From the NCBI RefSeq assembly GCF_010727945.1, contig NZ_AP022569.1:1550001-1614000 (forward strand): 64,000 bases of DNA, written 5' to 3'. This document shows positions 1 through 64,000 of this stretch, piece after piece. The number at the start of each line of letters is the position of its first letter. The stretch's first letter is position 1. The notes beneath the pieces are model-generated. The model made no database searches and was not told where the DNA came from. It saw only the letters and a program-made list of their open reading frames with translations. Made by a program: the position numbers and the translations under genes. The stretch is from Mycobacterium cookii (GTDB taxonomy: Bacteria > Actinomycetota > Actinomycetes > Mycobacteriales > Mycobacteriaceae).

Positions 1-2
1 TG

Positions 3-179
3 CGTACGGTCGTGCACTGCCTGCCGCCCAAGGATTGGACCGAACCCGGATTCATGGGTCTCGGCATGATCTACACGGCGATGCCGGTGACCAATGCGGT
101 ACCCGCGGTCGTCGCGGCCAGGCCGGGAATCGTCACGCTTGCCGACTTACCGCCGATCACCGGCCGCGCCGCGGGGTAG
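3..179 (+). CDS. C-terminal end of a dihydrodipicolinate-reductase-like oxidoreductase (partial)
   Basis: The frame beginning at base 3 is open from the window edge to a TAG at 177-179, giving 58 residues. It contains MGLGMIYTAMPVTNAVPAV and then a VTLADLPPITGRAA end. This matches, from memory, the closing segment of the mycobacterial NAD(P)-dependent family annotated as dihydrodipicolinate reductase N-terminal-domain or amine-dehydrogenase-like proteins, where a T-A-M-x-x-x-N-A-x-P-A-V stretch precedes a LPxITGR tail. The nucleotide-binding part lies outside the window, so substrate and reaction cannot be judged. A gap of 163 bases separates it from mmpS, so it is probably a separate transcription unit. 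Confidence 0.65.
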   Translation, partial: RTVVHCLPPKDWTEPGFMGLGMIYTAMPVTNAVPAVVAARPGIVTLADLPPITGRAAG

Positions 180-342
180 CGGTGCGGGCCTCGTCGCGTC
201 AAGGGGCCGCACAGAACGCGAGCGTGCCCTATCGTCTAGCATAGTTAGCCGAGCGAAGGGCCTCGGTGCGTCGACCTCGATGACCTGCAGAGGTGAGCTC
301 TTTCGGCAACGCTGCCCGGGCGGGGAAGCAGGAGGAGACCGA

Positions 343-786
343 GTGAGAGCAATGTCGATAGGCGGCCTGCTCAAGCGCTGGTGGATTCCGTTATTGCTCA
401 TCGTCGTGCTGTCCGTCTCCGGTCTCGCCGTGACACGCCTGCACAAGGTGTTCGGCTCCCAAGACCTCAACGCCAACGCAGGAGCCGGGATCAAGATCGT
501 GCAGTTCAACCCCAAGGTCGTGAAGTACGAGATCTTCGGCGCCCCCGGCAGCACCGCCAACATCAACTACTGGGACGCCGACGCCAACACCCATCAGCTC
601 AACAATGTGCCGCTGCCGTGGTCGTTCACGCTGTCCACCACGCTGCCCACGGTGAGCGCGAACATCATGGCGCAGACCGACGGCGGCCACATCGGTTGTC
701 GCATCACCGTCGACGGGGAGTTGCGCGAGCACCAGAGTTCCGACGGCCACAACGCCCAGACCTACTGCCTGGTGAAGTCCGCATGA
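343..786 (+). CDS. mmpS: MmpS-family membrane accessory protein
   Basis: This is a 147-residue MmpS-type protein: a short basic N-terminus, one transmembrane helix at about residues 15-31 and an exported beta-rich domain ending in a conserved Cys-containing segment (GCRITVDGE, later QTYCLV). MmpS proteins are periplasmic partners of MmpL lipid exporters. The GTG at 343 is chosen because AGGAGG at 330-335 sits seven bases upstream; an in-frame ATG at 352 is possible but is spaced too far. The stop overlaps the mmpL start as ATGA, so the two are translationally coupled. The location next to a polyketide synthase suggests the pair exports that product, which is inference from position only. Confidence 0.9.
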   Translation: MRAMSIGGLLKRWWIPLLLIVVLSVSGLAVTRLHKVFGSQDLNANAGAGIKIVQFNPKVVKYEIFGAPGSTANINYWDADANTHQLNNVPLPWSFTLSTTLPTVSANIMAQTDGGHIGCRITVDGELREHQSSDGHNAQTYCLVKSA

Positions 787-3674
787 GCAACCACGAAGCC
801 GCGACTACCGAAACCAAGAAACCGCACCGCCCCTATCTCCCGCACGCCATCCGCCTCTTCGCCATCCCGATCATCCTGGGCTGGGTGATCGTGACCGTCA
901 TCGTCAACGTCGCGGTCCCCAAACTCGAAGTCGTCGGCGAAGCCCACTCGGCACCGATGGCTCCCCTGGACGCACCGTCGATGAAGGCGATGATGCGGAT
1001 GGGGCACAACTTCCACGAGTTCGACTCCAACAGCACGGTGATGGTCGTCGTCGAAGGCCAACAGCCACTTGGTGAGTCGGCCCACCGCTACTACGACGAC
1101 ATCGTCCGCAAACTGCGCCAGGACACCAAGCACGTCCAGCACATCCAGGATTTCTGGGGCGACAGGTTCACTGCGGCCGGCGCCCAGAGCGCCGACGCCA
1201 AGGGCTCCTACGTGCAGGTCAACATCGCCGGCAACCAGGGCACCACCCAGGCCAACAACTCGGTGGAGGCGGTCCGCAAGGTTGTCGACGAGGAACCCGC
1301 ACCACCCGGGGTGAAGGCGTATGTCACCGGTCCCGCGGCGCTCTCCGATGACATGCACGTCATCGGCAACGACAGCCTGGCCAAGATCACACTTTTCACC
1401 CTGGGCGCGATCGCGATCATGCTGCTACTGGTCTACCGCTCGATCGTCACCACGCTGATCCAGCTGTTCATGACGTTCGTCGCGCTGGCGTGTGCCCGCG
1501 GCGTCGTGGCGGTGCTGGCCTACAACAACGCGTTCGGTCTGACCACGTTCGCGGCCAACATCCTGACGATGCTGGCGATCGCCGCCGGGACGGACTACGG
1601 GATCTTCCTCGTCGGCCGCTACCAGGAGGCGCGCCGCGAAGGCGAAGACCGGGAATCCGCGTATTACACGACATTCAAGGGTGTCGCGCCCGTCGTGCTG
1701 GGTTCCGGCCTGACGATCGCCGGCGCGACGTACTGCCTGAGCTTCTGCCGGTTGCCGTGGTTCTCCACGATGGGCGCCCCGGTGGCCATCGGCATGCTGG
1801 TTGTCGTCGCGGCCGGACTGACGCTGGGCCCGGCGGTGGTGTTCATCGGCAGCCGGTTCGGCCTCTTCGAAAGGAAGAGCCAGGCCCGCGGCAAACTCTG
1901 GCGGCGCGTCGGCACCGCGGTAGTGCGCTGGCCCGCACCGGTTTTCGCGGTGAGCCTGGCAGCTGTCCTGGTCGGCATGGTCGCATTGCCGGGATTCAAG
2001 ACCAGCTACAACGACCGCCACTACCTACCCGAGTCGGCGCCGTCCAACCTCGGTTACGCCGCGGCCGATCGGCACTTCTCCGAAGCCCGGATGAACCCGG
2101 ACCTGCTGATGATCGAGTCCGACCATGACATGCGCAACACCTCCGACATGCTGGTGCTGGACAAGGTCGCCAAGAACGAGATCCGCACCGTCGGCATCGC
2201 GATGATCCAAGACATCACCCGACCGCTGGGAATTCCCATCCAGCACAGCTCGATTCCGTTCCAGAACAGCATCCAGAGCCAGACGACCATGCAGAACATG
2301 GACTTCCTCAAAGACAGAATGAAAGACATTCTGAAGATGGCCGACGAGATGCAGATCATGATCGACGTGACGACGCGGCAGGCGAAGGTCACCCACGATC
2401 TGGCGAGCGCCGCGATGGACAGCGCGAAGACCACGCAGGAGACGTCGGAGATCACCGACACGCTGCGCGACCACATCGCCGACTTCGAGGACTTCTACCG
2501 GCCGATCCGCAGCTATTTCTACTGGGAGAAGCACTGCTACGACATTCCGGTCTGTATCTCGTTCCGGTCGTTGTTCGACTCCATCGACGGTTTCGACCAA
2601 CTCGCGGAGAAGTTCCACGACCTCTCCGGCGATATCACCCGTACCGCGCAGGCTTCACACGAGCTGGAGCAGCTGATCCCGATCATGCTCGAGACGCTGA
2701 AGACGACACATGGCCTGACGCTGACCATGTACCAGACGTTCAAGGCGATGATCGACCAGATGGAGGCGATGAGTAACACCGCCATCGTGATGGGACAGAG
2801 CTTCGACAAGTCGCAGAACGACGACTTCTTCTACCTGCCGCCCGAGGCGTTCTCGAACCCGGAGTTCATCCGCGGCGTGAAGATGTTCTTCTCCCCCGAC
2901 GGAAAGTCGGTGCGGTTCTTCATCACTCACCAGGGCGACCCGATGACGCCGGAGGGCATCGACCGGGTGGGCGCGGAGCGCACCGCGGCCCAGGAAGCGC
3001 TCAAGCAGTCCTCGCTGTCCGACGCCAAGGTGTATCTCGGCGGGACCGCGGCGACCTTCCGGGACATGGCCGACGGCGAGAAGTACGACCTGATGATCGC
3101 CGTGGTGTCGGCGCTGACGCTGATCTTCATGATCATGCTGCTGCTGACCCGCAGCGTGGTGGCCGCGTTGGTGATCGTCGGGACCGCGAGCTCTTCGATC
3201 GCCGCGTCGTTCGGGCTGTCGGTGCTGATCTGGCAGGACCTGTTCGGCATGCACATCCACTGGATCGTGATGGCGCTGTCGGTGATCATCCTGTTGGCCG
3301 TCGGATCCGACTACAACCTGCTGCTGGTCTCACGCTTCAAGGAAGAGATCCACGCCGGACTCAAGACCGGATACATCCGGTCGATGGCCGGCACCGGCGC
3401 GGTGGTGACGTCGGCCGGTCTGGTGTTCGCGTTCACCATGGCCGCCATGCTGGGTAGCGACCTGACGGTGTTGGGCCAGTTCGGCTCGACGGTCTGCATC
3501 GGTCTGCTGCTCGACACCCTGGTGGTGCGAACGCTGTTCATGCCGTCGCTGGCCACGATGCTCGGCCGGTGGTTCTGGTGGCCGCAGGTCGTGCATCCTC
3601 GCGGCGACCACGCCGTCCGCAAGCCGGTTGCCCAGGACGAGAACACCGCCCCGCTGCCGGTGCCGGTGCGTTAG
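783..3674 (+). CDS. mmpL: MmpL4/MmpL5-like RND lipid transporter
   Basis: A 963-residue RND-superfamily exporter of the mycobacterial MmpL family, close in sequence to MmpL4/MmpL5 as remembered. It has a first helix near residues 26-46, a large exported loop, a helix bundle, a second exported domain with a long helical hairpin (about 500-680) and a second bundle. The Asp-Tyr pairs thought to relay protons in MmpL proteins are present as GTDYGIF near residue 270 and GSDYNLL near 843. Segments such as RSYFYWEKHCYDIP are typical of the MmpL4/5 group, whose members export siderophores or glycopeptidolipids. The start at 783 is fixed by the ATGA overlap with mmpS. It ends 13 bases from the convergent polyketide synthase gene. 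The cargo is inferred, not shown. Confidence 0.93.
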   Translation: MSNHEAATTETKKPHRPYLPHAIRLFAIPIILGWVIVTVIVNVAVPKLEVVGEAHSAPMAPLDAPSMKAMMRMGHNFHEFDSNSTVMVVVEGQQPLGESAHRYYDDIVRKLRQDTKHVQHIQDFWGDRFTAAGAQSADAKGSYVQVNIAGNQGTTQANNSVEAVRKVVDEEPAPPGVKAYVTGPAALSDDMHVIGNDSLAKITLFTLGAIAIMLLLVYRSIVTTLIQLFMTFVALACARGVVAVLAYNNAFGLTTFAANILTMLAIAAGTDYGIFLVGRYQEARREGEDRESAYYTTFKGVAPVVLGSGLTIAGATYCLSFCRLPWFSTMGAPVAIGMLVVVAAGLTLGPAVVFIGSRFGLFERKSQARGKLWRRVGTAVVRWPAPVFAVSLAAVLVGMVALPGFKTSYNDRHYLPESAPSNLGYAAADRHFSEARMNPDLLMIESDHDMRNTSDMLVLDKVAKNEIRTVGIAMIQDITRPLGIPIQHSSIPFQNSIQSQTTMQNMDFLKDRMKDILKMADEMQIMIDVTTRQAKVTHDLASAAMDSAKTTQETSEITDTLRDHIADFEDFYRPIRSYFYWEKHCYDIPVCISFRSLFDSIDGFDQLAEKFHDLSGDITRTAQASHELEQLIPIMLETLKTTHGLTLTMYQTFKAMIDQMEAMSNTAIVMGQSFDKSQNDDFFYLPPEAFSNPEFIRGVKMFFSPDGKSVRFFITHQGDPMTPEGIDRVGAERTAAQEALKQSSLSDAKVYLGGTAATFRDMADGEKYDLMIAVVSALTLIFMIMLLLTRSVVAALVIVGTASSSIAASFGLSVLIWQDLFGMHIHWIVMALSVIILLAVGSDYNLLLVSRFKEEIHAGLKTGYIRSMAGTGAVVTSAGLVFAFTMAAMLGSDLTVLGQFGSTVCIGLLLDTLVVRTLFMPSLATMLGRWFWWPQVVHPRGDHAVRKPVAQDENTAPLPVPVR

Positions 3675-3687
3675 CTCTCAGCCGCGT

Positions 3688-6600
3688 TCACGACGCCGCG
3701 GCCTCGTCCTGCTCGGACGAGAGATCGAGGCTCTCCGCGATCTGCCGTCCCACGTAGACGGCGACCGCGGTCGGGGTGGGGTGGTCGAAGATCAGGGTGG
3801 GTGACAAGGTCAGCCCCGTGGCGGTCTTGACGCGGTTGCGCAGCTCGACGGCGGTCAGCGAGTCGAATCCCAGTTCTTGGAACGCGGTGCCGGGGTCGAT
3901 TTCGTCGGGGGCGGCGTGGCCCATCACCGCCGCGGCGTGCAAACACACCATCTCCACCAGCAGGCCGTGCCGATCCTCGGCGTCCAGCGCATGTAGACGC
4001 TGTTCCAGCACCGACTTCGACTGGATGGCAGCGCCGGCGACGTCTTCGGCCGACCGGCGCCGCGGGCGGCGGGCCAGGCTGCTGAACAATGCCGGCAGGT
4101 CGCCCTGGCGGGCCCGGGCGTCCAGCGCGGCGCGGTCCAGTCGGGCGGTGACCACGACGGGGTGATCGACCGCCAACGCGGCGTCGAACAACTCCAGCGC
4201 CTGCGCCGGGCTCATCGCCGCCATGCCGTCACGGTTGAGCCGGGCCAGGTCGCGGCCACTCAAATGAGCGGTCAGAGCGCTGGACTGCTCCCAAAGTCCC
4301 CACGCCAGCGAGACCCCGGGCAACCGCGTTGCCCGCCGATGAGCGGCCAGCGCGTCCAGAAACGCGTTGGCCGCGGAGTAGTTGCCCTGACCGGCCGAGC
4401 CGACGGTGCCCGCGATCGAGGAGCACAGCACGAACATCGACAACCCCAGATCGCGGGTCAGCTCATGCAGGTTCCACGCGGCGTCCACCTTGGCCCGCAA
4501 CACCGTATCCACCCGGTCCGGTGTCAACGAGGTGATCACCGCGTCGTCGATCACGCCGGCGGCGTGGATCACGCCACGCAACGGTGGCCATCGCCGCCCC
4601 AACTGCGCCAGCAACTCGGTGAGCGCGTGTCGATCGGCGACATCGCAGGCCAGCACCTGCACCTGAGCGCCGGCCCGCGCCAGATCGAGGGTCAGCTCGG
4701 CGGTCGAGTCGGCGCGCCCGCCCCGCCGGCTGGCCACCACCACATGACGCACTCCGTAGGCTTTGACCAGATGCCGGGCCAGCTCGCCCCCGGCCATTCC
4801 GGTGCCGCCGGTGATCAGGACCGTGCCACCGGCAAGCTCGTGACCCAGCGTCGTGGGCATGGTCAAGACGACCTTGCCGATGTGGCGAGCCTGGCTGATG
4901 AATCGGTAGGCCTCTACGACGCAACGGACATCGCGGGTGCTCACCGGAAGCGGCTGCAGCACCCGGCTGTCGAACAGCTCCGTCAGCTCGTCCAGCATCT
5001 CGTGCATGCGCGCCGGGCCGGCCTCGGACAGGTCGAATGCCCGGTACGCGACACCGGGATACTCGGCCGCGATCGCCTGCGCGTCGCGGATGTCGGTCTT
5101 GCCCATCTCGATGAAGCGCCCGCCGCGGACCAGCAACCGCAGCGAGGCGTCCACGAAGTCACCGGCCAGCGAGTCGAGCACGACATCGACGCCGCGGCCC
5201 CCGGTGACCGCCAGGAACTTCGCTTCGAAATCCAGCGTCCGCGAGTCACCGATATGGTCGTCGTCGAATCCCATGGCGCGCAACGTGTCCCATTTACCAC
5301 GGCTGGCGGTGACGAAGATTTCGACCCCCCAGTAGCGAGCGAGCTGCACTGCCGCCATGCCGACGCCGCCGGTGCCGGCGTGTATCAGCACCGACTCCCC
5401 CGCCTTGACCTCCGCCAGATCCGCCAGCGCGTACAGCGCCGTCAGAAACGCCACCGGCACGCCCGCGGCCTGGGCGAGTGACCACCCCTGCGGCACCTTG
5501 GCCAGCAGTTGCCGGTCCACCACCGCCAACGGACCGGTTCCGTCGATCAACCCCATGACCGTGTCGCCGACGGCCAGACCAGCGACCCCGGCACCGGTCT
5601 CGACCACCACCCCGGCACCCTCTGCACCCAGCACCGGGGCTGCGCCGGGGTACATACCCAACGCCGCCACCACGTCCCGGAAATTGACCCCGGCGGCCGC
5701 AACCGCGACCCGCACCTGCCCTGCCTCCAGCGGCGCTTGCGCTTCCGGGCAGGGCTGCAGCGTGAGATCCTCCAGCGTCCCGCCGCCACCGGTCGACAAC
5801 CGCCACGCCGGCTCGTCCGCCGGTATCGCCAGCAGTGGCGGGGTCGGGGCCAGTCGCGCGGCGTGCACACCTCCGGCGCGCACCAGCAGTTGGGATTCGC
5901 CGAGGCCGGCGAGCTGCGCCGCGTCGACCTCCGCGTCCGCGTCGATCAGCACGATCCGGCCCGGATTTTCGGCCTGAGCCGTCCGCACCAGGCCCCAGAC
6001 CGCGGCGGCTGCCAGATCGGTGACGTCCTCGCCGGGCAACGCCATCGCACCGCGGGTCAACACCACCAAGGTGCCCGCGTGATCGCCGGTCAGCCAGCGC
6101 TGCAGCACCTGCACCGCAGCGTGGGTCGCGGTGTGGACGGAGCCCACCACGTCGTCGCCCGCAAATTCGTAGTGCCACACGACAACCCGCTCACCGCGGC
6201 TGTCGCCGGCGCAGAATTCCTCCCAGGACACCGCCGCGGGCTCTGCCCCATCGGCTTGGTCGGGCTTGGGCGGGAGCGGCGGCCACACGACTTCCAGCGG
6301 TTCACAGTCGCTGCGGGCGGCGGCCGTCGTCACCGCGGCCTGTAGCTGCTCAGCGGTCATCGGGCGGGTCACCAACGAGCGCACCGTCAACACCGGCAGC
6401 CCGGCGCCGTCGACCATCTCCACCGACATCGAATCCGAACCGAGCGCGGTGAAGCGGGCCCTGATCCGGCTAGTCCCGCCGGCGTGCAGCGACACCCCTC
6501 GCCAGCAGAACGGCAGCATCGTCTTGTTCGTGTCCACGGCGAGCCCCGCGGCGTGCAACACGGCGTCCAACAGGGCCGGGTGAATGCCGATCCCCTCGAC

Positions 6601-9600
6601 CTGAAGACCAGCGTCGGCAGGGATGGCCGCCTCGGCGAAGAGCTCCGCGCCGCGCCGCCATACCGCCGCCAAGCCTTGGAACGCCGGGCCGTAGTCGTAG
6701 CCGCGCGCGGCCAGCCGCGCGTATCCGTCCGAAATGTCGACACTTTCCGCACCGACCGGCGGCCACGCCGACAAATCCGCGGTGGCCTCGGCGGCGACGG
6801 CCCCGAGCGTGCCCTCAGCGTGTTGCAGCCATTCGGCGTCGGCCTGATCGAGCCGGGAGTACACGGACACCGCGCGGCTACCGGAGTCACCGGCGGGCCC
6901 CACCACGACCTGAACCTGCACGCCGGCGCCCGGCTGTACCACCAGCGGGCTGGCCAACACCAGCTCGTCGATGATCGCGCACCCGACCTCGTCGGCGGCC
7001 CGGATCACCAGCTCCACGAAACCGGCACCGGGAAACAGCACCACCCCGCCGACCTGGTGATCGGCCAGCCACGGCTGAGCGGCCAGCGACAACCGGCCGG
7101 TCAACACGACCCCGCCGGAATCGGGTCGTTCGAGCGCCGCGCCCAGCAGCGGGTGCCCGGTCGCCGCCACGCCCAGTCGGGTCGCGTCGGCCGGCCCGGA
7201 CGAGTTCCGGGTCGACCAGAACCGCCGCCCCTGGAACGCATAGGTGGGTAAGTCCACCCGCTGTGCGCCCGAGCCGGCGAAAATCGCCGGCCAGTCGACC
7301 CGCAACCCGGTGGCGAACACTCGCCCGGCGGCAGCCATCAGCGAGGCCGGCTCCGGGCGGCCTTTGGGCAACACCGAGACGACCACGGCCTCGGTGGGCG
7401 ACAGTGATTGTTCGATGGCGGCGGTCAAACCGCTGCCCGGGCCGACCTCGATGAAATGGGTGGCGCCGCAGGTCTGCAGATGGCGCGCACTGTCGGCGAA
7501 GCGCACCGGCCGGCGGACATGGTTCACCCAGTACTGCGCCGATCCGAAACCGGAGCCGGACCCGGCCAGCTCGGCCGTCACATTCGACACCACCCCGATC
7601 TGCGGATCCCGCACCTCGATCCGGGCCGCGATCCGCTCGAACTCCTTGAGCATCGGCTCCATCAGCGGCGAATGAAACGCGTGCGAGACCGCCAGCGGCC
7701 GGACCGGCCTGCCCTGCTTGGCCAGCCGCTGCGCGATCGAGGTCACCGCGGTCTGCGTTCCGGAGATCACCACCGATTCGGGTGCATTGATCGCCGCGAT
7801 CGCCACCCCTTCGCGCAGCAGCGGCGCCACAACGTGTTCGCCGGCGGCGACCGAGACCATGGCGCCGCCCGCGCGCAGGCCCTGCATCAACCGTCCCCGC
7901 GCAGCGACCAACATGGCCGCGTCGGCCAGCGTCAGCACCCCTGACACGTACGCCGCCGACAACTCGCCCACCGAATGACCCATGACGAAGTCGGGGGCCA
8001 GACCCCAACTCCGCAACAGGGTGAACAACGCCGTCTCGATCGCGAACAGCGCCGGCTGGGCGAACTCGGTGCTGTCGAGCAGAGCCTGATCGTCGCCCCA
8101 GACTACCCGGCGCAGCGGCAGCCGCAGATGCCGATCCAATTCATCGGCCACCGCATCGAAAGCCTGCGCGAATACCGGCAACTGGGCGTATAACTCGCGG
8201 CCCATCCCGAGCGACTGCGAACCCTGCCCGGGGAAGACCATCACCGTCTTGACGACCGGCGCCGCCCGTCCCGTCACCACGCCCGCACCGGGCTCGCCCT
8301 GAGCGATCCCGGCCAGCCCCGCCGTCAACTCCGCGCGATCGGCGCCCACCACGACTGCTCGGTGCTCGAACACCGACCGTTGCGACAACGACCAGCCCAC
8401 ATCGACCGGGTCCAGCTCTGGGGCGGCTTCCACACGGGCCAGCAATCGGCCCGCCTGCGCGGTCAATGCCTCAGCCGATCGCGCCGAGATCACCCACGGC
8501 AGCGCCGGCAACCCAATCGATTTGGCGTTGTCGCCGGCACTTTCGATGGTCTCGGCGGGAGCCTGCTCCAGGATCACGTGGGCGTTGGTGCCGCTGATCC
8601 CGAACGAGGACACGCCCGCCCGGCGTGGACGTTCGTCGGCCGGCCAGTCGCGGGCCTCGGTCAACAGCGATACCGCCCCACTGGACCAATCCACGTACGG
8701 GGAAGGGACGTCGACGTGCAGCGACGCCGGCATCACCCCGTGCTGCATCGCCTGCACCATCTTGATCACGCCGGCTGCCCCGGCCGCGGCCTGTGTGTGA
8801 CCCATGTTCGATTTGATCGAGCCCAGCCATAGCGGCTTGCCTGGCGGACGCTCTCGCCCGTAGGTGGCCAACAGCGCTTGCGCCTCGATGGGATCACCCA
8901 GTGTGGTGCCGGTTCCGTGCGCCTCGACCACGTCGACATCGGCGGCGGTCAACCCCGCGTTGGCCAGCGCCGCCCGGACCACCCGCTGCTGAGACGGGCC
9001 GTTCGGTGCGGTCAGGCCGTTGGAGGCGCCGTCCTGATTGACCGCGCTACCTCGCACCACCGCCAACACCGAATGACCGCGCCGTCGCGCATCCGACAGC
9101 CGCTCGAGCACCACAACCCCGACGCCCTCGCCCCAGCCTGTCCCATCCGCCGCGCCCGCGAACGACTTGCAGCGCCCGTCAGCGGCCAATCCCCGCTGCC
9201 TGCTGAACCCGATGAAGACCGCCGGCGAGGAGATCACCGTCGCCCCACCGGCCAGCGCCAAGTCGCACTCGCCGGAGCGCAGCGACTGCACCGCCCAATG
9301 CATGGCCACCAGCGACGACGAACATGCGGTGTCCACCGACACGGCCGGTCCCTCCAGGCCCAGCACGTAGGACACCCGCCCCGAGGCCACGCTCGACGCG
9401 GTGCCGGTCAGCCGATAGCCCTCCAGTGCGTCCTTGGCCGCGCATCCATAGCTTTGCCCGAAGATGCCGGAGAACACCCCGGTCGCTGACCCCCGCAACG
9501 ACATCGGGTCGATCCCGGCGTGTTCGAGTGCCTCCCAGGAGCACTCCAGCAACAATCGCTGCTCGGGATCCATATCCAGGGCCTCGCCCGAAGCGATCCC

Positions 9601-11718
9601 GAAAAAGCCGGCGTCGAATCCGGCCACGTCCGCCATGAACCCGCCCCGCCGGGTGTAGGTCTTGCCCACCACGTCTGGATCGGGATCGAACAATCCCTCG
9701 ACGTCCCAACCCCGATCGGTCGGGAAATCCGACACCACATCGCGACCGCTGCGCACGACCTCCCACAGCGCGCGTGCGGAATCCACCCCACCCGGGAAGC
9801 GGCAGCCCATCCCCACCACGACGATCGGCTCCTCGGCTTTCGCCGGCGACGGCAGCGTCACCTGCGTGGGCGCACCGGAGATCTCGGCATCCAGATACTG
9901 CGCCAGCCCGCTCACCGAGCCGTAATCCCAACCCAGGGTGTCCGGCAACCGCAGACCGGTGGCTGCCGCCAGCCGGTTACGAAGGGCGACCGTCATCTGC
10001 GAGTCGAACCCGAGCTCGGCGAAGGTGAGATCCGGGTCCACCGACCCAGGACCCGGCCGACCCAGGATTTTCGCGGTCTCGGTTCGGACGGCCTCGGCCA
10101 CCAGCCGGCGACGTTCGTCCTGCAGAACGGCCAACCGCTCGTTGAGCGTCACGCCACCGGAGAAGTTCGACGACGGCGCGTCATCCGGCGCCGCCCGTGG
10201 GTCCGGCAGCGGCTCGGTGACCGGCAGGTCCCATATCGGTGTGGTCGGGTCCGCCGCGCGAAGCACGGTTCGCCGCAACTTCCCGGTCGTCGTGCGCGGG
10301 AGCTGTTCCACTGAGGCAAACCTGTGCGGCACTTTGAAAGCGGACAGCCGAGTGAGCAGTCGACGGTGGATCTCGCGGATCGCTGACGGATCGACGGCCT
10401 CGCCCTGCGCCGGTACGAGAAAAGCCTGCAGCTCCCAGGCTCCGGTAGCCTCCCGGACCGAGACCACCGCGGCTTCGGCCACCTGGTCGTCCTCGACGAT
10501 GAGCTCCTCGACCTCGGCGGGATTGAAGTTGAGGCCCCCGACAACTTCCATATCGTCCGCGCGACACGAGTAGGTGACCCATCCGTCGGCGTCGACACGC
10601 ACGCGATCCCGGGTGTTGAGCCAGCCCCCGTCCGCCAGGAGATCGACCGACCGGTTCCAGTAGCCCGCCGCGACGGACGGCCCACGGACCCAGAGGTCGC
10701 CCTCAGCTCCCGGCTCGGTGGCGGAGCCATCGGGCGCCACCACCCGGATCTCGTAGGGTTCGAGAACCTTGCCGAGAGTGCCCGGCCGCCATTCGTCGAC
10801 GCGGTTGGACACGAATGTCTGGCCGACCTCGGTCGAGCCGATGCCGTCGAGGATGGGGATACCGCCGAAGTACTCGCGGAGTCGCTCGGCGAGCCCGACA
10901 CCGAGCGCCTCGCCCGCCGACACCACGCAGCGCAGCGAACCGAACGAATCGGGTGAGCAGGTCTGCACGACTCTGGCGAAAAAGGTCGGAACGCCGTAGA
11001 GCACCGACGGGGCGAATCGCGCGCTGAGCTCGGCCGCCAGGTCCGCGCTGACCGGCAGAGCAGTGATGACCGACGACCCGCCGGTGGCCAGTGGAAACCA
11101 GACCGAATTGCCCAGTCCATACGCGAAATGCATGCGCGCGCTGCTCAGCCCGGTGTCGCAGGGCGTCAGCTTCAAGGCTTTGTCACACATCGCGTCGACG
11201 AACGTCCACGCATCGCTGTGCCGATGAAGCGCAGCTTTGGGCGGGCCCGTGGTGCCGGATGTGTAGGTGGCGTACGCAAGCGCGTCGCCACTCACCGGCT
11301 CGTAGTCTCCCGGTTCGACGCTGCTCGCCTCGGCGAAGAGATCGCCGGCTTCCACAACGCGGGATCGCTGAAAGCGGCTGCGTAGCGCCCCCGATGTGAC
11401 AACGAGCGCCGGCTCGGCGTCACGCTCCTGAAACTGGTGGTCCTCCAGATGCAAGTCGGGATTCGACAGGACCGCCAGAATCCCCCGAGCCAGGCAGGCG
11501 AGCAACAACTCGACGAGTTCGGGCGAATCCGGCAGGCACAGCAGCACGCGGTCTGCTGCGGAAATTCCCCGGTTCCGCAGTACTTCTGCGAGGCGGGCGG
11601 CGGCGTCGTGGACCTGTCCGTGCGTCACCACGTGCGGTGCATAGTAGGCGGGCTTGTCGGACCACCCTGCGGCCGACGCCCGTTCAGCCAGCAGCGCTGC
11701 GAGGTTCTCGCTTCGCAT
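3688..11718 (-). CDS. FadD22-Pks15/1-type fusion: 4-hydroxybenzoate-loading polyketide synthase
   Basis: This 2676-residue protein combines functions carried by two or three proteins in M. tuberculosis. Residues 1-490 form an adenylation domain of benzoate-CoA-ligase type ([26 protein letters not shown]) that resembles FadD22 from its first residues. An acyl/aryl carrier domain follows, with phosphopantetheine Ser near 572 in GFDSQMTV. Then come KS (Cys near 799 in DTACSSS), AT (Ser near 1249 in GHSVGE; HAFH motif, malonyl type), DH (His near 1554 in [12 protein letters not shown]), ER (GTGGVGMAA near 2118), KR (TGGTGMAGG near 2304; Tyr near 2448) and a terminal ACP (Ser near 2620 in GFDSLTAV). 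All domains look intact and there is no thioesterase. The ATG at 11718 matches the remembered FadD22 start; GTG lies one codon upstream, with GGAGG ahead. Predicted role: self-loading of 4-hydroxybenzoate and iterative malonyl elongation to p-hydroxyphenylalkanoates. Confidence 0.88.
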
Positions 11719-11890
11719 CACTGGACCGCCTCCCTAGTCCGCCCCCGAAAACGCTCCTCTGTCTCCCGCGCCATGCGCGATACCCCGTTGTCGGTGCTAA
11801 GGACTTCTTGGGATCCGCTCAGCAGATGCAAATCTATTTCCGATTCCTAGTAGCGATGTCGCGCGAATCCTGGCTACCACCGGGTTCATC

Positions 11891-12484
11891 CTACGAAGGA
11901 TCCCGGAAAATATTTCGCAGAAAATATTCAGTAATAATCATCACCGGCCGCCCTCCGGAAATCAGCCGATAGCGACGGCCCACAGTTTTCGCTCCTGGGG
12001 TTTCGCACCCCGACCCGGCGAGCCAACCGGGCGACGGCCCTACCCAGACGTCCGCTGCCTCCTTGAACGTCTCAAGACGACTAGCAGCGAGAATTTCGCC
12101 GATCGGGCAGTCCGTCTTGGTCAGGCTGGTCGTCATCGCAGGTGGCAGCAGGTCCATGGCGATCAGCGACTCCGCGGCCACATATGCGTGACCCGAACTC
12201 CGCCCCCGCAGCAAGATTCGTCGCCGAAGAAGCCGGCCGTCCGGCGGCTGCTCCGGACCAGAGGTGCCCGGCATCGTTTCGTGGACCTGTTGCTCGAGAA
12301 TCTGCACGAAGATCTCGTCGTCGGCGACAATGCCGAGAATTCGAGTAAGGGTGCCGTTGCTGGCGATGAGTATTCGGAGGTCGCGATTGAGCGTTCGAAT
12401 TTCGTCGTCGGTCAGCATGCACTCGACCGGATCTGGTGCGCCAGCGTATCCGAGTCCGTCGTTCAGGTGAATGTCCGGGATCAT
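11891..12484 (-). CDS. Chorismate pyruvate-lyase (Rv2949c-like), 4-hydroxybenzoate source
   Basis: A 197-residue protein strongly resembling M. tuberculosis Rv2949c, the chorismate lyase that releases pyruvate from chorismate to give 4-hydroxybenzoate for phenolic glycolipids. Shared stretches include EIRTLNRDLRILIA, NGTLTRIL, VAAESLIAMD, the ETFKEAADVWVG segment and a RRYRLISGGRP ending. The ATG at 12484 gives 197 residues; an internal ATG at residue 23 corresponds better to the remembered M. tuberculosis N-terminus, so the true start may be at about 12418. It lies directly upstream of the FadD22-like fusion in the order seen at the M. tuberculosis phenolic glycolipid locus, with 172 bases between. 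The last 70 bases are AT-rich compared with neighbours. Confidence 0.85.
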   Translation of the reverse strand: MIPDIHLNDGLGYAGAPDPVECMLTDDEIRTLNRDLRILIASNGTLTRILGIVADDEIFVQILEQQVHETMPGTSGPEQPPDGRLLRRRILLRGRSSGHAYVAAESLIAMDLLPPAMTTSLTKTDCPIGEILAASRLETFKEAADVWVGPSPGWLAGSGCETPGAKTVGRRYRLISGGRPVMIITEYFLRNIFRDPS

Positions 12485-12696
12485 GGGTAAGCGTCCAAAC
12501 GCGTCAGTTCACATCTCGGGTAACGCTCATCGAAGGCCGAGCGTCGAATGCTACCGCCGGTGGTGATGGCAATCGAGTCCGACGTCCTTGTCGGTTGCCT
12601 CACCACTGACCGATCGCCTCCTCTTGCGACTCTCGGCAATGTTTGAGCAACCCTACAGATTCCTCGCAGAATTGGCGCGCCGCGAACGCACCGGCC

Positions 12697-13554
12697 TCAC
12701 ATACTCGCCGGCGGGTCGACGTCGCCGGCCACGTCCACGCACACCCCGAGCGCGCCTGCTCCGACGTGGAGCGCAAGCACCGGACCGAGTTCGGTCACTA
12801 TCGGCGACCCACAACCTGGCAACCGCTTACCGAGCGCGGTCACCACATCACGCGCACCGTCGGGATTGGCGACGTGATGCACGGCGATCGACGCCTGCCG
12901 ACCGTCGACGACCTCGCACACCCGGTCGATCATCGTCGCAGTCGCCTTGCTCGCGGTCCGTACCCGTTGCGCCAGAACGAGTTTGCCGTCGTCTATGCGG
13001 AGCAGCGGCTTGAGCGAAAGCTTGGTGCCCAGCCAGGCGCCGGCGCCACCGATGCGTCCGCTGCGTCGCAGATTGTCCAGTTGGTGCACGACGATGAACC
13101 CGTGGTTGCGGCTCACCGCCGCGGCGGCGGCGTTCGCGACGGTGTCCAGGTCGGCACCGCCGGCGGCGGCCCGCGCGGCAGCCAATGCGACGAAACCTGT
13201 GTTCATCGCGGCCGACTTCGAGTCGATAACCCTTACCGCTGAACCGAATTCGGCTGCCGCTACCTGGGCGGCCTTGAAGGTCCCCGACAGCGCCGCCGAC
13301 AGGTGCACAGCTACCACGCCGTCGCCGCCACTGTCCGCCAGCGCATCACGATACACATCGGCCAGCTCGGCCGGCGTGGCAGCGGTGGTCGTCGCGTGTC
13401 CATAATCGTGGATGTCGTGCGGGATGTCGTCCACCCCGTCGCGCAGGTCGGCACCGTCGAGCAAGATGTGCAGCGGGACCTCACGTATCGCCCACTGCCG
13501 GCGCAGTTCATCGGGTAGGCGGGCCCCCGAATCGGTGACGACGACGACGGGCAT
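12697..13554 (-). CDS. DegV-family fatty-acid-binding protein (Rv2417c-like)
   Basis: A 285-residue DegV-family protein. It opens with VVVVTDSGARLPDE and has the SAALSGTFKAA segment, corresponding to the conserved Ser/Thr region that contacts a bound fatty acid in this family, and ends with the HVGAGALGVCV segment near residue 265. In Firmicutes DegV-type FakB proteins hand fatty acids to a kinase; the role in mycobacteria is not established. It is the first gene of the block collinear with M. tuberculosis Rv2417c-Rv2421c and lies 4 bases after octT on the same strand, so it is probably co-transcribed. The ATG at 13554 is the natural start. Confidence 0.88.
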   Translation of the reverse strand: MPVVVVTDSGARLPDELRRQWAIREVPLHILLDGADLRDGVDDIPHDIHDYGHATTTAATPAELADVYRDALADSGGDGVVAVHLSAALSGTFKAAQVAAAEFGSAVRVIDSKSAAMNTGFVALAAARAAAGGADLDTVANAAAAAVSRNHGFIVVHQLDNLRRSGRIGGAGAWLGTKLSLKPLLRIDDGKLVLAQRVRTASKATATMIDRVCEVVDGRQASIAVHHVANPDGARDVVTALGKRLPGCGSPIVTELGPVLALHVGAGALGVCVDVAGDVDPPASM

Positions 13555-13558
13555 GCCG

Positions 13559-14296
13559 CTAGCCGCGCGGCTTATCGTTATTTACGCCGGCCTCGGCCAG
13601 CGCTTTGAGCATCAGCTCCGCCACCGCGTGGTGCGCTTCGAAATTCCAGTGGATTCCGTCGGGGTTGCCGCGCCCGCTCATGACTTCTTCGCCGACAGCG
13701 GCCTTCAGGTCGACCAGCGGAACGTCGTGCTGACCGGCCCACGCGGTGATCGCCGCAACGGTGCCGGCCCGGCCGCGGTGGGCATTGCCGTAGGTTTCGG
13801 CGATATGCACCGACGGTAAGGAGGCCACGATCGGGATGCCGGGCCGGTTGAAATCGATTGCACCGCGCGTAAGTTCGAGGTATTCCGCGGAAAGGTGTGG
13901 CGGCAGAGCAGCTTTGGCCACCGGCGAGAATCGCGGCTGCACCCAGCCGTAGCCCTCGCGCACCCACCGCCGCAGCCACGGCGGGCGCACGTATCGGATG
14001 AGCTCCCGCAACGCGGTCGGCAGCGGCGACGGGAGCGAATCCATGCCGCAGGTCGCGAAAACCACCGCGCCGGCCCGCGGTAACGCCGCCCACGCGCGGG
14101 GGTCCTGAGTCGCCGCCCACCAGATGTCCCGACAGGTCCACCCGATCCGGCCGATCAACTCGAGATCCCAATCTAGTTGTCTGGCAACAATATTGGGCCA
14201 GATCCGCGGATCGTCGGCAGGCAGCCCGCCGGTCGGCCCGTAGTAGGCGAGCGAGTCGGCGAAAACCAGCAGTGCCGGCCGGCGCTCAGAGGACAT
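13559..14296 (-). CDS. octT: Diglucosylglycerate octanoyltransferase (SGNH-type, Rv2418c-like)
   Basis: A 245-residue SGNH/GDSL-hydrolase-like protein. The N-terminal nucleophile block reads FADSLAYYG, and the C-terminal Asp/His pair appears in NPDGIHWN near residue 222. The homologue Rv2418c (OctT) transfers octanoate to diglucosylglycerate, an early intermediate of methylglucose lipopolysaccharides. A longer frame is open to 14446, but the ATG at 14296 gives the family length and an 11-base overlap with the upstream phosphatase gpgP, which acts in the same pathway. The overlap implies coupled translation. Confidence 0.85.
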
Positions 14297-14969
14297 CGCC
14301 CGCGACCTGCGCCGAAGCGTTCCACACATCGAGCCGCCAACGAATGGCGCCGAAATCGGTTGTGCCGGAATCCAGGTCGCTGGAGTGCCCGGACAGCTGG
14401 GTCCAACTCGCGTTGCCCATTCCGCCCAGTGCAGGCCAGTTCTCAATCGGCAGCCCGAGCAGCGCTGCCGTCAGCGCGGCGATCAGGCCGCCGTGAGCGA
14501 CCAGCACCACCGGCCGCGCCGGCTCGTCGACGACCCCCCATTCGGGCTCGCGGGCCACCAGCTCGGCAATCAGCGGCACGCTGCGTGTGGCGACGTCGAG
14601 CCTGTTCTCGCCGCCGTGCGGCGCCCAGGTGGCATCCTCGCGCCACGCCAGCCGCGCGCCCGGTGCAACCGCGTCGATTTCGTTGTGCGTCATGCCCTGC
14701 CAGTCGCCCAGGTGGGTTTCCCGAAGGCGCTCGTCGACGTCCACCGGCAAGCCGGCGCGCTCCCCCAGCGCCACCGCCGTGTCGTAGGCGCGACGCAGAT
14801 CTGAGGACACGATGCGCAACGGCTGGTGTTTGGCCAGCGCCGCGGCCGCCGCGACAGCTTGGGCACGGCCCAGCTCGGTCAGCGCGGTGTCGAGCTGACC
14901 CTGCATCCGACTGTCGAGGTTGTGTTCGGTTTGGCCGTGCCGCATCATCACCAGCCGGCGGATCGTCAT
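14286..14969 (-). CDS. gpgP: Glucosyl-3-phosphoglycerate phosphatase
   Basis: A 227-residue histidine-phosphatase (phosphoglycerate-mutase-like) protein that aligns well from memory with M. tuberculosis GpgP (Rv2419c). The phospho-acceptor motif RHGQTEHN is near residue 10, the [10 protein letters not shown] block follows, and the second catalytic His is in [11 protein letters not shown] near residue 160. GpgP removes the phosphate of glucosyl-3-phosphoglycerate to give glucosylglycerate, the primer of methylglucose lipopolysaccharides. The start at 14969 is fixed by the ATGA overlap with rsfS; the open frame runs further upstream to 15005 but that extension is not conserved. Overlaps octT downstream by 11 bases. 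Confidence 0.92.
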
Positions 14970-15325
14970 GACACGTCCACCGTCAAGACCGGGCAGTCCC
15001 GCCACAGCCGGTCGAGTGCATAGAAGTCGCGCTCGTCCTGGTGCTGGATGTGCACCACGATGTCGACGTAATCCAGCAGGGTCCAGCGGCCTTCGCGGGT
15101 GCCCTCGCGGCGGGCGGGCTTGTGGCCCGCTTCGCGCATCTTGTCTTCGACCTCGTCGACGATCGCGTTGACCTGCCGTTCGTTGGACGCCGAGGCGATC
15201 ACGAAGCAGTCGGTGATGACCAGTTGCTCGGAGACGTCGATGACCACGACGTCGTCGGCCAGCTTCGAGGCGGCCGCTCGTGCGGCGACGGTGGCCATCT
15301 CGATCGCCTCGGGGGCGGCCGTCAT
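14966..15325 (-). CDS. rsfS: Ribosomal silencing factor RsfS
   Basis: A 119-residue RsfS/Iojap protein. The core [20 protein letters not shown], the [12 protein letters not shown] block and the [14 protein letters not shown] segment are diagnostic. RsfS binds ribosomal protein L14 and blocks joining of the 30S and 50S subunits when nutrients are low. The ATG at 15325 is chosen because it overlaps the nadD stop (ATGA) and gives the length of the M. tuberculosis protein; the upstream open frame to 15400 only reads through nadD. Part of a tight nadD-rsfS-gpgP-octT run in which each start overlaps the preceding stop. Confidence 0.94.
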
Positions 15326-15942
15326 GCCTCGGTCCGAGGTTTGCGGTAGAGCTCGCGTTTGGACACGTATTGCACGACGCCGTCGGGCACCAGGTACCAC
15401 AGCGGGCGACTTTCTTCGGCGCGCAGACGGCAGTCCGTCGAGGAGATCGCCAGCGCCGGGATCTCGACGAGTGTCAGTGCGTCCTCGGGCAACCCGTCGA
15501 GCACGTCGGCGAGATGCTCGCGGCCCAACTCATAACCGGGCCGGCTCACCCCGACGAACTTCGCCAGCGCGAACAGCTCCTCGAGGTCCTGCCAGGACAG
15601 GATCGAGGCCAGCGCGTCGGCGCCGGTGATGAAGTACAGCTCAGAGTCCGGATTGAGGGCCTGCAGATCTCGCAGCGTGTCCTTGGTGTAGGTGTGCCCG
15701 CCCCGATCGATGTCGACCCGGCTCACCGAGAAGCGCGGGTTCGCGGCGGTGGCGATCACCGTCATCAGGTACCGGTCCTCGCCGGCGGTGACCGCACGCT
15801 TCTTCTGCCACGGCTGGCCGCTGGGCACGAAAACGACCTCGTCGAGGTCGAACAAAGAAGCCACTTCGCTCGCGGCGACGAGGTGACCATTGTGGATGGG
15901 ATCGAAGGTCCCGCCCATCACTCCCAGCCGCCGTTTTCGCAC
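15322..15942 (-). CDS. nadD: Nicotinate-nucleotide adenylyltransferase
   Basis: A 206-residue NadD protein that joins nicotinate mononucleotide to AMP in NAD synthesis. The nucleotidyltransferase motif [12 protein letters not shown] is near residue 10, with TGADALASI and the [11 protein letters not shown] (ISSTxxR) motif further on. The GTG at 15942 places [12 protein letters not shown] at the N-terminus as in the M. tuberculosis protein; an ATG at 15981 would add 13 residues and cannot be excluded, since neither start has a strong Shine-Dalgarno sequence. It heads the nadD-rsfS-gpgP-octT-degV run. The gap of 200 bases to the VWA gene (15943-16142) shows no credible gene. Confidence 0.92.
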
Positions 15943-16142
15943 GGTTTGCCAGCTTACTTGAGCGTGGTGGAGGCGGCCCACCTCACATCAGCCACTTCGA
16001 TCACACCAGCCTCGCGGCCGGTGGACACGCTTTCTGCCCGCCTTCGAGCGACAACTCCGGCGACCTGACCTGCTTGTCGCTCGGAGGTGGGCACGTCGGA
16101 CCTCCGTCGGCCCAGCGGCCCACGTGGCAGATGGTGCAAAAG

Positions 16143-17585
16143 TCACACCGGCAGCAGCTGGTCGATCACGGCTGCGAGCTGCTTGGCCGACCGGCACTCG
16201 TGCATGGTGATGACCTCTTGGTAGCGGGGCACCGCGGAGTCGCCGCTACCCCAGAGGTGCTTGGGCTCGGGATTGAGCCAGTGTGCGTGCCGGCTGGCGG
16301 TCACCATGTGGGCCAGCACGTCGGTGGCCGGGTCGCGGTAGTTGGTCCGGCCGTCACCGAGCACCAGCAGCGAGCTGCGCGGCGATAACACGTTGGGATG
16401 CGCCTGAATGAACGAGACGAAGGCGTTGCCGTAGTCGCTGTGGCCGTCGCGGGTGTAGACACCGGCCTCCCGGGTGATCCGCTGGATCGCCACGGCGAGG
16501 TCGGCATCCGGGCCGAACATGTGGGTGACCTCGTCGCTGGTGTCGATGAACGCGAACACCCGGACCCGGGAGAACTGCTGGCGCAGGGCATGCACCAGCA
16601 GCAGGGTGAAGTGGCTGAACCCGGCGACGGAACCCGACACGTCGCACAGCACCACGAGTTCCGGGCGAGCCGGACGGGGTTTGCGCAGCACCAAGTCGAT
16701 CGGCACCCCGCCGGTCGACATCGATTTGCGCAGCGTCTTGCGCAGGTCGATCGCCCCCGCGCGGGCGCGGCGCCGCCGCGCGGCCAGCCGGGTGGCCAGA
16801 GTGCGGGCCAGCGGTTGCACCACCCGGCGCATCGAGCGCAGCTGGTCACCGGATGCCCGCAGGAACTCCACGTTCTCGGAAAGCTGTGGGATGCCGTACA
16901 TCTGGACATGGTCACGGCCGAGTTGCTCGGCGGTTCGTCGCTTCGTCTCGGCGTCGACCATTTTTCGCAGCTGAGTGATTCGCTGTGCGGCAAGGGCTTT
17001 CGCGATCTGCTCCTGCGTCGGCGTGGGTTCGTCGCCGTACGGGGCGAGCAGGCCGGCCAGCAGCTTGCCCTCCAACTCGTCGAGCGCCATCGACTTGAGG
17101 GCCTGATACGACGAATACGACGGTCCGCGGCTGGAGTTGTATTTGCCGTAGGCGTCCACGATCTGCGCGATCATCGCAACCAGGCGCTCGTCCATGTCGG
17201 CGAGCTCGGGGTTATTGGTGAGCAGATCGAGCAGCATCTGGCGCATCGCCTCGACGTCGTCGGGCGGCAACTGGACGTCGGGATCGATGGCGTCTTCCTC
17301 GGTGACCGCGGCCCGGGTACCCAGGGCGGCAGGCCACCACAGGTCGAACATCGCGTCATAGGTTTCGCGGTGCTCGGGCCGGCGCAACACCGCGCACGCC
17401 AGACCTTCACGCAGGATCTCGCGATCACCGAGACCGAGCACACCCATCACCCGGCCGGCGTCCACCGTCTCTGACGGACCGACCGAGATACCTTGCCCGC
17501 GAAGCGCTTCGACAAAACCGACCAGGTGGCCCGGGATGCCGTGCGGAGCTAACGGCTGGCTGGGGCGAACGCGGCGGACGGCCAT
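16143..17585 (-). CDS. VWA-domain (CoxE-like) protein, MoxR partner (Rv2425c-like)
   Basis: A 480-residue protein with an N-terminal helical region and a C-terminal von Willebrand A / CoxE-like domain. A metal-ion-dependent adhesion motif DVSGS lies near residue 316, followed by FIDTSDEVTHMF and VLGDGRTNYRD. Such proteins pair with MoxR AAA ATPases to insert metals or activate enzymes, as CoxE/CoxD do in CO dehydrogenase maturation; the client in mycobacteria is unknown. The start at 17585 lies 10 bases after the stop of the MoxR-like ATPase gene, so the two form one operon, the usual arrangement for this system. Confidence 0.9.
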   Translation of the reverse strand: MAVRRVRPSQPLAPHGIPGHLVGFVEALRGQGISVGPSETVDAGRVMGVLGLGDREILREGLACAVLRRPEHRETYDAMFDLWWPAALGTRAAVTEEDAIDPDVQLPPDDVEAMRQMLLDLLTNNPELADMDERLVAMIAQIVDAYGKYNSSRGPSYSSYQALKSMALDELEGKLLAGLLAPYGDEPTPTQEQIAKALAAQRITQLRKMVDAETKRRTAEQLGRDHVQMYGIPQLSENVEFLRASGDQLRSMRRVVQPLARTLATRLAARRRRARAGAIDLRKTLRKSMSTGGVPIDLVLRKPRPARPELVVLCDVSGSVAGFSHFTLLLVHALRQQFSRVRVFAFIDTSDEVTHMFGPDADLAVAIQRITREAGVYTRDGHSDYGNAFVSFIQAHPNVLSPRSSLLVLGDGRTNYRDPATDVLAHMVTASRHAHWLNPEPKHLWGSGDSAVPRYQEVITMHECRSAKQLAAVIDQLLPV

Positions 17586-17595
17586 GGTTCACACC

Positions 17596-18471
17596 TCAGT
17601 TCAGCCGGAGTTCGCTGGTTGCGCGCTGCTGGTCGGACTGGTGCTTGAGCACCACGCCCATCGTGGCGGCGATCGTCGCGTCGTCGATGGTGTCCATGCC
17701 GAGCGCCAGCACGGTGCGTCCCCAGTCGATGGTCTCGGCAACCGACGGCAACTTCTTGAGTTGCATGCCGCGCAGCACGCCGATGATGCGCACCAACTCC
17801 TCGGCGATGTGACCCGGCAGCTCGGGAACGCGGGACAACAGAATCCGGCGCTCCAATTCGGGGTCGGGAAAGTCGATGTGCAAGAACAGACAGCGGCGTT
17901 TGAGCGCTTCGGACAGCTCACGGGTGGCGTTGGAAGTCAGGACGACGAACGGCGTTCGCTCCGCGGTGATGGTGCCCAACTCCGGGACCGTGACCGCGAA
18001 GTCGGACAGGACTTCGAGCAGCAGGCCTTCGATTTCGATGTCGGCCTTGTCGGTTTCGTCGATCAGCAGAACGGTCGGGTCGGTGCGCCGGATCGCGGTC
18101 AGCAGCGGCCGGGACAGCAGAAATTCCTCGCTGAACACGTCGAGCTTGGTCTGGTCCCAGTCCCCCGAACCGGCCTGGATTCGCAAGATCTGCTTGGCGT
18201 GGTTCCACTCGTAGAGCGCGCGTGCCTCGTCGACGCCCTCGTAGCACTGCAGCCGGACCAGTCCGGATCCGGTGGCCTGTGCCACGGCGCGGGCCAGTTC
18301 GGTCTTGCCGACACCCGCCGGGCCCTCCACCAGCAGCGGCTTGCCGAGCCGGTCGGCAAGGAAAACCGCAGTCGCGGTCGCGGTGTCGGGCAGGTAGCCG
18401 GTTTCGGACAACCGCCGTGCGACATCGTCGATGTCGGCGAACAGCGGCGCCGGGCGCGCGGGCACACTCAC
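17596..18471 (-). CDS. MoxR-type AAA+ ATPase (Rv2426c-like)
   Basis: A 291-residue MoxR-family AAA+ protein. Walker A is GPAGVGKTE near residue 52, Walker B LLIDETDKAD near 137, sensor 1 LTSNATRELSE, and an arginine finger candidate is in LKRRCLFLHID. It is thought to remodel a client protein together with the VWA partner encoded 10 bases downstream. It follows proA by 22 bases, so proA, this ATPase and the VWA gene are probably one transcript, as in M. tuberculosis (Rv2427c-Rv2425c). Confidence 0.93.
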   Translation of the reverse strand: MSVPARPAPLFADIDDVARRLSETGYLPDTATATAVFLADRLGKPLLVEGPAGVGKTELARAVAQATGSGLVRLQCYEGVDEARALYEWNHAKQILRIQAGSGDWDQTKLDVFSEEFLLSRPLLTAIRRTDPTVLLIDETDKADIEIEGLLLEVLSDFAVTVPELGTITAERTPFVVLTSNATRELSEALKRRCLFLHIDFPDPELERRILLSRVPELPGHIAEELVRIIGVLRGMQLKKLPSVAETIDWGRTVLALGMDTIDDATIAATMGVVLKHQSDQQRATSELRLN

Positions 18472-18493
18472 TTCTGCGTTCTCCTCAGCAATG

Positions 18494-19741
18494 TCAGGCC
18501 GGACGAATCTGACCGTCTCCCCAACCGATCCACTTGGTCGAGGTCAATTCGGACAGTCCCATCGGTCCTCGGGCATGCAACTTCTGGGTGGAGATGCCGA
18601 TCTCCGCGCCGAAACCGAACTGCTCACCGTCGGTGAACGAGGTCGACGCGTTGACCATCACCGCGGCCGCGTCGACCGCTTCGGTAAACCGTTGGGCAGC
18701 TGCCATATTGGTGGTCACGATGGCTTCGGTGTGACCGGTGCCGTATTCGTTGATGTGCGCGATCGCCTGGTCGACGCCGTCGACGACCGCGACCGCAATG
18801 TCCATCGAGAGGAATTCGCGGCGCAATTCGGCCTCGTCGGGGTCCAGGTGCACGGTGACGCCGGCGTCCTGCAGCGCAGTGATCAGCCGCGGCAGAGCCT
18901 GGTCGGCGATCGCCGCGTCGACCAGCAGCGTCTCGGCCGCGTTACACACACTCGGGCGACGAGTCTTGGAGTTCAACAGGATTCGTTCGGCCATGTCCAG
19001 GTCAGCGGCGCCGTGCACGTAAACGTGGCAGTTGCCCACCCCCGTCTCGATGGTCGGCACATAGGAATCGCGGACCACGGCCTCGATCAGACCGGCTCCG
19101 CCACGGGGAATCACCACGTCGACCAGACCACGGGCCTGGATCAGGTGGGTGACCGAGGAGCGGTCGGCGGCCGAGAGCAATTGCACGGCGTCAGCGGGCA
19201 GATCTTCGCCGACCAGCGCGTCGCGCAACACCGAGACGAGTGCGTCGTTGGATTTCGCCGCCGACGCGCTGCCCCGCAACAGGGCGGCGTTGCCGGATTT
19301 CAGAGCCAGACCGAACGCGTCGACGGTGACATTGGGCCGTCCCTCGTAGACGATCCCGACGACGCCAAGCGGGACGCGCTGCTGGCGCAGCGCCAGCCCG
19401 TTGGGCAGGGTGTAGCCGCGCAATACCTCCCCGACCGGGTCGGGTAGCCCCGCGACCTGCCGCAGGCCGGCGGCGATGCCTTCGACGCGCTTGGTGTCCA
19501 GCGCGAGCCGGTCGAGCATGGCGGTCGGTGTATCGGCGGCGCGGGCCGCATTCAGGTCTTCGGCGTTGGCGGCCAGGATCCGGTCGGTGTTGGCCACGAT
19601 CGCGTCCGCCGCGACGAGAAGCGCCTGGTCTTTGGCGACTGTCGGCAGTGAGGCCAGCACGCGGGCGGCTACCCGGGCCCGGCGCGCCGCGTCGTGTACC
19701 TGCTGGCGCACGTCGGGTGCAGAAAAAGCATGCACACTCAT
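18494..19741 (-). CDS. proA: Gamma-glutamyl phosphate reductase
   Basis: A 415-residue ProA that reduces gamma-glutamyl phosphate with NADPH to glutamate semialdehyde, the second step of proline synthesis. The aldehyde-dehydrogenase fold is shown by [14 protein letters not shown], the [10 protein letters not shown] block, the catalytic Cys in SVCNAAET near residue 265 and the C-terminal [15 protein letters not shown]. ProB, the preceding enzyme, is encoded at 40403-41509. The ATG at 19741 is preceded by no Shine-Dalgarno sequence but by a -10-like TACCCT ending 6 bases upstream, which suggests a leaderless transcript. Confidence 0.95.
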
Positions 19742-19747
19742 TGACCA

Positions 19748-19777
19748 AGGGTAGCGAGTTTCCTGATGCCGGGTTGA
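19748..19777 (-). promoter_or_regulatory. Candidate SigA-type promoter giving a leaderless proA mRNA
   Basis: On the minus strand TCAACC (19772-19777) and TACCCT (19748-19753) are separated by 18 bases, fitting a weak -35 and a TANNNT -10 of the mycobacterial housekeeping type. Only six bases lie between the -10 and the proA ATG, so transcription would begin at or next to the start codon. No ribosome binding site precedes proA, which fits. Confidence 0.45.
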
Positions 19778-19990
19778 GATGGCCCTGTCTTTGCTAGTTC
19801 ACCGTGCGCGCGGACCCGTCCGACATTGTGGGCCGGGCACTTGCCATCGACGGTAAAAAGGCTGCCTCTGGTGTACGCTCTGCGGGCAGCATCTGGCCGA
19901 CCGTAATGCCTGCAGCGGAGCAGATCCCGGCCCGTTTGACTGCCCCCGAAGCGTTAGCTGGTCCGCACCGACAACCGAATTGAGCCTCCG

Positions 19991-21454
19991 TTGGTCAGTC
20001 GCCGTATTGCTCGTATTTCGGGCGCCGCCGCCGGTGGATTGCTGGTTGCCGCGTGCCTGCCGACGGCCGTTTCTGTCGCCGACAGCTACCAGATCCTTCC
20101 GGAGCCGGGTTCCGTCGAACAGATCACCGGATTCTTCGGCTCGCCCGTGACCCCTCCCGCGGTGGTGAACAGCTTCCAGGGGCAGCAGGTATTCGAGCTG
20201 TTCGATAAGACAACGGGTCAGGTGGTCGGAACTTTCGATGCCGACGAAAGCACCAACTCGTCGTTGTACGGTGCCGCCAACCAATTGCTTCTGGTCACCA
20301 ATGACCTGACCGGCACCGCCGGCACCGGCTCCGGGGATGTCCCCCCGGTCGGCTCGATCATCAACATCGCCGATTTCGGGCACGGCTACCAGACGATCTA
20401 TGCGGCCCTCGCCTCGACCGACGGCGACGTGGTGACGAAATACCTGACGACGCCGTTCGGGACCTCTTCCTCGCCAGGCTATTTCGATGCAGCACTGGGT
20501 CACGGCATTCTGTCGGCGGACACCCAACCGGTGCAGCTCGCCGACGGTTACTACTGGGCCCCCGCGACCGGGATCGACGAGAACATCACCTCGGTCGGGG
20601 GGTTGCCGCCCGCCGACATCGCCATCGAGGGAAATCAGCTCTTCAATGTCTATGACGCGGCCAACGATCACGCGACCGGCGCGTTTCAGGCCCTGGTGAC
20701 CAACACGTCGGACCTGGTGTTCAACACCACCGAGGAAATCTATGTCACCCAGGACATTTCGGGCACGGCGGGGACTGCCGCCGGTGACACGCCGCCGGTC
20801 GGCACCCTGATGAATGTCTTCTACTTCGCCGACCCCCAGATCTACAACCTTTATGAGGTGACGCCGACGTCATCGGGAAACGTCATCTCGGACACCTTGG
20901 TGACTCCGTACGGCGACTTCAACATTCCGCTCCCCTACGACGCCACCTCCGCGATGGACGTCCACTCGTTCACGCTGCCCACCAACGGCGAGAGCATCGT
21001 TCCGGTGGGCACCGAAGTGCTCGCGGGAGTCAACGGGGTGCCGCCGGTCGACTCGAGCTTCCACGGATATCAGGAATTCGCGCTCGAGGACGCGTCCGGT
21101 CACACGATTGGCACCTTCGACGGCGATGTCGCCACCACGACAGGCCTTTTCGGCAACTTCGGAAACTCCAGCGAGGCCATTCTGGTCACCGCCGACTCGG
21201 GCAACGTCGGTACCGCCGCGGGAGAGCTGCCGCCCGTCGGCTCGGAGTTCGACGTGGTGTACCACCCATTCGGATTCGAGACCATTTACTCCGACATCGT
21301 CTCGACGACCGGGGCGAACGTGATCTCCGAGACCTTGGTGACACCGTGGGGCGACTTCTCCATGCCCACTAGCATGGATCTCGCCGCGCACCTCGCCGAC
21401 AGCGTTCTGCTCGTTCCCGGCGGGCTGGGCGAACTCATATCCAATCTGTTCTGA
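19991..21454 (+). CDS. Secreted protein of three internal repeats, unknown function
   Basis: A 487-residue protein not recognised as a named family. The N-terminus has two arginines, a hydrophobic stretch (AAAGGLLVAACLPTAV) and a likely signal-peptidase site before ADSYQ, so it is probably exported. The mature part consists of three related blocks of about 120-130 residues (roughly 34-165, 200-325, 345-470). Each carries a G-x-Q/N-x-F-x-x-x-D segment with GTFD or GAFQ, then a PPVGS/T motif, a YQTIY / IYNLYE / FETIY segment, and a closing TP(F/Y/W)G. The start is a TTG at 19991 without a good ribosome binding site; no better start keeps the signal peptide. It stands alone between proA and the MscS gene, where M. 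tuberculosis has ahpC/ahpD and PE25/PPE41. Confidence 0.75.
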   Translation: MVSRRIARISGAAAGGLLVAACLPTAVSVADSYQILPEPGSVEQITGFFGSPVTPPAVVNSFQGQQVFELFDKTTGQVVGTFDADESTNSSLYGAANQLLLVTNDLTGTAGTGSGDVPPVGSIINIADFGHGYQTIYAALASTDGDVVTKYLTTPFGTSSSPGYFDAALGHGILSADTQPVQLADGYYWAPATGIDENITSVGGLPPADIAIEGNQLFNVYDAANDHATGAFQALVTNTSDLVFNTTEEIYVTQDISGTAGTAAGDTPPVGTLMNVFYFADPQIYNLYEVTPTSSGNVISDTLVTPYGDFNIPLPYDATSAMDVHSFTLPTNGESIVPVGTEVLAGVNGVPPVDSSFHGYQEFALEDASGHTIGTFDGDVATTTGLFGNFGNSSEAILVTADSGNVGTAAGELPPVGSEFDVVYHPFGFETIYSDIVSTTGANVISETLVTPWGDFSMPTSMDLAAHLADSVLLVPGGLGELISNLF

Positions 21455-21481
21455 CCCCAGACCATTTCGGCTGGGCCGCAC

Positions 21482-22870
21482 TTACGACCCGAGGCTGCGG
21501 ACGTCCCTGCGCCGGTCCTCGATGATGCGGCCCAACTCCTGAAGCAGCATGGGGGTTCGCAGCACGAGATCTTCGATGTGCTCGCGGTCGATCTCCAGCG
21601 CCGTCACCTCTTCCAGCGCGTATGCGCCAGAGAAGCTCGGCTGACGGGTAAGGGTGCTCAGCCCCAGGAACGAACCCTCTTCCAGCACGCTGAGCGGAAC
21701 CACCGAACCGTCGTCGGTGGTCGTCGTCAAGCGGATGCTGCCGTTGACCAAAAACGTCATAGCCGTTGGTACTTCGCCGGCGTACTGCACGATCTCGTCG
21801 GTGCCGTAACGAATCACTCTTGCGTGCGGGACGAGTAAATCCTGGTCGGTGTCGCTCAATCGCAGGGCGGGTGCCACCACGGTGCGCATCGCCTTCTGCA
21901 CCCGCGCGGGTGTGGAGAAGTCATCGTCGTCGCCGTCGAGGTGCAGGTCCTCGCGCCGCGCCGCATACCAGATCCATCGCAGGAAGGTCGCTTGCGCGGC
22001 ACCGTCATCGGCCGGCGACTTCAGCGCGATGCTGACTCGGTATTCACCATTACCCGCCGCGGTCGCCGACGGCGCCACGTCGATCTTGCGTTGCGGCAGC
22101 GCACCGGCCACCCGCACCAGCAGGCGGCGAACCCGATCGGGTGGGTCGGAGATCGAAAACGTTGTGGTGATGGACAGTTTGTGCGCGTGAGGCGGGCGAC
22201 TGAGGTTGGTGAAGGAGGTGGCAGCCAGCACCGAGTTCGGCGTGATCTGCAAACCGTGACCGGTTTGAATGTGGACCGCGCGCCAGTTCGCTTCCACGAC
22301 GCGGCCGCGCGCGGCGGGGGTTTCCAGCCAGTCTCCGATCCGGAACGGCTGCTCGAACAACATGAACAACCCGGACACGATCTGGCCGACGGAGTTCTGC
22401 AGCATCAAGCCGATGACCACCGAAGTCACACCGAGCGCGGTGAACAGACCGCCGACCCGGACACCCCAGACGTAGGAGAAGATGAGCGTAAGGCCGACCG
22501 CGATCAGCAAAAACCTTGTCACGTCCCGGAATATCGTCGGCACACGCTTGCGCCACGACCCTTCGGGCGCCCCCTCGAAGACGGTCGCGTTCAGTCCTGA
22601 GAGCAGCAGAACCAGAACCACGAAACCGAACACCGTCGCCAGGTCCCGCACCGAGGTGTTCCGGGCCGGCACTTGCGCCACCTTGACCAACAACACCAGC
22701 AGCGCGCCCAGCGGCACCAGATAGTTGCGCAGCAGATTGACCGGCCTGGTCAACGCGCTTCGTCGGCGGGCGAGGTAGTGGTGCCATTCGGTGAGACCGA
22801 TCAGGACAACAGGAAGCCCGAAGGCCAGTCCGCCGGCCCAGTACAACCACAACGAATCGACGGGACTCAT
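21482..22870 (-). CDS. MscS-type mechanosensitive channel with C-terminal cyclic-nucleotide-binding domain (Rv2434c-like)
   Basis: A 462-residue protein with about four membrane helices in the first 170 residues, an MscS core (GVTSVVIGLMLQNSVGQIVSGLFML pore-helix region near 175-200, then the FRIGDW beta domain) and a C-terminal cyclic-nucleotide-binding fold with VLEEGSFLGLSTL near residue 393. The start at 22870 overlaps the stop of the adenylate cyclase gene as ATGA. A cyclase coupled to a channel with a nucleotide-binding domain suggests that the channel senses the locally made cyclic nucleotide; that is inference from context. The same gene pair occurs in M. tuberculosis (Rv2435c-Rv2434c). 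A longer open frame to 23044 only overlaps the cyclase. Confidence 0.9.
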   Translation of the reverse strand: MSPVDSLWLYWAGGLAFGLPVVLIGLTEWHHYLARRRSALTRPVNLLRNYLVPLGALLVLLVKVAQVPARNTSVRDLATVFGFVVLVLLLSGLNATVFEGAPEGSWRKRVPTIFRDVTRFLLIAVGLTLIFSYVWGVRVGGLFTALGVTSVVIGLMLQNSVGQIVSGLFMLFEQPFRIGDWLETPAARGRVVEANWRAVHIQTGHGLQITPNSVLAATSFTNLSRPPHAHKLSITTTFSISDPPDRVRRLLVRVAGALPQRKIDVAPSATAAGNGEYRVSIALKSPADDGAAQATFLRWIWYAARREDLHLDGDDDDFSTPARVQKAMRTVVAPALRLSDTDQDLLVPHARVIRYGTDEIVQYAGEVPTAMTFLVNGSIRLTTTTDDGSVVPLSVLEEGSFLGLSTLTRQPSFSGAYALEEVTALEIDREHIEDLVLRTPMLLQELGRIIEDRRRDVRSLGS

Positions 22871-25035
22871 GCGCGGTCCGACAATCGCCAGATCGGCTGC
22901 TCTGCGCCGTCGACGCTGATGCTGCCCGCCGGCGTGAACTGCCGGATGTCGCGCATCACCTCGTACGCCTCGGATGTGACGAAGACGCCGGAATCCGCTG
23001 TGCTGCTGCGCATCCGATGTGCGAGGTTGACCGCGGTGCCCCACATGTCGTAGATGACACTGGATCTGCCGACCAGGCCACTGGTCACGTTGCCGGTGTT
23101 GATTCCGGCCCTGATCGCGAGATGGTGGCCCGTTCTGGAGTTGAACCGCTCGATGATGCGCTGCATCTCGACGGCGAAGTCGACGGTGCGGGGCACGCTG
23201 TCCAGCCGCGGGACGGTCAATCCGCAGCTGGCGAGGTAACCGTTGTGCACGGTCCGAATCGGCTCGACGCCACAGGTTTCCGCCGCCGAGTCGAGTTCGC
23301 GCATCAACTCGTCGACGATGCCGACCAACTCGTCACCCGATACCGCGCTCGAAATCTCGTCGAGGCCGATGATGTCGGCGAAGATCACCGTGACGTCCTG
23401 GTGTTCCTGGGCGATGGTCTGCTCACCATCGCGATAACGCCGCACCACCGGTTCCGGCATCAGCGACAGCAGCAGTCGATCGTTTTCATTGCGTTGTTCG
23501 GTCAGCAGACCTTCCTTGATCTTGAGATTGCGGCTCATCTCATTGAAGGCGCTGGTGAGATCGCCGATCTCGTCGCGGGTCGTCACCGGGATCGCGACGT
23601 CGTAGTTGCCGGCGCTGATCTCCTCCGTACCGGCCCGCAACCGGCGGATCGGCCCGACGAAGGCCTGGGCGATCAGCATCGCGAGCACGCATATGACGAA
23701 CACCATCACCGCGGTCGTCACGATCAGTGTCCGGGTGAACGACTCGATGCGGGAATAGGCCTCGGAGCTGTTCCTGGTTGCCAGGATCGACCACCGCAAG
23801 TCCGAATTGGGGATCGACACCGGAGCGTATGCCGCAAGTTCCTGGTCGCCGAGGTAGCCGTGGTCGAGGACCGTTCCGGTCTGCCCACGTTGCGCGGCGT
23901 GGAACGCTGCGGTGTCGACCGGCTGCACCAGCGTCGTGCCGTGCCACCGTATCGCCTTGGCGACAATGTCGGGCGGCGTGCCCGCCGCCACCGCGTCGCG
24001 TTCGTATTTTTTCGGGTCCTGCAGGAAAAGCCGCGAGTCAGAACGCATCAGCCCGTCCGGACCCGCCAGGTACGTCTCCGCTGTCTCGCCCATGCCGGCG
24101 GATTTCCAATGCTGGTCGGCCGTCATTATCCGGTTGATTTTCGAGATCGGCAGCGGCAGCGCGAGGACTCCGTTCGTCTTGCCGCCCGAATTGATCGGTG
24201 ACACCAGCCACGCGATGGGCATTCCGCCGGCCGCCTGGAACGGCTGGAAATCGGTTATCCAGACAAAGTCGACCGAGTCGGCGTCCATCGCCTTTTCGTA
24301 AGCATCACGCAGGTTGGACTCGCGAAAGGGGCCGGTCAAGATGTTGGTGCCCAGAGCGGGACCTTTGTTCACGGTGTAGACGAGGTTGCCGCGAGTGTCG
24401 AGCAGCATCGCATCCCGATATTCGAAGCGGGTCGCAATCTCGCGAAAGTACTTGTTGAACCGGACATTCGCGGCCGACCATGCGCTGCCGTCACCTGGGT
24501 CCTGGGGGGCATTGGAGTCGTGCGAGTGCAGTGTGTAGTGCACCTGGAGATATTTCTGCGCGTTGTTATCGGGCATCAGCGCGGCGAGGTCGAGGTTCAC
24601 GCCCGTTGCCTGCTGAATCGGCTTGATCAGCTTGTCGGTGTAGTACGTTTCCAGCGCTGCCTGTTGGCCGGGATCAACTGGCGCCTCGCCCAATTGGTCG
24701 AATCCTGCGGTGAACGCCTGGACCGCCTCGTCTGCCGTGGTGCCGCGACTGTAGACCGCGAGCGAGTTGGCGAGGTCGCCGAACAGCATCTCGATCGCCC
24801 GCCGCTGCGCCTCGCGCAGCTGGGTCATGCGTTCGGCTGCGACGGGCATCAGCTTGCTCCGCCCGTCGACGAACTCGACCGTGCCGATCACCGCCAGCGA
24901 CGCAAGGCTGGACAACAGCAGCATCACGATGATTTTGGATTGCAGGCTCAGCCGAGACAGTGGGCGACGTAGCCTGGCTCGTGCGGCAGGCGCCGTTTCG
25001 ACCGGTTCCGAATCAATTGAGCTCTGCGCCGTCAA
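22867..25035 (-). CDS. Membrane-bound class III adenylate cyclase with HAMP domain (Rv2435c-like), atypical catalytic residue
   Basis: A 722-residue sensor cyclase: first membrane helix at about 34-52, a large extracytoplasmic sensing domain (about 55-430, Cache-like), second helix at about 435-457, a HAMP linker, then a class III cyclase domain from about 545 to 705. The first metal-binding Asp is in VIFADIIG near residue 550, and the D/N/R set is present in YDMWGTAVNLAHRM near 663-673. The position usually occupied by the second metal Asp (consensus GD) reads HN near residue 597 (TVHNGYLAS), so activity may be weak or depend on a partner. The start is TTG at 25035, preceded by AAAGGAAAG. 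Its stop overlaps the channel gene start. It lies divergent from rbsK. Confidence 0.88.
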   Translation of the reverse strand: MTAQSSIDSEPVETAPAARARLRRPLSRLSLQSKIIVMLLLSSLASLAVIGTVEFVDGRSKLMPVAAERMTQLREAQRRAIEMLFGDLANSLAVYSRGTTADEAVQAFTAGFDQLGEAPVDPGQQAALETYYTDKLIKPIQQATGVNLDLAALMPDNNAQKYLQVHYTLHSHDSNAPQDPGDGSAWSAANVRFNKYFREIATRFEYRDAMLLDTRGNLVYTVNKGPALGTNILTGPFRESNLRDAYEKAMDADSVDFVWITDFQPFQAAGGMPIAWLVSPINSGGKTNGVLALPLPISKINRIMTADQHWKSAGMGETAETYLAGPDGLMRSDSRLFLQDPKKYERDAVAAGTPPDIVAKAIRWHGTTLVQPVDTAAFHAAQRGQTGTVLDHGYLGDQELAAYAPVSIPNSDLRWSILATRNSSEAYSRIESFTRTLIVTTAVMVFVICVLAMLIAQAFVGPIRRLRAGTEEISAGNYDVAIPVTTRDEIGDLTSAFNEMSRNLKIKEGLLTEQRNENDRLLLSLMPEPVVRRYRDGEQTIAQEHQDVTVIFADIIGLDEISSAVSGDELVGIVDELMRELDSAAETCGVEPIRTVHNGYLASCGLTVPRLDSVPRTVDFAVEMQRIIERFNSRTGHHLAIRAGINTGNVTSGLVGRSSVIYDMWGTAVNLAHRMRSSTADSGVFVTSEAYEVMRDIRQFTPAGSISVDGAEQPIWRLSDRA

Positions 25036-25143
25036 TCGGCTTTCCTTTCGTTGACGGGGCCGGAAAAGCCCAGATCACGCAGCAGCGTAACGCGAATGGT
25101 GTAATGAAATGGGATTTGCCGAAAACCGTTATCAACACGTGGT

Positions 25144-25172
25144 TTGTGAATTCGAACCGGACTCCATAACGT
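25144..25172 (+). promoter_or_regulatory. Candidate promoter for a leaderless rbsK transcript
   Basis: TTGTGA at 25144-25149 and TAACGT at 25167-25172 are 17 bases apart, fitting a mycobacterial SigA-like promoter. The -10 ends seven bases before the rbsK ATG at 25180 and no Shine-Dalgarno sequence is present, so the message is probably leaderless. Confidence 0.45.
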
Positions 25173-25179
25173 CGGCTGA

Positions 25180-26037
25180 ATGACTCGGGTATGCGTGGTG
25201 GGCAGCATGAATATGGATATCGGATTCGATGTCGATCAGCTGCCCCGCCCGGGTGAGACCACATTGGCCATTTCGGCGCGCTCGACGCCCGGCGGAAAGG
25301 GCGCCAATCAGGCCGTGGCGGCGGCGCGCGCGGGAGCGCTGGTGCAGTTCGTCGGCGCGGTCGGTGACGACGCCGCCGCCGCGCTGCTGCGCGACCATCT
25401 GACGACCAATGGGGTGGGCACCGACCGATTGCTCACTGTGGCCGGACCCAGCGGCAACGCGGCCGTGATCGTCGATTCCTCCGGCGAGAACATCATCGTG
25501 GTCGCACCGGGCGCGAACGGCAAACTCACCCCGGATTCGGCGGCGTTGCGCGGTTTCGCCGCCGACTGCGATGTGCTGTTGCTGCAGTTGGAGATTCCGG
25601 TCGCCACTGCGACCGCGGCTGCCCGCCGGGCCCATTCGGCCGGCGTGACCGTGATGCTCAACGCCTCGCCGTCGGGCGGTGACGAGGCCGAGCTGGCACA
25701 GCTGGCCGACCTGACCGACGTGTTGGTCGTCAACGAAACCGAAGCCGCGCAATGGGTTTGGCCGGTTAAGCACCGGGTCACCACGCTGGGCGCGCGCGGA
25801 GCCAGCTACACCGGCGACGGTACCGAGTTCACCGTCGACGCGCCGGCCGTCGACGCGCTCGACACGTCCGGTGCCGGTGACGTGTTCGCCGGCGTGCTGG
25901 CCGCGGGCTGGGCCCTCGACCGTCACGATGCCTTGCGCCGGGCCTGCGCGGCCGGGGCGCTGGCGACGCTGACCCCCGGCGCCGGAGACTGCGCGCCGTA
26001 TGCCGCCGCGATCGACGACGCCACCCTCGCGGGCTGA
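25180..26037 (+). CDS. rbsK: Ribokinase / PfkB-family sugar kinase
   Basis: A 285-residue PfkB-family kinase. The N-terminal substrate motif is GSMNMDIGFDVD, the first family signature GGKGANQAVAAARAGA is near residue 40, and the second, DTSGAGDVFAGVLAA, near 228-240 contains the catalytic Asp. The fold and the NNA-type motif NETEAAQW fit ribokinase, which phosphorylates D-ribose to ribose 5-phosphate. It corresponds to Rv2436, divergent from the cyclase gene as in M. tuberculosis. It is slightly shorter than the usual 300 residues, with a short linker before TLGARGAS. Confidence 0.9.
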   Translation: MTRVCVVGSMNMDIGFDVDQLPRPGETTLAISARSTPGGKGANQAVAAARAGALVQFVGAVGDDAAAALLRDHLTTNGVGTDRLLTVAGPSGNAAVIVDSSGENIIVVAPGANGKLTPDSAALRGFAADCDVLLLQLEIPVATATAAARRAHSAGVTVMLNASPSGGDEAELAQLADLTDVLVVNETEAAQWVWPVKHRVTTLGARGASYTGDGTEFTVDAPAVDALDTSGAGDVFAGVLAAGWALDRHDALRRACAAGALATLTPGAGDCAPYAAAIDDATLAG

Positions 26038-26181
26038 CGGCATCACCGCGAACGGCGAACATCGTGGGCGATGGCCAGGCCGTCACCGGTGTGGAGTTCG
26101 TCGGCGGTCTGATCCATCAGCACGCGACTACGGTTGGGCGAGAGCAGGATCGACACATCGTGGTGCGGCGATCCGCGGCGC
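26038..26181. other. Non-coding stretch between rbsK and the PEBP remnant
   Basis: No convincing gene. A minus-strand frame of 46 codons ends in RRSR just after rbsK, but it matches nothing I recognise and has no clear ribosome binding site. It may be part of the decayed area around the PEBP remnant. Confidence 0.4.
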
Positions 26182-26459
26182 ATGATCGGCAAACTACTGC
26201 GCAATGTGCGCGCCGGTGGGCATCGAAGCCCTTTCGCCGGTTCGGATTTCGCCGCTGAGCACAAGATCACCGTCACCAGCACCGCTTTCAGCGCGCCCGC
26301 TGTTTCACACCATCGCGGTGATCGAGCCCGACGTCGCGCAGGTCGACGGCGGCGCGTTGCGGCCGGGCACCGCGGGGATACGTTTCACCCCGGGCGATCT
26401 GAGACACCGCGGATACGCCGGCCCGCGGCACGCTGACCGGCAGCTACCAACGCCCCTGA
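26182..26459 (+). pseudogene. Decayed PEBP / YbhB-YbcL-family gene
   Basis: Three pieces of a PEBP (Raf-kinase-inhibitor-like) protein follow each other in different frames. From ATG 26182 one frame gives IGKLLRNVRAGGHRSPF and then AAEHKITVTSTAFSA, as at the start of mycobacterial family members. From about 26303 a second frame gives HTIAVIEPDVAQVDGGALRP and, further on, RHRGYAGP, the middle and GxxGP region. A third frame gives RGTLTGSYQRP and a TGA at 26457-26459, the usual C-terminus. The family is about 170-180 residues; here the metal/anion-site region and most of the core are missing. Frameshifts plus internal deletions make it a pseudogene. No function expected. Confidence 0.65.
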
Positions 26460-26541
26460 CCGGCCGGGTGCTTGATTCCACGGACCGCCTGCGCGATCCT
26501 GAGATAGAAATCGTTGGACCGCTTATGCCCTGGAGCGCAAG

Positions 26542-26943
26542 ATGGCATCCTCGAACAGCTATCGACTTCTTCAAATCGCTCTCGTTGCCTTCGGCGCGGT
26601 GATGATCCTGCTCTATCCCCTTGCCGTGGTGTGGCCGGCGGGATGGGCATGGCACCACGGTGCCCCGTACCAGTCGCACTACTTCATGATGATCGTCGGC
26701 GTCTACGCGACGCTGGGCGTCTTCCTGTGCAATGCGGCGCGACACCCGGAGGCCAATCTCAGCCTGATCTGGTTCGCCGTGTGCTCGAGCGTGGTCCACG
26801 CCGCGATCATGGCGGTGCAGTCCTTCAGCAGCGGCCACCACATGGGTCATCTGTGGGGAGACGTGCCGGCCCTGCTGCTGGTAGCAATCGTGCTGTCGGT
26901 GCTCGTGCGGTCATCCGGTATCGGCCGACCCGCTGAGCGCTAG
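26542..26943 (+). CDS. Small four-helix membrane protein (DUF6632-like, Rv2437-like)
   Basis: A 133-residue integral membrane protein with four predicted helices at about residues 9-31, 47-65, 75-95 and 105-125. Short loops carry histidines (HHGAPYQSHY, SGHHMGHLWGD). It resembles the DUF6632 group and, by position after rbsK and size, probably matches Rv2437. The function is unknown. The ATG at 26542 directly precedes ASSNSYRLLQ. It ends 12 bases from the convergent DUF2064 gene. Confidence 0.75.
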   Translation: MASSNSYRLLQIALVAFGAVMILLYPLAVVWPAGWAWHHGAPYQSHYFMMIVGVYATLGVFLCNAARHPEANLSLIWFAVCSSVVHAAIMAVQSFSSGHHMGHLWGDVPALLLVAIVLSVLVRSSGIGRPAER

Positions 26944-26955
26944 TCCTCGGGAACC

Positions 26956-27627
26956 TCAGAGTCCGGCCGCACGGGTCACCCTAGCGAAGCGACTGGCGGG
27001 ATCGCAGGCTTCGCGCACCGCGGCGACATCGTCGACGACGTCGACGTCAGTCAAGAGTTCCACCGGAGTCACTCCAATACCGTTGTCACGCAATGCCTTC
27101 AAGGTGAGCTCGCCGGTGTCGGGCTGGGACATGGGGACGCCGCGAAGGCATTCGGCCGCCGCCGGCGTCTGTAGCCCGAGGATCCACCAACCGCCATCGC
27201 ACGCCGGTCCGAGCACACCCTGCGCCTGCAGTAGCCGTCGTGCGCAACGGGTCAGAAGTTCATCGGTCACCTGCGGGGTGTCCATCCCGATCTGCAACAC
27301 AGGAAGCCCCCCGGACCGAGAGTGCGCGTCGGCGTGCGCATTGGCGAGCCGGTCGGCGAAGTTGTCTCCGCGCTGACCGATCACCGTGAAAGATTCGAGT
27401 CGACAACGGATGTCGGCGGCGCCGGCGGCACCGTCCAGGTTGCCGGTGAGCGCCACGACTCGCGCCGCAACCGGTGCAGCGGCGGCCGCGTCCAGCGTGT
27501 CCAGCAGCGCGGCGGCGGCGATCTCGGCGGCGACCCGGTCGCCCACGGTCGCGGCAAGCCGGGTCTTGGCCCGGCCGGGCTCCGGAGCCTTCGCCACCAC
27601 CAGCAGGGTCACCGGCAAGGGACTCAC
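26956..27627 (-). CDS. DUF2064 / TIGR04282-type glycosyltransferase-like protein
   Basis: A 223-residue protein of the DUF2064 family, related to nucleotidyl- and glycosyltransferases of the GT-A fold. It begins VTLLVVAKAPEPGRAKTRLA and has the IGMDTPQVT segment (the D-x-P block of the family) and a CDGGWWILGL motif near residue 140. Family members sit beside GT2 enzymes in clusters of unknown product. The GTG at 27627 overlaps the stop of the GT2 gene (GTGA), so the two are translationally coupled. It is the last gene of the minus-strand part of this cluster. Confidence 0.85.
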   Translation of the reverse strand: MSPLPVTLLVVAKAPEPGRAKTRLAATVGDRVAAEIAAAALLDTLDAAAAAPVAARVVALTGNLDGAAGAADIRCRLESFTVIGQRGDNFADRLANAHADAHSRSGGLPVLQIGMDTPQVTDELLTRCARRLLQAQGVLGPACDGGWWILGLQTPAAAECLRGVPMSQPDTGELTLKALRDNGIGVTPVELLTDVDVVDDVAAVREACDPASRFARVTRAAGL

Positions 27628-28298
27628 GAGATCACCTTCCAGAAGTCGAAAATCGCGGTGATGCTGCCCCGGAGGGAACCGCTGACCTTGGATTTACCGC
27701 CCGTCCTGGGGCCGTAGCTGACGTCGAGCTCGACCACACGCCAGCCGGCAGCTGCCGCGCGGACAAGCAGCTCCAGCGGGTAGCCCGACCGTCGATCGAC
27801 GACACCCAAATTCAGCAGCGCCTCGCGCCGGGCCACCCGCATGGGCGCGATGTCGTGCACCGGCAGGCCGTGGCGGGTCCGCAGCCGCCAGCTCATCACG
27901 ACGGTGCCAACCCGGGCCACCCACGGCCAGCGCAGCCCGGGCACCGGCCGACGCCGGCCGATCACCAGATCCGCACCCTGCTCGAGTGCGGCAACCAACC
28001 GGGGCAGGTCACCGGCGTCCATCGAGCCGTCGGCATCGATGACCGCCACAATCCCAGTCGTCGCGCCGACCACTCCGGCGTGCACCGCTGAGCCGTATCC
28101 GGGCCGCGGTTCGACGAGCACTTCAGCGCCGTGACGGCCGGCCACGGCGGCGGTGTCATCGGTGCTGTTGTTGTCAACCACCAAGGTCCGATAGCCGGCG
28201 GGAACAGCGGCCAGCACCGCAGGCAATGACTCCTCCTCGTCGAGGCAGGGCAGCACCACCGTGACCAGATTGTCGGGGTCGGGCATGGCATCCGACAC
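27624..28298 (-). CDS. GT2-family glycosyltransferase
   Basis: A 224-residue family 2 glycosyltransferase (dolichol-phosphate-mannose-synthase-like, without C-terminal membrane helices). It shows VVLPCLDEEESLP near the N-terminus, VDNNSTDDT and the DxD metal site in IDADGSMD near residue 92, and VIGRRRP. It transfers a sugar from a nucleotide donor to an acceptor that cannot be deduced. The GTG at 28298 is chosen because AGGAG lies eight bases upstream; the ATG at 28286 is too far from it. That Shine-Dalgarno overlaps the stop of the epimerase gene, so the three genes are one operon. Confidence 0.88.
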   Translation of the reverse strand: MSDAMPDPDNLVTVVLPCLDEEESLPAVLAAVPAGYRTLVVDNNSTDDTAAVAGRHGAEVLVEPRPGYGSAVHAGVVGATTGIVAVIDADGSMDAGDLPRLVAALEQGADLVIGRRRPVPGLRWPWVARVGTVVMSWRLRTRHGLPVHDIAPMRVARREALLNLGVVDRRSGYPLELLVRAAAAGWRVVELDVSYGPRTGGKSKVSGSLRGSITAIFDFWKVIS

Positions 28299-28309
28299 TA
28301 AGGCATCTC

Positions 28310-29338
28310 CTAACGCAGCGGGGCGAACGCGAATTGACGCAGGCCATCGCGCGGATCGACGGCCGCGCGGAAACCCAGCACCTCGGCGGCCCGCGCCGGA
28401 TCGGCGACGATGTGTCGCACGTCGCCGCTGCGATACTGCCCCGTGACGACCGGGGACAACGCGCCATCGCGGGCGTCGCACAGGGCGGTCGCGACCTCGC
28501 GGATCGAAATGGGCTGTCCTGAGCAGACATTGACTGCGGTGAAGCCCTCACGCTCGGATGTCGCCGCAACGTTGGCGGCGGCCACGTCATCGAGGTGGAC
28601 GAAGTCGCGCATCTGACCCCCGTCTTCGAAAACTTTTGGCGGTTCGCCCTTTTCGATCGAGGAGCGGAAGATCGCGGCAACCCCGGAATACGGGGTGTCA
28701 CGCGGCATTCCGGGACCGTAGACGTTGTGGTAGCGCAACGCCACGACCGATCCGCCCGTCGATTCCGACCACGCCAGCGCGTAGTGTTCCTGCGCGGTCT
28801 TGCTGGCCGCGTACAGGCTGCGCGGCCGCAGAGCGGCATCCTCGTCAACGAGCCGCCACTGTAATTCCTCGCCGCCGAGCGGACAGCGATGCTCGAAGAT
28901 CCCGGCGTCCAGGTCGGCCCTCCGCCGCGGTAGCGGGTCGACCGGCCCGTGAGCCGGGCAGGCGTAGCGGCCCTGCCCGTACACCACCATCGACGACGCG
29001 AGCACCAGACGCCGGACCCCAGCGGCGAACATCTGTGCCAGCAGCACCGTTGTAGCCAGATCGTTATGGCCGCCGTAGGCCGGCGCGTCGGCGGCGTCCA
29101 CCCCGGCTCCCACCATCGCGGCCTGATGACACACCAGGTCGACACCTGCCAGCAGCGGGGCCAGCGACGGGCCGTCTCGCACGTCGACCTGGTGGCATCC
29201 CGGCGGCAGCTGCGGATCGGGTCCGTGCGCAGCGGGCAGCAACACGTCGACACCGACGACGTCGTGCCCGTCGGCACGCAGCGCCGAGCCCACCCGCGAA
29301 CCGATGAAACCGGCCGCCCCGGTCAGCAGCACCTTCAC
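28310..29338 (-). CDS. NAD-dependent epimerase/dehydratase (extended SDR)
   Basis: A 342-residue extended short-chain dehydrogenase of UDP-glucose-4-epimerase type. The Rossmann motif is TGAAGFIGSRV near residue 8, the catalytic YAASK motif is near residue 160 (LYAASKTAQEHYA), followed by RYHNVYGPGMP and FVHLDDVAAAN. It is likely to modify a nucleotide-bound sugar for the adjacent glycosyltransferases. The GTG at 29338 gives VKVLLTGAAGF; the open frame continues upstream to 29593 but that part is not conserved and overlaps the lipoprotein gene. Confidence 0.88.
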   Translation of the reverse strand: MKVLLTGAAGFIGSRVGSALRADGHDVVGVDVLLPAAHGPDPQLPPGCHQVDVRDGPSLAPLLAGVDLVCHQAAMVGAGVDAADAPAYGGHNDLATTVLLAQMFAAGVRRLVLASSMVVYGQGRYACPAHGPVDPLPRRRADLDAGIFEHRCPLGGEELQWRLVDEDAALRPRSLYAASKTAQEHYALAWSESTGGSVVALRYHNVYGPGMPRDTPYSGVAAIFRSSIEKGEPPKVFEDGGQMRDFVHLDDVAAANVAATSEREGFTAVNVCSGQPISIREVATALCDARDGALSPVVTGQYRSGDVRHIVADPARAAEVLGFRAAVDPRDGLRQFAFAPLR

Positions 29339-29432
29339 GGCACCCCTATCTCTCTGCGCACCCGCTTGTTGAGCAGCTTCGTATTCCCCTCGAATTCGAC
29401 CACACCGTCTGTGACAGCCGGTGGCTGTTCCC

Positions 29433-30494
29433 TCAGCCCGGCGGTAACAGGTCCGGGGTGACGATCTGCAAGCCGCTGCCACCGTCGGGGTCACTGCCAG
29501 TGACCAATACCGCGCCCGAACGTGAATCGACGGCAACCGAATTGGGCTGTTGCACAGTCGGCAGATCGCCGAGTACCCGCGGCTTCGCCGCATTCGAGGT
29601 GTCGATCACCCGCATCAGGTTGGAGGCGGTCAGCGTGACGTAGAGGCGTCGGCGAACCGCGTCGTAGGCCAGCCCGTAGGGTTTGCCCGGAGCGTCGATC
29701 TTGGCGACCTGCGCAAGTTGCGGATCGATGCGCTCGACGAAGACCGCGCCGCCGTCGGTGTCCGCGAACGCGGCCGCATCGCCCGACATTGCCACTGCGT
29801 GGGTCAGTTTCATCCCGACTGGCCCCTGCGCCACCTGCTGATGAGTCGACCCGTCGTACACCCAAACACCGTTTCCCTGCACGTCGGCAACTGCGGCGTA
29901 TTCACCTACCGCCGCGACACCGCCCGGCTGGACCGGGCCGGCGGGAAGCGACGCGATCACCGTGCCCGCGCGCACGAAAAGCACGCCACCCTCGCGCTCA
30001 TTGGTGACGACGATCGTGCCCCCGGCCGTTTGGGCCGCGTCGTGCGGTTGGCGGCCCACACCCGTTGTGGTGGAGGTTATCCGGCCATCGGCGATGTTCA
30101 GCTCGCATAGTTCATTGGACCCCTCCAGCGGCACCAACAAAGGCCCGTCGGGTCCGGCCAGGCTCAGGTGCCGGGCCGCTCCGTCGGTCGGAACTGTCTG
30201 ACGGACCGCACCGGTGGCGGCGTCGATCAACTCGACGCCGTCTGGGTTACGTACGGCGACGGCCCCAATTCCCGACTCAGCGATGACGATGCCTTCAGGT
30301 GCGTTGCCGATCGGGACAACCTTCCCAGCCGGCGGCACAGCAGGGGCCCCAGCGGGCGCGGGTTCGGCTGGGGGTGTGGTGGCGCGTGCCCGGACCGGGG
30401 CCGTGGTAGGTGCAGGTGAGCCCGTGTCACTGCTGCAACCGGCGACCAGCAGGCCGATCGCCAGCAGGCACACCAGCCTGCAGCGCAAGTTCAC
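29433..30494 (-). CDS. Secreted lipoprotein with YncE-like beta-propeller
   Basis: A 353-residue lipoprotein. A signal sequence with lipobox LLVAGCSS places the lipidated Cys at about residue 20, followed by a Pro/Ala/Thr-rich linker and a domain of repeated blades (GIGAVAVRNPDGVELID, EREGGVLFVRAG, DVQGNGVWVYDG, RRRLYVTLTASNLMRVID) typical of YncE / lactonase-like seven-bladed propellers. It would sit on the outer face of the membrane. The GTG at 30494 is chosen because it starts directly at the signal peptide; the upstream frame to 30563 lacks support. It is 94 bases from the epimerase gene on the same strand. Substrate unknown. Confidence 0.82.
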   Translation of the reverse strand: MNLRCRLVCLLAIGLLVAGCSSDTGSPAPTTAPVRARATTPPAEPAPAGAPAVPPAGKVVPIGNAPEGIVIAESGIGAVAVRNPDGVELIDAATGAVRQTVPTDGAARHLSLAGPDGPLLVPLEGSNELCELNIADGRITSTTTGVGRQPHDAAQTAGGTIVVTNEREGGVLFVRAGTVIASLPAGPVQPGGVAAVGEYAAVADVQGNGVWVYDGSTHQQVAQGPVGMKLTHAVAMSGDAAAFADTDGGAVFVERIDPQLAQVAKIDAPGKPYGLAYDAVRRRLYVTLTASNLMRVIDTSNAAKPRVLGDLPTVQQPNSVAVDSRSGAVLVTGSDPDGGSGLQIVTPDLLPPG

Positions 30495-30805
30495 AACTCC
30501 ACTGTGCCCGACCGTGCCGGTCGTTGAAGTCGAAGCCGTACCACGAGTGGCGGCAAGGTACACACCGACTTATGTTTATGCCAATGCTCAGGAGCATCAG
30601 GGCCTACCCCAACCCGTGCTGCTCAGGTGGCAACCCATTGAGTGTCCGGCAATCCCGTTCCCCATCAGCATCGAATAGCAATTAAATGTCCGATGATGCG
30701 AAAGGGTGGGCACTTGAAGGTCTTCACCTCGCTCCGAGCTCTACTTCCGCCCGCAGCACGCCAGGGCGCACACGCGTCTGCGCCACGTCTCGGTCGGAAG
30801 CGGCG
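30495..30805. other. Divergent intergenic region with probable promoters
   Basis: About 311 bases separate the lipoprotein gene from the divergent methyltransferase gene. The plus-strand frame is open from an ATG at 30686, but residues encoded by 30686-30805 are low in family-like content, so the stretch probably carries the promoters of the two diverging halves of the cluster. No clear repeat or operator was found. Confidence 0.4.
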
Positions 30806-31504
30806 ATGACGCCGGATGTCCGCGAGGCGGCTTCAGTGGGGTCGGCCGACCTGATCTACCGGTCAGCCGCGGCGGGCAGTTCATGCTGGGCCCGCAACCA
30901 TCACGGACACCGTCGTGAATTGCCGATGGCCCGCTGGATGGGAGGGCCGGACACCACGCATGAGGATCGGCTCGCCGATGAGCACGTACTCGGCCATTGC
31001 TCGTGGCGCCCGACTCTGGATTTGGGGTGCGGTCCCGGGCGATTCACTGCTTCTCTGCAGCAGCGCGGATCGCCCGCACTTGGAGTCGACAGTTCGGCAG
31101 CCGCGGTCGAGATGACACGTCGACGCGGGGGCACCGCGATCCGCGGCGACCTGTTCGCACCGTTGCCCGCGGAGGGCAGCTGGGAACGAGTCCTGCTCAT
31201 CGACGGCAATATCGGTATCGGGGGTAATCCAGTCCGGACTTTGAGGCGCGCCGCGGATCTCCTTGCGCATGGTGGCATCGTCATTCTCGAGATGGACTCC
31301 CCGGCAACTCTGTTCTGTTACGAAATGCTCCGCTGGGAAACGGAGCAATACCTGGGGCATTGGTTTCCGTGGTCGCGCGTGGGGGCCGCCGCGCTCGGCG
31401 ACATCGCATCAGCCGCCGGGTTCCTGGTGACTCAGGTCATCGAGATTCACAACCGGGTGATTGCGGTGCTGACAGTCGCAGCCCGTAGCGGAGCGAGTCG
31501 GTAG
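30806..31504 (+). CDS. SAM-dependent class I methyltransferase
   Basis: A 232-residue methyltransferase. Motif I is TLDLGCGPGRF near residue 70, followed by an acidic ribose-binding residue in GVDSSAAAVE, and later VLLIDGNIGIGGNP and GGIVILEMDS, consistent with the class I fold. The ATG at 30806 has GGAAG five bases upstream; an earlier ATG at 30686 would add 40 residues of poor quality. It begins the plus-strand half of the cluster and is followed after 10 bases by the molybdopterin oxidoreductase gene. Similar enzymes accompany the GT2/epimerase/oxidoreductase genes in other actinomycetes, as remembered; the substrate is unknown. Confidence 0.82.
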   Translation: MTPDVREAASVGSADLIYRSAAAGSSCWARNHHGHRRELPMARWMGGPDTTHEDRLADEHVLGHCSWRPTLDLGCGPGRFTASLQQRGSPALGVDSSAAAVEMTRRRGGTAIRGDLFAPLPAEGSWERVLLIDGNIGIGGNPVRTLRRAADLLAHGGIVILEMDSPATLFCYEMLRWETEQYLGHWFPWSRVGAAALGDIASAAGFLVTQVIEIHNRVIAVLTVAARSGASR

Positions 31505-31514
31505 CCTGACGAAG

Positions 31515-32876
31515 ATGGTGTCGCGTTCGGGTGAAGGCCCCGACGAAGATGGTCAGGCAGGCGACGCGATCGAGGCGCCCTTCGGGTTTCCCGCACCGCT
31601 GTGGCGGGCGCTGGAGCGGCACCGCCCGCCCGGGATGGGTCTGCTGCAGCGGTGGCGCAGCCCGCTGCGGGGGCCCTGGCTGACGTCGGTATTCGGGTCG
31701 GTGCTGCTGGTCGGGCTGCCGGTGCTGATCCTGACCGGGCTGCTGTCCTACATCGCCTACGGTCCGCAATTCGGTCAGGCCATCCCGCACGACGTCGGAT
31801 GGCTCAAACTGCCCACCTTCGATTGGCCGAGTCGGCCTTCGTGGCTTTACCGCCTCACACAAGGTGTGCACGTCGGTTTGGGTCTGATCATCATTCCGGT
31901 GGTGCTGGCCAAGCTCTGGTCGGTGATTCCCCGATTGTTCGCGTGGCCACCACTGCGCTCGATCGCGCAACTTGTCGAGCGGCTGTCGTTGTTGATGCTG
32001 GTCGGAGGAATCCTCTTCGAGCTCGCCACCGGGGTGCTCAACATCCAGTACGACTACATCTTCGGGTTCAGCTTTTACACCGCGCACTACTACGGGGCGT
32101 GGGTATTCGTCGCCGGTTTCGTCATCCACGTGCTGATCAAGTTGCCGAAGATGGTCACCGGTCTGCGTTCCCTGTCGTTTCGCACCGTGCTGCGCACTTC
32201 ACGCGCCGACACCCGTCCCGAACCGCCCGACGTCGACGGGCTGGTCGCCGCCTATCCCGCGCCGGCAACGGTGAGTCGCCGGGGCGCGCTGGCATTGGTC
32301 GGGGGTGGCGTCCTGTTCGTCGCGGTGCTTACCGCCGGCCAAACGCTCGGCGGCTTCACCCGCCGTGCTGCGCTGCTGTTGCCGCGCGGACGCAGCCGCG
32401 GCGACGGGCCCAACGATTTCGAGGTCAACAGGACCGCTGCGGCTGCCGCGATCAGACCGGCCGATACCGGCGCCACCTGGCGACTCGCCGTGCATGGTCC
32501 GTCAGGACGGCTACTGCTGGACCGGGCCGCCCTCGAAGCGATGCCGCAGCACACCGCCGAACTGCCGATCGCATGCGTCGAAGGGTGGTCGACCACCCAA
32601 TCGTGGAGCGGGGTTCGCCTGCGCGACCTGGCTGTCTTGGCCGGGATAACCACGCCTGCCCGGGCGATGGTGCGTTCACTGGAGCGCTTTGGTGGGTTCA
32701 ATCATGCGGTCCTGCAGGCCAACCAGGTGGCCAATCCCGATGCGCTGCTTGCCCTTCGGGTCAACGGCGTCGACCTGTCGATGGATCACGGCTATCCCGC
32801 GCGCATCATCGTGCCCGCGCTGCCCGGTGTGCACAACACCAAATGGGTACGGTCCATCGAATTCGGGCAGCCCTGA
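31515..32876 (+). CDS. Cytochrome b561-like membrane domain fused to molybdopterin oxidoreductase domain
   Basis: A 453-residue two-part protein. The first 230 residues hold about four to five helices with histidines that could bind heme (LTQGVHVGLG, FYTAHYYGAW, GFVIHVLIK), like the transmembrane cytochrome b of YedZ/NarI-type systems. After another helix (about 255-280) comes a domain of the sulfite-oxidase / MsrP molybdopterin family, with the cofactor Cys in LPIACVEGWSTTQSW near residue 356 and DHGYPARIIVPAL near 420. It is therefore a candidate membrane redox enzyme drawing electrons from the quinone pool. Linked to the methyltransferase upstream and a membrane protein gene 1 base downstream. 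Confidence 0.85.
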   Translation: MVSRSGEGPDEDGQAGDAIEAPFGFPAPLWRALERHRPPGMGLLQRWRSPLRGPWLTSVFGSVLLVGLPVLILTGLLSYIAYGPQFGQAIPHDVGWLKLPTFDWPSRPSWLYRLTQGVHVGLGLIIIPVVLAKLWSVIPRLFAWPPLRSIAQLVERLSLLMLVGGILFELATGVLNIQYDYIFGFSFYTAHYYGAWVFVAGFVIHVLIKLPKMVTGLRSLSFRTVLRTSRADTRPEPPDVDGLVAAYPAPATVSRRGALALVGGGVLFVAVLTAGQTLGGFTRRAALLLPRGRSRGDGPNDFEVNRTAAAAAIRPADTGATWRLAVHGPSGRLLLDRAALEAMPQHTAELPIACVEGWSTTQSWSGVRLRDLAVLAGITTPARAMVRSLERFGGFNHAVLQANQVANPDALLALRVNGVDLSMDHGYPARIIVPALPGVHNTKWVRSIEFGQP

Positions 32877-32877
32877 C

Positions 32878-33450
32878 ATGCGCGCACTGATCACCCGGTT
32901 CACCGCCTTCTACGGCGCTAACCCATTACACCTGCTTGGCACGATCGCCGCGTGGGCACTGGCGGGATATGTCGTGACTCTGCTTGGCCCGCAAGCCCTA
33001 TGGAACCACAAGGTGTGGTGGCAGTCGATCGCGGTCTGGTTTCTCGCTGCAATCGTCGCTCACGACCTGGTCCTGTTTCCGCTCTACGCCCTCGCCGACC
33101 GCTCCGTCACGGGCGCATTCGCAGCTGTTCGAGGTCGACGGAAAGGGCCCTCACCGTGGGTGTCGCCGCTGAATTATCTCCGTGTCCCGACCCTGGCGGC
33201 GGGGCTGTCGCTGCTGCTGTTCTTTCCCGGAATCATCCAACAGGGACAACCGAGCTACGTCGCGGCCACCGGGCAGAACCAACAGCCGTTCTTCGGGCGC
33301 TGGCTGCTGCTGGTTGCCGCCCTGTACGGTCTCAGCGCGCTGGCCTACGCCAGCCGGTTCGCTCTGACCGGGCACCGCGGGAAAGCCACCGACATTCACA
33401 TCGATGCCGACGCCGAGGACACGGGCAGCGACCCAAAACTTCGACCATAG
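32878..33450 (+). CDS. Integral membrane protein of the cluster
   Basis: A 190-residue membrane protein with about four helices (around 17-37, 50-72, 100-120, 143-162). The N-terminal half includes HDLVLFPLYALAD and the central part PLNYLRVPTLAAGLSLLLFFP, patterns seen in small actinobacterial membrane proteins beside this type of oxidoreductase. The tail is polar and acidic (DIHIDADAEDTGS). It starts one base after the oxidoreductase stop, indicating coupled expression. Function unknown; perhaps an assembly or electron-transfer partner of the neighbouring oxidoreductase. Confidence 0.75.
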   Translation: MRALITRFTAFYGANPLHLLGTIAAWALAGYVVTLLGPQALWNHKVWWQSIAVWFLAAIVAHDLVLFPLYALADRSVTGAFAAVRGRRKGPSPWVSPLNYLRVPTLAAGLSLLLFFPGIIQQGQPSYVAATGQNQQPFFGRWLLLVAALYGLSALAYASRFALTGHRGKATDIHIDADAEDTGSDPKLRP

Positions 33451-33460
33451 GCTGGTCTCT

Positions 33461-34816
33461 GTGAAGATCGGACGCCGCGAGGCCGTCGCGGCGCTGCTGG
33501 GCATGGCACTGGTCGTAGCGGCTTTCGTGGTGCCCCATTTGAGCTTGGGCCTTATTACCCCACTGATCCGCAGCACCCCGCAGCAGATCCACGATTACGC
33601 TTCGACCGCACCACTTTTCGGCTGGTGGAAAGCCCATGTCGGCTGGGGCAGCATCCCGGCCGTCGCCATCGGTATTGCAGCGTTGCTGTGGGGCCCAAGC
33701 CTCGCGCAGCGAATGTCGTGGCGGGTGCTCACACTCGTGGTCTGGTCCACGTCGTGCGGCTGGGCTTTTTCGTTGGCGATGATCGACGGCTGGCAGCTCG
33801 GGTTCGCGGGGCGGCTGGTCGCCCGCCACGAATATCTGCGGCAAGTGCCGACGATCACCGATATCCCAGAGATGCTGCGGACCTTCTCCGGCCGCATCCT
33901 CGACTTTCAGCCCAATTCGTGGATCACCCACGTGTCCGGACATCCGCCCGGTGCACTGCTGACATTCGTGTGGCTCGACCGCATCGGCCTGAGCGGCGGT
34001 GCGTGGGCAGGTGCGTTTTGTCTGCTGGTCGGGTCAAGCGCGGCGACCGCGGTGATCGTCGCGGTGCGCGCTGTGTCCGATGAGCCGACCGCGCGGCTGG
34101 CCGCACCGTTCGTCGCGGTCGCACCGACCGCGATCTGGATTGCCGTTTCCGCAGATGCCTACTTCGCCGGTGTCGCCGCTTGGGGTATCGCCTTGCTGGC
34201 ACTCGCGGCGAGCCGCACGGTCCGCTGGCCCATTCCCGTTGCCGCCGGTGCCGGACTGCTGCTGGGCTGGGCGATCTTCTTGAACTACGGACTGATGTTG
34301 ATGGGGCTGCCCGCGCTGGCGGTGCTCATTGCCGTGCGTAACCGCCGGGCAGCGCTGACCGCATTGGCCGCCGCGGTGCCCGCCGCGGTGGCGGTGGCGG
34401 TGGCGTTCGCGGTGGCGGGGTTCTGCTGGTTCGACGGTTATACCCTTGTGCAGCAACGCTACTGGCAGGGTATCGCGGCGATCCGGCCGTTCCAGTACTG
34501 GAGCTGGGCGAACCTGGCGTCGGTCGCGTGCGCGATCGGCCTAGGCAGCGTGGCCGGATTGGGTCGGGTCTTCGATATCGCCGCGATCCGTCGGCGTTCC
34601 GGTCTGCACCTGCTGGTACTGGCCGCGATCACTGCAATCCTATGCGCCGATCTGAGCATGCTGAGTAAGGCCGAAACCGAACGCATCTGGCTACCGTTCA
34701 TGGTGTGGTTGACCGCGGCGCCGGCCTTGCTGCCCCCCTCAACCCACCGATGGTGGCTGGCCGCCAACGTCATCGGCGCCCTCGCTATCAACCATTTCAT
34801 CCTCACCAACTGGTAG
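33461..34816 (+). CDS. Polytopic membrane glycosyltransferase-like protein
   Basis: A 451-residue protein with about ten to twelve membrane helices. The first exported loop carries acidic and aromatic residues (WKAHVGWG, RTFSGRILDFQPNSW, HVSGHPPGAL), reminiscent of GT-C mannosyl- or arabinosyltransferases that use polyprenyl-phosphate sugars, though no exact family was recognised. C-terminal segments WLPFMVWLTAAPAL and ADLSMLSKAETERIW support a transferase-like topology. The GTG at 33461 is chosen; the frame is open from 33404. The gene is 10 bases after its membrane-protein neighbour and ends 69 bases from the convergent nadE. Confidence 0.72.
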   Translation: MKIGRREAVAALLGMALVVAAFVVPHLSLGLITPLIRSTPQQIHDYASTAPLFGWWKAHVGWGSIPAVAIGIAALLWGPSLAQRMSWRVLTLVVWSTSCGWAFSLAMIDGWQLGFAGRLVARHEYLRQVPTITDIPEMLRTFSGRILDFQPNSWITHVSGHPPGALLTFVWLDRIGLSGGAWAGAFCLLVGSSAATAVIVAVRAVSDEPTARLAAPFVAVAPTAIWIAVSADAYFAGVAAWGIALLALAASRTVRWPIPVAAGAGLLLGWAIFLNYGLMLMGLPALAVLIAVRNRRAALTALAAAVPAAVAVAVAFAVAGFCWFDGYTLVQQRYWQGIAAIRPFQYWSWANLASVACAIGLGSVAGLGRVFDIAAIRRRSGLHLLVLAAITAILCADLSMLSKAETERIWLPFMVWLTAAPALLPPSTHRWWLAANVIGALAINHFILTNW

Positions 34817-34885
34817 CCGCGCCAGCCGGTCGCGACGGGTGATCGCCGCGAAGCGCGCGCAGTCGATGCTGTCCAGCGACACGCT

Positions 34886-36928
34886 CTAATCCTCGGGAAC
34901 CTCGCGCTCGATCTCGTCGAGCCAGGCCTGCGCCGACATGTCCGACGGTGCGCGCCAGTCGCCGCGCGGCGACAGCGCGCCGCCGTGAGACACCTTGGGG
35001 CCGTTGGGCAACGCGGAGCGTTTGAACTGGCTGAAAGAGTAGAACCGCTGCACAAAGACGTGCAGCCAATGCCGAATCTCCTTGAGCGAGTATGACGGTC
35101 GCTTGTTCGCCGGGAATCCCGGCGGCCAGTTGCCCCGCTCGGCGTCGCTCCACGCGTGCCACGCCAGGAACGCGACCTTCGACGGCCGGAACCCATAGCG
35201 CAACACGTGGAACAGCGAAAAGTCCTGCAGGGCGAACGGCCCCACTTTCGCCTCGCTGCTCTGCAGCTCCTCCTCCTCACCGCTGGGAACGAGCTCGGGG
35301 GTGATCTCGGTGTCAAGCACCGACTGCAGCACCTGCGTGACCGCTGAGTCGAACTCACCCGAGGCGATGACCCAGCGGATCAGATGCTGGATCAGCGTTT
35401 TCGGCACGCCGGCGTTGACGTTGTAATGCGACATCTGATCGCCCACACCGTAGGTCGACCAACCCAGCCCGAGCTCGGACAGATCGCCGGTGCCCAACAC
35501 GATGCCGCCGCGCTGATTGGCCAATCGGAAGAGATAGTCGGTGCGCAGCCCGGCCTGCACGTTCTCGAATGTGACGTCATAGACCTTCTCGCCGCTGGAG
35601 AACGGGTGACCCATCTCCTTGAGCATCAGCTTGGCGGTTTCGGTGATGTCGATCTCGGCGAAGGTCACCCCGAGGGCGCGGCACAATTCGACCGCATTGC
35701 GTTTGGTGTGCTCACCGGTGGCGAAGCCCGGCAGGGTGAACGCGAGAATGTCGCTGCGGGGCCGCGCTTCTCGGTCCATCGCGCGCGCCGCGACGATCAG
35801 CGCGTGCGTCGAGTCCAGCCCACCGGAGACTCCGATGACGACCTTCGGAAAGTCCAACGCGCGCAGCCGTTGTTCGAGCCCGGCGACCTGAATGCTGTAG
35901 CCCTCGTAGCAGTCCTGTTGCAGCCGTTGCGGATCGGCGGGCACGAACGGGAAGCGCTCGATTCGCCGGTGCAGCCCGATGTCACCGGCCGGCGGGTCCA
36001 GCTGGAATTCGATTCGCCGAAACGAGTCCGCTGAAGTCCGGTGGTGACGACGGTTGTCGTCGAAGGTGCCCATCCGCAGCCGTTCAGCGCGAAGCAGCTC
36101 GAGGTCGACGTCGGCGACGCTGCGCCGCTCGCCTCTGGGGAATCGCTCGGATTCGGCGAGCAGGACGCCGTTCTCCCACACCATCGTCTGACCGTCCCAC
36201 GCCAAGTCGGTCGTCGACTCGCCCGCACCCGCAGCGGCATATACGTAGGCGGCCAGGCAGCGCAGCGACGCCGAGCGGGCCAGCAGCGCCCGGTCGTCGG
36301 CGCGGCCGATCGTGATAGGGCTGCCAGACATGTTGGCCAGCACCGTCGCGCCCGCCAGTGCGGCTTGCGCGCTCGGCGGAATCGGCACGAACATGTCCTC
36401 GCAGATTTCGACGTGCAGGACGAAGCCGGACAGATCGGACGCCGCGAACAGCAAGTCCGCGCCGAAGGGCACCTCGGCGCCGGCGACCCTGATGGTGCCG
36501 TGTTCGTCGTCGCCCGGCGCGATCTGGCGACGCTCGTAGAACTCGCGGTAGGTGGGCAGGTACGACTTGGGCACCACCCCGAGCACCGCGCCGCCGTGGA
36601 TGACGACGGCGGTGTTGTAGATGCGGTGTCGGGAGCGCAGTGGGGCGCCGACCACCAGCACCGGCAGCAGATCGGCCGACGCCGTGACGACGTCGACAAG
36701 TGCGTTCTCGACGGCGTCCAGCAGCACGTCCTGCAGCAGGATGTCCTCGATCGAGTAGCCCGACAACGTCAGCTCCGGAAATACAGCCAGCCCGACGCCG
36801 TCGTCGTGGCACTGGCGGGCCAGCCGAAGAATCGACTCGGCGTTGGCCGCCGGGTCGCCGATCGAGGCGTGGTGCGTGCATGCGGCGACCCGGGCAAAGC
36901 CCTGGCTGTAGGCGTTGTAAAAGTCCAT
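34886..36928 (-). CDS. nadE: Glutamine-dependent NAD+ synthetase
   Basis: A 680-residue two-domain enzyme that amidates nicotinate adenine dinucleotide using glutamine. The N-terminal nitrilase-like glutaminase has Glu in VFPELTLSGY, Lys in VPKSYLPTY and the catalytic Cys in VEICEDMF near residue 175. The C-terminal synthetase has the P-loop SGGLDSTHA near residue 370 and FKRSALPNGPK near the end. Size and sequence match M. tuberculosis NadE (Rv2438c). The ATG at 36928 gives the family N-terminus (MDFYNAYSQGFARVA); the frame is open to 37063 without support. nadD lies at 15322-15942. Confidence 0.95.
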   Translation of the reverse strand: MDFYNAYSQGFARVAACTHHASIGDPAANAESILRLARQCHDDGVGLAVFPELTLSGYSIEDILLQDVLLDAVENALVDVVTASADLLPVLVVGAPLRSRHRIYNTAVVIHGGAVLGVVPKSYLPTYREFYERRQIAPGDDEHGTIRVAGAEVPFGADLLFAASDLSGFVLHVEICEDMFVPIPPSAQAALAGATVLANMSGSPITIGRADDRALLARSASLRCLAAYVYAAAGAGESTTDLAWDGQTMVWENGVLLAESERFPRGERRSVADVDLELLRAERLRMGTFDDNRRHHRTSADSFRRIEFQLDPPAGDIGLHRRIERFPFVPADPQRLQQDCYEGYSIQVAGLEQRLRALDFPKVVIGVSGGLDSTHALIVAARAMDREARPRSDILAFTLPGFATGEHTKRNAVELCRALGVTFAEIDITETAKLMLKEMGHPFSSGEKVYDVTFENVQAGLRTDYLFRLANQRGGIVLGTGDLSELGLGWSTYGVGDQMSHYNVNAGVPKTLIQHLIRWVIASGEFDSAVTQVLQSVLDTEITPELVPSGEEEELQSSEAKVGPFALQDFSLFHVLRYGFRPSKVAFLAWHAWSDAERGNWPPGFPANKRPSYSLKEIRHWLHVFVQRFYSFSQFKRSALPNGPKVSHGGALSPRGDWRAPSDMSAQAWLDEIEREVPED

Positions 36929-37096
36929 CGCCCCTCTATTGTCGCCTAACCTGCGGCAATCCTGAAAGATGCGGCGCCCGAGGTGGTGTGCCGACCCGAT
37001 TTCGGCAAGACCCGCGAGGCCCGTTTCCTGGACATTCCGTCTACTGGACCGCCAATATTGCACAGGTATTTATCTGCCTCGAAAAGGAGAACGATC

Positions 37097-37516
37097 ATGA
37101 TTCGACGATGTTTTGCCGCCACCGCAATATTCAGCGGGCTGGCGACCGCTCTCGCGGCTCCCGCCTTGAGCGACATGAACGGGCACTACACCTTCACCGA
37201 AACGGACGCGGCGGGTCAGTCCGCGAGCAGCGACTGGTACGTCACCCCCTGCGGCGACGGCTGCGCAGCAGTCGCTCTCAAACCGGGTGGGCCGACCAAG
37301 CAGGCACACCTCGTCAACGGTCAGTGGAGTCTGGACAGCACCGACAGCTTGGAGTGCGAGGACGGCTCCCACGCTCCCGACGCCACCACCGCGCATTTCA
37401 CTTGGGATCCCAACACCCTTACCGGGACCGTCGTCTCCACCGATGTGAAGCCCGTCTGCGGCCAGCAAGCAGGCCATCAGGAGACCAACAACATGAAACT
37501 CGTCTTGGTGCCCTGA
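37097..37516 (+). CDS. Small secreted protein with four cysteines
   Basis: A 139-residue protein with a signal peptide (RRCFAATAIFSGLATALAAP, cleavage probably after an Ala-x-Ala-type site before ALSDMNG). The mature part has GHYTFTETDAAGQSASS, then WYVTPCGDGCAAVAL and later cysteines in LECEDG and KPVCGQQ, which could form two disulfides. It resembles small secreted mycobacterial proteins of unknown function with the TPCG-x-GC pattern. The start is well supported by AGGAG at 37085-37089, seven bases before the ATG at 37097. It is divergent from nadE and followed by the sirtuin gene after 50 bases. Confidence 0.78.
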   Translation: MIRRCFAATAIFSGLATALAAPALSDMNGHYTFTETDAAGQSASSDWYVTPCGDGCAAVALKPGGPTKQAHLVNGQWSLDSTDSLECEDGSHAPDATTAHFTWDPNTLTGTVVSTDVKPVCGQQAGHQETNNMKLVLVP

Positions 37517-37566
37517 CGCATCCTTGACCGCCCCCGGGGCGCCCGCCGGTCCGTACTCTCGAATGG

Positions 37567-38415
37567 GTGAGGGCTGGGCGTGCGGAATCCCCCGAGCTAG
37601 TCGCTTTGCTGACCGGGCGCCGTCTCGCGCTGCTCACCGGTGCCGGTATGTCCACCGACTCCGGCATTCCCGACTACCGCGGTCCCGATTCGCCGCCGAG
37701 CAATCCGATGACGATTCGTCAGTTCACCTCGGATCCGGTTTTCCGACAGCGCTATTGGGCACGCAACCACGTCGGCTGGCGGCATATGGACGAGACCCGG
37801 CCCAACGCCGGGCATCGGGCGGCGGCGGCACTCGAACTCGCCGGTGTAGCCAACGGCGTCATCACCCAGAACGTGGATCGGCTACACACCAAGGCCGGTA
37901 GCAGCAACGTGATCAACCTGCACGGCACCTACGCCCGAGTGGTCTGCCTGAGCTGTGGTCACTCCATGAGCCGCGCTGCGCTGGCCGAACAACTCGACGC
38001 GCTCAACCCGGGGTTCACCGAACGGGTTGAGGCGGTCGGCGGGTTGGCGGTCGCCCCCGACGCTGATGCCGTGATCGCCGACACCGAGTCTTTCCGCTAT
38101 CTCGATTGCCCGGTCTGTGCCGGCATGCTCAAGCCCGACATCGTGTACTTCGGCGAAAGCGTGCCTAAACACGTTGTCCACCAAGCTTTTTCACTCGTCG
38201 AGGACGCCGACGCGCTACTGGTCGCAGGTTCGTCGCTGACGGTGTTTTCCGGCTACCGGTTTGTCCGGCACGCCGCGACACTGGGCATCCCCGTCGCCAT
38301 CGTCAACCGCGGACCGACTCGCGGTGACGAGTTGGCCACCGTCAAGGTCGAGGGCGGTTGCTCGGAGATCCTGACGCTGCTGGCCGAGGAGCTATTCGCC
38401 GTCTCGGCCCGCTAG
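37567..38415 (+). CDS. Sir2-family NAD-dependent protein deacylase
   Basis: A 282-residue sirtuin. The NAD-binding motif [15 protein letters not shown] is at about residues 25-39, TQNVDRLH near 99-106 and the catalytic His in [10 protein letters not shown] near 118. A zinc ribbon is formed by CLSC near 127 and CPVC near 182, followed by [13 protein letters not shown] and [12 protein letters not shown]. Sirtuins remove acyl groups from lysines using NAD+, for example activating acetyl-CoA synthetase in bacteria. The start is GTG at 37567. Its stop overlaps the stop of the convergent P450 gene through CTAG. NAD synthesis (nadE) lies upstream but no operon link is seen. Confidence 0.92.
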
Positions 38416-39671
38416 AAGGTGCACGGCATGCTGCGGATGCCGTGGATGAAGTTGCCCGGGACGTACGTGGGCTCGCCGGCCTGGACGTCCGGCAGTTGGT
38501 GCAGCACTTCGCCGATGATCGCGCGCAGTTGCGCCCTGGCCACGTGCGCGCCGAGACAGAAGTGCACGCCACCACCGCCGAAACCGACGTGGGGATTGGG
38601 GCTGCGGCTCAAGTCGAGCCGCTCCGGGTGCTCGAACACGTCGGTGTCCCAGTTGCCGGACGAGTAGAACATCACGACTTTCTCGCCGGCGCGAACGGCC
38701 CGGCCGCCGAGCTCCACATCCGTTGTGGCGGTGCGACGGAACGTCATCACCGGAGTAGCCCAGCGAATGAACTCCTCGACCGCTCCGCCGATGCGATTGT
38801 CGAAATCCTCCAGCAGCCAGGCGCGCTGGTCGGGAAAGTCGGTCAGCGCCTTCAGCGCGTGGCTGGTTGTCTGGCGGGTGGTGTCGTTGCCGGCGACGGC
38901 AAGCAACACGAAGAAAGCGGCGATGTCTGCGTCAGCCAGCCGGTCGCCGTCGACCTCGGCGTTCACCAGGCCGCTGAACAGGTCTTCGCCTGGATTCTCG
39001 CGTCGATCCGCGGCAAGCCCGAAGGCCACCTGGTGGATGTACATCTGCGATTCGAAGAGCACTTCCAATGGCTGGCGGCCGTTGAGGTAGATCGGGTCGG
39101 CCCAGGACACCATGGCGTCGGCCGCGTGTGCGACCTTCTGCCGCTCTCCTTCCGGGATGCCCACCATGTCCGACAGGGTGCGCATCGGTAGTTCTTTGGC
39201 GCAGTGCTCGACGAAATCGGCGCCGCTGCCTGCGGCGGTGAGCTCCTCGACGATGATCTTGGCGTTGGCCTTGATCGACTCCTCGATGCGCCTGACCTGC
39301 CGCGGGGTGAACGCTGCGCTGACCAGTTTGCGTAGGAAGGTGTGCCGCGGCGGGTCCATCGCCAGGAAGGATTGCGACGCCTCGAGCAACTCCTCCGGCA
39401 CGTTTTCGAAGAGAACACCCTTGCCGGACAGGAACGTCTCGTTGTCGCGGCTCACCGCGACGATGTCGTCGCGACGGGTGACGGCCCAGTAGCCGGGATC
39501 GTCCGGGTCGGACATCAGGGCGTCCTCAACCGGCGGATGCCAGCTCACCGGCCGCTCGGCCCGCAGGACAGCGAACGAGCTCTCCCGCTCCTGCGCGCTG
39601 GCGGACCAGAACGCGCGCGATGACAGATCGATGGGGTCGTAGGCGCGGGGGGTCGCGGCCGTCGCTGTCAT
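38412..39671 (-). CDS. Cytochrome P450
   Basis: A 419-residue soluble bacterial P450. The I-helix oxygen-activation motif is AGNDTTRQ near residue 262, the K-helix ExxR is EEFIRW, and the heme-binding loop FGGGGVHFCLGAHVAR has the ligand Cys near residue 370. The sequence style (FLAMDPPRHTFLRKLV, SSGNWDTDVF) resembles the lipid/sterol-active mycobacterial P450s such as the CYP124/125/142 group, but the family number cannot be set without alignment. The ATG at 39671 has GGAGG seven bases upstream. It is divergent from a TetR gene with a large dyad between them, so it is probably repressed by that regulator. A separate ferredoxin would be needed; none is adjacent. Confidence 0.92.
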   Translation of the reverse strand: MTATAATPRAYDPIDLSSRAFWSASAQERESSFAVLRAERPVSWHPPVEDALMSDPDDPGYWAVTRRDDIVAVSRDNETFLSGKGVLFENVPEELLEASQSFLAMDPPRHTFLRKLVSAAFTPRQVRRIEESIKANAKIIVEELTAAGSGADFVEHCAKELPMRTLSDMVGIPEGERQKVAHAADAMVSWADPIYLNGRQPLEVLFESQMYIHQVAFGLAADRRENPGEDLFSGLVNAEVDGDRLADADIAAFFVLLAVAGNDTTRQTTSHALKALTDFPDQRAWLLEDFDNRIGGAVEEFIRWATPVMTFRRTATTDVELGGRAVRAGEKVVMFYSSGNWDTDVFEHPERLDLSRSPNPHVGFGGGGVHFCLGAHVARAQLRAIIGEVLHQLPDVQAGEPTYVPGNFIHGIRSMPCTF

Positions 39672-39720
39672 GGTGAATCCTCCATCAAGCTATGACGCCG
39701 ATCACATGGCGAAGCACATC

Positions 39721-39759
39721 TGACACTAAATCTAGACATTATGTCTAGTCAAGGTGTCA
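39721..39759. promoter_or_regulatory. Symmetric 39-bp operator between the P450 and TetR genes
   Basis: The core is the 17-base palindrome CTAGACATTATGTCTAG at 39732-39748 (7-base arms around TTA). A second pair of arms, TGACAC at 39721-39726 and GTGTCA at 39754-39759, shares exactly the same axis at 39740. It lies in the 99-base gap between the divergent genes, 12 bases before the TetR start. This is the layout of a TetR-family operator controlling both promoters. The longer TetR frame from 39741 would start inside it, which argues for the 39771 start. Confidence 0.75.
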
Positions 39760-39770
39760 TAATTTCGGCT

Positions 39771-40406
39771 ATGCCGTCAGTCACCCGTAAGCCGCAAGCC
39801 CGGCGGCAGGAGCGCCGCGGGCAGATCGAGCGCCGTCTGCTCGACGCCACCGAGCGGCTGATGCGCGCCGGCGCAAGCTTCACCGAACTCAGCGTCGACC
39901 GGTTGTCGGGCGAGGCCGGGATGTCGCGGGCGAACTTCTACATCTACTTCGAGGACAAGGGCGACCTGCTGCGCCGGTTGGCCGCCCAGGTGTTCGGCGA
40001 CCTGGCCGACAGCGCCGAACTCTGGTGGAGTGTGGCGTGGCGGCACGATCCCGGCGACATACGCGCCGCCATGGCCGGCATCATCGCCGGCTACCGGCGG
40101 CATCAACCCGTCCTCGTTGCGCTCAACGAGATGGCGGCATACGACCCGCTGGTGGCCGCGACCTATCGCGAATTGCTGAGCGGGATCTCCGGGCGACTCA
40201 CCCAGGTGATCGAGGACGGCCAGGCCGACGGCTCGATCCGCCGCGAGCTGCCCGCGGCGACCACGGCGAGCGTGCTGACCTGGATGGTCGAGCGGGCCTG
40301 TCAGCAGAACCTCCCGGTCCGACCAGCCGACTACGATGCCGAGCTGACCACTACGCTAACCGAAATAGCCTGGGGCGCGCTATATTTGACGCCAGCGCGG
40401 GGTTAG
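39771..40406 (+). CDS. TetR-family transcriptional regulator
   Basis: A 211-residue TetR-type repressor. The N-terminal helix-turn-helix is at about residues 20-65 ([32 protein letters not shown]), with the usual F-Y-x-Y-F end of the recognition helix, followed by [14 protein letters not shown]. The ligand-binding part is all-helical. It likely represses the divergent P450 gene and itself through the palindrome at 39721-39759; the inducer is unknown, perhaps the P450 substrate. The ATG at 39771 is chosen over 39741 because the latter lies within the operator. Its stop overlaps the proB stop by three bases (convergent). Confidence 0.9.
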
Positions 40407-41509
40407 ACGGCAACCAGGTCGTCGGCATGGACGGCGGGCCTGCGAAGTTCGGCGGGCAACTCCGACGTCGACCGGCCGATCATCGTGGCCAGTTCGGCGG
40501 CGTCATAGGCGACCACCCCGCGAGCCACCAGGGCCGCGTCCGGGCCGGTCAGGTCGACCACGTCACCGCCGTGGAAGCGGCCGGACAGCGCCGTGATCCC
40601 GGCCGGTAGCAGCGAACGGCGTTGTCCGAGAACAGCACTCACTGCGCCGTCGTCGAGGGTGAGCGAGCCGGCCGACTCCGCGGCGTAGCGCACCCAGAAC
40701 CGGCGCGCCGACATGCGATTGGGTCGCGCGGCGAACACGGTGCCCACCGACGCATCCGCCAGCGCCGTCGCGGCGTCGGACGCGGCCGCCAACAGCACCG
40801 GCACCCCGGCGTCGGCGGCCAGCAGCGCCGACGACATCTTCGAGGCCATCCCGCCGGTGCCCAGGTGACTGCCCTGTCCCGCGGTGACGCCGTCGAGGTC
40901 GTCTGGGCCGGAAACCTCAGCGATGAACCGTGATTCGGCGACCTTACGCGGATCGGCATCGTAGAGACCGTCGATGTCGCTCAGCAGTATCAACGCGTCG
41001 GCCCCGACCAGATGCGCCACCAACGCCGACAGTCGATCGTTGTCGCCGAATCGAATCTCGTTGGTGGCCACCGTGTCGTTCTCGTTGACGATCGCGACCG
41101 CATGCAAGGCGCGCAACCGATCCAGGGTGCGCTGAGCGTTGGTGTGCTGCACCCGCATCGAGATGTCGTGCGCGGTCAACAACACCTGGCCGACGCTGCG
41201 CTGGTAGCGGGCGAAGGCGGTGCTCCACGCATTGACCAGCGCGACCTGCCCGACGCTGGCCGCCGCCTGCTTGGTGGCCAGATCCGTGGGACGCCTGTTC
41301 AGGCCCAGCGGCTCGATGCCCGCCGCGATGGCGCCGGAGGACACGATGACGACGTCGGAACCCGCTTTCATCCGCGCCTCGATGGCGTCGACGAGGCCGG
41401 CCAGCCGGCTGGCGTCGAACATGCCGGTCGGGGTGGTCAATGCGGTGGTGCCGACCTTGACGACGACGCTCCGCGCGGTACAAACAGCCTCGCGTGCAGT
41501 GCTATTCAT
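40403..41509 (-). CDS. proB: Glutamate 5-kinase with PUA domain
   Basis: A 368-residue ProB that phosphorylates glutamate to gamma-glutamyl phosphate, feeding ProA. The amino-acid-kinase domain shows [39 protein letters not shown] and the [10 protein letters not shown] loop; the C-terminal PUA domain covers about 280-368 ([20 protein letters not shown]). The ATG at 41509 gives an N-terminus of the same length as in M. tuberculosis; a GTG at 41515 is possible. It overlaps the end of obg by eight bases, so it is expressed with the obg unit. Confidence 0.95.
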
Positions 41510-42941
41510 TACCACTCTCGCGCCGTTGCTTCCTGGCCGCTTTACGTTCGTCAGCGCCGACCCGGTCGGTGTTCTCCAGACGCGGGTCGGTGCCCCGCCT
41601 CGTCATCACGGCGTCGATGCCCGACGGAGTCTGTGGCTCCCAGTCGAAGGTGACGTCGCCGATGGTGACCGCGCACCCGGGCCGCGCGCCGAGCTTCACC
41701 AATTCGTCCTCGACACCCAGCCGGGCCAACCGGTCACCGAGATAGCCGACCGCCTCGTCGTTGTCGAATGCGGTCTGGGCGATCCAGCGTTCGGGCCGCC
41801 GGCCGCGGACCACGAAGCCACCCTGCCCATCGGATTGCACGGTGAAACCGGACTCGTCGACGGGCACCGGGCGGATTACCGGCCGGCGCGGCACCACCAC
41901 CGGCTGGGATTCCTGGTATGCCGCGACCATGTCGGCGAGCCCGAAGATCAACGGCTGCAGTCCTTCTCGGGTAACCGTCGACACCAAGAACACCGGCCAG
42001 CCGCGCTCGGCGATCTCGTCGTGGACGAACTCTGCCAGCTCGCGGGCTTCGGGCACGTCGATCTTGTTCAACACCACCGCCCGTGGCCGCTCGACGAGGT
42101 CCACCAGCGCCGAATCTCCTTGCAGTGTCGGCGTATAGGCGGCCAGCTCGGCTTCCAGTGCGTCGATGTCGGAAATCGGGTCGCGGCCTGGCTCGAGCGT
42201 CGCGCAGTCGACGACGTGCACCAGCACGGCGCACCGCTCGATGTGACGCAGGAAGTCCAGACCCAGCCCGCGGCCCTGCGACGCCCCGGGGATCAGACCC
42301 GGCACGTCGGCGACGGTGAATGTCCGCTCCCCCGCCGACACCACCCCGAGGTTGGGGGCCAGCGTGGTGAACGGGTAGTCGGCGATCTTCGGCTTGGCCG
42401 CTGAAATCGTGGACACCAGTGAGGATTTGCCGGCGGACGGGAATCCGATCAAGCCGACGTCGGCGACCGTCTTGAGTTCCAGCGTGAGGTCGCGGGACTC
42501 ACCCTTCTCGCCGAGCAGCGCGAACCCGGGCGCCTTGCGGGCGCGCGATGCCAGCGCGGCGTTGCCCAGCCCGCCGCGGCCGCCGGCGGCGGCTTCGAAT
42601 CGGGTGCCGATACCGACCAGGTCGGCGAGCATCCGGCCGTCCTCGTCGAGCACGACGGTGCCGTCGGGAACCTTGATTTCCAGATCGGTGCCAGCCGCGC
42701 CGTCGCGGTTGCCACCCATCCCCTGCTTGCCCGACGGGGCGTCGACATGGGGCCGGAAATGAAAGTCGAGCAGGGTGTGCACCTGCGGGTCGACGACCAG
42801 CACGATGCTGCCGCCACGGCCACCGTTGCCGCCGTCGGGACCGCCGAGCGGCTTGAATTTCTCGCGGTGAACCGAGGCGCAGCCGTTACCGCCGGATCCT
42901 GCCCTCGTGTGGATGACGACGCGGTCGACAAACCGAGGCAT
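41502..42941 (-). CDS. obg: Obg-family GTPase
   Basis: A 479-residue Obg GTPase: the glycine-rich Obg fold (1-157; [14 protein letters not shown]), the G domain with P-loop GFPSAGKSS near residue 169, [10 protein letters not shown] and NKIDVPE, and a C-terminal OCT domain with [23 protein letters not shown]. Obg acts in late 50S subunit assembly and stress signalling. Upstream, rpmA and rplU encode 50S proteins, the classical L21-L27-Obg arrangement, though a perfect hairpin separates rpmA from obg. The ATG at 42941 is preceded by AAGAGG. Confidence 0.96.
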
Positions 42942-42958
42942 CGGAATTCCTCTTACTC

Positions 42959-42982
42959 CTCAGGCGTGCGACCACGCCTGAG
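42959..42982 (-). terminator. Perfect 10-bp hairpin between rpmA and obg
   Basis: CTCAGGCGTG (42959-42968) and CACGCCTGAG (42973-42982) are perfect inverted repeats around a four-base loop, placed directly after the rpmA stop and 17 bases before the obg start. No run of U follows, which is common in mycobacteria. It could act as a partial terminator or RNA stabiliser setting the ratio of ribosomal proteins to Obg. Confidence 0.55.
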
Positions 42983-42986
42983 ACGC

Positions 42987-43253
42987 TCAGTCGTTCGAGG
43001 CCGCGGCCGAGACGATGTTGATCGTCTTGCGTCCGCGCTTGACGCCGAACTCGACGGCGCCGGCCGCCTTGGCGAACAGCGTGTCATCGCCACCTCGACC
43101 CACGTTGACGCCGGGGTGGAAGTGCGTGCCGCGCTGGCGGACCAGGATCTCGCCGGCCTTGACGACCTGGCCGCCGAACCGCTTGACGCCCAGTCGCTGG
43201 GAGTTCGAGTCGCGGCCGTTACGTGAGCTGGAAGCGCCCTTCTTGTGTGCCAT
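42987..43253 (-). CDS. rpmA: 50S ribosomal protein L27
   Basis: An 88-residue L27 protein, identified by [39 protein letters not shown] and [12 protein letters not shown]. Its N-terminus reaches the peptidyl-transferase centre of the ribosome. No N-terminal cleavage extension of the Firmicutes kind is present. It lies 17 bases after rplU and is followed by the 10-bp hairpin before obg. Confidence 0.97.
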
Positions 43254-43270
43254 GTTCTGTTCGCCTCCCG

Positions 43271-43582
43271 CTACTTGATGCCGGTGACCTTCAGGACCGT
43301 CAACTGCTGACGGTGGCCCTGACGCTTGTGGTAGCCGGTCTTGTTCTTGAACTTGTGGATACGGATCTTGGGGCCCTTGGTGTGCTCGAGAACCTCGCCG
43401 GTGACGGCGACCTTGGCCAGCGCGGCGGCCTCGGCGGTCACCTTGGCGCCATCGACGACCAGTGCGACCGGCAGCGACACCTTCGCGCCCGGCTCGGAGT
43501 CGAGCTTCTCGACCTTGACAATGTCCCCGACGGCGACTTTGTACTGCTTACCGCCTGTTTTGACGATTGCGTAGGTCGCCAT
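43271..43582 (-). CDS. rplU: 50S ribosomal protein L21
   Basis: A 103-residue L21 protein: [20 protein letters not shown] at the N-terminus, [12 protein letters not shown] in the middle and [16 protein letters not shown] near the end, which binds 23S rRNA. The ATG at 43582 begins at the conserved N-terminus; the open frame runs upstream to 43708 through the leader. First gene of the rplU-rpmA-obg-proB unit, with a promoter candidate about 135 bases upstream. Confidence 0.97.
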
Positions 43583-43715
43583 GGTCTCGTCTACCTCATC
43601 TTCTGGTTCTGCTGGTTCTTGCTGGTCTTGCGGGCGCCGCGCAGCCTGAGCGTGCGCGGGCTGGTGTGGGAGTGTCGGCCAAAGCCCGGTGGACGGGCCT
43701 GTCGACAACTGGTCA

Positions 43716-43745
43716 AGGGTACGTGACCAGCGGCTACAGGGTCAA
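43716..43745 (-). promoter_or_regulatory. SigA-type promoter for rplU-rpmA-obg
   Basis: On the minus strand TTGACC (43740-43745) and TACCCT (43716-43721) are 18 bases apart, a good match to the mycobacterial housekeeping consensus (TTGACN, TANNNT). Start of transcription near 43709 would leave a leader of about 125 bases before the rplU ATG, long enough for regulation by ribosomal protein L21, which is not shown here. Confidence 0.6.
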
Positions 43746-43748
43746 ACC

Positions 43749-43764
43749 GGCCTGTCGCAGGGCC
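43749..43764 (-). terminator. Short hairpin after rne
   Basis: The minus strand GGCCCTGCGACAGGCC can fold into a six-base-pair stem (GGCCTG/CAGGCC) with one bulged C and a three-base loop, beginning 7 bases after the rne stop and just upstream of the rplU -35. It may terminate rne transcripts; no U-run follows. Confidence 0.4.
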
Positions 43765-43771
43765 ATCGGCA

Positions 43772-46705
<2,934 letters not shown>

Positions 46706-47021
46706 GTATTCTCCTCAAGCCCCCGGGCGCGTCCTGTTGACGCGGCCACGCGAGGGCTTCGCTATGCGCCCGGGTCGCTTTCTCCCGGACTTGTGATGGT
46801 CTTGCCCCGAGCGGTTCGAGTCGAACGCACTTGGTGCCGGTCTGAATGATGGCTGGACGGTCGGCGCCGCATCGTGATCCTTGGCGGGTCGCGGTGGTCG
46901 CGCTTGTCTAAGTCTTCATTCGGGCGCCTGTCGACGTTCCTAACCCGGTCCGGCGACGTTCACCCGATTATCAGTATCCCATATCGATGTACCGGGTCGG
47001 ACCAAGTGCACCGACCCGTTA
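46706..47021 (-). promoter_or_regulatory. rne leader region with long-range hairpin
   Basis: The 316 bases between ndk and rne contain no gene. Perfect nine-base arms CCCGGGCGC (46722-46730) and GCGCCCGGG (46766-46774) can close a 53-base stem-loop just upstream of the rne ribosome binding site. A GATAAT hexamer (minus strand, 46967-46972) is a weak -10 candidate that would give a leader of about 250 bases. RNase E genes of several bacteria are controlled through a long structured 5' leader, so this could be an autoregulatory site. Confidence 0.5.
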
Positions 47022-47432
47022 CTAAGCCTTGCCGAACCAGAGTCCAATTTCGCGTTCGGCCGACTCGGTCGAATCAGAGCCGTGCACCAGGTTGAACTGC
47101 GTTTCCAGGCCGAAATCGCCGCGAATCGTGCCCGGCGTGGCCTTCTCCACCGGGTCGGTCCCGCCAACGAGTTGGCGCAGCGCGGTGACGGCCCGCGGGC
47201 CCTCGATCACGGCTGCGACCAGGGGTCCCGACGTGATGAACTCCAGCAGGGAGCCGAAGAACGGCTTCCCGTCGTGTTCGGCGTAGTGCTGGCGGGCCAG
47301 CTCGTCACTCACGATCCGCAGTTCCAGCGCCGACACCGTCAGGCCTTTGCGCTCGATGCGGCCGATGATCTCGCCCACCAGGCGTCGCTCGACCCCGTCG
47401 GGCTTGATCAACAGCAGGGTCCGCTCAGTCAT
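47022..47432 (-). CDS. ndk: Nucleoside diphosphate kinase
   Basis: A 136-residue Ndk that transfers the gamma-phosphate from ATP to nucleoside diphosphates through a phospho-histidine. Motifs: [16 protein letters not shown] at the start, [23 protein letters not shown] and the catalytic His in [17 protein letters not shown] near residue 117. Length and sequence match M. tuberculosis NdkA (Rv2445c). The start codon lies in the first unit of a four-copy 52-bp repeat, whose AGGAG serves as the ribosome binding site eight bases upstream; an in-frame TGA lies just before it. Confidence 0.97.
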
Positions 47433-47536
47433 TTGAGCCGCTCCTCTTCATCGCTGCGCTCTGCATCGTCGCCGACTCGGTCATTTGAGCCGCTCCTCTT
47501 CATCGCTGCGCTCTGCATCGTCGCCGACTCGGTCAT
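47429..47536 (-). CDS. 35-codon mini-ORF in the repeat, ending on the ndk start codon
   Basis: From the ATG of the third repeat unit an ORF with its own AGGAG eight bases upstream encodes 35 residues (beginning [16 protein letters not shown], ending DEEERLK). Its TGA overlaps the ndk ATG as ATGA, which would couple translation to ndk. An identical ORF at 47481-47588 ends on the ATG of unit 2. Such coupled mini-ORFs are described for MIRU elements. No protein function is proposed. Confidence 0.4.
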
Positions 47537-47635
47537 TTGAGCCGCTCCTCTTCATCGCTGCGCTCTGCATCGTCGCCGACTCGGTCATTTGAGCCGCTCC
47601 TCTTCATCGCTGCGCTCTGCATCGTCGCCGACTCG
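47429..47635 (-). repeat. Four tandem 52-bp MIRU-like repeats carrying the ndk start site
   Basis: Units begin at 47429, 47481, 47533 and 47585; the first three are identical and the fourth lacks only its last matching base. On the minus strand each unit contains AAGAGGAGCGGCTCAAATGA, that is a Shine-Dalgarno, an ATG and an overlapping TGA. ATGs lie at 47588, 47536, 47484 and 47432 (ndk). Because 52 is not a multiple of three, an ORF opened at one ATG closes after 35 codons on the TGA overlapping the ATG two units on. The plus-strand core CATCGCTGCGCTCTGCATCG resembles mycobacterial interspersed repetitive units as remembered. Confidence 0.85.
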
Positions 47636-47694
47636 TTACCGCTCGTCACGGCGCACAGCGTACAGAACCACCTCGCCACTTTCCCGGCAGCGGA

Positions 47695-48099
47695 TCAGTC
47701 CGGCGGGCCGTCCTGGCCCGGGAGCAGCCCGTATCTCTCCCGGCGGAGGACCTCGGAACGGACGTAGGCGATCAGTGCCCAAACCCCGGCGAATATCAGG
47801 CCGATGACGCCCACTCCCGGGTAAATCGCGAAGCCGGCGATCGCAACCAACTGCACGGCGAGATCGGCCCAGATGGCCCACGACCGGCCCTGCAGGCCGG
47901 CGAGCACGATCAGGATCGCGGTCAATCCCAGCAGGTAGACCAGCGCAACCGCGTTCAATCCGCCGCCGACAGCGCCGACCACCGGCAACGCCAGCAGCAC
48001 GACGATCGCCTCCAAGATCAGCGTGCCGGCCGTGACGCCGCGAAAGCTCTTCCACGGGTCGGACCTCGCCGGCCCGGGCGTCGGTTCTTGCGGCGTCAT
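47695..48099 (-). CDS. DUF4233 membrane protein (Rv2446c-like)
   Basis: A 134-residue integral membrane protein with four helices at about 23-43, 47-67, 73-93 and 96-116 (TLILEAIVVLLALPVVG, ALVYLLGLTAILIVLAG, LVAIAGFAIYPGVGVIGLIF). Members of DUF4233 consistently sit beside folC in actinobacteria; their function is unknown. The ATG at 48099 overlaps the folC stop (ATGA), so it is co-translated with folC. Its C-terminus is short, basic and cytoplasmic (RSEVLRRERYG). Confidence 0.88.
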   Translation of the reverse strand: MTPQEPTPGPARSDPWKSFRGVTAGTLILEAIVVLLALPVVGAVGGGLNAVALVYLLGLTAILIVLAGLQGRSWAIWADLAVQLVAIAGFAIYPGVGVIGLIFAGVWALIAYVRSEVLRRERYGLLPGQDGPPD

Positions 48100-49526
48100 T
48101 CGGGATCACGACCGAACAGCGTGCGCGCCGCGCCGGCGGTCACCACCGAACCGGTGATCACGATGCCGGTCCCGGCGAACGAGTCGTCTTCGGCATCGGC
48201 ATCGTCCACCAGGGCGGTCGCAGCGTCGATGGCGTCCCGCAGGTTCTCGGCGGTGAAGACCCGGTCGGGCCCGAACCACTGCTGCGCGATCAACGCCAGC
48301 GACTCGACGTCCAAAGCGCGCGGGGATCCGTTGTGAGTGAGCACGATTTGGTCGAACACCGGCTCGAGCGAGGCCAGGATGCCGCTGGCGTCCTTGTCGG
48401 CCAGCACCGCAACGACGCCGACCAGGAACCGGAAGTCGAATTCCTCGGTCAGCGACTGCGCCAGCGCTGCCGCGCCCGCCGGGTTGTGTGCGGCATCGAC
48501 GAATACCGTTGGGGCACTGCGCATCCGCTCCAAGCGCCCGGGGCTGGTCACCGCAGCGAATCCGGCCCGGACGGTGTCGATGTCGAGTTGACGATCCTTG
48601 CCCGCGCCGAAGAACGCCTCGACCGCGGCCAGCGCGATGGCCGCGTTGTGGGCTTGATGCTCGCCGTGCAGCGGCAGGAACACGTCCGAGTACACCCCGC
48701 CCAGGCCCTGCAGTTGCAGCACTTGACCGCCGACGGCGATCTGGCGGCCCAGCACGGCGAATTCGGAGTCTTCGCGGGCGACCGCGGCGTCGGCGCGCAC
48801 GGCTTGGGCCAGCACCGCCTCCATCGCCTCGGGCACCTGTCGACCGATGACCGCGACCGTGTCGGGAGCGCCGTCCTCGGCTTTGTGGATGATGCCGGCC
48901 TTTTCGGCGGCGATGCCGGCGACGTCCTCGCCGAGGTATTCGACATGGTCGACGCTGATCGGGGTGATCACCGCGACCGGTGCGTTGATCACGTTGGTCG
49001 CGTCCCAGCGGCCGCCCAGGCCCACCTCGACGATCGCCACCTCGACCGGCGCGTCGGCGAACGCCGCAAACGCCATGGCGGTCAGCACCTCGAACTTGCT
49101 CATCGCCGGGCCGCCCGCCTCCTGCGACTGCTGATCGACCATCTGCACGAACGGCTCGAGTTCGGCGTACGTCGCGACGTAGCGGGCCGGGCTGATCGGT
49201 CGTCCGTCGATCGTGATGCGCTCGACCGCCGACTGCAAATGCGGACTGGTGGTGCGCCCGGTGCGCCGATGGAAAGCGGTCAGCAGCGCATCGACCATCC
49301 GGGACACCGACGTCTTCCCGTTGGTGCCGGCGATATGGATCGACGGGTAGCTGCGCTGCGGCGAGCCCAGCAGATCCATCAGCGCGGAAATGCGGGTGAG
49401 GCTCGGCTCGATCTTGGTTTCCGGCCAGCGCTGATCGAGCAGATGCTCGACTTGCAGCAGTGCCGCGATCTCGTCAGGCGTCGGAACCTCGCCGATGACC
49501 GGGTCGTCGTCCGGGTCCAGCGTCAC
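48096..49526 (-). CDS. folC: Folylpolyglutamate synthase / dihydrofolate synthase
   Basis: A 476-residue Mur-ligase-like FolC that adds glutamates to folates and may also make dihydrofolate. The ATP-binding loop [13 protein letters not shown] is near residue 68, the substrate-binding [13 protein letters not shown] follows near 90, [12 protein letters not shown] near 160 and [13 protein letters not shown] near 340. The GTG at 49526 overlaps the valS stop (GTGA); the open frame extends upstream into valS without support. valS-folC-DUF4233 form a coupled unit as in M. tuberculosis (Rv2448c-Rv2446c). Confidence 0.94.
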
Positions 49527-52186
49527 TGCAACCCGGCCAACCTGGCCGTGATCCGGTCGGCTTCCTCGCGCGCGACCCGCTGCCGCTCTCGCTGCTTGTC
49601 GACGACGGCCTCCGGCGCCTTCGCCATGAAGTCCGCGTTGCCCAATTTCGCTGTGGTCGAGGCCAATTCCTTCTGCGCGGCGGCCAGATCCTTCTCCAGT
49701 CGGCGGCGCTCGGCGGCGACGTCGATGGTGCCCGAGGTGTCCAATTCGACGACGACGATGCCGCCCTTCAGGCCGACCTCCAGCGACGCCGACGCGCCGA
49801 AATCCGGTCCGGGCTCGGTCAACCAGGCCAGTGAGGTGACGGCGCCCACCTGAGTGATCAGGTCGGCGCTGTCGAGCCCGGACAGCCGGGCAGGCACCTT
49901 CTGCCGATCGGCCAGCCCCTGGTCGCTGCGGAACCGGCGGATTTCGGTCACCAGCCTCTGCATATCGGTGATCCGTTGTGCGGCAACCGCATTGACGTCG
50001 ACTCCGGAGGGACCGGGCCAGTCGGCGATCACCAGCGACTCCCCCGACGTCAACGCCTGCCACAGCGCCTCGCTGACGAACGGGATCACCGGGTGCAGCA
50101 GCCGCAGCAGGGTGTCCAGCGCGGTGGCCAGCACGGCGGTGGTATGCGACAGACCGTCGGCAACCTGCGCTTTGGCCAGTTCGAGGTACCAGTCGCAGAA
50201 CTCGTCCCAGGTGAAGTGGTAGAGACTTTCACACGCGCGGCTGAACTCGTAAGAGTCGAAGGCCGAATCAACTTCGGCGCGAACCTCTTCCAGCCGGCCC
50301 AGAATCCATCGGTCGGCGTCGGTCAGCTCGTCGGGTGGCGGCAACGGGCTCAGCGCCGCGCCGTTCATCAACGCAAATCTGGTGGCGTTGAACAACTTCG
50401 TGACAAAGTTACGCGACGCCCGGACATGATCTTCGCCGACGCTGAGGTCGCTGCCGGGGCTGGAGCCGCGGGCCAGGGTGAACCGCAGCGCATCCGCGCC
50501 GTAGAGGTCCAGCCAGTCCAGCGGATCGATGACGTTGCCCTTGGACTTGCTCATCTTTCGCCCGGACTCGTCGCGAATCAGCCCGTGCAGGAACACGTCG
50601 GTGAACGGCACCTGCGGGCCCCGCCGGCCGCCGAGCGTGATGACGTCGTCGCCGCCGACGAACGTCCCGAACATCATCATCCGGGCCACCCAGAAGAACA
50701 AGATGTCGTAGCCGGTCACCAGAACGCTTGTCGGGTAGAACTTTTCCAGCTCCGGCGTCGTCTCGGGCCAACCCAGGGTGGAGAACGGCCACAGCGCCGA
50801 GGAGAACCAGGTGTCCAGGACGTCGGGATCCTGCTCCCAACCTTCGGGTGGCGTCTCGTCGGGGCCGACGCAGACCTGCTGACCGTCCGGCCCGTACCAG
50901 ATCGGGATGCGGTGACCCCACCACAGCTGGCGGGAAATGCACCAGTCGTGCATGTCGTCGACCCAGGCGAACCAGCGCGGCTCCAGGCTGGCCGGGTGAA
51001 TCACGGTGTCGCCGTTGCGAACCGCGTCGCCGGCCGCCTTCGCCAGCGATTCCACCCGCACCCACCACTGCAGCGACAGCCGCGGTTCGATCGGCTCGCC
51101 GCTGCGTTCGGAGTGCCCGACGCTGTGCAGATACGGACGCTTCTCCGCGACAACGCGACCCTCGGCCGCCAGAGCCTCGCGCACCGCGACGCGGGCCTCG
51201 AAGCGGTCCATGCCGTCGAATTGTGTTCCGGTGCCGGCGATCCGGCCTTTGGTGTCCATGATCGTCGGCATGTCCAACTGGTGGCGCAACCCGATCTCGA
51301 AGTCGTTCGGGTCGTGCGCCGGCGTGACTTTGACTGCGCCGGTGCCGAATTCGGGGTCGACGTGGTCGTCGGCGACGATGGTGATCTGGCGGTCCAGGAA
51401 AGGATGCGGCAGCGTGGCGCCGACCAGTGCGCGGTAACGCTGGTCGTCGGGATGCACGGCGATCGCGGTGTCGCCCAGCATCGTCTCCACCCGGGTGGTG
51501 GCCACCACGATGTGCGGCTCGGAGTCGTCGAGTGACCCGTACCGGAACGAGACGAGCTCACCCTCGACGTCCTCGTAGCGGACCTCGAGATCCGAGATCG
51601 CCGTCTCCAGCACCGGTGACCAGTTGACCAGCCGCTCGGCCTGATAAATCAGACCCGCGTCGTAGAGCCGCTTGAAGATGGTGCGCACCGCCCGGGACAG
51701 GCCGTCGTCCATGGTGAACCGCTCGCGGTCCCAGGCGACGCCGTCGCCGAGCCGGCGCATCTGACCGCCGATCGCGCCGCCCGATTCGCGCTTCCAGTCC
51801 CACACCTTGTCGATGAACAGCTCGCGGCCGAAGTCTTCTTTGGTCTTGCCGTCGACGGCGAGCTGCTTTTCCACCACGCTCTGGGTGGCGATACCCGCGT
51901 GGTCCATGCCGGGTTGCCACAGCACCTCGTAACCCTGCATGCGCTTGCGACGGGTCAGCGCGTCCATCATGGTGTGCTCCAGCGCGTGGCCCATGTGCAG
52001 GCTGCCGGTCACGTTCGGCGGCGGCAGCACGACCGAATACCCGGGCTTGGTGCTGGCCGGATCGGCGGTGAAATAGCCGGCATCGAGCCAGCGCTGATAG
52101 ATCGCGCCTTCGGCCGCGCCCGGATCCCACGCCTTGGGCAGGTCTTCAGCCCGCTTGTCAGCGGTGCGTTCTGGGCTGGCGGTCAC
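49523..52186 (-). CDS. valS: Valyl-tRNA synthetase
   Basis: An 887-residue class I aminoacyl-tRNA synthetase charging tRNA-Val. The signature HIGH appears as HMGH near residue 64 ([13 protein letters not shown]), the KMSKS loop near 545 ([13 protein letters not shown]), and the editing domain is in between ([25 protein letters not shown]). The anticodon-binding part and a C-terminal coiled coil ([17 protein letters not shown]) complete the usual length. The start is GTG at 52186, just after a short intergenic stretch (52187-52257) following the DUF937 gene. Confidence 0.96.
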
Positions 52187-52257
52187 CCGTCAAGTCTAGA
52201 AAGCGCCGACGGCCGCTACGAACACCGCCCACCGCGGAGCGGTACGAACAGCTGGGT

Positions 52258-52824
52258 TTACTTCTTGCCGCCCAGCAATCCGCCGAGGATGTCGCCGGCC
52301 TTGGAGCCCAGCGCGTTGCCCAGCACGGTGCCCAGCGACTTGTTGCCGCCCATCCCGCCGAGGATGCTGCCCAGCACGTCGTTGAGCGCGCCGCCGGACG
52401 CCGCCTGCGTCGCGGGAGCTTCGCTCTTGCCGGTCAACTGCTTTCCGATGTAGGCCAGCACGATCGGCGCCAGGATCGGCAGCAGTTGCTTGAGCAGATC
52501 GCTGTTGCCGCCGCCGCCGCTGGCGAGCGCGTTGGCGACCTGGGTGGCGTCGTTGCCGCCGAAGATCCTCGCGATCGCCTGCTGGCCCTCTTGCTCGTCG
52601 ACCTGGTCGACGCTCACGCCGCCGTCGAGCAGGCCGGCGTGGCTGTCGGCGGCGGATTCGATCTTGCTGGCGTGCTCGGGGTCCTGCGCGTTCTCGTGCA
52701 AGCCACCCACGAGGACCGGCACCAGTAGATGAACCGCCTTGTTGACTTCGGCTTCGTCGACGCCGATCTTGCTGGCGATGTCGGTTGTGGGAATCTGCGC
52801 GAAAAGATCTTCAAGGCCAGACAT
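52258..52824 (-). CDS. DUF937 protein
   Basis: A 188-residue DUF937 protein (YidB-like group). The N-terminal region GLEDLFAQIPTTDIASKIGVD is followed by the family's helical block (VHLLVPVLVGGLHENAQDP, AIARIFGGNDATQVANALA) and a Gly-rich C-terminal half (LGSILGGMGG, ILGGLLGGKK). The function of the family is unknown. The ATG at 52824 is preceded by AGGTGG at eight bases; a GTG at 52836 is possible. It stands between valS and the enoyl-reductase-like gene on the same strand, 113 bases from the latter. Confidence 0.82.
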   Translation of the reverse strand: MSGLEDLFAQIPTTDIASKIGVDEAEVNKAVHLLVPVLVGGLHENAQDPEHASKIESAADSHAGLLDGGVSVDQVDEQEGQQAIARIFGGNDATQVANALASGGGGNSDLLKQLLPILAPIVLAYIGKQLTGKSEAPATQAASGGALNDVLGSILGGMGGNKSLGTVLGNALGSKAGDILGGLLGGKK

Positions 52825-52937
52825 GGACCCGTCCACCTAACGTTGCTGGGATGGTGTGATTCTGAGTTGACACTAGCCCAGCTGATCTTGTCCGAACAGC
52901 TATTCTTCGACAGCAGATCAATTGCGCGCCGGGCGTC

Positions 52938-54197
52938 TTATCGCGGCATCAGCCGCGCGGTTTCCAGCGACACTTCGGCGGCCGGGAAGCGCGCCAACAG
53001 GGCGTCGCCCATCGCCGCCGCCGGCGTCAGTACGCCGTGCAGGTCCGAGAGCGCAGTGCGGTCCAACGCCAGTGCCAGACCGCTTTCGCCCAACAGCACC
53101 GCGGTGGCTTTGTAGCCGGGGTCGCCGCTCTGGGCGATGGTCGCGACGTAGCGGGCGCCGGACGTCGTCGTGGTGTAGGTCTCGGCTTTGTAGAAGCCTT
53201 TCTCGCGAACGGCTTCGCTGGGGCCGGTGCCGGGCTTGGGCATCACCCGGTCGACCAGCTTGCGCGGCAACAGCCGGAAGTAGCGGCTACCCAACGTGAA
53301 CACCGCATTGCCGATTCCGTTGACGACCGCTGAAGCCACCGGAGCGATCGCGGAGGACCCCACGCTCATGTGCTCGTTGTACTGGAACCGCCTGCCGTAC
53401 GCGTAGTCCTGTAATGCGTTGCTGCGTCGGACGATTCGCGTGTTCGACGGCCCCATGACGAACCCGGCCGTGTACAGACCGGTGAGTTCCGGGGCGATCT
53501 GCCCGCCACGGCGACGGCGCAGGTCGGGTTGGGCGCCGAGTTCGGGTTCGGCGCCGCGGTCGGGACTGAGCGTGTAGGGGTCGGCGAATTGGCGACGCAC
53601 GTCGCCGTTCTTCGACGTGGAGTCGAGCACCTCCAGCATCGAAGCCACCGTGCCACCGGAGAACCCACCGGCGAACGAGCGGACCACGAAGTCGGTGCCC
53701 AGAAGTTCGCCGGCGCCGTCTTCGAGCGCCCTGCGATACAGCGCGTAGACCGTGAGATCCGAAGGAATGGAGTCGAATCCGCACGCGTGCACGATGCGTG
53801 CACCGGTATCGATGGCTTGTTTGTGGTAGAGGTCGATGCTCTCGCGGATGAACGGCGGCTCGCCGGTCAGGTCGGCGTAATCGGTCCCCGCCGCCGCGCA
53901 GGCAGCGACCAGCGGCAGGCCGTAGCGGCTGTAGGGACCGACCGTGGTGACGACGACCTGCGTCTGTGCGGCCATCGCATTCAGCGTCGACGGCGAGGAG
54001 GCGTCCGCCTGCAGGACCGGCCATGACTGCGCGGACTCCCCCAGCGTGTCGCGAATCGCCTTCAGCCGGTCGGTCGAGCGGCCGGCCAGCGCGATGCGCG
54101 CCGTGCCGCCGGCCCGGGCCAGATATTGGGCGGTGAGCTTGCCCACGAAGCCGGTGGCCCCGTACAGAACGATGTCGTACTCGCGTGTTGCAGTCAC
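52938..54197 (-). CDS. Saccharopine-dehydrogenase-like / trans-acting enoyl reductase family protein (Rv2449c-like)
   Basis: A 419-residue NAD(P)-binding protein. The Rossmann motif YGATGFVGKLTAQYL is near residue 12, followed by ALAGRSTDRL, VVTTVGPYSRYGLP, DLTGEPPFIRESI and HACGFDSIPSDL. It belongs to the mycobacterial group containing Rv2449c and the trans-acting enoyl reductase Rv2953 of phthiocerol synthesis. Given the FadD22-Pks15/1-like synthase in this window a lipid role is tempting, but Rv2449c has the same position next to valS in M. tuberculosis, so this is the housekeeping orthologue. The start is GTG at 54197, overlapping the stop of the S9 peptidase gene (GTGA). Confidence 0.88.
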   Translation of the reverse strand: MTATREYDIVLYGATGFVGKLTAQYLARAGGTARIALAGRSTDRLKAIRDTLGESAQSWPVLQADASSPSTLNAMAAQTQVVVTTVGPYSRYGLPLVAACAAAGTDYADLTGEPPFIRESIDLYHKQAIDTGARIVHACGFDSIPSDLTVYALYRRALEDGAGELLGTDFVVRSFAGGFSGGTVASMLEVLDSTSKNGDVRRQFADPYTLSPDRGAEPELGAQPDLRRRRGGQIAPELTGLYTAGFVMGPSNTRIVRRSNALQDYAYGRRFQYNEHMSVGSSAIAPVASAVVNGIGNAVFTLGSRYFRLLPRKLVDRVMPKPGTGPSEAVREKGFYKAETYTTTTSGARYVATIAQSGDPGYKATAVLLGESGLALALDRTALSDLHGVLTPAAAMGDALLARFPAAEVSLETARLMPR

Positions 54198-56209
54198 GGG
54201 CGCGACGGTACTCCGAGCAGCTCCGGCAATTCGGCGCTCTCCCCCAGCACGTGCTCAGCCAGGAACGCGAACACCACCCCGTACCAGATCTTGGCGTGCT
54301 GCGGTGCGAGGACCCAGTGGTCTTCGGACGGGAAGTACAGGAAGCGGTGCGGACTGCTGCCGTCCTCGCCGGCCGGCAACGCTGACGAGGCGAGCAGTTC
54401 GTACCACAGCCGCAGGCCCTCGCCGATCGGCACGCGGTAATCCCTGTCGCCGTGGATCACCAGCATCGGGGTGCTGATGTCGGCGACGAAGTGGTGGGGT
54501 GAGTGTGCGGCGGTCATCTGCGGCGTCATCTCGCGGCGCCAGTAGTACGCCGTGTCGGTGGTCGGGCCGAACTGGTCGAGCGCCCACAGGCTGGCGTGGG
54601 TCACGATCGCGGCGAAACGGTTGGTGTGACCGGCAATCCAGTTGGCCATATATCCGCCGAACGAGCCGCCCATCGCCGCGGTGCGGGTCGCGTCGATGCG
54701 CGGATGCTCGCACGCCGCATCGGTGGCGGCCATCAGGTCGTCGAACGGCGATCCACCCCACGCACCCCAGCCGCGCTGGATGAAGTCCTGCCCGTAACCG
54801 GTGGACAGCGCCGGATCGGGTAGCAGCACCGCGTAGCCCTTGGCGGCCATCAGCCACGGGTTCCATCGCCAGGCCCAGCTGTTCCAGCTGCCCAGCGGAC
54901 CGCCGTGAATCCACAGCAGCAGCGGCGCCGGCGCCTGGTCTTCGGGCAGCACCAACCACGACCGCACCGTCGTCCCGTCCGCGGTCAGCGTGCTCACATC
55001 GGTCAATGTCCCTGGCAGCGTGGGCAACTCGATGCAGGGCAGCACCGTGACCGCGCCGCCGGGATCGATGCGCACCGGGTGTGGCGGCGCGGCGTAAGAG
55101 CTGCGCAGTGCGTACAGCACGCCCTCCGGGACGACGACGACATCGGTGTAGCAGAAGTCGTCGTCGGTGACCTGACTGACTCTGGAGGTCGACACCTCGA
55201 CGGCGAATATCGGTGCGCGCCCGTTCTGGTCGGCCGTGACCACCAGCGATGCGCCGTCGCTGGACCAGGTCAGCGAGGCCGGCCGGCGATCCCAGTTTTC
55301 GGCGATCGATCGCGGCCGTTCGCCGAACCGTAGGTATTGCAATGTCATTCGCGGGGCGAGGTCCGGGGCGGTGAGGGTGTCGCGGGTATACGCCACCGCC
55401 GACCCGTCGGGTGAGATTGCGGGTTGGCCGAGATTGGCGTCGGGATCGTCGGCGATCACGCGGCGCTCCCCGGACGCCAGGTCGATAAGCATCAGCACCG
55501 ACCGTTGGACGGGCCCGGGCCCGGTGAGTTGCCACGTCGTGACGAGAAAGCTGCCGTCGGCGCTGATGTCGAAATCGACGTCGCCGAAGAAGCCGGCTGT
55601 CAGCAGCCCGCCACCAGGGTGCGGCGTCAGATCGCGGAGGCCGTTCGCGTCGAGCAGGTGAGGTTCGTCGGGGCCGAGGTCGTGATTCCAGAACCGGACG
55701 GGATACCCGGTGTGCAGAACAGCGCTCACCGCACCGTCCTTGCGCAGATCGCGCAGCCGCTGATCGTCATCGGCGTCGCGCGCCGCGGGCAGCAACGCCG
55801 ACGCAATGACGGTCGCGTCGGCCGCCCGGGCGGCGCGCACCGCGTTGACTCCCCCGGGCAGGCTCGCCACCTCGACAGCTTCGCCGCCCCCCGACGGCAG
55901 GCGCCAGAGCGCAGCAGGGGGCTTCGTGCCGGCGGTGTTGTGCGGTTGCGGCCTCGACGAGATGAACAGCAGGTCGCCGTCGGCGGTGAACACCGGCGAC
56001 GAGTCACCGGTGGCGCCACGGGTCAGCCGCCGAGCGGGCTGTCGGCCGGCCGGGTCGAGTTCCCAGACGGCGGTGACGTACTCGGCGCGTTTGTCGTTGA
56101 GTTCGGCCACGGTGGTCACCACCCGCGACCCGTCCGCCGACACCGCGAGGCCCGATACCCGCGGCAGCGCCAGGTAGTCGTCGAGGTTGTCGAATGCCGT
56201 TGCCGTCAT
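54194..56209 (-). CDS. S9-family prolyl-oligopeptidase-like serine peptidase
   Basis: A 671-residue peptidase with an N-terminal beta-propeller (about 1-400; repeated blocks such as SGLAVSADGSRVVTT and PAISPDGSAVAYTRD) and a C-terminal alpha/beta-hydrolase domain. The nucleophile Ser is in MGGSFGGYMANW near residue 515, the Asp in IHGDRDYRVP near 587 and the His in PSEDHWVL near 631, and WIHGGPLGSW carries the oxyanion region. No signal peptide is seen, so it is probably cytosolic. The ATG at 56209 begins MTATAFDNLDDYLALP. Its stop overlaps the start of the reductase-like gene. Confidence 0.92.
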   Translation of the reverse strand: MTATAFDNLDDYLALPRVSGLAVSADGSRVVTTVAELNDKRAEYVTAVWELDPAGRQPARRLTRGATGDSSPVFTADGDLLFISSRPQPHNTAGTKPPAALWRLPSGGGEAVEVASLPGGVNAVRAARAADATVIASALLPAARDADDDQRLRDLRKDGAVSAVLHTGYPVRFWNHDLGPDEPHLLDANGLRDLTPHPGGGLLTAGFFGDVDFDISADGSFLVTTWQLTGPGPVQRSVLMLIDLASGERRVIADDPDANLGQPAISPDGSAVAYTRDTLTAPDLAPRMTLQYLRFGERPRSIAENWDRRPASLTWSSDGASLVVTADQNGRAPIFAVEVSTSRVSQVTDDDFCYTDVVVVPEGVLYALRSSYAAPPHPVRIDPGGAVTVLPCIELPTLPGTLTDVSTLTADGTTVRSWLVLPEDQAPAPLLLWIHGGPLGSWNSWAWRWNPWLMAAKGYAVLLPDPALSTGYGQDFIQRGWGAWGGSPFDDLMAATDAACEHPRIDATRTAAMGGSFGGYMANWIAGHTNRFAAIVTHASLWALDQFGPTTDTAYYWRREMTPQMTAAHSPHHFVADISTPMLVIHGDRDYRVPIGEGLRLWYELLASSALPAGEDGSSPHRFLYFPSEDHWVLAPQHAKIWYGVVFAFLAEHVLGESAELPELLGVPSRP

Positions 56210-56243
56210 GCGTCGTTGGTAACACAACTCGGCATGACGGGGG

Positions 56244-59200
56244 TCAGCTGGCCCACACGTCCTCGACGTAGTGGTCGGATTCGACGAGACCGTTCAGCCA
56301 GTCGCGGGCCTGTCCGTCGTCAGCACCCGTCCGTGCCCGATAAATCTCGAGAAAGGACCCGCGAACGGCAGGCGCCATCTGCGCGCCGTCCCCGCACACA
56401 TAGACGTGAGTGTCCTTGGCCGGGTCGCCCAGTAGATCCCACACCTCGTCTGCGTCCGCGGCGATCCGGTCCTGCACGTAGCGGACGCCGTCCTGCGGCG
56501 CACGGGAAAAGGCCGGGCGCATCTGCACAATCCCGAGGGCTTCGGCCAGCTCGAACCGGTCTCGGAAGATGTAATCGACCTGCGGGTCACGCACCCCGAA
56601 GAAACACAGCGCAGGCTGCACCGGCGCTGCGGCGCGTTGCGAGGCGAGTCGATCACCGAGGAAGCCGAGGAACGGCGCGACTCCGGTGCCGGCGCTGACC
56701 AGGATCACGTTCTTTGCCGGATCGGCTCCGGCCCGAAACGCCTGCCGCGCCGGGTCCACCCGCGCCCGGATCACCCGTCCGGGTTGAACGGTCGCGAGGA
56801 AATTGGACGCGACACCTTTGAACAGGCCATGACCGGAACGGGCCGGCGCGTCGATCACGCTGACGACCAGCCCTACCACCCGCGGTGACAACAGCGATGA
56901 CGACGCGATCGAATAGTGCCTCGGCGCCATCGGGTCGAGCAGTTCGAGGAGTTCAGCGCCGGTGAGGACGCACGCCGGGTACTCGGCGAGGCACTCGATC
57001 ACGCTGAGCGGGCAACCCTCCGGGTCTTCGGCCAGTTCGGTGAGCCGCCGGCGCTCCGGAGGACAATCGTTGGCCGCGGCGAGGCGGCGTAGTTGACTGG
57101 GCGTCACGGGTTTTCGAAGTTCGACGAAGTGAGTGAGCAGTTCTCGCGCGCTGACCTCGCGGTCCAACGCGATCAGCCGCCGTGAGCTGCGGCGCGGATT
57201 GATCGACAACCTCAGTTCGGGGTCGATGTCCAGCTGAGTCAAGACCGCGTCGACGACCTCGGGTGGGTTGTCGGCGAGCACCGTGAGGTGGTCACCTGTC
57301 TGGTAGTCGACACCATCCGGAAGTTGCACGCGGATGTTGTGTTTGGCGTGACCCAATCCATTGTCCGGACTCACCAGTTCGGTGTTCTCGAGGATGGTCA
57401 TCGGGATCACCGAGGACCGTTCGTCCATCGCCGCCGTCACCGGGCCGACGATCCGGCGCAACTCGTAGAGCGGTTCGTCGGAATCGCTGATCGGCGTGGC
57501 GTTGGGGTCGCCGTACCGCTCGGCCAACGCCGACCACAGCGAGCCGGCGAACTCCTCGACCACACCGACCAGATCGCCCGAGGTATCGGCTGATGCCCGC
57601 GGGACTAGTCGGTTGGCTTCCAGCTCACCGAGGCGCTCATCGATTCGCTGAGGGATCACCTGGTAGGTGTCGGCCCAGTTGTGGTCACCCACACCGAGAA
57701 CCGCGACGTTGGGTACCGGGTTCAGTGCGGTGTCCGCATCGAGCAGCCAGGTGAGGAAGGCGCGGGCATCGTCGGTCGGTTGTCCGTTGTAGGAGGACGC
57801 GATGATCACGACGGCCTCGGCGTCGGGAAAGCCCCCGACGGCGTCGTCAAGGGGTGACACCGTCACGGTGCAACCCAAAGCCGTTGCATCATCAGCGAAT
57901 TGGCGGGCAAGGCCGCGGCAGGTGCCGAGGTTCGAACCGTAAAGGATGGCCAACCTGGTGCCGGCTTTCAACGCCGTTGCGGCACAGTCGTTTTCCGCGT
58001 TGACGGCCTCGGAGACTGGTGTGCCGATATGGCGATCCTGCGCAGTGCGCCGGAGAAGATCGAGCCGGAATCCGACCGGGCGGCGGCTGTTGGGGTTCTC
58101 CCACTGCGGGACATAGTGGTAGGCGTCGATCAGGCGGTAACGATGAACGAGCCGCGCCAGTGCCATCGTCGCCTCATGCAGCGCGAACTGTCTGCCGATG
58201 CACGAGCGCGCACCGGTTCCGAAAGGCTTGAACAAGGCGGCCGGCCGGGCCGCCGAACGTTCGGGAGCGAAGCGATCGGGGTCGAAGAATTCGACGTTGT
58301 CGCCCCACTGCGGCTGGCGGTGCAATGCGCCGGTCAGCACGGTGACTGCCTCGCCGCGTTTGATCGGATATCTGCCACCTATCACGGTGTCTTCCAAGGC
58401 CATTCGATCGAAGCTCAGCACCGGCGGTGACAGCCGCAGCGTTTCCTCGATGACCTGTCGCAGATAGGCCAGCTTGCCGACGTCGTCGTAGCCGGGCAGG
58501 TAGTCGTCGTCGGTTCCGAAAACGATGTCGACCTCGGCCTGCGCGCGATGCAGCACCGTCGGATCGCTGACCATGTTGTACAGGGCGTTGGGCATCAGCT
58601 CCGATGTGGTGAGCTGGCCGGCGATCAGGAAAGTCATGATCTGGTTGCGAATGTTCTCGGTCTCCAGCACGGGGTTGCCGTCGGAATCCTGTTGCAGCAT
58701 CAGCGCCAACAGGTCGTCGAACTCGCGGTCACCGGATCGGTGCTCGGCGATGAGGCCGTCGATGAACGCGTGCAAGGTTTTCAGTTCGTCGTTGAACGCC
58801 GGCGTTACCGTGCCCGAGCCCAACTCCCCCAGCGCCGTTGTGAAGCTCTGCGGGATCGGGGCCAGGCCCGGGCAGTTGAAAGAGTCGAAGCGCGAACCGA
58901 ATCCGGCGAGCGCGACGGTATCCATGGCCAGCTTCTGGAGGTCGGTCGACACATCCACCGGCCCGACTCCGGCGCTGAGGTCCCACCGGTCGATCAGCTG
59001 GGCGTTGATGTTCAGCATCGCCTCGTGATAAGCGCGCAGACCCGCGTAACTGAAGCCCGGCAACAGGACATCGTGGGCCCGCTGCCAGTTCGGTTCGCCG
59101 TGGTAGGCAGTGAACAGGCCGTCGCCCGCCAACGGTCTGACCCTGGCAAGGGTTGCGGTGAGGTTCTTGGCGAACCGGCTCTCGTCGCACAGCTCGGTAA

Positions 59201-59399
59201 CGAGTTCCAGCGAGCACGCGTACAGCTTCCGGAAGCCGCCGTTGAAGTCCGCATAGAACAGCGGACCGTGCAGTTCGCCGAATACGTCTGCCGCCAAAGC
59301 GCGGGGGCGGCCGGCAAGCTGGGCCGCGCCGGGCAACGGTCCTTCCGCCGAGGGGATACCGGGAAGATCCGGTGGCGACGACGCGCGGAACTCGGTCAC
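56244..59399 (-). CDS. Self-sufficient cytochrome P450-reductase fusion (CYP102 / P450-BM3 type)
   Basis: A 1051-residue fusion, the length of P450-BM3. Residues 1-470 are the P450: ExxR in EETLRLSPP, heme loop FKPFGTGARSCIGRQFA with Cys near 399, and an I-helix that reads IAGQLTTSE near 262, where the usual acid before the conserved Thr is Leu. A flavodoxin-like FMN domain follows (LAILYGSNLGTCRGLA, then SSYNGQPTDDA), then an FAD/NADPH reductase domain (PRHYSIASSS, SAGTGVAPFLGFL, VYVCGDGAQM, C-terminal DVWAS). Such enzymes hydroxylate fatty acids with NADPH and no partner. The GTG at 59399 gives the family length; the frame is open to 59456. It lies 34 bases after the S9 peptidase start on the same strand and divergent from the dehydratase gene. 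Confidence 0.9.
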   Translation of the reverse strand: MTEFRASSPPDLPGIPSAEGPLPGAAQLAGRPRALAADVFGELHGPLFYADFNGGFRKLYACSLELVTELCDESRFAKNLTATLARVRPLAGDGLFTAYHGEPNWQRAHDVLLPGFSYAGLRAYHEAMLNINAQLIDRWDLSAGVGPVDVSTDLQKLAMDTVALAGFGSRFDSFNCPGLAPIPQSFTTALGELGSGTVTPAFNDELKTLHAFIDGLIAEHRSGDREFDDLLALMLQQDSDGNPVLETENIRNQIMTFLIAGQLTTSELMPNALYNMVSDPTVLHRAQAEVDIVFGTDDDYLPGYDDVGKLAYLRQVIEETLRLSPPVLSFDRMALEDTVIGGRYPIKRGEAVTVLTGALHRQPQWGDNVEFFDPDRFAPERSAARPAALFKPFGTGARSCIGRQFALHEATMALARLVHRYRLIDAYHYVPQWENPNSRRPVGFRLDLLRRTAQDRHIGTPVSEAVNAENDCAATALKAGTRLAILYGSNLGTCRGLARQFADDATALGCTVTVSPLDDAVGGFPDAEAVVIIASSYNGQPTDDARAFLTWLLDADTALNPVPNVAVLGVGDHNWADTYQVIPQRIDERLGELEANRLVPRASADTSGDLVGVVEEFAGSLWSALAERYGDPNATPISDSDEPLYELRRIVGPVTAAMDERSSVIPMTILENTELVSPDNGLGHAKHNIRVQLPDGVDYQTGDHLTVLADNPPEVVDAVLTQLDIDPELRLSINPRRSSRRLIALDREVSARELLTHFVELRKPVTPSQLRRLAAANDCPPERRRLTELAEDPEGCPLSVIECLAEYPACVLTGAELLELLDPMAPRHYSIASSSLLSPRVVGLVVSVIDAPARSGHGLFKGVASNFLATVQPGRVIRARVDPARQAFRAGADPAKNVILVSAGTGVAPFLGFLGDRLASQRAAAPVQPALCFFGVRDPQVDYIFRDRFELAEALGIVQMRPAFSRAPQDGVRYVQDRIAADADEVWDLLGDPAKDTHVYVCGDGAQMAPAVRGSFLEIYRARTGADDGQARDWLNGLVESDHYVEDVWAS

Positions 59400-59541
59400 G
59401 CGGGCAGCATAGATTTCGGCGCGGCAACTTTGTCGAGATCCGCCGTTGTCGCCCACGCCGCAGGCACAGCGCTCGAACCGTCGCGTTAGTGTGCTGTGTC
59501 GGCTTCCGCGAACAGGCCGATCGGAAAGTTGAGCGAATGTG

Positions 59542-60561
59542 ATGACCGCTGCAGAAACGTCGGCGCTGGAATCGCGGGTCGGCCATCACTATCAGATGGA
59601 CGGCACCTACGTTGTCGGCCGCGAAAAGCTACGCGAGTACGCCCGCGCGGTGCAGGACTACCACCCCGCACACTGGGACGTCGCCGCCGCCCAGAAGCTC
59701 GGTTATTCGGACCTGGTCGCGCCGCTGACTTTCACCTCGACCCCGGGCATGACCTGCAACCGCCTGATGTTCGAGCAGGTGGTGGTCGGCTATGACACCT
59801 ACATGCAGACCGAAGAGGTCTTCGAGCAGCACCGCCCGATCGTGGCCGGCGACGAACTACACGTCGATGTCGAACTGACGTCGGTGCGCCGAATCGCCGG
59901 CCGCGACCTGATCACCGTGACCAATACCTTTACCGACACCGCCGGCGAGCGGGTGCACACGCTGCACACCACCGTCGTCGGTCTCACCGCCGAGGACGTC
60001 GATCCGGGGATCAAGACGGCAGTGCAGACGATGATGATGCACGACGTGGACCTCTTCGGCATCGGCGAATCCGATTACCACAAGACGGTGCGCCCCGAAG
60101 GTGAGGTCCGGATCGCCGAGGACTCAGCCCGGAGGCCGGGCACGCCGTCCTTCGACGACGTGAAGGTCGGCGACGAGCTGGCTGTGCACCAGACCCGGCT
60201 GTCCCGCGGCGATCTGGTCAACTACGCCGGCGTGGCCGGCGACGCCAACCCGATTCACTGGGACGAGGGCATCGCCAAACTGGCCGGCCTGCCCGATGTG
60301 ATCGCCCACGGCATGCTGACCATGGGTTTGGGCGCCGCGTTCGCCTCCGCGTGGTCGGGTGATCCCGGCGCGGTGACCCGCTACGCGGTGCGGCTGTCCT
60401 CGCCGGCGATCGTGTCGGCCGCCGACGGCGCCGACATCGAGTTCAGTGGCCGGATCAAGTCGCTGGACCCGGACACCCGCACCGGTGTCGTCATCGTCGG
60501 GGCGAAGTCCGACGGCAAGAAGATCTTCGGCCTGGCGACGCTGAACGTCCGCTTCAGCTGA
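59542..60561 (+). CDS. Fused HadA-HadB-type (3R)-hydroxyacyl dehydratase (double MaoC)
   Basis: A 339-residue protein made of two hotdog domains. The first (about 10-150) is HadA-like: YARAVQDYHPAHWDVA, then LVAPLTFTSTPGM. The second (about 200-335) is the catalytic MaoC/HadB-like domain with LVNYAGVAGDANPIHWDE, where the Asp/His dyad lies near residues 234 and 239, and LPDVIAHGMLTMG. HadAB dehydrates (3R)-hydroxyacyl-ACP in FAS-II; fused forms exist in mycobacteria and may act on CoA or ACP esters. GTG at 59539 directly precedes the ATG used here. It is divergent from the P450 fusion and followed by a strong hairpin before convergent rpfE. Confidence 0.85.
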   Translation: MTAAETSALESRVGHHYQMDGTYVVGREKLREYARAVQDYHPAHWDVAAAQKLGYSDLVAPLTFTSTPGMTCNRLMFEQVVVGYDTYMQTEEVFEQHRPIVAGDELHVDVELTSVRRIAGRDLITVTNTFTDTAGERVHTLHTTVVGLTAEDVDPGIKTAVQTMMMHDVDLFGIGESDYHKTVRPEGEVRIAEDSARRPGTPSFDDVKVGDELAVHQTRLSRGDLVNYAGVAGDANPIHWDEGIAKLAGLPDVIAHGMLTMGLGAAFASAWSGDPGAVTRYAVRLSSPAIVSAADGADIEFSGRIKSLDPDTRTGVVIVGAKSDGKKIFGLATLNVRFS

Positions 60562-60583
60562 CCTGACCGGCCCGGAGACGCCG

Positions 60584-60620
60584 CACGGCGGTGGTGGGCC
60601 GAAGCCCGACCACCGCCGTG
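60584..60620. terminator. Bidirectional hairpin between the dehydratase gene and rpfE
   Basis: Arms at 60584-60599 and 60604-60620 pair over 16 bases with one bulged base and a CGAA loop, all GC-rich. It lies between two convergent stops (60561 and 60637) and can terminate both transcripts. No U-run is present. Confidence 0.75.
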
Positions 60621-60636
60621 AGTTGGCGATTCGTTA

Positions 60637-61600
<964 letters not shown>

Positions 61601-62250
61601 GTGCGCCTTTTCCGTCGGCGTCAGTTCTTTGGTACGGACCAGCGGAGGTGAGCCAAATCACGCATATTTTGTGAGCCGTGACACCCTCTCGGAGCGGTGT
61701 AACGCGACCCTAGGGCGGTTGCATGCGCGAGCCGCATCCGATGCTCGACGTAATCAAGATCACACTCAAGCTTGGCGTGACGCAAAGCATTTCACTGAGG
61801 CGGTTGCGGTTATGTCGCCGAAACGATCCTTCCGATCACCGAGATATATTGCCGTAGAAGCATATTCGACCGCGCCTCTGTCGACGGTCATCGACTGTCC
61901 CGTCGGTCGCCGGCACGATGTTCTGCCACACCAAGACCGCTGTCTCACAATTGTTTTCGTGGCCCTACGAGCGACCTTCGCCGGCCGGAGTGAGCTCCCG
62001 ATCGCGGCAGCACAGTGGGGGCCTCCGGCGTGCTTCACCCGTCCACGCGGCGGAAGGCGGAGCCGAAACATCTGCTGTCGCAACGAGATACGTTCGTGAT
62101 CGGCAAGAAACAGCCGTCAAATTTCTCGAATTCGGAGCAAATCGCCATCAAATTCAGCTAACAGCAAAACAATTAATTCGCAATAAATCCGCGGAGATAT
62201 TCGACGCGGCTAATTGCTTAGATAAATCGCCGGCGACGACGCCGAACGGA
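61601..62250. other. 650-base region without a recognisable gene, AT-rich at its end
   Basis: Open frames on both strands encode sequences with irregular composition and no known motif. Bases 62100-62230 are clearly AT-rich (runs such as AATTAATTCGCAATAAAT), unlike the surrounding DNA. It could hold the rpfE promoter, decayed DNA, or a site for a nucleoid protein such as Lsr2. M. tuberculosis has small genes (Rv2451, Rv2452c) here; none was recognised. Confidence 0.5.
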
Positions 62251-62850
62251 TCAGCGCCCGGCAGCCAGCAGCCGGCGCAGCCCGGTCGGCGCTTTGCCGT
62301 TGGACGACGGGTGCGGCTCGGAGATCACCACTCGCTGCGTGTCGACGTGGTCGACCAATGCCGGCATGTTCCGCTCGCCGGCGGCGATGAGCTCATCGAT
62401 CTTGGCGGCCAACGCCGTTCGGTACACACCGACCAGGTAGCGATTGGTCCCATCCCACGGCAGCACTACGTCGGCGTCGACTTCGATGGCTCGAGCCAAT
62501 AGCACGTCGATCAAGTCGGGGGTGAGGAACGGTACGTCGACGACGCTCAGGAATGCCCGCTCGGCACCGGCGGTCGCTGCGGCGTGCAATCCGCGTGCGG
62601 TCGCCAGCAGTGGACCCAGGCCCCGAACGTCGTCGCGGACCACCTCGGCCGACAGCTTCGGCAGCGCCTGTCCCGGCGCGGCGACCACGAACACCGGCTG
62701 ACACCGCTGACCGATGACGCTGACAACGTTCTCGACCTGCGTTCCAGACCCCGCAATCGGCTTGACAGCCTTGTCACGCCCAGCCCGGAGCGAGGCGCCC
62801 CCAGCCAACACCACACCGGCTAACGAGGCCGGCCCAGTTGCCGCAGCCAC
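62251..62850 (-). CDS. mobA: Molybdenum cofactor guanylyltransferase-like protein MobA
   Basis: A 199-residue nucleotidyltransferase resembling Rv2453c. The GTP-binding loop reads [17 protein letters not shown] near residue 13; the usual Met after Arg (RMG) is Ala. Further motifs are [26 protein letters not shown] and [17 protein letters not shown]. MobA adds GMP to the molybdenum cofactor; a link to the molybdopterin oxidoreductase at 31515-32876 is possible, although that family usually uses the cofactor without GMP. The start is GTG at 62850, one base after the korB stop, so it is probably co-transcribed with korA-korB. Confidence 0.85.
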
Positions 62851-62851
62851 C

Positions 62852-63931
62852 TCAGTTCACTGTCCAGGTGTCGCGGCCGTGCAACAGGGACTGCAGGGCG
62901 CCGCGGTCAGACGGTTTCGACTCGCGTGCGGCGCGGATCTGCGACCGCGCGGCATCGTCGTAAGTGGGCCGATTGACCTGACGGAAGATGCCCATCACGG
63001 TGTGCTCCAGATTTTGCTGGGAGAGCCGCGACAGTGCGTAGGCGTAGGCGGAATCATTGGCGTGCGCGTCGTGCACCACGATCTCGTCGACGCTGACGTC
63101 GGCGGTCTTGGCGACTTCGAGCCCGAAGCCGGAGCGGACGACGCAGTAGTCGTCGTTGGCGCCGAAGACGATCGGCTCGCCGTGGTGGACGTTGATGACC
63201 CGCTCCTCGGCGCCCTCTTTGCGCAGCGCGTCGAACGAGCCGTCGTTGAAGATCGGGCAGTCTTGCAGGATCTCGACCAGCGCGGAGCCGCGGTGCTCGG
63301 CAGCGGCACGCAGCACCTCGGACAGGCCTTTGCGGTCGGAGTCCAGCGCGCGGCCGACAAAGCTCGCCTCGGCCCCGAGCGCCAGCGACACCGGGTTGAA
63401 CGGCTGATCCAGCGAGCCCATCGGCGTCGACTTGGTCACCTTGCCGACCTCGGACGTCGGCGAGTACTGACCCTTTGTCAGGCCGTAGATCCGGTTGTTG
63501 AACAGCAGGATGGTCAGGTTGATGTTGCGGCGCAACGCGTGGATGAGGTGGTTACCGCCGATCGACAACGCGTCCCCGTCACCGGTGACCACCCATACCG
63601 ACAGGTCCTCTCGTGCCAGCGCCAGACCAGTCGCGATCGCAGGCGCCCGACCGTGGATCGAGTGCAGGCCGTAGGTCTCCAGGTAGTACGGGAACCGGCT
63701 CGAGCAGCCGATGCCGCTGACGAACACGATGTTCTCACGACGCAAGCCCAACTCCGGCAAGAAGTTTCGCATCGTATTGAGGATGACGTAGTCGCCGCAC
63801 CCGGGGCACCAGCGGACTTCTTGGTCGGTGGTGAAGTCCTTGGCCTTCTGCGGCGTGTCGGTGGTGGGCACACGGCTGTGCTTGGACAGCACGTCGCTCA
63901 GACCCAAGTCCGCGCCAATCAGGTCAGTCAT
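62852..63931 (-). CDS. korB: 2-oxoglutarate:ferredoxin oxidoreductase, beta subunit
   Basis: A 359-residue KorB. The cluster/TPP region has [15 protein letters not shown] near residue 40, [26 protein letters not shown] and the TPP/Mg motif [14 protein letters not shown] near 115, followed by [17 protein letters not shown]. With KorA it oxidises 2-oxoglutarate to succinyl-CoA and reduces ferredoxin, an anaerobic-type bypass of 2-oxoglutarate dehydrogenase known in mycobacteria. The ATG at 63931 overlaps the korA stop by one base (TAATG). Confidence 0.95.
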
Positions 63932-64000
63932 TACGCTCCCGCTCCCACTGTGGCCGCCGCCAATCTCGCGACCATCGTCTTGTCCTGCTCGATTTCAGCC
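63931..64000 (-). CDS. korA: 2-oxoglutarate:ferredoxin oxidoreductase, alpha subunit (C-terminal end, partial)
   Basis: Only the last 22 residues are in the window (AEIEQDKTMVARLAAATVGA and two more) followed by TAA at 63931-63933. They resemble the C-terminus of mycobacterial KorA, and the one-base overlap with korB confirms the operon korA-korB-mobA. The rest of the gene lies beyond the right edge. Confidence 0.8.
   Translation of the reverse strand, partial: AEIEQDKTMVARLAAATVGAGA

Follow-up and report, generated by a model that had tools for sequence, protein, structure and literature searches.

In Mycobacterium tuberculosis, and likewise in the leprosy bacterium, the p-hydroxyphenylalkanoates destined for phenolic glycolipid (PGL) are synthesised by two proteins, FadD22 and Pks15/1. 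In PGL, as against PDIM, p-hydroxyphenylalkanoate takes the place of the fatty starter of phthiocerol. The biosynthesis of PGL has been studied mainly in a few pathogens. The gene cluster for trehalose polyphleates (TPPs) is given in the accessible text of PMC10465359 as pks-papA3-mmpL10-fadD23-pE (MSMEG_0408-0412), and the accessible text of PMC12183618 describes the TPP precursor as carrying a fatty acyl group (C14-C19) along with a phleic acyl group, with no aryl starter in that description. Here we describe a 64,000-nucleotide stretch of the Mycobacterium cookii genome (the window) in which counterparts of the first PGL enzymes are joined in one chain next to a TPP-type cluster.

Architecture and kinship of the fused protein

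The minus-strand frame at 3688-11721 comprises 2,677 codons; it opens with a GTG at 11721 and is unbroken as far as the stop codon at 3688. Its second codon is ATG, in agreement with FadD22 protein starts, and counted from there the protein has 2,676 residues, as does database entry P0003. Pfam recognised AMP-binding, PP-binding (two stretches), ketosynthase (KS), acyltransferase (AT), dehydratase (DH), zinc-dehydrogenase (enoylreductase, ER) and ketoreductase (KR) domains, and together with motif reading this gives the order A-ACP-KS-AT-DH-ER-KR-ACP. All of the catalytic motifs searched for are present and intact. The single large frame reported in the initial annotation is real, and the scores obtained for the genes and domains exclude chance matches. 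The chain ends 23 residues past the second ACP, and no thioesterase domain was found in it by Pfam. On the opposite strand of the ketosynthase region there is an Rfam match to the ASpks antisense RNA (RF01782, 73.2 bits, 8812..8886, plus strand).

Table 1. Features of the insert and its flanks (positions in the window)
Feature	Position	Strand	Remarks
MmpS	94..786	+	PF05423; ORF, true start probably further in; outside insert
MmpL	381..3674	+	TIGR00833 945.6 bits, cut-off 874.7; ORF, true start probably near 780; outside insert
Inserted segment	3675..12696		9,022 bp between mmpL and degV stop codons
Fused FadD22-Pks15/1-type gene	3688..11718	-	2,676 residues; ORF to 11721 with preceding GTG, likely start ATG
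Second acyl carrier domain	3760..3930	-	residues 2598-2654
Ketoreductase	4288..4827	-	residues 2299-2478
Enoylreductase	4858..5754	-	residues 1990-2288
Dehydratase	6340..7155	-	residues 1523-1794
Acyltransferase	7342..8247	-	residues 1159-1460; GHSVGE and HAFHS
Ketosynthase	8569..9831	-	residues 631-1051; Cys motif 797, His motifs 933 and 974
First acyl carrier domain	9877..10101	-	residues about 541-615; LGFDS at 570
Adenylation domain	10246..11721	-	residues 1-492 of 2,677-codon ORF; PF00501/PF13193
Chorismate lyase, Rv2949c-like	11891..12484	-	PF01947 53.5 bits, cut-off 22; start codon uncertain
degV-like gene	12697..13554	-	right flank of insert

The head of the protein matches the NCBIfam FadD22 model (NF004716) with 1129.9 bits, residues 2-628 covering model positions 1-633 of 705; this is below the cut-off of 1228 bits, which applies to all 705 positions, the last 72 being missing here. 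It combines a putative aryl-acid adenylation domain, bearing a 13-residue stretch that is invariant in all nine aligned rows, standalone FadD22 included, with a carrier domain. The closest solved structures of the A domain are benzoate-CoA and anthranilate-CoA ligases, with amino-acid enzymes ranking behind. It is not a separate protein, and the extension that FadD22 carries C-terminal of its carrier domain is absent from it in the alignment. The fused head is 70% identical over 634 residues to FadD22 of another genome (G105), and the polyketide synthase part is 74% identical over 2,051 residues to Pks15/1 of the PGL-type gene set in the same genome. This part has the KS-AT-DH-ER-KR-ACP order with intact motifs and an AT presumably of malonyl type, judging from its GHSVGE and HAFHS motifs, and in a tree it clusters with Pks15/1, away from Pks12-like modules. 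The N-terminal coiled-coil segment that precedes the KS in Pks15 is absent on sequence comparison. Domain order, motifs and kinship are thereby established at the sequence level, and the proposed division into a FadD22-like N-terminus and a Pks15/1-like remainder is upheld.

The Rv2949c-like chorismate lyase annotated upstream of the fused gene was likewise recovered as the sole PF01947 match in the genome, with GTLTR, PIGE and ITEY invariant across 10 aligned rows; database entry P0123 is a shorter form of 175 residues. Since FadD22-like and Pks15/1-like parts stand in one chain behind a chorismate lyase, the fused protein is, by homology, very probably a single-chain p-hydroxyphenylalkanoate synthase.

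The fused gene recurs beyond this genome. A FadD22-like head is common to 55 further protein clusters, 31 of which measure 2,630-2,709 residues; 30 of these have the domain order seen in the window, and one has no detected ER. The N-terminal 640 residues are up to 79% identical to database proteins of the same length and domains, and P0004, P0015 and others, named at source ‘4-hydroxyphenylalkanoate synthase’ or ‘polyketide synthase 1/15’, do not differ essentially from the protein described here. The fusion is not unique, and judged by sequence the gene is another member of a protein group that already bears a name.

In the whole-module tree (48 rows) the separate forms make up one clade of 16 rows (100/100), the protein of the window belongs to a clade of fused proteins with 12 members (100/100), and in quick rooted trees the separate forms are nested among fused proteins. 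A single clade of fused proteins is not rejected by AU tests in the A domain (p 0.839, the constrained tree gaining 22.8 log units over the free quick tree), in KS-AT (p 0.308, 10.2 log units worse) or in the whole module (p 0.523, 1.9 log units better). The A-domain set was reduced from 111 matches to 88 by removal of second copies from the same genomes, 81 of which entered the tree with 8 outgroup rows; the KS-AT set was reduced from 75 rows to 60 by leaving out TPP-type modules, and the KS-AT/module rows from 60 to 48 by also leaving out other PKS types and modules shorter than 1,750 residues. Fusion of separate enzymes and fission of a fused one into FadD22 and Pks15/1 are both compatible with the tests. 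The earlier statement that fusion removed the docking parts holds for the absence of both segments; the direction is not decided by the trees.

An insert beside a TPP-type cluster

The insert contains only the fused gene and the lyase. Five relatives (G189, G132, G339, G392 and G030) lack both, yet in each of them the same MmpL gene converges on degV, the two gene ends being 1 or 4 bp apart or overlapping by 4 bp. MmpS was called at this site in four of the five, and in the fifth (G189) it was matched at 87%. The pair was therefore rejected as an exporter belonging to the locus: MmpS and MmpL are old neighbours, and nothing marks them as dedicated to the inserted genes. Nor is the locus compact in the sense first proposed, because the two genes form an insert adjoining a TPP-type cluster and are not self-contained.

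The absence of the insert from the same site in these relatives is what would be expected of a lipid gene acquired horizontally and now unused or in decay, and the GC3 of the lyase (0.68, against 0.79-0.85 for mmpL, the fused gene and degV) points the same way. However, the 2,677-codon frame is open with its motifs intact, and a metagenome-assembled genome (G148) retains the fused gene (head 80% identical, the gene being cut by the contig end) and the lyase beside degV, which makes this explanation very improbable. Mosaic import of the region was also considered and dropped, as identity to G189, G339 and G030 in 1-kb bins showed no sharp breakpoints; all six TPP-type genes are further from these three genomes than the three are from one another.

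The TPP-type set (pks, papA, mmpL, PE, a fatty acyl-AMP ligase and sap) lies at C1:1528012-1547617, immediately left of the window, and the 9-kb insert brought the fused gene and the lyase next to it. The first five kinds of gene, which characterise a TPP cluster, occur here together, PE scoring 578.8 bits with NF041570, just below the cut-off of 580, and MmpL, PapA and the ligase being named from general family models. The cluster has long stood at this site and also occurs in relatives that have no fused gene. Its synthase is separate and of the ordinary kind (79-83% identity to those of four relatives without the fused gene), and no docking segment that would connect it with the fused protein was seen.

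In another genome (G157, taken as M. aubagnense) the lyase and FadD22 lie inside a TPP-type cluster, and a Pks15/1-type module runs into TPP-type modules in one chain of 5,735 residues. The same joined synthase was found in Mycolicibacterium sp. BiH015 (G218, 5,731 residues) and in two M. iranicum strains (G229, 5,725 residues; G142, at least 4,368 residues, the gene being cut by the contig end). The C-terminus of the fused protein corresponds, by eye, approximately to the point where the TPP-type part begins in the synthase of G157. There are at least two layouts, with FadD22-Pks15/1 in one chain beside the TPP cluster (window) or Pks15/1 joined to the TPP synthase (M. aubagnense, M. iranicum and sp. 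BiH015).

Putative route and its alternatives

By analogy with M. tuberculosis, the lyase would convert chorismate to p-hydroxybenzoate, which the fused protein would adenylate and load onto its own first carrier domain; the fully reducing module would then perform repeated malonyl extension to p-hydroxyphenylalkanoate, doing the job of FadD22 and Pks15/1 in one chain. Judging from relatives, the product may serve as primer for a different lipid assembly line, with the adjoining TPP-type synthase the likeliest, and not enter a classical phenolic glycolipid. The end product would be a phenol-capped phleic-type acid on trehalose, a TPP-like lipid that may relate to TPP as PGL does to PDIM. We give the whole route, from the lyase through the fused synthase to priming of, most likely, the neighbouring TPP-type synthase, an even chance of being correct. 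More tentatively, with chances somewhat below even, p-hydroxyphenylalkanoate may replace the fatty starter of the TPP synthase in both layouts, giving a second class of phenol-capped surface glycolipids.

The adjoining TPP-type set, the joined synthases of four genomes and the lack of a PpsE-like match in five genomes with a fused protein count for the TPP link; the ordinary separate synthase, the missing docking segment and the rarity of co-location count against it. A PE gene lies within 10 kb of a FadD22-like gene in only 2 of 30 FadD22-bearing genomes (M. cookii and G157), too few for a statistical test; 6 genomes have both on the same contig at a large distance, 8 (including G148, G218, G229 and G142) have them on different contigs, and no PE match was found in 14, with three candidates scored per genome, so that copies may be undercounted. 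Also against it, neither a thioesterase domain in the fused protein nor, in the genome stretches examined, a FadD29 counterpart above 58% was found that would account for the hand-over of the product.

The p-hydroxyphenylalkanoates might instead end up as small aryl-lipids, either released or esterified by another acyltransferase, with the TPP cluster a mere neighbour. Fused proteins of five genomes (G157, G223, G206, G149 and G381) carry an extra C-terminal domain that we read as condensation-like, and no PpsE-like match at E <= 1e-200 was found in these genomes; the TPP cluster also predates the insert, and PE-like genes are common enough (301/396 genomes) that chance adjacency is not absurd. 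The protein of the window, however, lacks the extra domain, the insert brought two genes only, and Pks15/1-type modules are joined to TPP-type ones in four genomes. We regard this explanation as unlikely, though it is the strongest competitor of the TPP route.

The window itself indeed contains no ppsA-E; at a distance of about 400 kb, however, there is a diverged pps-like cluster. Its five synthases (1,749, 1,619, 1,767, 1,802 and 1,467 residues) are located within C1:1938206-1987498, together with a FadD26/29-like ligase (58%), a protein resembling PapA5 (45%) and methyltransferases that share 59-61% identity with one next to a PGL locus, which by gene order we take to be of the Rv2952 type; a gene at C1:293425 is 62% identical to a reference that is presumably Rv2951c. 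The fused protein could then feed this cluster and yield a phenolphthiocerol-like lipid through a dispersed PGL pathway. Against this, the DH and ER domains typical of PpsC are missing from the third synthase; among all KS frames of more than 1,400 residues except a FAS-like one, the top match to a Mas-type protein reaches 35%, and that to LppX in the genome is 36%. The same PpsE-like gene also occurs where the fused gene is absent, in the relatives G030 (90%), G189 (88%), G339 (87%) and G132 (61%), and the five fused-gene genomes named above have no such match. Feeding of a classical ppsA-E line was accordingly demoted, and we consider it improbable, behind both priming of the TPP-type synthase and release as aryl-lipids.

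Comparison with known systems

Neither the fusion nor an aryl TPP is described in the accessible texts of PMC10465359, PMC7205293, PMC4331801, PMC7456886, PMC11837247 and PMC12183618, or among the matches listed for the trehalose polyphleate, FadD22, chorismate pyruvate-lyase and pks15 literature, subscription papers lying outside this set; in the literature searched, polyphleate and hydroxybenzo were mentioned jointly only in a reference list. The first PGL steps appear in mycobacteria of metagenomes and other genomes, several of them without a PpsE-like gene, and are either fused into one chain or attached to a TPP synthase. The one-chain form offers an object for enzymology that is free of docking partners. 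If the TPP link is true, the aryl starter would act as a portable cassette for re-priming various lipid lines of mycobacteria, and TPPs would be chemically more varied than has been described. Since some phages need TPPs for infection, according to the accessible text of PMC10465359, phenol-capped forms might be of importance for the cell surface and for the range of phages.

Compared with FadD22, Pks15/1 and Rv2949c of the PGL pathway, the locus likewise has the lyase, an adenylation-carrier pair predicted to act on p-hydroxybenzoate, and a PKS module that is fully reducing, but in the fused form the last two make up one chain without the FadD22 extension and the Pks15 coiled-coil segment. 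Unlike in a PGL locus, where FadD29, Rv2951c-Rv2953 and LppX adjoin FadD22 and Pks15/1, a PGL-locus search found no FadD29, LppX, Rv2953 or ppsA-E beside the fused gene. The genes directly left of the window are of the same kinds as those of MSMEG_0408-0412. The four joined-synthase genomes share with the window the lyase, FadD22 and the Pks15/1-type module; in these genomes FadD22 is a protein of its own and the Pks15/1 module continues into two TPP-type modules, whereas in the window, in the reverse layout, FadD22 is joined to Pks15/1 and the TPP synthase stands apart.

The fused gene and its chorismate lyase

The window spans positions 1,550,001-1,614,000 within a single contig of 5,318,517 bp, and the FadD22-Pks15/1-type gene is open over its whole length, without a frameshift. 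Pfam recognises AMP-binding, PP-binding (two stretches), ketoacyl-synthase, acyltransferase, dehydratase, zinc-dehydrogenase and KR domains in the protein, while the FadD22 model scored 1129.9 bits against residues 1-628, below its cut-off of 1228, with only model positions 1-633 of 705 matched. A motif scan found all the motifs sought. The A domain has GIGSTE and TTTGKL, the loose pattern for the second having one extra match, at 315; each carrier domain has LGFDS; the ketosynthase (KS) has a 15-residue stretch and GHTQAAAG, the acyltransferase (AT) GHSVGE and HAFHS, the dehydratase (DH) LLDAVLH and a 12-residue stretch, and the KR a 10-residue stretch and an S-Y-N stretch; GGVGMAA is also present. 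We take GHSVGE/HAFH to denote a malonyl-type AT. The closest solved structures of the A domain are benzoate-CoA ligases, followed by anthranilate-CoA ligase and then amino-acid enzymes, and a 13-residue A-domain stretch is identical in 9 of 9 aligned rows, standalone FadD22 among them.

The initial annotation had proposed that an aliphatic or amino-acid-type pocket, a missing lyase or a frameshift would undo its reading; the structure ranking, the invariant stretch and the motifs, together with the open frame and the PF01947 match of the lyase, therefore speak against all three. The gene is real, intact and ordinary-looking, and its product is a predicted one-chain p-hydroxyphenylalkanoate synthase. 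An Rfam match to ASpks lies opposite its ketosynthase region.

The Rv2949c-like lyase and the GTG that opens the fused frame lie 169 bp apart. The lyase shows 59-65% identity to three counterparts from phenolic glycolipid (PGL)-type loci or database copies of these, and is the only PF01947 match in the source genome. Similar lyases occur with no FadD22-PKS gene nearby (20 kb fetched; 12 kb in L055) in the locus pairs L042/L055, L051/L060 and L054/L063, each a gene neighbourhood common to two genomes; from these lyase-only loci, p-hydroxybenzoate seems to serve other pathways too. One genome (G237; L050, L122) carries a second lyase and a FadD22-like head beside an NRPS-like gene, PKS genes and an MmpS/MmpL pair (40% and 55% identical to that of the window); the head and its PKS are two overlapping frames.

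Features of the window and of related loci (C1, source genome contig; TPP, trehalose polyphleate)
Feature	Position	Strand	Details
Fused gene	window 3688-11721	minus	open frame, 2,677 codons
Chorismate lyase	window 11891-12484	minus	PF01947, 53.5 bits (cut-off 22)
ASpks, antisense RNA of pks genes	window 8812-8886	plus	73.2 bits (gathering score 52)
Enoylreductase-like protein	window 52938-54197	minus	67% identical to Rv2953-type enzyme of PGL-type locus
TPP-type PKS	within C1:1528012-1547617		3,752 residues; KS-AT-KR-ACP-KS-AT-DH-ER-KR-ACP
PapA-like protein	within C1:1528012-1547617		PF00668
MmpL	within C1:1528012-1547617		TIGR00833
PE acyltransferase	within C1:1528012-1547617		NF041570, 578.8 bits (just under cut-off of 580)
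Fatty acyl-AMP ligase	within C1:1528012-1547617		NF004509
Sap protein	within C1:1528012-1547617		PF11139
pps-like cluster	C1:1960290-1987498		50-62% identical to that of G105, a carrier of the PGL-type set
Region of pps-like cluster (L073-L076)	C1:1938206-1987498		
Region of second TPP-like PKS (L078-L081, L144)	C1:3125001-3200000		
Joined-synthase locus	G157: 3,791,322-3,831,211		

Fused and separate forms in the genus

Residues 1-640 were compared with 5.8 billion proteins under a length rule that left out standalone FadD22, with scoring confined to the 7,984 best candidates. Among the matches listed (the best 120 of 1,800), the query's own entry is joined by another 55 clusters that are 61-79% identical to it, after which identity falls to 33% or less; four of the 55 cover only 51-80% of the query. 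Their lengths are 2,630-2,709 residues in 31 clusters, 30 of which have the domain order of the window, and 3,083-3,160 in nine, the other 15 being partial or more divergent. Some are named 4-hydroxyphenylalkanoate synthase or polyketide synthase 1/15 by their sources. The one-chain type occurs widely among mycobacteria, metagenomic and otherwise, and databases already have names for it.

FadD22-like matches (E <= 1e-150; 38 in total) were found in 30 of 396 genomes of the genus, and all 26 positive genomes among 397 relatives from 55 genera belong to this genus. Five kinds are represented: PGL-type loci with FadD22 and Pks15/1 as two proteins; the fused form (the window and the MAG G148); the fused form with an additional C-terminal domain (G157, G223, G206, G149 and G381); a FadD22-like head on other PKS modules (e.g. 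M. szulgai G113, M. angelicum G216 and G064); and a very long PKS preceded by a FadD22 of its own. The modules behind A-ACP heads in M. szulgai, M. angelicum and three further genomes (L064, L065, L068, L032, L056) are 51-56% identical to the KS-AT of the window.

Quick trees nested the separate forms within the fused ones. In the careful tree the base is not resolved; the separate forms, including those of long TPP-type proteins, cluster together in a single clade of 16 rows (100/100), as does the protein of the window with 11 other fused proteins (100/100). AU tests of the A domain, KS-AT and the whole module gave p 0.839, 0.308 and 0.523 for a grouping of all fused forms, which none of them rejected. 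In the four separate pairs compared, FadD22 has a C-terminal extension and Pks15/1 a coiled-coil-like N-terminus, whereas the protein of the window has neither.

The insert and its neighbours

Five relatives (G189, G132, G339, G392 and G030) share the order TPP-type cluster, oxidoreductase, mmpS, mmpL, degV (mmpS of G189 being an 87% match with no frame called, and the cluster of G030 fetched in part). At their mmpL-degV site the fused gene and lyase are absent, and the two ends lie 1 or 4 bp apart or overlap by 4 bp, compared with 9,022 bp in the window. MmpS/MmpL of the window share 86-92% identity with the pairs in G189, G339 and G030, as much as those pairs share with one another (86-89%). 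The pair is therefore an old neighbour, and the suggestion that the locus has its own exporter loses its ground, since nothing singles the pair out as dedicated; it may nevertheless carry the lipid. G148 retains the order fused gene (cut by a contig end), lyase, degV, and the insert thus probably predates the split of the two lineages, as judged from gene order.

The compact locus initially proposed likewise falls, as the insert adjoins a TPP-type gene set on its left. Trehalose polyphleates of M. smegmatis and M. abscessus are made by Pks, PapA3, MmpL10, FadD23 and PE (PMC10465359). Such clusters are common: of the 396 genomes of the genus, 301 carry a PE-like gene (E <= 1e-70). The six genes are 69-87% identical to their counterparts in G189, G339 and G030, and these counterparts share 83-98% with one another over the parts fetched; this extra divergence is not shown by the flanking oxidoreductase, MmpS and MmpL.

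Possible receivers of the product

The link between Pks15/1 and a TPP synthase is sharpest outside the window, and is the part to follow. The G157 locus encodes a TPP-type PKS, PapA, MmpL10, PE, lyase, FadD22, a 5,735-residue PKS, Sap and a fatty acyl-AMP ligase. The first module of the long PKS is of the Pks15/1 type and groups with Pks15/1 in trees; its carrier domain is followed directly by a ketosynthase resembling the beginning of the TPP PKS, and the protein is 75% identical to the TPP PKS of the source genome over 3,758 positions. By eye, the fused protein of the window ends about where the TPP part of the G157 protein starts. The same joined protein lies downstream of lyase and FadD22 in G218 (5,731 residues), G229 (5,725) and G142 (interrupted by a contig end). 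In these four genomes the only receiver visible for what Pks15/1 makes is therefore a TPP-type module in the same chain. No PpsE-like match (E <= 1e-200) was found in G157, G223, G206, G149 or G381; one is present in G218, G229 and G142 (68%), so that absence does not argue against a pps receiver there.

Alternatively, the product could pass to the pps-like cluster elsewhere in the source genome, which is accompanied by a PapA5-like protein (45%). However, its third synthase lacks DH and ER, no Mas-type match exceeds 35% among the KS frames of more than 1,400 residues other than the FAS-like one, and the PpsE of the cluster also occurs in relatives without the fused gene (87-90% in three, 61% in a fourth). 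P450s, methyltransferases and an AurF-type N-oxygenase lie near this diverged cluster. The region of the second TPP-like PKS (3,663 residues, near NRPS-like genes) also holds a 3,268-residue acyl-AMP ligase-PKS fusion that bears the additional C-terminal domain of the longer fused proteins, as well as a stand-alone protein of 467 residues that shares 49% identity with this domain as it occurs in those proteins. The enoylreductase-like protein in the window is, as its gene order suggests, presumably a paralogue rather than a PGL gene.

Our best guess for the destination is the TPP-type synthase. Against this, the TPP PKS of the source genome is of the kind found in insert-free relatives (79-83%), inspection of both proteins revealed no docking segments between it and the fused protein, and a PE gene lies within 10 kb of a FadD22-like gene in only 2 of 30 genomes (a PE match is absent from 14, eight have the genes on different contigs and six far apart on one contig). 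In the PGL pathway FadD29, which also takes long fatty acids, re-activates the product for hand-over to PpsA-E (PMC11837247); by analogy, the TPP acyl-AMP ligase could plausibly play a FadD29-like re-activating role.
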